DNA of 26,598 nucleotides, taken from positions 1-26,598 of IMG/VR virus record IMGVR_UViG_3300048996_000145; one strand, 5' to 3'. Source of the stretch: a virus. The notes beneath the pieces are model-generated. The model did no database searches, was not told the origin of the DNA, and was given only the letters and a program-made list of their open reading frames with translations. The position numbers and the translations under genes were made by a program. This document shows positions 1 to 26,598 of the stretch, piece after piece (the stretch's first letter is position 1; every line of letters begins with the position of its first letter).

Positions 1-1
1 G

Positions 2-1570
2 GAAAGCATGGGCCGTAAGACCGGCCTGGCGATCAAAGGCCTGGCAGCCGCGGGAGCAGCAATGGCCGCGGGCTTTATCGTCAACAACCTTAAAGATATG
101 ATCACCCAATCCTTGGACTATGTCTCGTCCCTTCAGGAAGTGGCAACCCAGCTTGGTGTGTCGACATCTGCTCTCCAACAGTATCGCTTTATGGCTTCAC
201 AAGTCGGTATTGAGCAATCCGAAATGGACCGGGGTTTGGGTTTTCTCAGTAAAACCTTAGGCCAGTTTTCTCTCGATAGTGACAAAGCCTCAAAGGTCTT
301 AGAAAAATATGGGTTTTCAACTAAAGAAGTTGCTGCAATCTCGAAGTCAACAGCCGAAGAAGCTCTTCCTTTGTTGGCGGATAAATATAAAGCTTTGTCG
401 AGTGAAACAGAGAAAGCAGCTTTTGTAGCTGAGCTCTTTGGGGCTAAGCTAGGAGGTAAGTTCAAAACCCTTCTTGAGGGCGGGGCTGAAGGCATCAACA
501 GTATGTCAGCGGCTTATCATAAGCTAGGGATTGAACTCTCGCCTGAGATGATCCAACGGGCCGATGATGCTAGGGATAAATTTGCTGCAGTTAAGGCTGT
601 TCTGGATGCTAAAATGGCAATGGCGGTAGCCCAGAATGCCGATAAGCTTCTGAAACTAGCCGACGCGATGATCCAAGGCATCACGGCCGCCGGAAATTTT
701 TATACAGCCATAACCAGTTTCACTGATACCAAGTTCGGCCAGGCAATCCTGTCAATTTCGAACTTGCTTAATCCGTTCCATCAGCTTGTGAACCTCCTCA
801 CTATTGCCAATAAGCTTTTCGGGGAGACGGCCGTTGTGGCACCTAAGGCTTTGGCCGCGGGGAACAAGGCCGCCGGGGCCGCAGTCACCTGGCCCTCTGG
901 GGGAACAGGCAAAGCCCCTGCTTCGGTCGCTAAACCTACTGCAGCCCCTTTAGGGAGCATGTGGAGCAAGGGCAAAGGCGGCGCGATGCTAGCCCAAGTC
1001 AGTGTCCTGGGAGGTCTGGACTTCGACTCAATCTATCAAAAGATCAATGAACTGGGGGTTCAAGCAAGCGACAGTGTTATATCGAATTTTGATAAAATTC
1101 AGGAACAGGGTCAGACCGTAACGGTGGGACTGAAGACCTCTTTTAATGACGCAGCGGAAAGCATCATTGGTTCTATGGGCCGGGTAGCTTCGGCAATCAA
1201 AGGCGGTGGGTTCCTTGACATCCTTAGCGGCGTGCTCGACCTGGGGCTTCAGCTCGCCGGGATAGGGGCCTTTGGCAAGAAGATCCAGACAAACGTCAAC
1301 ACGCCGCATTACGCCCTGGGCACCAACTTCGCCCGGGGCGGTATGTCCCTCGTCGGTGAGCGAGGCCCTGAATTGGTCAACCTCCCTCGCGGGTCAAAGG
1401 TCACGCCGAACCATAAGATGGGTGGCAATACCTACAACATCAATGGGGTGATCACGACCGATCAGTTCTGGAGCATCATCCAGGCAGGTAACGCTAATGC
1501 TGCCCAAGCCGGGGCCAAAGGTGGGGTGGCCCGGATAAGGCACGCGAACTCACGGAGTCTGGCCCGGTGA
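2..1570 (+). CDS. Tail tape measure protein, 5' end outside window
   Basis: Sets tail length and helps DNA enter the cell. The reading frame is open to the window edge, and the first in-frame ATG at 8 has no visible ribosome site, so the true start is probably upstream. The N-terminal part has a glycine/alanine-rich hydrophobic stretch (about residues 10-25) and a helical segment with LGVSTSALQQYRFMASQVG, typical of tape measure N-termini. The C-terminus has the classic signature GERGPELVNLPRGSKVTP (about residue 450). The middle is Ala/Gly/Pro-rich. It ends in a GTGA overlap with the next tail gene. Bases about 230-660 are clearly richer in A+T than the rest, suggesting a mosaic segment. The position directly upstream of tail tip genes supports the call. 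Confidence 0.85.
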   Translation, partial: ESMGRKTGLAIKGLAAAGAAMAAGFIVNNLKDMITQSLDYVSSLQEVATQLGVSTSALQQYRFMASQVGIEQSEMDRGLGFLSKTLGQFSLDSDKASKVLEKYGFSTKEVAAISKSTAEEALPLLADKYKALSSETEKAAFVAELFGAKLGGKFKTLLEGGAEGINSMSAAYHKLGIELSPEMIQRADDARDKFAAVKAVLDAKMAMAVAQNADKLLKLADAMIQGITAAGNFYTAITSFTDTKFGQAILSISNLLNPFHQLVNLLTIANKLFGETAVVAPKALAAGNKAAGAAVTWPSGGTGKAPASVAKPTAAPLGSMWSKGKGGAMLAQVSVLGGLDFDSIYQKINELGVQASDSVISNFDKIQEQGQTVTVGLKTSFNDAAESIIGSMGRVASAIKGGGFLDILSGVLDLGLQLAGIGAFGKKIQTNVNTPHYALGTNFARGGMSLVGERGPELVNLPRGSKVTPNHKMGGNTYNINGVITTDQFWSIIQAGNANAAQAGAKGGVARIRHANSRSLAR

Positions 1571-2154
1571 TTACTCTTCCAACCGATCCTGGTTTCGCTG
1601 AAGCTATCCCCGAGCTCCTCGACTATGGGATGATCCTCCGCCCAGCTACGGGCGCGGGGGCAATCCGGATTGATCGGGCTGGCAGTCGGTGGAAATGGTC
1701 TTGCACTTACCCGCCGATGAAAGCTGTTCTTGCCAGGACTTTTACGGGCCGGCTTACCCGGGCGAAGCGGGAAGGCCTTCGCATCGACGTGCCTTTGCTC
1801 GTCAGCCAGGGATCGCCCGGAGCTCCTTTGGTAAATGGCGCCGGGCAAAGTGGTGTTGCATTAAACGTTAAAGGGCTGACTGCCGGGTACCAAGTCCTCG
1901 AAGGCTATTGGCTGACAATCCTCGACTTCGCGGGAACCCGGTACCTTCATCAGGTCGTAACTTCGGTTACGGCTAATGGGTCAGGCCTTGCTACAGTCCA
2001 GATCGACCCACCTATTCGGGCCAACTTCCTCGACAACGCGACGATCCAACTGGCTACTCCCCAGGTCGAAGGCCTGGTCACAAGCTCCGTATCTTGGCCT
2101 TTGGATTACAACCAATTTATCGTCATCTCGTTCGACATTGAGGAGTCAGCCTAG
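1567..2154 (+). CDS. Tail protein, distal-tail/tip component candidate
   Basis: This 195-residue protein is not firmly recognised. It starts at a GTG that overlaps the tape measure stop (GTGA), which implies coupled translation. The sequence is mostly beta-type with an early YPPMKAVLARTFTGRL stretch and no membrane segment or signal peptide. Genes directly after the tape measure in siphoviruses usually build the distal tail or tip, so a Dit-like or M-like role is inferred from position only. The stop codon shares one base with the start of the next gene. Confidence 0.6.
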   Translation: MITLPTDPGFAEAIPELLDYGMILRPATGAGAIRIDRAGSRWKWSCTYPPMKAVLARTFTGRLTRAKREGLRIDVPLLVSQGSPGAPLVNGAGQSGVALNVKGLTAGYQVLEGYWLTILDFAGTRYLHQVVTSVTANGSGLATVQIDPPIRANFLDNATIQLATPQVEGLVTSSVSWPLDYNQFIVISFDIEESA

Positions 2155-2768
2155 TGCAGAGACTTGGCCTGATGGGCCTTCTCAAAATGGAGTTGCCCAC
2201 AGGGACTATTACCCTAAGCGACGGGGGGTTTCTCATCTGGGGCAGCGACCTTTACCTGGCGAAGCACACTCTTTTCGGTTCGATCGGAAGTGTGGCAGCG
2301 ATGAGCGAAGGCACCGGCCAGATGGTCCCGGCCTTGGAGCTGACTTTCTTTCCTTCGGCCGCAGCTACGCCGGCAGATCTTTCCCAGCCAGGCTTTCAAA
2401 AGAGCCGGGTTCGCCTGTGGCTGGCCGAGTATAGCGCGGACACAGGTTTGGTCGTCGGAACCCCAGACCTCTTGTTCGATGGCCAGGTTGACCAGACTGA
2501 AATTACCGAAGGGACCGACAATCGGGAAGTGGCAATGACCGTTGTGGCAAACGCCGAACGGCTCTTCGAAGGCAATCTAGGCAACAGCCTCAACGCCACA
2601 TTCCACAAGGCCGTATGGCCCGGGGAGACGGGGCAGGACCAAGCCACGGGGCTGACCCTGCCTATTGCATGGGGCGTTGAGTCGCCCAGGGCAGCTGGGA
2701 CATCTTACGGCTTGGGTGTTCAAGGCTTGATAAATTCTATAGGAGGTGTCCGTGGCCTCCTCCCTTAA
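2154..2768 (+). CDS. Tail tip assembly protein, L-like/DUF2163-like candidate
   Basis: A 204-residue structural protein starting at GTG (the TAG of the previous gene overlaps it by one base). The core contains a FDGQVDQTEIT segment and a C-terminal RLFEGNLGNSLNATFHKAVW ... PGETG part. This resembles proteins before the NlpC/P60-like gene in lambdoid and alphaproteobacterial tail clusters (gpL or DUF2163-type), where the C-terminus carries a similar aromatic PG-D/E-TG motif. The place between a tip protein and a peptidase-like gene fits. It overlaps the next gene by 17 bases. The exact family is uncertain. Confidence 0.6.
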   Translation: MQRLGLMGLLKMELPTGTITLSDGGFLIWGSDLYLAKHTLFGSIGSVAAMSEGTGQMVPALELTFFPSAAATPADLSQPGFQKSRVRLWLAEYSADTGLVVGTPDLLFDGQVDQTEITEGTDNREVAMTVVANAERLFEGNLGNSLNATFHKAVWPGETGQDQATGLTLPIAWGVESPRAAGTSYGLGVQGLINSIGGVRGLLP

Positions 2769-3186
2769 TCCTCTTCTTGTTCGCCAGGCCGCATTGACCG
2801 ACGTGTTTGCCAAGTACCGGGGCAAAGACCTTAATTGGTCGAAGGGAATAACCTGCGTGCATGTTGCCAGGTTCATCCTTCGGAAGCTCGGCCACAATAT
2901 CCCTAAGCTCCCACCCATCCGGAGCCAGCTCGGGGCGGTCCGGGCTTTGAAGGAAAAGGGCTGGGCCAATGTCACAGAGATGCTCGATGCACAACCTAGC
3001 TTGACCCGGATAGCCCCAGCCCAGATGCTACCCGGCGATCTATGCGCTTCGGATAGTGAAGACGGGATTGGTGCCATCCTCATTTCGTGTGGTGGGGTAA
3101 AGGTTTTTGGTCTTCATCCTGACGCTACCCAGATGGTTGTCATTGACGTCAATATGGATGCTCTAACCGGAGCCTGGCGCGTATGA
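2752..3186 (+). CDS. DUF6950-like / NlpC-P60-type tail peptidase candidate
   Basis: About 144 residues. The GTG at 2752 is chosen because an AGGAGG ribosome site at 2741-2746 lies five bases before it; the GTG at 2746 falls inside that site. The N-terminal part has WSKGITCVHVARFIL, matching the Trp-Gly-x-x-Cys nucleophile region of DUF6950/NlpC-like phage proteins that sit just before the J-like tail tip gene. A later segment, QMLPGDLCASDSEDGIGAIL, resembles the P-G-D strand of these folds. A clear catalytic His is not obvious, so it may be structural only. In the tail it would trim or cross peptidoglycan. The stop overlaps the next start (ATGA at 3183). Confidence 0.65.
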   Translation: MASSLNPLLVRQAALTDVFAKYRGKDLNWSKGITCVHVARFILRKLGHNIPKLPPIRSQLGAVRALKEKGWANVTEMLDAQPSLTRIAPAQMLPGDLCASDSEDGIGAILISCGGVKVFGLHPDATQMVVIDVNMDALTGAWRV

Positions 3187-6100
3187 GCAAACCCCTCAAG
3201 ATCATCGGCGCGATTGCGGGCGCAGTCGCCCTGGTGGCAGGATCAATCGCCACCTTGGGGATTGGCACTCCCGCCTTTGTTGCGCTGGCAGGCAGTGTGG
3301 CAAGTTATGCTGGGTTGGCCGCAGGGGTTGCTTCGATCGGATCGCAGCTGCTAACGAACCGCAAGCCGCCACCGGCTCGAGGCTCTGTGACTCAAGTTGT
3401 CATTTCGCCAGAGGAACCTATGCCCTACGCCATGGGTGAAGGCCTGGTGGGTGGGATGCGTCGTTTTGACAATGCCTATGGCGCAACGCTGAAGAAGGTC
3501 CCTAATCCCTATAGGTGGATGGTCGACGTTTACTCGGGCGCAGGCCCGGTCGAGTCGATCACTCCGTACGTCGACCAAGCCGCAATCACAAGTTGGTATT
3601 CTGGGTTCCTTTACACTGCAACCCAACTTGGCGCAACACCCCAGGCAACTGCCCTGACGCCGAACTTCGCTGGGCCTCCAGGATGGACGACTGCCTCGAA
3701 GCTTTCGGGCCTGGCGGCGATCGGATGGAATGCCAAGTTCGACAAGGACGGGAAAGTCTTTGCCAGTGGCCTCCCCCAGATGGGGGCCTATGGTAAATGG
3801 GTCAAGGTCTACGATCCGCGGCTAGACAGCACCGTCGCCGGCGGAAGTGGTTCCCATCGCCTCAACAACGAAGCCACCTGGACCTGGAGTGAGAACCCAG
3901 CCTTGCATGCCGGCACGTACGCCTATGGGCGGTACCAGAACGGCAAAAGGGTCATGGGGGTGGGCTTACCCTCCCAGTCCATCGACTGGGTCGCCGTAGC
4001 CGCCTGGGCGAACGTTTGTGATACCAACGCGTGGAAGATCTTTGGCGTCGTCTATGAGCCCGGGGATCGATGGGACAATCTCAAAGAAATTTGCGCGGCC
4101 GGGGGAGGCCAACCGGTCTTTGCCAGGGGCACTTTGTCCTTCCTTTACTCTGCGCCTAAAATCGCCCTGGACACCATCTCCGAAGCGGACCTTTCCTCCG
4201 AGGACCAAAAGGTCGTCGCCATGGCAAGCTGGCGGGATCGGATCAACACGATCGTCCCCAAGTACCGCAGTACTACCCACAATTGGGAATTGGTCTCGGC
4301 CGACCCGGTGACAGTGTCGGCTTACGTCACGGCCGACGGGGAAGAGAAGAAAGTCGAATGGCCGTTCAACATGGTCAAAGGCCTCAACCAGGCTGCCCAG
4401 TTAGGGGCATACCGCCTTGTTGACTCTAGGGAGCTCCAGCCGATCACTTTGGTCTGTGGTCCTCGGATGCGGTCATATCGTCCCGGCGAGTGCCTGCATC
4501 TGAACATCCCTCGCCTCGGGCTCAGCCATGATGCGATCATTCTCGAAAGGGAATTTGATCCAGGTTCAATGACGGTTACCTTCACTCTGATGAGCGAAGA
4601 CCCGACCAAGCATGCCTTTGCCCTTGGCAAAACGGGCGTGGCTCCCCCGGCGCCTTCCCTGACCCAGACCGGGCAGGAACGGGACCAGCTGCTCTGGTCT
4701 TCGATCAGCGACATCGACTTTGCCCTCCAGGTCACCGGGGCGGAAAAGCCTTCAAACTACGCCGGCACTTCGAACATCCTTACAGCCATCGGGACTGGCA
4801 CAGCTATCCAAGGTAACTCGACCTGGAAGGCGACGGGAACCCATAACGTCTTTGAAGGCGGGGCGGTCGGACCCTTGTCTAAATCAACGGCTTTTATTTC
4901 ATGCGCCCCCGATTTAGCAGTGGGTGGGTACGTTAGCTATTTGTCCCTCGACGATGACAACACCAGTTTCAACCCGGCGACCCAATCCTTCGGAGCAGAT
5001 TTTGTTTCGCATGCTTCGACCCCCGGCGCAGGGACTTTATACTTGGTCGTCGCGGGGACAGCGGTTAGCAATGTCGCTGTCACCGGGATCACATCTGGGC
5101 ACCGATTGATCTTGGCCTATGACGGTGTTCGGGTTTTAGCAATCCTTGGCTCCTATGTCCTGTCCGCCGTAGTTGGGGTAACGAGCGGCTTGGCCCTTTA
5201 TCCTAAGGTCCTGCATCTCCATCTAACTGGCGCCCAGCCCATTACTGACGTTCAAAATGGGGCCTGGACTGATAACACTTGGGCTTCGGTCGGGGGGACC
5301 GGCCGACCCAGCGACAATGCCGGTACGTCGAACATCCTTGCTCCGATTGGAGTGGGGGCGGTTATCGTCGGGAATACCTATTTCAAAAGCACTGGGTCTA
5401 CCCACGGGGTTTGGGACTCTGGTGTTGTGGGAGCTCCCTTTGTTGGTTCCGGCTTTATCTCATGCAGTATCCCCGGAGCCCAAATCGGGTCAGGTATTGG
5501 CAATGGCATCTGCCTGGATGATACTGCCACTGACGTAGACCATACAGCCCAGTCGTATGGTGGATACATTCTCAATAGCACCGTCGGAGGAGGAACAATT
5601 TACCTCTATAAAAACGGCGTTGCAATAACGAGCATGGCTTATACCGGGGCTGTGGCGAGTGATCGAGCTATCCTTCATTATGATGGGGCCCAAGTCATCC
5701 TTCGTTTCGCTAATGCCGAGGTGTCGCTCCAGGCTCCGCCAGGGCTTAAGTTATATCCTAAAATCCTTGAGTTGCATCAGACTGGCTTACCCCATTTGGA
5801 TATTACCTACGGTCCGTATCCGAACAATACGGCCTCGGGCATCCGGCTTTATGATCGTCACGGGGCGACCTATTCGATCATAGGTAACACGGTTTCCAAG
5901 CTCCCTTCGGCCGCATCCGCCTGGGATTATAGTGTCTACTCTTACGAAGCGATGACTGGTAATGCTCTTGTTACCGGATTGATTAGCACAACTAACACTT
6001 TCCTAGGGTTGACTACAACTATTGCGGATACATCTTATTCTGCTATTACTTATGCAGTTCATCACTCAACAGACGGTAATTGGTATGTGTTTGCCCTTGG

Positions 6101-7499
6101 GGTTTCCTTACTTAATATGGGGACTGCTTTTAATGGGGTAACTTTTTCAGCCGATACTGTTTGGTCTGTTAGTTATGACGGGGTCAAATGGCGTACCCAT
6201 GCTGACGGGGTATTGATGCATGAGGTAGGAGCCATTAGCCCATATCTCAAAGTCTACACAGCTATTGCAATGGCTGCGCCGAATACCAAAGTTAGCAACG
6301 TTTCCTTTGGTACTTATACCAGTAATGTCTGGGCCGATCTGGACGGAAATGGGGTACCGGAAAATTACGCTACGACCGGGCAGAACCTTCTCTACAACGG
6401 CAATGCCGAGATGGGGGACACATCCGGTTGGATCATCAGCAACCTCCTATCGACCGCAGCCCCCACGGGATTTGTAGCTGATTCTGCTCAAGCCTCAAAC
6501 GGCAAATATGGGTTCTTGCTTTCCAAGGGGTCAGCGACACATGGTGGCGGGGTTATCGGTCGAGCCATGCCGATCAAACCCGGCCGCAAATACATTGTGC
6601 GGATCAATCTCAACGGAAGTTCAGCTACTGCAACCGGTTTGTATATCCGGATGATAGCCAAACCTACGGCTCCGACTGACGGGGTCTTTATCAAAGAGAG
6701 TGAGTCGACTTCAGTTGACGCCGACTTTGTAACCAACGGCCCTTGGCCTGGGGTTTATACTGACTATGTGTTTAGCTACACAGCGCCGGCAGGGATGTAC
6801 TTCGTAAGCCCTTCGGTCATCTCATGGATCAACGGTCCGATCCAGATCCGCTTCGATGATTTCTCGATGACCGAGGTCGTCGACTGGTCCCAGGGAGTTG
6901 ATGGGTCCGGGAAACCGGCCGATAACGCCACTGTAGGCGCCACCTGGGGCGTGAACGTCGGAGGGTCAAACAAACCTGCCGACAATGCTACCGTGGGCGC
7001 CGCTTGGGGCACTAACCTCACTGGCCGACCGACCGAACTGACCGACGGCCGGGTGGCCGCAGGGCTTGATGCTTCGGGCAATGTAAATACCAACAAGGTC
7101 AACACGGTCTCGATGGTTTCCGCGGCCGTCTCCAACTTGTCTTTTGCCTATACCGACGCCGGGTTCTCTTTGACAGCCGGCGCAGGGGCAACCGTATCCC
7201 AAACCTTAACCCTGACCACAACCGGGGCCAATGTCGTAATCCAGGCAGGGGTAATGGGATCTTGGAGCAGCGGGACATTCAGCAATACCATCGTCAATAT
7301 AACCATTCAGCGGGACGGGGTCACTATATTTACGGGTCCTGGGTTTGTGGCTAATGGTATGTCCGTGGGATACGGGAGCTACACTTTTATTGATAGTCCT
7401 TCAGCAGCCTCCCACACTTATACTTTGATTTGCCAGGTAACCCAAGACCCCGCAACAATTGCCAAACGCTTCCTTTCCATCCTGGAGTTAAAACGGTGA
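3183..7499 (+). CDS. J-like tail tip/host-recognition protein with repeat and lectin-like domains
   Basis: A 1438-residue protein closing the tail module. Residues 1-60 hold two hydrophobic Gly/Ala-rich segments, common in alphaproteobacterial phage J-like hub proteins. Residues about 70-500 are the hub region, with YAMGEGLVGGMRRFD near the start. Residues about 508-690 and 693-870 are two tandem beta-rich repeats (both contain AGTSNIL, YPK and LHLTG/LHQTG-like elements), followed by a third, divergent unit to about 1050. Residues about 1066-1233 look like a carbohydrate-binding jelly roll (NLLYNGNAEMGDTSGW start). Then come KPADNATVGA repeats and a beta C-terminus. Receptor binding is the inferred role. 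Bases about 5830-6340 are more A+T-rich than the flanks, suggesting an acquired module. Confidence 0.8.
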   Translation: MSKPLKIIGAIAGAVALVAGSIATLGIGTPAFVALAGSVASYAGLAAGVASIGSQLLTNRKPPPARGSVTQVVISPEEPMPYAMGEGLVGGMRRFDNAYGATLKKVPNPYRWMVDVYSGAGPVESITPYVDQAAITSWYSGFLYTATQLGATPQATALTPNFAGPPGWTTASKLSGLAAIGWNAKFDKDGKVFASGLPQMGAYGKWVKVYDPRLDSTVAGGSGSHRLNNEATWTWSENPALHAGTYAYGRYQNGKRVMGVGLPSQSIDWVAVAAWANVCDTNAWKIFGVVYEPGDRWDNLKEICAAGGGQPVFARGTLSFLYSAPKIALDTISEADLSSEDQKVVAMASWRDRINTIVPKYRSTTHNWELVSADPVTVSAYVTADGEEKKVEWPFNMVKGLNQAAQLGAYRLVDSRELQPITLVCGPRMRSYRPGECLHLNIPRLGLSHDAIILEREFDPGSMTVTFTLMSEDPTKHAFALGKTGVAPPAPSLTQTGQERDQLLWSSISDIDFALQVTGAEKPSNYAGTSNILTAIGTGTAIQGNSTWKATGTHNVFEGGAVGPLSKSTAFISCAPDLAVGGYVSYLSLDDDNTSFNPATQSFGADFVSHASTPGAGTLYLVVAGTAVSNVAVTGITSGHRLILAYDGVRVLAILGSYVLSAVVGVTSGLALYPKVLHLHLTGAQPITDVQNGAWTDNTWASVGGTGRPSDNAGTSNILAPIGVGAVIVGNTYFKSTGSTHGVWDSGVVGAPFVGSGFISCSIPGAQIGSGIGNGICLDDTATDVDHTAQSYGGYILNSTVGGGTIYLYKNGVAITSMAYTGAVASDRAILHYDGAQVILRFANAEVSLQAPPGLKLYPKILELHQTGLPHLDITYGPYPNNTASGIRLYDRHGATYSIIGNTVSKLPSAASAWDYSVYSYEAMTGNALVTGLISTTNTFLGLTTTIADTSYSAITYAVHHSTDGNWYVFALGVSLLNMGTAFNGVTFSADTVWSVSYDGVKWRTHADGVLMHEVGAISPYLKVYTAIAMAAPNTKVSNVSFGTYTSNVWADLDGNGVPENYATTGQNLLYNGNAEMGDTSGWIISNLLSTAAPTGFVADSAQASNGKYGFLLSKGSATHGGGVIGRAMPIKPGRKYIVRINLNGSSATATGLYIRMIAKPTAPTDGVFIKESESTSVDADFVTNGPWPGVYTDYVFSYTAPAGMYFVSPSVISWINGPIQIRFDDFSMTEVVDWSQGVDGSGKPADNATVGATWGVNVGGSNKPADNATVGAAWGTNLTGRPTELTDGRVAAGLDASGNVNTNKVNTVSMVSAAVSNLSFAYTDAGFSLTAGAGATVSQTLTLTTTGANVVIQAGVMGSWSSGTFSNTIVNITIQRDGVTIFTGPGFVANGMSVGYGSYTFIDSPSAASHTYTLICQVTQDPATIAKRFLSILELKR
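4700..7010 (+). repeat. Degenerate protein repeats in tail hub gene
   Basis: Within the J-like gene a short unit of the form G-x-G-x-P-x-x-N-A/Y recurs about five times: EKPSNYAGTSNIL, GRPSDNAGTSNIL, GVPENYATTGQNL, KPADNATVGATWG and KPADNATVGAAWG. The first two head full domains of about 180 residues that are copies of each other. The last two are about 19 residues apart. The unit looks like a linker or domain boundary placed in front of exchangeable receptor-binding modules. Confidence 0.7.
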
Positions 7500-8011
7500 A
7501 ACATTACGTTGTCTATGACTCAATATCCGGGGCAATCGTTCGGTCGGGTGCTTGTCAAGATATAGACTTGGCCAGCCAAGCCCAGGAGGGGCAATCCGTC
7601 ATAGCAACGACGAGCGAAGCCCAGACCGTAGTTGAGGTCGACCTGGGCCCGGTCAAGGAAGCCATGTATACCAAAATCGACGAAGCGGCTGAGGCCTTTT
7701 GCCTCCAGTTCATGACCGCGGGTTATACCCAGGCAATCCGATACCTCGAGAAAAAAGAGGAAGCGACCCAGTGGATAACCGGGAGTGACCCTGCCGACTT
7801 TCCCTTCCTCGCTGCCGAAGCGGCTGCCACTGACGTGTCGATTGATGACCTGGTCGTTACGATCAAGCAAACTTCGGCGGCCTGGAAAGCCCTGGGCGCT
7901 GCCGTCGAAGGAGCTCGCATGGGAGCAAAGAAAGCAATAGCCGCCAGCGATAATATCGCCGAGATGGCTTTGCTTGCACATGTTGACTGGGCTGGATTGC
8001 TGTCGGGATAA
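7496..8011 (+). CDS. Hypothetical tail-fibre-associated protein (chaperone-like)
   Basis: 171 residues from a GTG that overlaps the stop of the J-like gene (GTGA at 7496), preferred over the upstream ATG at 7430, which lies well inside that gene. It has a short beta N-terminus (HYVVYDSISGAIVRSG) and a helical second half with AAEAFCLQFMTAGYTQAI, YLEKKEEATQW and FPFLAAEAAATDVSIDDL. Similar helical DUF4376-type proteins follow tail fibre genes in many phages and may help fibre assembly. Function is inferred from position and general resemblance. Confidence 0.55.
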   Translation: MKHYVVYDSISGAIVRSGACQDIDLASQAQEGQSVIATTSEAQTVVEVDLGPVKEAMYTKIDEAAEAFCLQFMTAGYTQAIRYLEKKEEATQWITGSDPADFPFLAAEAAATDVSIDDLVVTIKQTSAAWKALGAAVEGARMGAKKAIAASDNIAEMALLAHVDWAGLLSG

Positions 8012-8072
8012 AAGGCGGGACATCTTTGCTGAGGAGTATTATATAGCAATAAACCTCCAAGGAGAATTCCCA

Positions 8073-8303
8073 ATGGCCGGTATTTCCCTCTCGATGCAAG
8101 TTACCTCTGTCGTTCTAGGCCCTAACATGGCCGGGATCAATGGCCCGTTGGGTCCGACAGCTACGGCGACATTGACCCCGGTAGGTGACGCAAACCACCA
8201 AGCTCAGCTCATTGGTACCTTTACCCTTACGACCACGGAACTCGACGCCTTTACTCTGGGAGACTTCTACACTCTCCGAATTTCTGCAGACAAGAAAGCC
8301 TGA
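8073..8303 (+). CDS. Small hypothetical protein
   Basis: 76 residues, starting at the ATG at 8073 behind an AAGGAGAA ribosome site at about 8059-8066. The sequence is Thr/Gly-rich and beta-prone, without membrane segment or known motif. It lies between tail and lysis genes. It could be a minor virion or immunoglobulin-like decoration protein, but nothing in the sequence settles this. Confidence 0.6.
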   Translation: MAGISLSMQVTSVVLGPNMAGINGPLGPTATATLTPVGDANHQAQLIGTFTLTTTELDAFTLGDFYTLRISADKKA

Positions 8304-8329
8304 CATCAACCCTTGGAGAGGGCAATTAT

Positions 8330-8602
8330 ATGAACCAAGGCGGAGGTATAAATTGGACAGCGGTAGGGGTTGCTCTGTCCCTGATCATGTCGGCACTTAC
8401 TTCCGCATTCGTCTTTGGGGAAATGCGTGGGGACATTCGTCATAACAAGGAAGATATAACCCAACTACAAGCAGACGGTCGCACAATTAACGCAGCCCTT
8501 TCAAAGATCGAAACTAGTACAGCTCGAATTGAAGCGAAACTCGAAATTTTGCTACCTACGAGCATGGACCAAGACAGACACAGAGATCGGGAACCCAACT
8601 AA
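8330..8602 (+). CDS. Membrane protein with one TM and coiled coil, lysis region
   Basis: 90 residues starting at ATG 8330 after a GGAGAG site. It has one transmembrane helix at about residues 9-30 (WTAVGVALSLIMSALTSAFV), followed by a charged heptad-like region (about 35-72) and a hydrophilic tail. The stop codon overlaps the endolysin start by one base. The build resembles small phage lysis-region proteins such as XhlA-like or holin-accessory proteins. A direct holin role is possible but the two-TM protein at 9443 is the better holin candidate. Confidence 0.6.
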   Translation: MNQGGGINWTAVGVALSLIMSALTSAFVFGEMRGDIRHNKEDITQLQADGRTINAALSKIETSTARIEAKLEILLPTSMDQDRHRDREPN

Positions 8603-9303
8603 TGAACGAAAAGATCTGGGCTCTTCAAGTCTGGCTTAATGTCAAGGGAGCTTCCCCTCGTCTCAAAGAGGACGGCCTGCCTGGTCCAGCAACTAGGCAG
8701 GGTTTGATTGAGACCTTCCGGAACACTAACGCAGAGCCCATATCTCCTTTCGAGATTGACCGGATCGCCCTTCGCCTGGGGTGCACAACCCGGCAGTTAG
8801 CTACGATCGCGGACGTTGAGAGCAAAGGCGGTGGGTGGGACAAGACCGGCTTGCTCAAATGCCTTTGGGAACGTCACTATCTGTGGCGCCGGGTCCGCAT
8901 TTCAATCCCTATTCTGAGCGACCCTACCCCGGGTGGATACACCACTGACGCCGATAACGATGGAGTGAATGACTCTTGGGAAAATCTAGCGAATGCATCC
9001 ATGCGCTTCGGCTTCGCCATCTCAGCCGAGTGTGCTTCCTTTGGAAAGTTCCAGGTCATGGGCGCCCATTGGAAGCGCCTCGGCTACCCTTCGGTGGCCG
9101 AAATGGTATGGGGCCTATCTCGCACGGAGGAGGCCCATTACGAGCTTTTGGCCCGGTTCATAGAGGCTAATGGCCTAAAGTCCGCTTTGGCGCTCGGAGG
9201 CCCTTTAAAATCCAGCTGGACGCTCTTTGCCCGGGGATACAATGGCGCAGGTCAACAAGGCTATGACCAAAGGATGGCAGACGCATACAGGAGCTTGGCA
9301 TGA
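8602..9303 (+). CDS. Endolysin, N-acetylmuramidase (DUF3380 family)
   Basis: 233 residues; cuts the glycan backbone of peptidoglycan to release progeny. Residues about 4-42 form a peptidoglycan-binding-1-like unit (ALQVWLNVKG ... DGLPGPATRQGL). The rest matches the DUF3380 (N-acetylmuramidase) domain: a likely catalytic Glu in IADVESKGGGW (about residue 74), CLWERHYLW, SFGKFQVMGAHWKRLGY, and a C-terminal FARGYNGAGQQGYDQRMADAY. No signal peptide, so export would depend on a holin. Overlaps both neighbours (TAATG at the start, ATGA at the end). Confidence 0.9.
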   Translation: MNEKIWALQVWLNVKGASPRLKEDGLPGPATRQGLIETFRNTNAEPISPFEIDRIALRLGCTTRQLATIADVESKGGGWDKTGLLKCLWERHYLWRRVRISIPILSDPTPGGYTTDADNDGVNDSWENLANASMRFGFAISAECASFGKFQVMGAHWKRLGYPSVAEMVWGLSRTEEAHYELLARFIEANGLKSALALGGPLKSSWTLFARGYNGAGQQGYDQRMADAYRSLA

Positions 9304-9446
9304 AACATACGAACAAGGAACTGGGCCCAAAGGGTTTGGCAGAGGACTTCGCCTGGGCTTTGTCAGTCGCCTGCGTGGTTTTGGTCTGCCTGATCCTCGC
9401 CATGGGGATTGGCATTGGGGCCGCATTAGCCTGGGGGTTTTCATGA
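9300..9446 (+). CDS. 48-residue single-TM protein in lysis cassette
   Basis: A small gene that starts with an ATGA overlap with the endolysin stop (9300) and ends with an ATGA overlap with the holin start (9443). The protein begins MKHTNKELGPKGLAEDF and continues with one long hydrophobic helix (about residues 17-44, ending AALAWGFS). Both couplings fit a real gene rather than a chance frame. It may be a holin partner, antiholin or pinholin-like protein; no family was recognised. Confidence 0.6.
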   Translation: MKHTNKELGPKGLAEDFAWALSVACVVLVCLILAMGIGIGAALAWGFS

Positions 9447-9724
9447 CGACATCAGTTGTTCCGCATCTTCGGATTGTTATCGGCGTCTCGGCTTTTGTCC
9501 TTATCGGGTTCGCCGTCGTAAGTGCCTGGGTCCTTGGGTGGTCCCAGGACGAAGTGACTAAGGGCAATATCATTGGAACCTGGCAGAACTTTGCGCTTCT
9601 AGCGGTAGGGTTCTGGATCGGGTCTTCCTCGGGCGGGAAGGCCAAGGACACAGGCCCTATCGACACTCGCGTTATTAACCCGCCTAATGACCCTATACCC
9701 ATCGAACAGGGCGATAGGCTTTGA
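9443..9724 (+). CDS. Holin candidate, two TM segments
   Basis: 93 residues from ATG 9443, which overlaps the stop of the 48-residue gene. An upstream in-frame start at 9227 would lie inside the endolysin and is less likely. TM1 is about residues 8-30 (IVIGVSAFVLIGFAVVSAWV) and TM2 about 46-62 (FALLAVGFWIGSSSGG), followed by a hydrophilic tail. Size, two TMs, charged tail and the place after an endolysin fit a class II holin, which would form the inner-membrane lesion at lysis. Confidence 0.7.
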   Translation: MTTSVVPHLRIVIGVSAFVLIGFAVVSAWVLGWSQDEVTKGNIIGTWQNFALLAVGFWIGSSSGGKAKDTGPIDTRVINPPNDPIPIEQGDRL

Positions 9725-9791
9725 GGCTTTTTGATTGTTCGTGCATTGGGGTAGCACGCCCTTCGAGGTCGCAACCAAAAGGAGTGCTTCT

Positions 9792-10184
9792 ATGCCCACC
9801 TTATCCCTGAGGCTCATTGGCCTCATAGGAACTGGATTTCTCGTACTGCTATTGGTCGGAGCGTTGCTAGCGACCAGGGCCACTTTGTCCGAGACCAAGA
9901 GACAAAGGGATGAGGCCGAACTAAAGCTTTCGGTGTCAAATGCCTCGCTCAATTCGATCCAGAAGGAAATGGCCCGGATGGTCGCTGAGCAAAAGGCTCT
10001 GGCGAATTCAGATGCGAACCGGATCAATGCCAGCCGGCAAAGTATCCAGATCGTCAATGCTGTGGCCAAGGTCCGGGAAGCTGCGATAGACAAGTTGAAC
10101 GCCTCTGCCGGGTTGATCCGATCGGAGGATACTGCAGGGAAATGTGATGCCTCTGCAACCCTTTTAGGAGAGTGGCCCGCATGA
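9792..10184 (+). CDS. i-spanin (Rz-like)
   Basis: 130 residues from ATG 9792 with an AGGAG site seven bases upstream. An N-terminal membrane anchor (about residues 7-28, LIGTGFLVLLLVGALLA) is followed by a long charged coiled coil (about 30-110, TKRQRDEAELKLSVSNASL onward). This is the standard i-spanin plan: anchored in the inner membrane, crossing the periplasm and pairing with an outer-membrane lipoprotein to fuse the membranes in the last lysis step. The next gene encodes exactly such a lipoprotein and overlaps by ATGA. Confidence 0.8.
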   Translation: MPTLSLRLIGLIGTGFLVLLLVGALLATRATLSETKRQRDEAELKLSVSNASLNSIQKEMARMVAEQKALANSDANRINASRQSIQIVNAVAKVREAAIDKLNASAGLIRSEDTAGKCDASATLLGEWPA

Positions 10185-10462
10185 GACTGTCCCCTGTATT
10201 CGCCCTTGTCCTTTTGGCCGGGTGTGCCACTCCTAAGACCCCTGGCATCGAGGTCCGGACCGTTGAGACCGTGGTGACCCGGGTCGAGAAGTGCATCGCC
10301 GAAGCTGACATCCCCTCGAGGCCCCGTGCCCTGCCTAAACGGCCATCGAAGGATGCCAGGGTTTTGGCAGACCTCCTCCTTGCCAAGGTTCGGTCCTGGG
10401 AACTCTACGGGGATAAAGTAGACCCGGTTCTCAAAGGGTGCGCCAGCTCCGGGTCACAGTGA
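10181..10462 (+). CDS. o-spanin lipoprotein (Rz1-like)
   Basis: 93 residues from ATG 10181 (ATGA overlap with Rz-like stop; AGGAG at 10166-10170). It has a lipoprotein signal peptide with lipobox LAGC, the acceptor Cys at residue 15, followed by a mature part with several prolines (TPKTPG; IPSRPRALPKRP). Outer-membrane partner of the i-spanin. Unlike in lambda the two genes are side by side, not nested. Its last 58 bases overlap, tail to tail, the minus-strand gene ending at 10405. It is the last plus-strand gene of the late block. Confidence 0.8.
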   Translation: MRLSPVFALVLLAGCATPKTPGIEVRTVETVVTRVEKCIAEADIPSRPRALPKRPSKDARVLADLLLAKVRSWELYGDKVDPVLKGCASSGSQ

Positions 10463-10908
10463 AAGAGAAACCGCTGCAAATGCAGGACGGCTAGCTCTTC
10501 ATATTCAGCTTCCTTAGTCCCCTGGAGCGACGGGTTCAAAGCCCAGCTTTCAATCCTAAGCCATTTACACAATATTTTATGGAACCGATCGTGGGTGAGG
10601 TTCATATCCCCAACGCTGGGGGCTCCTAGCCATTCGGCCATTTCCTTTTGGTGGTCTTCATAGGATAGGTCACCTTGGGCTGGGGGTAGGTTCTGGGTGT
10701 GACGAGTGTTCCAGGCTCGGATAAACCCACCCCGCTCTATTTCCAGCTCGGGGGTGAAAACCCATATCTTCCATCCCATGACGCATTTTGTATTCCTGTG
10801 GTGGTATTCATGGTAGGCCCTTGGTGGGTCGAACGACCTAGCCCAAGTCTCGACGTGGTCAAGGTCCTCCTGGCACCAAGGACAGGGCAATAGCTTCTCA
10901 TCAGTCAT
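10405..10908 (-). CDS. Lar-like (restriction alleviation type) Cys-motif protein
   Basis: 167 residues. The first half resembles Lar-family phage proteins: EKLLPCPWCQ (CxxC knuckle, residues 9 and 12), an aromatic middle with a later Cys (KCVMGWKIW), and FIRAWNTR, matching the usual A-x-x-x-W-N-x-R ending of that domain. Lar proteins are linked to relief from host type I restriction, but many phage members are untested. The second half (about 85-167) is helical and unknown. It overlaps the upstream gene by eight bases and the convergent o-spanin gene by 58. Confidence 0.6.
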   Translation of the reverse strand: MTDEKLLPCPWCQEDLDHVETWARSFDPPRAYHEYHHRNTKCVMGWKIWVFTPELEIERGGFIRAWNTRHTQNLPPAQGDLSYEDHQKEMAEWLGAPSVGDMNLTHDRFHKILCKWLRIESWALNPSLQGTKEAEYEELAVLHLQRFLFHCDPELAHPLRTGSTLSP

Positions 10909-11275
10909 TGATTTGATCCTTCAGGGAGAGGTTGCGAGCATACTCCTTGACAGCAGCTTCGTGGGTTTGTGGAGACATTGAGGGGTAGAATTCATACAAT
11001 TCATTAGGCAGTTCCGGCAGGTGGGTCTTGCGTAACGCCTCCCGTTCTTCCTCGCGTGCCTGCTGGGCGTGACGAGCGAAGGCTTGGAGGACAAATGGAG
11101 GCACGCCCCACGCTTCATCATCTCGCAGCCATTCCCGCATGAAGGTTAACGCCGCCTCCCAGTCCGTCTTTGTAGGCTGTGGGGTATAGGGGGAGGTCAT
11201 GGGCGGCAAGGTGCAATCCATCGTCACTGGATGCGCTGTCAAGCATTTCGGGCAGGTGTGGTTTCCGATCCTCAC
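10901..11275 (-). CDS. Hypothetical protein with N-terminal CPKC motif
   Basis: 124 residues. The start is taken as the GTG at 11275, which overlaps the stop of the upstream gene in a GTGA; a start further upstream would run deep into that gene. Near the N-terminus HTCPKCLTAH looks like half of a zinc site, with another Cys at about residue 21. The rest is helical and charged (ARHAQQAREEEREALRK). No family recognised. Part of an accessory run of small phage proteins. Confidence 0.6.
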   Translation of the reverse strand: MRIGNHTCPKCLTAHPVTMDCTLPPMTSPYTPQPTKTDWEAALTFMREWLRDDEAWGVPPFVLQAFARHAQQAREEEREALRKTHLPELPNELYEFYPSMSPQTHEAAVKEYARNLSLKDQIND

Positions 11276-11313
11276 TGTCCATCTTCCTTCTTGGGCGAGA
11301 GGGCTGTGCGGGG
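11272..11313. repeat. Gene-junction direct repeat, copy 1
   Basis: About 41 bases at the end of the zinc-ribbon gene, matching 11673-11714 with about four mismatches in the first 40 bases. The repeat covers the last codons, the stop, the overlapping GTG start and the ribosome site of the next gene. The gene between the copies could have been inserted, lost or swapped by recombination at these ends. Confidence 0.75.
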
Positions 11314-11676
11314 CCTGGCGTCGATTGCCGCCCATGCTTTGTGGACGCTTTCACGCTCGGCCTGCACTTCGTTGAACCGCTCAAGGGTAATTTTCATGCG
11401 CTTAGCAACGGCGGGGAATTTCGTAATCAGCCACGGCCAATCATCCCACTCTAAATCCGACAACGAGAGCCACTCATCATCCCAAGTGCCGTAAAGTTTG
11501 TTCAGCCCCTCTTCGGCTTTGCGGCACTCGTGGTGAAAAGTTGCGGACCACACATTGTTGTCATTGTGGCCGGAGCAGGCCAGTGCGCTTTCGCCCACTT
11601 CCAGTTTCACACCGCATCCGTCGCAGGGCCGCACCTTGCGGACAGCCTTAATGGTGCGCTCGGTGTAGAAACTCAC
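11272..11676 (-). CDS. Zinc-ribbon-like hypothetical protein
   Basis: 134 residues from a GTG at 11676 in a GTGA overlap. The N-terminal half has Cys pairs RPCDGCGVKLEVGE and, after about 20 residues, ACSGHND ... FHHECRK, consistent with a zinc-binding domain of four Cys/His ligands. The second half is helical. The last 14 residues (TALSPKKEDGQ end) are nearly the same as the end of the next upstream gene, because the DNA is duplicated there. Function unknown. Confidence 0.6.
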   Translation of the reverse strand: MSFYTERTIKAVRKVRPCDGCGVKLEVGESALACSGHNDNNVWSATFHHECRKAEEGLNKLYGTWDDEWLSLSDLEWDDWPWLITKFPAVAKRMKITLERFNEVQAERESVHKAWAAIDARPRTALSPKKEDGQ

Positions 11677-11714
11677 TGTCCATTTTCCTTCTTGTGCGAG
11701 AGGGCTGCACGGGC
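11673..11714. repeat. Gene-junction direct repeat, copy 2
   Basis: Second copy, at the end of the 108-residue gene, in the same orientation as copy 1 and at the same place relative to stop and GTG start. The distance between copies is 401 bases, one gene length. Confidence 0.75.
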
Positions 11715-11999
11715 AACATGCTGCACATAGTTCATGATTTCTTCGACGCAGGACGGTTCACCATTTAACCATTCGTCTAGTTTCACCAGTCGGGTTAACG
11801 CCTCACACATCGCGGTGATGCTGTGGGTGGTGAGGGCAGCGGTCCATCCTCCAAAGTATGCAGCACGCAGCGCTGTCATGATCCTTGGTGCGGTGTTAGG
11901 AAGCCCCTCAAACGGTGGCTCCCAATCAATATATGCCTGTTGCATCTCAGGCGTGACCCTGTGCAGTTCAGCAGGCGGCGGTAATGGGGTGTCGCTCAT
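11673..11999 (-). CDS. Hypothetical helical protein
   Basis: 108 residues from ATG 11999, in an ATGA overlap with the DUF1643 gene stop. It has an acidic/proline N-terminus, then a helical core (RIMTALRAAYFGGWTAAL) of the kind seen in many short phage proteins of unknown role, and an AALSHKKENGQ end that is duplicated in the neighbouring gene. No catalytic motif. Confidence 0.55.
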   Translation of the reverse strand: MSDTPLPPPAELHRVTPEMQQAYIDWEPPFEGLPNTAPRIMTALRAAYFGGWTAALTTHSITAMCEALTRLVKLDEWLNGEPSCVEEIMNYVQHVARAALSHKKENGQ

Positions 12000-12481
12000 G
12001 GTCTCAAACTCCAGGGGAGGATAGGGCTGCTATAAGGCAGCATCAACGGGTGCTTTGGATGGCCACACTTTGCCGGCGGCCCGATGCTAAATGTGGAAGC
12101 GCCCCCAAATATCCTCATGACCTTTTGCCACCTGGCCCTATGAGCTTTGGGCTGCTTGGACACAGGACCCCAGGCCACAATAATCCGGTCGACCAAACAG
12201 GCTATCCTGAACAGGTGGGCGTCATTTTCCGGGCCGATCGGATCATCCACCTTGCCAAGCTCCCGAACGTCCGTAGCCCGATAAGCGAACAGGTTCCCGA
12301 CGATCAGGTGGCCCCACTCGTTGACCCTGCCGAAACCCTGGATCTTGCGGATAGTCGCATCGTCCAGGGTTCCGTCGGCCGTCGAGGGGTTTACCATGAT
12401 GATGGCAGTACACCCGGGCCCAAAGCCCTTCCGGTCAAGGCGGTAGCGGTACTGGCCGCATGAGGAGATAACAGCGCTCAT
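11996..12481 (-). CDS. DUF1643 family protein
   Basis: 161 residues from ATG 12481. It shows the DUF1643 signature in order: IIMVNPSTADGTLDDATIRK, WGHLIVGNLFAYRATD, DPIGPENDAHL, IIVAWGP, and a C-terminal KCGHPKHPLML. The family is common in phages and mobile elements, has conserved polar motifs suggesting an enzyme, and has no settled function that I know of. It leads four overlapping downstream genes in the accessory block. Confidence 0.8.
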   Translation of the reverse strand: MSAVISSCGQYRYRLDRKGFGPGCTAIIMVNPSTADGTLDDATIRKIQGFGRVNEWGHLIVGNLFAYRATDVRELGKVDDPIGPENDAHLFRIACLVDRIIVAWGPVSKQPKAHRARWQKVMRIFGGASTFSIGPPAKCGHPKHPLMLPYSSPILPWSLRP

Positions 12482-12485
12482 CGGA

Positions 12486-12752
12486 TTAGCAGCTCGGGGC
12501 TACATAGATGATCGAAGAAGGAAGACCCCTAAGGTCGGTGCCTTCGTCAATCCGGATGATGCGGACCTGGTTACCCTTAGCATTTTCCTGCCGAGTAACG
12601 CGGTTGACAGTGCGCTTGTAAGCGGCCCGTTCACCACAGCCCCCGGTCCATCCGTGACTAGCATCAACGGCAATAACCACAGTGGGGGCGGGAGGAATTT
12701 CGATCGCCGGGTTGAAAGCGACGAGGGGCAAAAGCAAAAGCAAGTTGGTCAT
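12486..12752 (-). CDS. Small protein with N-terminal hydrophobic segment
   Basis: 88 residues from ATG 12752, with an AAGGAT ribosome site. The first 20 residues (MTNLLLLLPLVAFNPAIEIP) look like a signal peptide or anchor, though a basic N-region is missing. The rest is hydrophilic with two Cys (GGCGERAAYKRTVNRVTR; last residue Cys), which could form a disulfide in the periplasm. Unknown function. Confidence 0.55.
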   Translation of the reverse strand: MTNLLLLLPLVAFNPAIEIPPAPTVVIAVDASHGWTGGCGERAAYKRTVNRVTRQENAKGNQVRIIRIDEGTDLRGLPSSIIYVAPSC

Positions 12753-12763
12753 GATGGTAATCC

Positions 12764-12925
12764 TTAGGTGGCGAGGAAGATCGAGAGACTGATGCCAGCG
12801 ATACCCAGGACAACGATGAACGTGCGCAGGGCAAAGTGGAACCAGAAGTTATCGGAACCTTCCGAGTGAAGGTCCCCGTAATAGTGTCGGCGAAGGTTCG
12901 CCGGGCGTCGAGGGTAATTGCTCAT
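12764..12925 (-). CDS. 53-residue membrane protein
   Basis: Start taken as ATG 12925 behind a GGAG site; the longer frame to 12958 would begin in the conserved leader. A basic N-terminus (NYPRRPANLRRHYYG) precedes one C-terminal TM segment (TFIVVLGIAGISLSIFL). First gene after promoter-like leader A. No family recognised. Confidence 0.55.
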   Translation of the reverse strand: MSNYPRRPANLRRHYYGDLHSEGSDNFWFHFALRTFIVVLGIAGISLSIFLAT

Positions 12926-12940
12926 ATAGTCTCCGTGGTT

Positions 12941-12982
12941 GGTGCCTCTCTTGTACACCCATTTAAAGATGAATAATACCCC
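12941..12982 (-). promoter_or_regulatory. Conserved promoter/leader, copy A
   Basis: Reading on the minus strand: GGGG, TTATTCATC, TTTAAA (-10-like), then GTACAAGAGAGG and CACC, ending just before the ribosome site of the 53-residue gene. It matches copies B (24438-24480) and C (25538-25580) closely. It starts immediately after the dCMP deaminase stop, so it probably gives the accessory block its own transcription. Confidence 0.6.
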
Positions 12983-13411
12983 TTACAGAAAAATAATTTG
13001 CCGCCCGTTGGCTTCCCATTCTGCAATGGCTTCGTTATGTGGATAAAGCCCTCGGCATACGATCCGCCGGCATGAGGTGGCCAGAAGCAATTTGACACAT
13101 GAATGGCAAGGGGTCACGGTGATATAGGCCGTGTCGACCTCCCACGGGTCAGGCAGGAGCACGACAGCGTTCTGCTCGGCATGGATCGCCTGGCACTTCT
13201 CGAGACCTTGGCCTGAGGGATACTTAGCCCCGGGACATGGCGTATCAGTGCAATGGGGGCGGCCTGAGGGTACACCGTTGTAGCCCATGGACAAAACCCT
13301 CCCTCGACGATCGGTCAGGACGCAGCCCACCTCCCGGCGGATGCAAGTTGATCGGCGGGAGATGAGCTCGGCCATGCCCAGGTAGAGTTCGTCGAGGGAG
13401 GGACGGGGCAT
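12983..13411 (-). CDS. Deoxycytidylate (dCMP) deaminase
   Basis: 142 residues. Converts dCMP to dUMP, feeding dTMP synthesis and balancing cytosine and thymine nucleotide pools. Zinc site: HAEQNA (His77, catalytic Glu79) and PCHSC (Cys102, Cys105). The insertion HCTDTPCPGAKYPSGQGLE is typical of ComEB/dCMP deaminase members. The start overlaps the stop of the 57-residue gene (TAATG). It is the last gene of the base-metabolism run, and promoter-like leader A follows its stop. Confidence 0.88.
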   Translation of the reverse strand: MPRPSLDELYLGMAELISRRSTCIRREVGCVLTDRRGRVLSMGYNGVPSGRPHCTDTPCPGAKYPSGQGLEKCQAIHAEQNAVVLLPDPWEVDTAYITVTPCHSCVKLLLATSCRRIVCRGLYPHNEAIAEWEANGRQIIFL

Positions 13412-13584
13412 TATTTCTGTCCTTTCGTTTCATCCTGGCTCATGACCGATGCGGCCAGCGACCTGGCAGACTCGATGATCCAGGCAATATCGGTATCGGT
13501 GTAAGGCCACTCAAGGCCTTCGGTCCTCGAAAGAACCTGGGCAGCTAGGGTAGACATCTTCGAACTAGACTGTTTCTTCGACAC
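13411..13584 (-). CDS. 57-residue hypothetical protein
   Basis: A short gene between methyltransferase and dCMP deaminase. The GTG at 13584 is chosen because AAAGGA lies about seven bases before it; an internal ATG at 13557 lacks such a site. It overlaps the methyltransferase by 20 bases and the deaminase by one. The product is polar with one amphipathic helix (TDIAWIIESARSLAASVM). No family recognised. Confidence 0.5.
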   Translation of the reverse strand: MSKKQSSSKMSTLAAQVLSRTEGLEWPYTDTDIAWIIESARSLAASVMSQDETKGQK

Positions 13585-14962
13585 TTTGCATTCCTTTCAG
13601 TTCGAGGAACAACGGGCATTTGGCCCGGTGCCAACATTCTCCACAAGCACCTGCCTGATCAGTATAACCAGAGAGTCGGCAGAACTCCTCTTTGGCTTGG
13701 GTGACTTTCTCATTGGGCTTGATGACCCGGCGGCCGGTAGCCGCAAAGGGTTCGCCTTCGATATGGTGCTTAATCTGATCGGCCACAAAGCTGCAGAACT
13801 GGATCGGCATGGCCTTGCCAGTCTGCTTAATGCCCCGCTGCCCATCTGAGTCATAGGGTTCCCACACTTCCCGGAACGGACCTTGCTCGTCGTGGTAGAA
13901 GGTAAAGTCATCGGGGAACCCTTGGATACGAGCCCGCTCCTTGATCGTCAAGGGCCTGAAGGCCATTGGGTGGATGGGATTATACCCACCCGACAAGACT
14001 GGGCAGAAGCTATTCCATTTTGGGTTAGTCGTGCCGGGGCGGACTTTCTCCTCGCCGTCGGGGGAATAATATTTGAGGTTCTTCCCCCAGGCCTCGGTCT
14101 CGAACAGCTCGGAGAGTTCACCCCAGCTGGGCCGGTCGCCATAGTGCCGCATGTTGCAATATCGGCCCGGGGTCAGGTCCGGGTTGACATGGGCCGTGTT
14201 CTCCAGCTCGCCTGGGTCAACCCCGATGATGTCGCCGATCACATCGCGGAGGGTCTTTCCGTGCTCGGCCTCGCCGGGTGTGAAGACGAACTTCTCGGAC
14301 TTCAAAGCCCCAACAATGAACATCCGGTTGCGGTGCTTTTGGATATTCCCGTAGCCCCAATTGGAAATCCATTCGGGGTAAAGGTCATAGTCGGGGAGGG
14401 CCTCGACGTAGGCACTCATCGGGAGAACGTCAAACGACGCCGGCAGGTCATCCATGAGGAAGAACCGGGGGCGAAGCTCAGCCATCATCTTCAGGAACAA
14501 TGGGATGTCCGAGGCATCAGAGCCCCGGGAGTCTTTGTATGTGCCCAGGGCGACTGAATGAGACAAGGAAGAAAACCGTCCACACTCCGGGTGGCCCAGG
14601 GCAAAGTCTATCCCGCCTGGCATCATGTTCGCCGGGATGTCGTTAAAGCCCCGGGCCATGAAGGCCCCCGGGAAGTTCTTGATGAATGTGCTCTCCCCTG
14701 CCTGCGACCGGAAGCGGTAATAGTCCCGCCACTCGATATTGCCGACGACTTTGAAACCGAGCTTGTCGCACCCGATCAACATGGAGCCAACACCCGAAGT
14801 CACCCCCAAAGCCGTGAGAGGCCGCATCGAAGGGAGCTCCCCTTCCGGTTCTTGGAAGAGGGGTTGCCGTTTGTATTTGAGCATCCGAGGATTGTCGAGA
14901 AGGCCAAAGCGCTCCTCGTCGCTATCGGCTTTGCGGTGTTGCCATGTTGACGCATTTCCCAT
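13565..14962 (-). CDS. Divergent DNA cytosine-5 methyltransferase
   Basis: 465 residues. C5-methyltransferase motifs are present in order: motif I-like GVTSGVGSMLIGCDKLGF (about 53-70), motif IV GHPECGRFSSL with Cys127 in the place of the catalytic Cys, motif VI replaced by MDDLP (170-174) instead of ENV, motif VIII QKHRNRMFIVG (208-218), and motifs IX/X RPLTIKERARIQGFPDDF and QTGKAMPIQFCSFVADQI. The usual PCQ is ECG here. The C-terminus has four Cys (EEFC, ACGECWHRAKC), a possible metal site. It may methylate phage DNA against restriction, or work in base hypermodification with its neighbours. TAATG overlap with the MazG-like gene. Confidence 0.8.
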   Translation of the reverse strand: MGNASTWQHRKADSDEERFGLLDNPRMLKYKRQPLFQEPEGELPSMRPLTALGVTSGVGSMLIGCDKLGFKVVGNIEWRDYYRFRSQAGESTFIKNFPGAFMARGFNDIPANMMPGGIDFALGHPECGRFSSLSHSVALGTYKDSRGSDASDIPLFLKMMAELRPRFFLMDDLPASFDVLPMSAYVEALPDYDLYPEWISNWGYGNIQKHRNRMFIVGALKSEKFVFTPGEAEHGKTLRDVIGDIIGVDPGELENTAHVNPDLTPGRYCNMRHYGDRPSWGELSELFETEAWGKNLKYYSPDGEEKVRPGTTNPKWNSFCPVLSGGYNPIHPMAFRPLTIKERARIQGFPDDFTFYHDEQGPFREVWEPYDSDGQRGIKQTGKAMPIQFCSFVADQIKHHIEGEPFAATGRRVIKPNEKVTQAKEEFCRLSGYTDQAGACGECWHRAKCPLFLELKGMQSVEETV

Positions 14963-15348
14963 TACACTTTCACTCCGTCCAGGATCGCCCGAATACGGGC
15001 TTCAGGCCCGATCCACCCGGCGGGTTTTACCGCGTCAACGACCCCGTCGAACACCCTCCCCTCTTTCTGGCCGGCCTTCTTTTCGAAGTTGGCATCCATC
15101 ACGGCGGTCACGCAGGCCTCAGCCTGTTCAACCGAAAGCCCAAGGCGATATAGCCCGCCGGCGGAAAAGACGATCGCATCGACTAGGGCATCCACCTGGT
15201 CGACTAAGTCGTCGGCCTCCAAAAGCTCTTGGCCCTCTTCCTTGATGCACCCTGCCAGCCATTCCTTCTCGTTATGGACGAGGGGCATGGGAAGCCTTGG
15301 ATGGATGTTGAGGACGTTCTGATTGAAGTTAAATATACGCCGAAACAT
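14962..15348 (-). CDS. MazG-like / PRA-PH-like nucleotide pyrophosphohydrolase
   Basis: 128 residues, all-alpha NTP pyrophosphatase type. Metal-binding motif: KEEGQELLEA (EExxE) followed by DQVDALVDAIVFSAGG (the second D-x-x-D helix). The C-terminal VMDANFEKKAG and KPAGWIGPE are seen in the phage 'phosphoribosyl-ATP pyrophosphohydrolase-like' branch. It would split a (d)NTP to the (d)NMP and pyrophosphate. Beside a dCMP-type TS homologue and a dNMP kinase, a dCTPase role like T4 gp56 is attractive but inferred. Overlaps the asparagine-synthetase-like gene by 20 bases. Confidence 0.7.
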   Translation of the reverse strand: MFRRIFNFNQNVLNIHPRLPMPLVHNEKEWLAGCIKEEGQELLEADDLVDQVDALVDAIVFSAGGLYRLGLSVEQAEACVTAVMDANFEKKAGQKEGRVFDGVVDAVKPAGWIGPEARIRAILDGVKV

Positions 15349-16645
15349 TACGGAACTCCTTTACAAGTTGTTGGCGGTAGGTTTCGCCGCCATTGATGAC
15401 GGCTTGGGTCTTGAGGGGGTGTTTGGCCCTCTCCAAGATGGGGCGGGGAACGATGTCGCTGTAAGCGAGTTTTAAGGCCTGTTTGGACGTGCGTAAGGCC
15501 CTTGGGGTACGAAGGGCCATGGATATGACCGAAGGCGCTAGAAAGGGCGTCCTAAGCTCGATAGTCGATCGCATCATGACCCTGTCAAGCCGAGGCAGAT
15601 GGTAGAAGGGCAGTTCACAAAAAATATCCGACTGCTGACTATCATATTGGGTTGCCCGGCGATAACCGCCGAAGAGCTCATCAGCCCCGTCGCCAGTCAT
15701 CACGACATGAAAGCCTTCACGGGCCACGGCTTCGGCCAATTGGATTTGGGGGATAAGCGAGCCCAGGTCTAAAGGAGCCTGCATAATTTCGGCCGCTTCA
15801 TCGAGGTCGTAGAAGGCGGTATCGACAATTGACAAAGGGGTTGTCCCTTCAGGCAGGAATTCACTTTCCCCGTTCTCGACCGAGAAGGTCTTGACCTCCC
15901 AGCCCATCTTCTTCAAACTGTAATAGATGATCGAAGAGTCGAGGCCGCCTGAAAGGAGCATGGCCACTGGCCGATCGCCGAGGAGTCGCCTTCGGATGGC
16001 CTGGTCGATAACTTCCCTTAGGTCCAAAGCCGGGTCGACTGAAACCTTGTTCCAGTCCCAATATGCCCGCATCGACACGTTCTCCCCGCCTCGGTCGAGG
16101 AAGAGCCTAGAGCCCGGGTCGAGTTGGCGGATACCTTGGTAGGGCGTCCTGCCTGAATAGTCATACCCGAACTTGATGCAGTTGGCTAGGTAAATCTCAT
16201 CGAAGGCAGGCCGGTTGACGAGCTGGAACATGGGGTCAAGTTCTGAGCAGACAATCCCTTGCTCGGGCCACCAATACAACGGCTTGGTTCCGAGGAAGTC
16301 GGTATAGACCCTGGCCCCCGTTTCCATCACATGGACGATCGACCAAAACCCATCGACGCCGTGGAAGTCTTCGGTCGCGAGCAACTGGGACAGATAGGCC
16401 TTTTCCCCCGCGCCCCCGTGGTTGAATAGCTCCCCGACAAAGGCGGTCATGCTCCGTCCGGAACAGAAGGGCTGGTTCCCTTCATCGGTCCGGTCTTGGA
16501 TTGCCAGGCGTACATGGCCCAGGGTCCACCCAAACCCCTGGGATATCCCCTTAAGGCCGTCGGCGCCCCGATAGCCCATGACGTCCATGGCCTTTTCGAT
16601 CCGGTCAATAGGAAAACCCGAAGGGGCAAGGATCAGCCCGCACAT
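15329..16645 (-). CDS. Asparagine-synthetase-like glutamine amidotransferase
   Basis: 438 residues, shorter than the usual 500-650 of AsnB but with both domains complete. Class II glutaminase: Cys2 at the start (MCGLILA), RGADG (26-30), LGHVRLAIQD, GELFNHGG, and DFLGTKPLYW. Synthetase domain: PP-loop LLSGGLDSS (230-238), MTGDGADELFGGY (316-328), LRTPFLAP and a C-terminal K-rich segment. It takes ammonia from glutamine and puts it on an adenylated carboxylate. Free aspartate is one possible substrate; its place between nucleotide enzymes suggests instead, or also, amidation in base modification. It overlaps the kinase gene by 13 bases. Confidence 0.85.
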   Translation of the reverse strand: MCGLILAPSGFPIDRIEKAMDVMGYRGADGLKGISQGFGWTLGHVRLAIQDRTDEGNQPFCSGRSMTAFVGELFNHGGAGEKAYLSQLLATEDFHGVDGFWSIVHVMETGARVYTDFLGTKPLYWWPEQGIVCSELDPMFQLVNRPAFDEIYLANCIKFGYDYSGRTPYQGIRQLDPGSRLFLDRGGENVSMRAYWDWNKVSVDPALDLREVIDQAIRRRLLGDRPVAMLLSGGLDSSIIYYSLKKMGWEVKTFSVENGESEFLPEGTTPLSIVDTAFYDLDEAAEIMQAPLDLGSLIPQIQLAEAVAREGFHVVMTGDGADELFGGYRRATQYDSQQSDIFCELPFYHLPRLDRVMMRSTIELRTPFLAPSVISMALRTPRALRTSKQALKLAYSDIVPRPILERAKHPLKTQAVINGGETYRQQLVKEFRNVSAYI

Positions 16646-17160
16646 ACAATATCTCCGACAAGTTGATTAAAGTAATCACGGGTCCAGTCAAACCGGAAGA
16701 CTGTGAAGTTAAGCGCCTGGAGGGTTGCCATTTCGGTTTCGTAATTCTCGACAATCCGGGGGTGAAGGTTTTTTACGCCCTCGAGGTATTCCGGGGACTT
16801 ATGGGGTTTGTGCTCCGAAGAAATGTTCATTAGCATCCGAGCCTTATCTTGCAGGCAGCAATAGATGATAATGGGATTGAGAACAGCTAAGCGGACCCGA
16901 AGGTTGGCTTTATCCCGGAGCAAAGGGATACCTAAGGCTTCCTTGTAAATATGGTCGGAGATATATGGGCAACGGTCCAAAATTACCCCAGGAGAAATCA
17001 TAGTCAACCAGGCAATTTCCGCGAATTTGGCGTCCAATTCTTCCAGTGTACCGGTTGCCCCTCCTGTATGGAAAGTCTCCCTCTTCAGCCAAAGGCCCAG
17101 GTCCTTGACTAGGGTGGACTTGCCCGCGCCGTCCGGGCCTTCGACGATAATCGGCCGCAT
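16633..17160 (-). CDS. Thymidylate-kinase-like dNMP kinase
   Basis: 175 residues from ATG 17160, chosen because it overlaps the SNF2 stop (TAATG) and because the P-loop follows directly; the longer frame adds 46 residues with no homology signal. Walker A EGPDGAGKST at about 8-17, and VILDRCPYISDHIY matching the DR-x-x-x-S of thymidylate kinases. It phosphorylates dNMPs to dNDPs. In phages with modified bases a kinase of this kind activates the modified monophosphate (T4 gp1 role). The exact substrate is not visible. Confidence 0.75.
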   Translation of the reverse strand: MRPIIVEGPDGAGKSTLVKDLGLWLKRETFHTGGATGTLEELDAKFAEIAWLTMISPGVILDRCPYISDHIYKEALGIPLLRDKANLRVRLAVLNPIIIYCCLQDKARMLMNISSEHKPHKSPEYLEGVKNLHPRIVENYETEMATLQALNFTVFRFDWTRDYFNQLVGDIVCAG

Positions 17161-18482
17161 TACTTTGCTCCTACTTTTGCCTGGGCATAATCCCGGAGGC
17201 GTTTCAATACTCGGGTCTGGTTCTTCTCTTTGTCCCGGAGGACTTCGAGAATAACTTCGTCGACCGTGTCGGTTGCGACGAGATAGTGGAAGACGCACCG
17301 GGCTTCCTGGCCCTGGCGGTCGATGCGGGCCATGGTCTGGGACATCTGCTCATAGCTGAACGACCCCGAAAAGATGATCATGGTATGGCCGCCATATTGC
17401 AGATTGAGCCCGTGGCCCCCGGATTGGGGGTGGAGGAACATCACAGGGACTTCGCCTAAGTCCCATTGGTTCTGGATCGCCGGCGAGAATTCCACGGCTT
17501 GGGGAATGGCCTTCTTTAACGCAGCCAGTTCATGCTTGAAGTTGTAGACGATGATGACCGGGGAGCCCGTCTGGTCGATGACTTCCAGGGTCGCTTCGAT
17601 CTTCTTGTCGTGGACTTCTTTGGTGTCCCCGTTGTCATCATAGACGAAGCCCGAGGCCACCTGGCGGAGTTTCATCATCGCCGCAGCCGCCGTAGCTGCT
17701 GTCACGCTTTCATTCCCTAGGACGGCCATGGCTTGGTCTTCCAGATCCTTGTAGATCTTGCGGGCATCCCTGGGCAGTGTGATGGGGACTTCGTTGTGGA
17801 CGGGTTCTTCCTTGACCAAGGTGTTCTCGACCCGGAAGATGATGTCCGAGATGAGCTTGGTAATCCGTTCCTCCGCCCCTGGCAGGGCTTCGAATTTGAA
17901 CCCCTGCCAATCAGTCTGTTTGAAGAACCTCTGACGGTATTGATAAAACGATGTGCCCAATCGTTGGCCCAGATCCAGGATGAACACCTGGCTCCAAAGG
18001 TCAAGGAGGGTATTAGGCATGGGTGTGCCCGTGAGGATGAACCGCCGAGGGATTTTGGTCAAATACTTACGCAGGGTTTTGAAGCCTTTGGTCGACGGGT
18101 TCTTGAACAGGGTCGACTCGTCGATGATCAAAGTCTGCCACCCGCCGTGGGCTAGAAGTTCAGGCAGGAGCTCCCGGTTGGTAAGGTAAACATCCACCTT
18201 CTTTGAAATGGCCTGTAAACGCTCCTTGGGGGTACCGCGGACGACCGAGAAGGTAAGGCCCGAGGTATCGGCCCACTTCTTCGCTTCCCGCTCCCATACG
18301 CTTTCAATGACGCGGATAGGCCCTACGATGAGGATCGGCCGGGGAAGATCATCTACGATTGTATGGAGGACTGAGCTCGTCTTCCCCAGGCCCATGTCGA
18401 TGAAAAGCCCGGCACATGGCCTAGCCTTCATGAACTCGACAGCCTCATGCTGGTAATCCCAAAAGGCCTCCCGGCTAAGCAT
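17160..18482 (-). CDS. SNF2-family DEAD-like helicase/ATPase
   Basis: 440 residues from ATG 18482, which overlaps the stop of the TS-like gene (TGATG) and has AAGGAA upstream. Motif I DMGLGKTSS, motif II IIDESTLFKN, motif III LTGTPMPN, and the C-terminal lobe with GGHGLNLQYGGHTM (motif V) and MSQTMARIDRQGQ (motif VI with paired Arg). These are the standard two RecA-like lobes of phage SNF2 proteins. Such proteins sit next to VRR-NUC and PolA genes in many phages and likely remodel replication or recombination intermediates by ATP-driven translocation on DNA. Confidence 0.88.
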   Translation of the reverse strand: MLSREAFWDYQHEAVEFMKARPCAGLFIDMGLGKTSSVLHTIVDDLPRPILIVGPIRVIESVWEREAKKWADTSGLTFSVVRGTPKERLQAISKKVDVYLTNRELLPELLAHGGWQTLIIDESTLFKNPSTKGFKTLRKYLTKIPRRFILTGTPMPNTLLDLWSQVFILDLGQRLGTSFYQYRQRFFKQTDWQGFKFEALPGAEERITKLISDIIFRVENTLVKEEPVHNEVPITLPRDARKIYKDLEDQAMAVLGNESVTAATAAAAMMKLRQVASGFVYDDNGDTKEVHDKKIEATLEVIDQTGSPVIIVYNFKHELAALKKAIPQAVEFSPAIQNQWDLGEVPVMFLHPQSGGHGLNLQYGGHTMIIFSGSFSYEQMSQTMARIDRQGQEARCVFHYLVATDTVDEVILEVLRDKEKNQTRVLKRLRDYAQAKVGAK

Positions 18483-19330
18483 CAACGGTTCCTTAGCTTG
18501 TGGATGAGGTTCGCCCGATCGGGTTCGAACATGTGAAGGGACGTGATGTGCATCGTGAAAGTGCCCGGGGTTATATTGTCCCATGCATCATCCAAATCCC
18601 GGCATTCATCAAGCACCCACATGAGCAGCCGGGCCGTTAGGTAAACATCGTCCCGGAAGTGCCGGACAAAGTCGCATGACCGCATCGGGTAGATGACATG
18701 GAGCCGGCCGTCCCGCTGGATAAAATGGTAGCCTAGGGTACACGGCACTCTGGCCCCGGCCAAGGCGGCAGAGACGTCTTCCGGATAGAAGATCGGAAGA
18801 TATGCCTGCCGGGTGAAAGGGTCTTCGGACAAGACCTGGACAACATCGTCGAGGTCGCCTGGGTAGAACCGGATACCGGCGCATGGCCCAGTTGTGCTAA
18901 AGTCCCCGGGGTTTGGCTTCCCGTTAGGGAGGTGGCCATCGGAGGTTATGCCCGCATACTTGGGCCAATACCTCTCGGCATACGAATGATCGTACTGGGC
19001 GATATTCTCGCCAGGGCGAAGGTGTTCCGCGGCTGATCTAGCATAGGGCCAGATCTTCCACGTCTCGCCAGGGTTGATAGGTTCGCCCGACACCCGTTCC
19101 TGTTCGAAGTGCAGATCAGCCCAAGGAAGATTGGGCTTAATCGCCTCGGCCAGTTCCTTAAGGGTTCTAACCTCGGCAAGGTTGAGGCTGAAGGAGTAAT
19201 TGAAAAGCTCGACCATGGGCGCCGGAGCCTCGGTCGATTGCCATTTGGTCCCATTAACCACGGGGGCAGTCAGGAACCGTTGTTCAATGGTCGAACAGAT
19301 ACGTTCAAATTGGGTCTTGAGCTCGATCAT
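18482..19330 (-). CDS. Thymidylate-synthase-family protein, probable dCMP hydroxymethylase/methylase
   Basis: 282 residues. The C-terminal half follows thymidylate synthase: VPCTLGYHF with nucleophile Cys197 (the usual PCH has Thr at the third place), RDGRLHVIYPMRSCD (phosphate Arg217, RSCD 217-220), then FVRHFRDDVYLTARLL, and the C-terminal MHITSLHMFEPD (His266; Phe268 where TS has Tyr). Aligned to E. coli TS the residue at Asn177 is Asp228. This Asn selects dUMP, and Asp there is the T4 dCMP hydroxymethylase state. The upstream ENIAQYDHSYAERYWPKYAG resembles the TS folate/active-site loop. It most likely makes 5-hydroxymethyl- or 5-methyl-dCMP; the alignment was made by eye. Overlaps VRR-NUC by 26 bases. 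Confidence 0.72.
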   Translation of the reverse strand: MIELKTQFERICSTIEQRFLTAPVVNGTKWQSTEAPAPMVELFNYSFSLNLAEVRTLKELAEAIKPNLPWADLHFEQERVSGEPINPGETWKIWPYARSAAEHLRPGENIAQYDHSYAERYWPKYAGITSDGHLPNGKPNPGDFSTTGPCAGIRFYPGDLDDVVQVLSEDPFTRQAYLPIFYPEDVSAALAGARVPCTLGYHFIQRDGRLHVIYPMRSCDFVRHFRDDVYLTARLLMWVLDECRDLDDAWDNITPGTFTMHITSLHMFEPDRANLIHKLRNR

Positions 19331-19610
19331 TCAGAAATCCTTTCACCTCTTCAATACCTACTAATCTGGCATAATTAAACCCATTATTCTGGAGAAAATT
19401 ACGCCAAGCAACTTGATGAACTGAAACCTTTTTCGTAGTGGGAGCTCCCTTCTTCTTCAGCTCGATGAACCATACCCTTCCACCCGGCAAAAGGACAAGC
19501 CGATCGGGGATGCCGGCATACCAGATCGCTGGCAGCTTAACGCATCGCCCGCCCATAGCCTTAAGGGCCTTGCGGAAGAAGTTCTCGACTGAAATTTCGG
19601 CTTGGGTCAT
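19305..19610 (-). CDS. VRR-NUC domain nuclease
   Basis: 101 residues, a stand-alone VRR-NUC domain of the PD-(D/E)XK superfamily. Key pattern: GGRCVKLPAIWYAGIPDRLV (Asp of the active site), then VWFIELKKKG (E-x-K), then a Gln helix (VHQVAWRNFL). The length is typical for the phage versions. These cut structured DNA and sit with SNF2 and PolA genes; the start overlaps the PolA stop by four bases. Confidence 0.87.
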   Translation of the reverse strand: MTQAEISVENFFRKALKAMGGRCVKLPAIWYAGIPDRLVLLPGGRVWFIELKKKGAPTTKKVSVHQVAWRNFLQNNGFNYARLVGIEEVKGFLNDRAQDPI

Positions 19611-21556
19611 TTCTTGTAGACCTGGCTAATATACCCTTCGGTCACGATCGGAAAGTCTTCTGCCCATTCGCTTGATGTGCAAAGGAGCCGTTCAAACTCT
19701 GCCAGGTCGTTTTTGTTGTTGGCCCCTTCGCCGATGGCTTCGTCGTGGCAATGGCCGGAGATTTTGAACCCCGCCTTGTCGGCGGCGAGCATCCCATCGC
19801 GGAGGATATCCCTGGTCAAAGCTTGGATGATATTCTCGACTAAAGAACCTCCAAAGGTATCAGTCGCTACCCATGAGGACTTCCACGGTGTCCAAAAGTT
19901 GAAGGTCGCCCGGATGTCACCCCACGGCGTCGCCTCGTCTTTGAGGAAGGGCTTGGGGTAGGCGATTGTCCCCGAGGGCATGTCGATATAGAGGATCTTG
20001 AACCCGTTAGCCAGAATTTCGGGTCGGAAGGTAAACCGTCCACACTTCACTATGGTCCACTTGCTGACCGCCCGGATGCAAGCCTGTTCGACCTGGCGCC
20101 AGAACTTAGTGATTTGGGGGACCGAGGCCCGATAGCCATAGACGGCTTCCTTTGCCTCATCCTCGGTGAGGACCCGGCCAAACTTGGCGCATGTGGCCAC
20201 GAACTTCTCCCACCCCATACCATAGCCACACCCCAGGACGAGCTGCTTCCCCATGAACCTTTGGGCCGAATTGACCTGGTCAGGACGCACACTGTAAACA
20301 CGGCCAGCAGCTATCTTGTACGCGTCTTCCTTGTTCCGGTAAGCCTTAAGCAGCCATTCTTCATCGGCCGACCATCCAAGTCCCCTAGGCTCAACTGAGG
20401 CATAGTCGGCCACAAGGAAATGTTCCGGGCTTTCGAAAAACCCCCGGATCGACTGGGCCAAAACAGTCAGCGGCCGACCGAACATGAGACAAAGGTCCTG
20501 GGGACTATCATCGAGGAGCGACAAGGCGACTTGGGGGTTGGCTTCACCCTCGGGCTTTTGGAGGTTGTGCATCTGCACCCCTACCGACGACCAACGCCGA
20601 GTTGATGCCGCGGAGAACATGAACCCTCCCCGAACCCTCCCGTCTTCGCTTACGCAGGCCTTGATGGCTGTAAGCTTCTTCGTGCCTGCCCGGCTAAGTT
20701 CGATCCGATGGTCGAGCAGCTCGACTAAATCGGCATCTAGGCCTGGGCGAGCGGCGAGGGCTTCAACGGTAGGGGCCTGGAGATTAGGCAGGTGGTGACC
20801 CCTTGTCTCGAGGAACTCAAGGGTCTTTTCCCTTTGGGTGGGTCGGCACCCGGCGATGTCAAAGGCCCGTTTTTGAAGGGTGGCTGAATACTCTTCGACG
20901 AAGCCATGGGCTGCGTTCACCCGGTCGACATTCACCGGCATCCCCAACGCATTGATCTTAAAGTCCAGGGCAAAGGCTTCGGCTTCGACGCCGGGCAAGG
21001 GTGGCAAGATCCGGTCGAGTTCCTGCTCAACAACGACGTCCTGGCCGCAATACTCACGGAAGGCCTGGAAGTCCTCAGGCCGCTCGTAAGGGAAAGTCCG
21101 CTTACCGGTTTTGGGGTTTGGCTTGCAAAAGATCTTGATGAGCTCTTCACCCCTGGGGTCTTTGCGGTTGGGCACTTTCAGGGCATGGGCCGCGCCGTCC
21201 AGGGCTCCAGGCAGGGCAAGCACCCTGGCCCTCGCCGCGGTGCAATCCCATTGCATGGGCTTGGGGCTGATGGGCACCTTGAACTGGCGGCATAGGACGT
21301 TCTGCCAAATGACCCATTCGAATTGGGCATTGTGGGCAATCACGCGTGCGCCGGACGCAATTATATCATAGATAGCCTGGAGTTTTTCGGCCGCATCAGG
21401 GGCAGTCAGGTCGATCGTCTGGGGGGTATCGTTATCCCTCGCCCACCCAAGAATAAGGGCCTGGGCCGAGGGGTGCTCGGAGTACCGGAACATCCCGCAC
21501 TCTTTCAAGTCCAGGTCGCAATAGGTCTCAAAGTCAAGGTGGAGCCCCGGCCTCAT
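19607..21556 (-). CDS. DNA polymerase I (family A, phage type)
   Basis: 649 residues; replicates phage DNA. The N-terminal 3'-5' exonuclease shows HLDFETYCD (Asp8, Glu10), VIAHNAQFEW, and YCGQDVVVEQEL (exo III). The polymerase domain has motif A VADYASVEPRGLGW (about 380), motif B QRFMGKQLVLGCGYGMG (about 430; the aromatic residue of the O-helix, Phe762 in E. coli, is Leu) and motif C GHCHDEAIGE (about 601). There is no 5' nuclease domain. Start ATG 21556 overlaps the membrane protein stop (ATGA). Confidence 0.93.
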   Translation of the reverse strand: MRPGLHLDFETYCDLDLKECGMFRYSEHPSAQALILGWARDNDTPQTIDLTAPDAAEKLQAIYDIIASGARVIAHNAQFEWVIWQNVLCRQFKVPISPKPMQWDCTAARARVLALPGALDGAAHALKVPNRKDPRGEELIKIFCKPNPKTGKRTFPYERPEDFQAFREYCGQDVVVEQELDRILPPLPGVEAEAFALDFKINALGMPVNVDRVNAAHGFVEEYSATLQKRAFDIAGCRPTQREKTLEFLETRGHHLPNLQAPTVEALAARPGLDADLVELLDHRIELSRAGTKKLTAIKACVSEDGRVRGGFMFSAASTRRWSSVGVQMHNLQKPEGEANPQVALSLLDDSPQDLCLMFGRPLTVLAQSIRGFFESPEHFLVADYASVEPRGLGWSADEEWLLKAYRNKEDAYKIAAGRVYSVRPDQVNSAQRFMGKQLVLGCGYGMGWEKFVATCAKFGRVLTEDEAKEAVYGYRASVPQITKFWRQVEQACIRAVSKWTIVKCGRFTFRPEILANGFKILYIDMPSGTIAYPKPFLKDEATPWGDIRATFNFWTPWKSSWVATDTFGGSLVENIIQALTRDILRDGMLAADKAGFKISGHCHDEAIGEGANNKNDLAEFERLLCTSSEWAEDFPIVTEGYISQVYKK

Positions 21557-21783
21557 TTGCCGGTGTCACTGGGCGGATAGGTGATTGAGAAGTAAATCGT
21601 TTCGCCTTGGGCTTGGACTTGCTGGCTCCACTTCACCCCGTCCTGGAAGCCTTTGTCATAAAAGGTACTAGCCTTCAGGGCATGGTTCCGGGCGGTGAAG
21701 ATCATCGCGACGAAGAAGCCAAATGCCGCGATCGAAACGAATATCGAGACGTAGGACAAGATGATCATGATGCGATCAAACAT
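21553..21783 (-). CDS. Small membrane protein
   Basis: 76 residues from ATG 21783, which overlaps the winged-helix gene by eight bases; a longer frame to 21894 would lie inside that gene. One long N-terminal TM segment (MIILSYVSIFVSIAAFGFFV, about 5-30), then a polar tail (YDKGFQDGVKWSQQVQ). Stop overlaps the PolA start. Unknown role; it might tie replication to the membrane. Confidence 0.6.
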   Translation of the reverse strand: MFDRIMIILSYVSIFVSIAAFGFFVAMIFTARNHALKASTFYDKGFQDGVKWSQQVQAQGETIYFSITYPPSDTGK

Positions 21784-22018
21784 GGGTCTCTCCGATCGTA
21801 TAGACCAAGGAGCGGTTTTCCTTCCCCACAGTGATGAAACCCCGCTTCGCCAAGCGGCGGGCAAGGGTAGCACATTGCAAGGATGAAAGGCCAATCTTCC
21901 GGGCGAGCTTTGCCGAGGGGATACCAGGCTCCTGGCGGATGTGCCCGAGCATATCCTCCATGACCTTCATCGTTTCGGGCAGGGGAGGCCGCCCAGGGCC
22001 GTAACTAACCAAATCCAT
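21776..22018 (-). CDS. Winged helix-turn-helix protein
   Basis: 80 residues with AAAGGA eight bases before ATG 22018. A winged-helix unit: HIRQEPGIPSAKLARKIG (helices 1-2), SSLQCATLARRLAKRGFI (recognition helix) and a wing (GKENRSLVYTIG). A probable DNA-binding regulator. It is the first gene after the intra-operon terminator, directly before polymerase, so it may control replication genes. Confidence 0.7.
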   Translation of the reverse strand: MDLVSYGPGRPPLPETMKVMEDMLGHIRQEPGIPSAKLARKIGLSSLQCATLARRLAKRGFITVGKENRSLVYTIGETHV

Positions 22019-22033
22019 TTATTCATCCTTTAG

Positions 22034-22082
22034 AAAAAGGCCCCTCTCCCCTTCGGATCAGGGAAGTGCGGGGAGAGGGGCC
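22034..22082 (-). terminator. Intrinsic terminator between DUF2815 and winged-helix genes
   Basis: Perfect 13-bp inverted repeat (arms 22039-22051 and 22070-22082, GC-rich, 18-base loop) followed on the minus strand by five T residues and CT. It ends only 16 bases before the next gene start, so no promoter fits between. The genes beyond, including polymerase, must rely on readthrough or antitermination. Confidence 0.8.
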
Positions 22083-22112
22083 AGGTGTACTCAGCTAGGG
22101 AGAAGGGATAAC

Positions 22113-22658
22113 CTAGCCGAGCAACTCGGCGTCATCGTCGTCAAGGTCGCCAAAGGCGGCCGACGCCGGACGACGCCCAGATTTACGTTCCCCATCATCC
22201 AACTTCTGGAAGGAGTTGATGATGGCCGAGACGCCTTTATTCCCGGCAGTATCGAAGGCATAGAGCCAAATGTCTGCCCGGCCAATGCAGCCAGAGTAGA
22301 CATCCATTGAGTCCATGACTGGTTCCAGATCGGCGTCAACGACTTGGGGTTTGTCCTGCGAACGGACAGTCATGAAGACCTTGCCGGCGAAGTCATCTTC
22401 GGCATTGGTCCCTTCCTTATCGGACCCAGGGCGAAGCGGGTTCTTCAGCTGGCCATTGGCGAGCTTTTTCTTAGCGGTTTCACCCCACTTTGCCACGGCG
22501 ACATCCTCAATGGCCTTCTGGAGCTTGGCGAGCTTGGGTTCGCCTTCATCCCAGAGGAGCGTAACCGAGAATTGGTCGGGCTTTCCCTTTTCCATTGCGG
22601 GCTGAGCCTTGAGCAGATAAAGGAAGGCCGTCGAGGCCCTAGGTGTAACAATTTGCAT
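22113..22658 (-). CDS. DUF2815 single-stranded-DNA-binding-type protein
   Basis: 181 residues matching DUF2815: RASTAFLYLLKAQPA, DQFSVTLLWDEGEP, KWGETAKKKLANGQLKNPLR, VYSGCIGRADIWLYAFD and ISAIIN-like NKGVSAIINSFQKLDDGE. The acidic C-terminus (FGDLDDDDAELLG) is the usual tail with which phage SSBs contact other replication proteins. Binds ssDNA at the fork by family inference (gp2.5-like). Strong terminator just downstream; one base separates it from the upstream gene. Confidence 0.85.
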   Translation of the reverse strand: MQIVTPRASTAFLYLLKAQPAMEKGKPDQFSVTLLWDEGEPKLAKLQKAIEDVAVAKWGETAKKKLANGQLKNPLRPGSDKEGTNAEDDFAGKVFMTVRSQDKPQVVDADLEPVMDSMDVYSGCIGRADIWLYAFDTAGNKGVSAIINSFQKLDDGERKSGRRPASAAFGDLDDDDAELLG

Positions 22659-22659
22659 C

Positions 22660-23028
22660 TCAGTTCTCCAGTTCTTCAGTACTAAAGACCAAAGCCATCC
22701 CGGAGGATGTCTTAGTCACGAACTTGGCAATCTTGTCGGCATAGACCTTTTTGCCAAGGGTCTTCTCCGCCTCGGCAGGGGAGAGCACCTTGCGGGGCGC
22801 AACCACGTCGAGACGGGAGAATTTACGAAGCATCGCCAGGACATCCAGATCAGCAATCCAGTTGCGGCGGGCTTGGGTAGGTTTGAGGGTAGCATGGCGG
22901 AATGTCTCGCCAGCTTCCAATTGGGTTTTAATCGCCGCTTCGACCGCAGCGGCCCAGGCTTTGAAGAAGGGCATGTCTTTGGCGAGCTGATCCAATTCCT
23001 CATTGGTCATCAAGGCGGGATCAATCAT
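22660..23028 (-). CDS. C-terminal part of split DUF2800 nuclease (separate gene)
   Basis: 122 residues from ATG 23028 (eight-base overlap with the DUF2800 gene; CCGGAG upstream). The content matches what is normally the C-terminal third of DUF2800 proteins: AWAAAVEAAIKTQLEAGE, ARRNWIADLDVL, KVLSPAEAEKTLGKKVYAD, and a final TKTSSGMALVFSTEELEN. Here it is a free-standing gene with its own start. The two products probably work as one complex. Confidence 0.65.
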   Translation of the reverse strand: MIDPALMTNEELDQLAKDMPFFKAWAAAVEAAIKTQLEAGETFRHATLKPTQARRNWIADLDVLAMLRKFSRLDVVAPRKVLSPAEAEKTLGKKVYADKIAKFVTKTSSGMALVFSTEELEN

Positions 23029-23728
23029 CGGGCTCACTCCGGAAAAGGTCAAGGGACTTTCGGGCGGCGGCTTTGCACCTGCCCAAGGCCTTGCAATAAT
23101 GTTGGCACCAATCACCCGCAATGGCTAGGGACTTACTGTCGTAGGAGCCTGCAATAGCCACTTTGACTTTGTCCTCCCATTCCCTTAGGGTCTTGTCGGA
23201 CAGGGACCATGTGCGGATGACCCCGTCTTTGTGCCAAGCCCTTGGTTGAAGGATCGCCAGGCGGTAAGACTTCCGTCGGCCGTATTTGTAGACAGCCCCG
23301 ATGAGGTAACAAATCATCTGGGTATTATCGACGGCTTCAACGACGCCCCGGCCGTATTTTAGATCGGCCACGGTGATGTCTTCTGCATCGACGAAGATCA
23401 AATCGGCCGTTCCGGTAAGGCCTACATATCCAAAAGGGTCTCCGAAGTTTACCCTGGTTTCAACGAAGCGTTCACCCTCTTGTTGTTCGACCCAGTCGAC
23501 GCACATCATCAGGTGGTCGGACATTTCCGGGTCCGGGCAGTCCACTAGGTCCTTGTTCCCAAGGAGATGCTCGGCAAACCATTCATGGGCCAAGGTTCCT
23601 TCTTCCGCGGCGGCTGAGGTGGTATCCGCAATGCCTGCGTTAAGCCGGCGCCAGGCATGGCAATTAAACCACTTGTCCGACGACGACGGGGGGAGCTCGG
23701 AGTGGGCGGGTTCGTCCCCGGTGGTCAT
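23021..23728 (-). CDS. DUF2800 PD-(D/E)XK nuclease (Cas4/RecB-like)
   Basis: 235 residues from ATG 23728, with the strong AAAGGAGG site five bases upstream; a longer frame has none. It matches DUF2800: SELPPSSSDKWFNCHAWRR, AAAEEGTLAHEWFAEHLLG, the nuclease core TGTADLIFVDAEDITVADLK (GTAD and DxK), QMICYLIGAVYKYG (Gln motif), and a C-terminal Cys set GDWCQHYCKALGRCKAA like the Fe-S clasp of Cas4/AddB nucleases. Likely a recombination or replication exonuclease. The usual C-terminal extension is missing and is encoded by the next gene. Confidence 0.82.
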   Translation of the reverse strand: MTTGDEPAHSELPPSSSDKWFNCHAWRRLNAGIADTTSAAAEEGTLAHEWFAEHLLGNKDLVDCPDPEMSDHLMMCVDWVEQQEGERFVETRVNFGDPFGYVGLTGTADLIFVDAEDITVADLKYGRGVVEAVDNTQMICYLIGAVYKYGRRKSYRLAILQPRAWHKDGVIRTWSLSDKTLREWEDKVKVAIAGSYDSKSLAIAGDWCQHYCKALGRCKAAARKSLDLFRSEPDD

Positions 23729-23955
23729 GCCGCCTCCTTTCCGATCGGTTCGAACAAACTCGCTATCGGCATGAGCCAGATGGCGACCTGGTATCCTTCG
23801 AAAGGATGCTGGACCCAAAACAAGGCCCTGGCGTCATCCCATAGGACCTGGGTGTTCCGCTTAATATAAGCATGGAGCGCATTGCAAAAAGTATCGCCCA
23901 ATACCAGGTGTTGGGCCTTCGCGATGGCCCTAGCGAGGAAGGCCCTGTTGGTCAT
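23725..23955 (-). CDS. Small hypothetical protein
   Basis: 76 residues from ATG 23955, with AGAGG five bases upstream and ATGA overlaps at both ends. A mix of helix and strand, with aromatic residues (LFWVQHPFEGYQVAIWLMP). No known motif. Its place in front of the DUF2800 gene suggests a replication or recombination accessory role. Confidence 0.6.
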   Translation of the reverse strand: MTNRAFLARAIAKAQHLVLGDTFCNALHAYIKRNTQVLWDDARALFWVQHPFEGYQVAIWLMPIASLFEPIGKEAA

Positions 23956-24347
23956 GCCGCCTCTTTCGTCAGGGTGTTCCACAGGGCCTTGTAAAGCTCG
24001 GGAGGGCAGGACGACAAGTTGGCCAGCTTATAACGCTTCAGGGCCTTTACCAAGGTTTCCCGCTTACCTGCCCGAATCATCGCGGCCCCATGCTCCTGGA
24101 GGGTTTCCAGGTCGATCACATCATCGTCCTGTGTCCCGAAAGGCGGGGTGTCGTCGGTATCGTGGGAGGGCTCCTTGGTCGTCTCAGCCACGGGCTCTTC
24201 GACCCTGGTCTCCTCAGTGACCTTGGCCTTGGCGGGCTTGGTCTTCGCCGGCTGCTCAGCTGGAAGATCATGGCCGACGACCCCGTTGGGCTCTTCAACC
24301 GCGTCAGCCAGGGCCCGGAGGGCCTGGGCCACTTTGACAATATTCAT
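23952..24347 (-). CDS. Acidic, linker-rich hypothetical protein
   Basis: 131 residues, first gene of the minus-strand replication operon; AAGGAG site eight bases before ATG 24347. A short N-terminal helix (MNIVKVAQALRALADAV), a Pro/Ala/Lys/Glu-rich disordered linker (about 25-75), and a helical C-terminal unit (LETLQEHGAAMIRAGKRETL ... LYKALWNTL). This tail resembles small domains in phage replication/annealing-associated proteins, but no family is firmly recognised. Confidence 0.6.
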   Translation of the reverse strand: MNIVKVAQALRALADAVEEPNGVVGHDLPAEQPAKTKPAKAKVTEETRVEEPVAETTKEPSHDTDDTPPFGTQDDDVIDLETLQEHGAAMIRAGKRETLVKALKRYKLANLSSCPPELYKALWNTLTKEAA

Positions 24348-24365
24348 TGGGTACTCCTTTCGTGT

Positions 24366-24377
24366 GGTGGGCCCACC
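24366..24377. promoter_or_regulatory. Perfect 12-bp palindrome, possible operator
   Basis: GGTGGGCCCACC lies in the divergent intergenic region, 18 bases from the minus-strand start codon at 24347 and downstream of the predicted minus promoter. It could bind a dimeric repressor; a chance palindrome is possible. Confidence 0.35.
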
Positions 24378-24396
24378 CTACCCATATTCCAGGCCG

Positions 24397-24426
24397 ATTA
24401 AAATACATCAGAACTTTTTTCTTCAA
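24397..24426 (-). promoter_or_regulatory. Sigma70-like promoter for replication operon
   Basis: On the minus strand TTGAAG and TTTAAT are separated by 18 bases, about 50 bases before the first gene of the replication operon. The region 24348-24496 holds no other gene and must drive both strands. Matches are 4 of 6 and 5 of 6 to consensus. Confidence 0.4.
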
Positions 24427-24437
24427 AAGGTCAATTA

Positions 24438-24480
24438 GGGGATCTTATTCATCTTTATTATGCGGTACAAGAGAGGGACC
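24438..24480 (+). promoter_or_regulatory. Conserved promoter/leader, copy B
   Basis: GGGG, TTATTCATC, TTTATTATG and GTACAAGAGAGG followed by GACCACGAAGGAGA, which includes the ribosome site for the gene at 24497. Closest to copy A. Likely start of the first plus-strand early operon. Confidence 0.6.
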
Positions 24481-24496
24481 ACGAAGGAGAACCCCA

Positions 24497-24655
24497 ATGA
24501 CCCTCAGCCGTGACAGTGCCCAGCGGAAGATCTTGGCCAAGATGGCCCGGAACTTCGCTGTAGCCAGTCGCATCTCTTCTAAAAGGGAGCTCCTGGCATT
24601 CGCCTCTAAGCTCTCGATGACTGTCGAAGAATTGAAGGAGCACACCAATGTTTAA
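24497..24655 (+). CDS. 52-residue helical protein
   Basis: Start ATG 24497 after AAGGAGA. A basic N-terminal half (SRDSAQRKILAKMARNFA) and two further helices (RELLAFASKLSMTVEELKEH) with a helix-turn-helix-like pattern. First gene behind promoter copy B; perhaps a small DNA-binding regulator. The next gene starts inside its last codons. Confidence 0.55.
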   Translation: MTLSRDSAQRKILAKMARNFAVASRISSKRELLAFASKLSMTVEELKEHTNV

Positions 24656-24755
24656 AACCCGCATCCGCCTTTATGTCGACCAATATCGCCGGCACACTAA
24701 AGTCAAGGTCTGGAAGGTCTTTGGCCTTGTGGTCTGGCGCCGGACCCTTAAATAA
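24648..24755 (+). CDS. 35-residue basic peptide
   Basis: ATG 24648 has AAGGAG seven bases upstream and overlaps the previous gene by eight bases. The product is strongly basic with aromatic residues (KTRIRLYVDQYRRHTKVKVW), and ends VVWRRTLK. It could be a nucleic-acid or RNA-polymerase binding peptide, as for many early phage proteins, but no family is recognised. Confidence 0.45.
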   Translation: MFKTRIRLYVDQYRRHTKVKVWKVFGLVVWRRTLK

Positions 24756-24784
24756 TAGTACACCACCGAGAAGGAGTTAAGACC

Positions 24785-25309
24785 ATGTATCGACCAACAG
24801 CTAGAGACCAGATCGCTGAACTGATCCAAGCCAATCCCGGAATTACCGGGTCTGAAATCCATGTATTCTTCAAAGGCCAATTTCCCCGGGACTCAATCTC
24901 TGCCCATGTTTCTACCTTGTACCAGGGCGGGAACTACCGCCGCGAAAGGGCTGCTACTTCAATTCACACCTATGCCTATTGGTATGAACCAGGCGCAGTC
25001 CCTGAGGCCCGGAAGCCCCAAAAACAGCATGCTCGTCTCAAATTGGGGAACTCGGCCAACCCAGAGTCTGACTCAAATTGGTATGTTCAGGACCTCAAGG
25101 AACGGATTAGTATCCTGGAGCAATGGAAAGCCGAAGCCATCAGACGTTACCCGGACTTGTCCGTGCCTGAGATTACCCTCAAGGCCCGCAAATTGGCGGC
25201 TGCCCAATTCCCCGCCGACAAGCATACGCAAAACCAGATCCTCACCGGATGCATGGATAACCAGCCTCTTATGCTTGGCATCATCTCAGCTTTGGAGTCA
25301 GTGATATGA
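24785..25309 (+). CDS. Winged-helix protein with C-terminal helical domain
   Basis: 174 residues with AAGGAG ten bases before ATG 24785. Residues 1-68 look like a winged helix: RDQIAELIQANPGITGSEIH, FPRDSISAHVSTLYQGGNY (recognition helix) and a wing ending TYAYWYEPG. After a linker there is an Arg/Glu-rich coiled-coil-like segment (YVQDLKERISILEQWKAEAI). Probable early transcriptional regulator. ATGA overlap with the next gene. Confidence 0.65.
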   Translation: MYRPTARDQIAELIQANPGITGSEIHVFFKGQFPRDSISAHVSTLYQGGNYRRERAATSIHTYAYWYEPGAVPEARKPQKQHARLKLGNSANPESDSNWYVQDLKERISILEQWKAEAIRRYPDLSVPEITLKARKLAAAQFPADKHTQNQILTGCMDNQPLMLGIISALESVI

Positions 25310-25521
25310 CCGTGCAAATTACCATCCCCCTGGTGCACTCGCATGTCCTGCACCAGATCGCCAAGGACTTCATTTACTCGGCAGGGCGCCGCGATGAATT
25401 CCCAGCCATCTATGCCCAGATGCTCGAAGCTGACTATTCCCAGCTTTGGGACTTGGTCAACGAAATAACCTGCGAGACGATGATGATCCAGCTCGTTGGT
25501 TTAGAAGGAGGATACGGATAG
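25306..25521 (+). CDS. Hypothetical helical protein
   Basis: 71 residues, coupled to the regulator gene by ATGA. Helical (LHQIAKDFIYSAGRRDEFPA; QLWDLVNEITCETMMIQLVG), without motif. It is the end of the first early operon; copy C of the promoter follows within eight bases of its stop. Confidence 0.55.
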   Translation: MTVQITIPLVHSHVLHQIAKDFIYSAGRRDEFPAIYAQMLEADYSQLWDLVNEITCETMMIQLVGLEGGYG

Positions 25522-25528
25522 AAATAAT

Positions 25529-25580
25529 TTGTCACAAGGGGTTTTATTCTGCTTTAATGCATGATAAAAGAGGAGCACCA
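25529..25580 (+). promoter_or_regulatory. Conserved promoter/leader, copy C
   Basis: TTGTCA, 18 bases, TTTAAT is a good sigma70-like match. It carries the same GGGG, TTATTC and AAAGAGG elements and CACCACGAAGGAGA as the other copies, and ends at the ribosome site of the gene at 25597. This is the copy with the clearest -35. Confidence 0.65.
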
Positions 25581-25596
25581 CGAAGGAGACGACACC

Positions 25597-25863
25597 ATGA
25601 CCGCACATAACTCTGACCCCGCCCTCGTCCTTGCCTGGGAAGTCGTTGACGTCTATTCGCACTCTGCTAACTCTTCCGACGTTATCAGTACCTACTATTG
25701 CCAGACGATAGACGGCAGGATCTTTACCACTGGGCCCCGGCTCGAGACCCCGGAAATTCGGGTTCACTTCTCGGTCAAGTCGGATACCTGGACCGAAGTC
25801 GAAGCCCTCCCGACCCGGAAGAGCTTTATCGGCACCTATCACAAGCCTGACCAAATCGCCTAA
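25597..25863 (+). CDS. Hypothetical protein, early region
   Basis: 88 residues from ATG 25597 (GAAGGAG upstream; the earlier ATG at 25561 lies in the promoter). A beta-rich sequence, DVISTYYCQTIDGRIFTTGP and IRVHFSVKSDTWTEVEALP. No known motif. Confidence 0.6.
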   Translation: MTAHNSDPALVLAWEVVDVYSHSANSSDVISTYYCQTIDGRIFTTGPRLETPEIRVHFSVKSDTWTEVEALPTRKSFIGTYHKPDQIA

Positions 25864-25870
25864 TTCCCTC

Positions 25871-25888
25871 GGGGGCCTTCGGGCCTCC
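25871..25888 (+). terminator. UUCG-loop hairpin between early genes
   Basis: A seven-pair GC-rich stem (one G-U) with a TTCG loop, eight bases after the stop at 25863. No T-run follows, so it may be a weak terminator or an mRNA-stabilising hairpin rather than a full stop. Confidence 0.4.
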
Positions 25889-25915
25889 ACCCTTCCACCA
25901 ATTGGAGTAAGTACC

Positions 25916-26542
25916 ATGGATGAGAACCTCAAATTCTTCCTTGAGAACCAGCCCACCAATGTCAAGGAGCTCGCCCGGCTCACCGGCCGATCGGCTACCT
26001 GGGTCCGGGACAATTTGAAGAAGTTCGGTGTCCCCTGCCGCAAGGATGAAACTGGCACCAATATCTTCTTCCTCGTCCCCACCGACCAGGCAGAACGGGT
26101 CGCCCACGACGCCGGAGAGCCCGAGACCCCGGAGACCCAGGTCGAAACACCCCCCGAAGAGCCAACGAGCCCAAAGGCCCCTGAAAACGCAGATACGAAG
26201 GGTTCCTGCCCTCTGTGCGAGTCGACCACGGACCAAATCCGCGCCGGGGACACTGGTTTCCTTGCCGCTGCCCTCACCTGCCCGGATTGCGGCGGGACCT
26301 ACAACGAATTCACTGGCAAAGAGATAGTGGCTCTCAAGGCCCAGGGCGATAAGCCCAAACGGAGGATCTTGAACCCGCAGTACAAGATCACTGCCAAGGT
26401 CGAAGCCGTCAAGGCCGCCGGCGGATCGCTCAGCTACGACAAGGGCACAAAGACTTGGGAGCTGTCGATGGACGGCTGGGGCATGACACTCACGGCCCAA
26501 ACCTTTGCCGCCCTCACACCCGAGACGATCCTCAACCGCTAA
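25916..26542 (+). CDS. Helix-turn-helix plus zinc-ribbon protein
   Basis: 208 residues. The N-terminal helix-turn-helix (NVKELARLTGRSATWVRDNLKKFG) is followed by a disordered Pro/Glu linker (about 65-95), a zinc ribbon (SCPLCE, then CPDCGGTYN after about 24 residues) and a C-terminal alpha/beta unit (KAAGGSLSYDKGTKTWELSM, GWGMTLTAQTFAALTP). DNA binding is likely; it could be an early regulator or replication-linked protein. A strong terminator follows. Confidence 0.65.
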   Translation: MDENLKFFLENQPTNVKELARLTGRSATWVRDNLKKFGVPCRKDETGTNIFFLVPTDQAERVAHDAGEPETPETQVETPPEEPTSPKAPENADTKGSCPLCESTTDQIRAGDTGFLAAALTCPDCGGTYNEFTGKEIVALKAQGDKPKRRILNPQYKITAKVEAVKAAGGSLSYDKGTKTWELSMDGWGMTLTAQTFAALTPETILNR

Positions 26543-26550
26543 CCCAATTA

Positions 26551-26581
26551 GCCCCGGGCCCAACAGCCCGGGGTTCTTTTT
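26551..26581 (+). terminator. Strong intrinsic terminator
   Basis: Perfect stem CCCCGGGC / GCCCGGGG (26552-26559 and 26566-26573) with a six-base loop, followed by TTCTTTTT. Ends the early plus-strand transcription unit. Confidence 0.88.
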
Positions 26582-26593
26582 GGAGCCCCTGCC

Positions 26594-26598
26594 ATGCG
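26594..26598 (+). other. Possible start of next gene at window edge
   Basis: ATG at 26594 with GGAG eight bases upstream. Only five bases are visible, so this is a guess. Confidence 0.25.

Follow-up and report, generated by a model that had tools for sequence, protein, structure and literature searches.

Gene content of the operon

The window, i.e. the whole stretch of DNA analysed, is a linear record of 26.6 kb from an uncultured bacterial virus, and is perhaps a fragment. On its minus strand a single translationally coupled operon includes the genes for a MazG-like enzyme, a thymidylate synthase (TS) homologue, a dNMP kinase, a dCMP deaminase and the DNA polymerase PolA. The sequence-only reading had placed these genes at the same positions in one operon, which is borne out by the Pfam and PHROG matches and by the coupling. 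The TS homologue (18482-19330), a TS-family pyrimidine-modifying enzyme of 282 residues, matches phrog_160 (1.4e-25) and PF00303, the latter with an E-value of 9e-5 that is slightly under the curated Pfam cut-off; a genome-level Pfam search missed it.

Following the direction of transcription, the TS gene is preceded by the genes for PolA, a family A polymerase of 649 residues (19607-21556), and a VRR-NUC nuclease (19305-19610; weak Pfam match, E 0.0095). It is followed by genes for an SNF2-type helicase (17160-18584) and a P-loop dNMP kinase (16633-17298; phrog_761, thymidylate kinase, 5e-14). In both cases the sequence points to a likely true start that overlaps the stop of the preceding gene, at 18482 for the helicase (giving 440 residues) and at 17160 for the kinase (giving 175 residues). 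Next are an asparagine-synthetase-like amide ligase of 438 residues (15329-16645), the MazG-like, all-alpha NTP pyrophosphohydrolase (14962-15348; phrog_671, 2e-14; PF01503, E 3e-4, barely past Pfam's cut-off) and a C5-cytosine-methyltransferase (MTase) homologue of 465 residues (13565-14962). An open reading frame of 48 residues (13411-13557), read from the sequence, fills the gap between the latter and the dCMP deaminase (12983-13411; PF00383, E 8e-16; phrog_174, 1e-36), and its stop overlaps the deaminase start. The MazG-like enzyme is a candidate dCTPase, and NTP pyrophosphohydrolases of differing types recur in many of the relatives.

The VRR-NUC, SNF2, ligase and MTase genes and the 48-residue reading frame had not been part of the earlier reading. 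An RNA element in the gap before the deaminase was considered and rejected, as the predicted fold was no better than that of shuffled sequences. A nucleotide search of the window against phages gave no match, and no glycosyltransferase was seen in the window fragment.

The thymidylate synthase homologue

The TS fold and TS-family sequence could be recognized both by profile match and by fold comparison of an AF2 model (pLDDT 92). Cys197 occupies the position of the nucleophile and Asp220 that of the folate Asp (Asp169 in E. coli), and both are kept. Asp228 aligns opposite Asn177 of E. coli and Asn229 of L. casei, and is invariant in 32 relatives in one alignment and in 113 of 113 in a larger set; Cys197 falls within one of the two patterns used in searching, while Asp228 lies outside both. 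In the 113 relatives Cys197 and His266 are also invariant, and Asp220 is present in 112. The position of E. coli His147 is taken by Ser or Thr in all of them (Thr198 in the window), and the protein ends 16 residues past His266, lacking the TS C-terminal tail.

Both profile and model are closest to cytosine enzymes, namely the CMP hydroxymethylase MilA and the dCMP hydroxylase AfhB of phage HY126. AfhB (9iqu, 9iqc) is the top profile match among solved structures and is also high by fold; T4 gp42 was matched as well, and the TS of Pamexvirus AAT-1, a relative of Xp12, is only distantly similar. The alignments confirm Asp228 at the position assigned to it in the sequence-only reading. Specificity of this TS-family enzyme for cytosine nucleotides, with dCMP as the predicted substrate, is well supported by these sequence and model comparisons.

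The nucleotide-level activities are the same as those of the T4 pathway (gp42, dCTPase, dNMP kinase and dCMP deaminase), and gp42 shares with the window TS the Asp at the base-selecting site and the lack of a long TS C-terminal tail. The two differ in the hydroxymethylase signature, which consists of an Asp or Glu three residues before the Cys and a Ser two before a Tyr (PMC6400193), and which gp42 has (Asp145 and Ser94) but the window TS lacks. In the window family Asp145 is replaced by Arg194 (113 of 113), and residue 115 is His or Tyr (His115 in the window). As the signature is absent, hydroxymethylation, methylation and other capture of the methylene intermediate would all fit this TS. The window differs from T4 also in the addition of the MTase homologue and the amide ligase.

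In a MetaGPA study, TS with Asp177, PRA-PH/MazG and dCMP deaminase were enriched in cytosine-modified phage DNA (PMC8670742). These contigs resemble the window in all three genes, but their second-stage enzyme is a 5hmC carbamoyltransferase (PMC8670742), none of which was seen in the window. Of the cytosine-replacement pathway proposed earlier by analogy with T4 hydroxymethylcytosine, the cytosine target is supported by Asp228, by profile and model and by the MetaGPA-like cassette, whereas likeness to T4 hydroxymethylation finds no support, Arg194 and His115 standing in place of its signature.

The methyltransferase homologue, the ligase and their co-occurrence

The MTase homologue has a C5-MTase fold (8yf3 is among the matches) and the catalytic Cys, located in an HPEC motif (Glu126-Cys127). 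However, the motifs PC, ENV and GN of ordinary C5-MTases are replaced by EC, DDL and GK, with Asp171 instead of the motif-VI Glu and Lys383 at the position of HhaI Asn304 and CmoX Arg350. Ordinary C5-MTases have the canonical residues in 15 of 15 cases, including Asn at the Lys383 position. The C-terminus contains a Cx11Cx2Cx5C pattern. The clade to which the window MTase belongs is designated MTase-K. The best-covered annotated MTase relative is encoded beside a MazG gene in Haloarcula virus HCTV-16; it was rejected, being an ordinary C5-MTase, and a nearby TS gene seems to have no relationship to the window TS.

The ligase combines a glutaminase domain (Cys2) with an SGGLDS ATP-pyrophosphatase domain, and has Val at the Asn74 position and Asp at the Glu348 position; the glutaminase oxyanion residue Asn74 is missing in most members. 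The placement of this AsnB-like ATP-pyrophosphatase (SGGxDS) next to the gene for a C5-MTase homologue corresponds to the CmoY-type arrangement. In Synechococcus phage S-B43, CmoA-CmoX-CmoY make 5-glycyl-carboxymethylcytosine, and in phage DNA CmoX and CmoY yield 5-carboxymethylcytosine and the corresponding amide (PMC12783734). There too, the C5-MTase homologue adjoins an asparagine-synthetase-like ligase and carries a basic residue at the HhaI Asn304 position. The window MTase differs from that of S-B43 in having Lys rather than Arg, HPEC rather than SPPC and Asp rather than the motif-VI Glu, and in belonging to a separate clade; in addition, CmoA is lacking, the ligase has a glutaminase domain, and a dCMP-type TS always accompanies the pair. 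Streptomyces phage TurkishDelight (gp123-gp125) likewise has an MTase adjacent to a glutaminase-type AsnB-like ligase, with 26% identity to the window ligase, but its MTase is of the CmoX type (Arg, PPC, ENV), CmoA is present, and the ligase retains Asn74 and Glu348.

TS-Asp, MTase and ligase make up a conserved module, and the gene set is shared by some forty other environmental viruses. The MTase was found in 40 distinct contigs, whose regions also contain TS (37 of 40), ligase (33 of 40) and dCMP deaminase (32 of 40). Two of the three contigs without TS are truncated, and the TS of the third (L103) lies in another part of the record, L019. All three genes occur together in about 30 distinct contigs, with varying gene order. 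Single-protein scans of viral contigs with TS or ligase gave nothing, and alignment-based scans were needed. No module members were found among 50,697 annotated phage records, and the sole strong match in 85,000 bacterial genomes was a single contig, which is listed among viruses as well.

The active site of the MTase covaries with the presence of the ligase. All 31 ligase-linked MTases compared have Glu or Asp before the Cys, Asp171 and Lys383, while in the four ligase-less MTases with a complete motif region the Cys is preceded by Lys or Tyr and the motif-I residue is aromatic. The motif-I Phe is lost in ligase-linked MTases and kept in both CmoX proteins. The ligase-less pair L134 and L137 is nested inside the ligase-positive clade.

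Sister cassettes with kinase, NTP pyrophosphohydrolase, TS-Asp, dCMP deaminase and PolA in nearly identical order were found in Serratia phage Serbin, Pseudomonas phage PMBT14 and phages of Brevundimonas, Gordonia, Yersinia and Streptomyces. Unlike the window they lack MTase and ligase, and at the place that the MTase has in many module contigs they carry HYP, a weakly TS-like protein present in 68 sister TS loci. HYP never occurs alongside the MTase (0/28 versus 68/83; p 1e-15, uncorrected for relatedness or duplicates) and is another second-stage candidate. The idea that it is a proven TS paralogue was rejected: hhalign lines up Cys, Arg and Asp, but at a probability of 14% (E 0.002), and there was no PDB match.

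Proposed pathway and alternative explanations

On balance, we favour the view that the operon acts on the cytosine of the phage's own DNA, replacing or decorating it in two or more stages. Cytosine is probably rebuilt through several steps, and the end product appears to be an amide-bearing base and not the simple hydroxymethylcytosine of T4. At the nucleotide level, the MazG-like enzyme would take dCTP down to dCMP, and the TS-family enzyme, with Asp228, would put a one-carbon unit on C5, the simplest product being hydroxymethyl-dCMP. Phosphorylation by the kinase and by the host's NDP kinase would then yield the modified triphosphate, which PolA would be expected to incorporate, while the deaminase may channel dCMP to dUMP and dTTP. 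At the DNA level, the MTase homologue would flip the cytosine, with Cys127 attacking C6, and add a group that carries a carboxylate, probably anchored by Lys383. With ATP, the asparagine-synthetase-like enzyme would activate the carboxylate and then convert it to an amide using glutamine-derived ammonia. The genes present, their coupling, the conserved module and the active-site states that covary with the ligase are direct observations; for all of these steps we infer the substrates, the products and the order, as well as ammonia as the amine.

Since no CmoA was found, the carboxylate donor may differ from carboxy-SAM; and if the first stage fills C5 of every cytosine, either the MTase would act on the substituent or the first stage would be partial. 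In favour of the two-stage pathway are the coupled operon, the invariant TS residues and the closeness of the TS to cytosine-nucleotide enzymes, the co-occurrence of the module genes, the mutual exclusion of HYP and MTase, the covariation of the MTase active site with the ligase, and the precedents of CmoX with CmoY and of M.MpeI N374K. Counted against the two-stage pathway were the absence of CmoA, this conflict over C5, and the lack of Asn74 in most ligases. Rather tentatively, we suggest a relay in which TS adds one carbon to dCMP, a CmoX-independent Lys-MTase builds the carboxylate in DNA and the glutamine-dependent ligase amidates it. If true, this would be a previously undescribed hypermodification, with methylene-folate and methyltransferase chemistry at the same cytosine position.

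It is unlikely that the pathway is T4-like throughout, with the TS hydroxymethylating or methylating dCMP and the MTase and ligase as passengers, for which roles in anti-restriction methylation and amino-acid metabolism, respectively, could be imagined. Asp228, the resemblance to the MetaGPA-modified contigs (PMC8670742) and the sister phages, which share TS, kinase, pyrophosphohydrolase, deaminase and PolA yet have no ligase, all agree with such a pathway. Passengers, however, would not be expected to be kept together across about 30 distinct contigs despite varying gene order, nor the MTase active site to track the ligase, and the TS lacks the hydroxymethylase signature. The presence in the operon of an altered-site C5-MTase homologue and an amide ligase makes plain 5-hydroxymethyl- or 5-methylcytosine, the end products envisaged in the sequence-only reading, improbable.

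A pathway of the CmoX/CmoY type only, in which the MTase would use host carboxy-SAM to form 5-carboxymethylcytosine at unmodified cytosines for amidation by the ligase, also seems improbable; the TS would then act separately, in partial modification or nucleotide supply. In its favour, Lys383 is at the carboxy-SAM-binding position, with an engineered precedent in M.MpeI N374K, which accepts carboxy-SAM, and glutaminase-type ligases constitute a described second ligase cluster of putative function (PMC12783734). Against it, CmoA, which synthesizes carboxy-SAM and usually occurs together with CmoX, was found in 0 of 40 records, which may be fragments, and not in the window, while both controls, S-B43 and TurkishDelight, were detected; a window MTase acting as CmoX with its own CmoA was rejected on this result. 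Moreover, MTase-K and CmoX form separate branches (100/100 each) in a tree for which the program warns of long branches, SPPC and Arg350 of CmoX are replaced by HPEC and Lys383, the motif-I Phe is lost in the ligase-linked members, and the constant presence of a dCMP-type TS is left unexplained.

We regard it as quite improbable that the TS is an AfhB-like, flavin-dependent dCMP 5-hydroxylase, with subsequent alkylation and amidation at the oxygen of the resulting 5-hydroxycytosine. 5-Hydroxy-dCMP synthases of the TS family do exist in phages (PMC13390438), and AfhB is the best solved match. However, the folate Asp, kept in 112 of 113 relatives, has no Asp counterpart in AfhB (RSQN in the alignment with 9iqu), and three positions ahead of the catalytic Cys the window family has Arg, while AfhB and MilA have Glu or Asp (Glu in AfhB). 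Ordinary thymidylate metabolism, in which TS would make dTMP from deaminase-derived dUMP, overlaps with these genes and matches the Pfam and PHROG name, but is very unlikely given Asp at position 177 in 113 of 113 relatives, the change of His147 to Ser or Thr in all, and the missing C-terminal tail.

The module unites two known routes for adding handles to cytosine, TS-family dCMP modification and C5-MTase/amide-ligase DNA modification, and did not turn up in the annotated phage records that were searched. MTase-K naturally carries Lys at the HhaI Asn304 position, a feature otherwise familiar from an engineered enzyme, and would be missed by the published carboxymethyltransferase search, which demanded SPPC and Arg350. 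If the two-stage pathway is right, these viruses would possess a new amide-bearing cytosine, new DNA-writing enzymes and a new protection against restriction.

Operon structure and the thymidylate synthase homologue

In the linear, 26.6-kb viral record, a dense operon extends on the minus strand from 21556 down to 12983, encoding PolA, a VRR-NUC nuclease, a thymidylate synthase (TS) homologue, an SNF2 helicase, a P-loop kinase, an asparagine-synthetase-like protein, a MazG-like NTPase, a C5-MTase homologue, a 48-aa ORF and a dCMP deaminase. Stops and starts overlap all along the operon, provided that 17160 is the start of the kinase gene and 18482 that of the helicase gene. The genes named in the sequence-only reading, their coordinates and their place in one operon were correct; absent from it were the C5-MTase homologue and the asparagine-synthetase-like ligase, which alter the meaning of the operon most. 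Downstream, a DUF1643 protein is encoded at 11996-12481, and the closest related contig (L019) also carries a relative of it.

By profile searches and by its AlphaFold model (pLDDT 92), the TS homologue belongs to the TS family, with the cytosine-nucleotide enzymes MilA, phage AfhB and T4 gp42 as nearest relatives; the top-scoring L. casei TS entry is the N229D mutant with dCMP. An IMG/VR scan with the TS alignment gave 437 relatives, of which 80 were kept. Cys197, Arg174, Arg194, Arg217, Asp228 and His266 are invariant across 113 TS relatives, and position 220 is Asp in 112 of these; since the search patterns include Tyr117 and Cys197, part of this conservation was preselected, while Asp228 and Arg194 lie outside the patterns. 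In MetaGPA, phage DNA with modified cytosine is marked by Asp at the Asn177 position and by PRA-PH and dCMP deaminase in the neighbourhood (PMC8670742). Cytosine as the putative target, as proposed from the sequence, is thus well supported by the nearest enzymes, the conserved Asp228 and this marker. A T4-like hydroxymethyl group as the product, also proposed there, is not supported, because the T4 hydroxymethylase signature (PMC6400193) is missing from the TS homologue: Arg194 and His115 occupy the sites of Asp145 and Ser94 in T4 gp42. The retained folate Asp (Asp220) speaks against an AfhB-like flavin enzyme.

The MTase homologue and the putative amide ligase

The MTase homologue (13565-14962) is predicted to have a C5-MTase fold (model pLDDT 84), with HaeIII, HhaI and CmoX (8yf3) among its structural matches. 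In the family tree it forms a clade of its own (100/100), separate from CmoX and ordinary enzymes, albeit with a long-branch warning from the program. HhaI Glu40 binds the ribose of SAM, and this motif-II Glu is retained in nearly all MTase relatives. Since Cys127, the catalytic residue, and the Gln and arginines of motif VIII are retained as well, a SAM-like cofactor is likely.

Three residues around the active site set the MTase homologue apart from all of the 15 ordinary enzymes compared (15/15): Glu126 replaces Pro, Asp171 replaces Glu and Lys383 replaces Asn. Lys383 was not part of the patterns in the viral-contig search, and its conservation is therefore no product of that search. It occupies the position of CmoX Arg350, the residue that anchors the carboxy-SAM carboxylate, and of the Lys in the engineered enzyme M.MpeI N374K (PMC12783734).

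Glu or Asp at 126 and Lys383 were found in all 31 ligase-linked MTases, whereas in the four ligase-less ones whose motif region can be read, residue 126 is Lys or Tyr, and a motif-I position that is elsewhere Thr or Ile is occupied by Phe or Tyr; ligase absence was judged here from records of 16 to 51 kb, which may be incomplete. Shared ancestry alone is a poor explanation of this covariation, since one ligase-less pair (L134 and L137) is nested within the ligase-positive clade.

A C-terminal Cx11Cx2Cx5C motif (residues 428-449), the spacing of which suggests a metal or iron-sulfur site, is kept in nearly all ligase-linked members; it is missing at loci L050, L130, L135 and L136. Loci L140 and L076 lie on one contig, whose MTase gene (L140:9944-12103) is split exactly at the catalytic Cys by an apparent intein (CIVSGDVPVYT...GFVMKN-C) with a nuclease-like segment inserted in it.

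The ligase has both asparagine synthetase domains. All members retain Cys2, the SGGLDS loop, Glu72 and Lys408, and nearly all retain Arg46 and Asp98; most have Val in place of the oxyanion residue Asn74, and all except the TurkishDelight ligase have Asp at the Glu348 position. For the related CmoY, Yang et al. demonstrated ligation of glycine to 5-carboxymethylcytosine; they also described, without assay, a second cluster of ligases with a glutaminase domain (PMC12783734). The cultured Streptomyces phage TurkishDelight has adjacent genes (gp123-gp125) for a CmoX-type MTase, a ligase of the glutaminase type and CmoA, and thus provides a culturable instance of this second cluster.

Occurrence in environmental viruses

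When IMG/VR was scanned with the MTase alignment, 42 loci were obtained; after removal of duplicates, 40 distinct contigs, including the window, carry the MTase. TS was found in 37 of the regions examined, the ligase in 33 and the deaminase in 32. Two of the three contigs lacking TS are truncated, and the third region (L103) has TS elsewhere in the same record (L019). The set of genes persists, while their order varies between contigs. Among annotated phages neither this MTase nor this ligase gave a family-level match, the best being ordinary MTases for the former, and the TurkishDelight ligase and weaker ones for the latter. The only strong MTase match in 85,000 bacterial genomes is a contig binned in a Myxococcaceae genome (L145). 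This 75-kb contig (RPRB01000006.1) agrees with the module-carrying IMG/VR phage contig L133 both in length and in the coordinates of the match, and its assignment is probably a mis-binning.

The MTase and the ligase are missing from 68 sister loci that share this TS; these loci encode a different, weakly TS-like protein (HYP), in annotated phages directly before TS (e.g. L004:6637-7443). HYP and the MTase never occur together, as counted over loci without adjustment for relatedness or duplicates. Invariant Cys, Arg and Asp residues of HYP align at low significance with the TS active site, and it may, tentatively, be a diverged TS paralogue. Two records annotate it as a pyrimidine hmase synthase.

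A proposed two-stage route

The best reading of the module is a two-stage route. The TS homologue would modify dCMP at C5 and the modified nucleotide would be incorporated; the MTase homologue would then add a carboxylate-bearing group in DNA, which the ligase would amidate. The carboxylate donor is a weak point of this route, because CmoA was found neither in the window nor in the 40 records; competition for C5 between the TS and MTase homologues is a second. An engineered C5-MTase is able to attach thiols to 5hmC in DNA (PMC7176277), and by analogy we infer that the MTase homologue could work on the substituent of a hydroxymethylated cytosine, where Glu126, the acidic neighbour of the nucleophile, could assist the departure of a hydroxyl. 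The module, so far seen only in uncultured contigs, adds a new variant to the cytosine hypermodification systems of phages.
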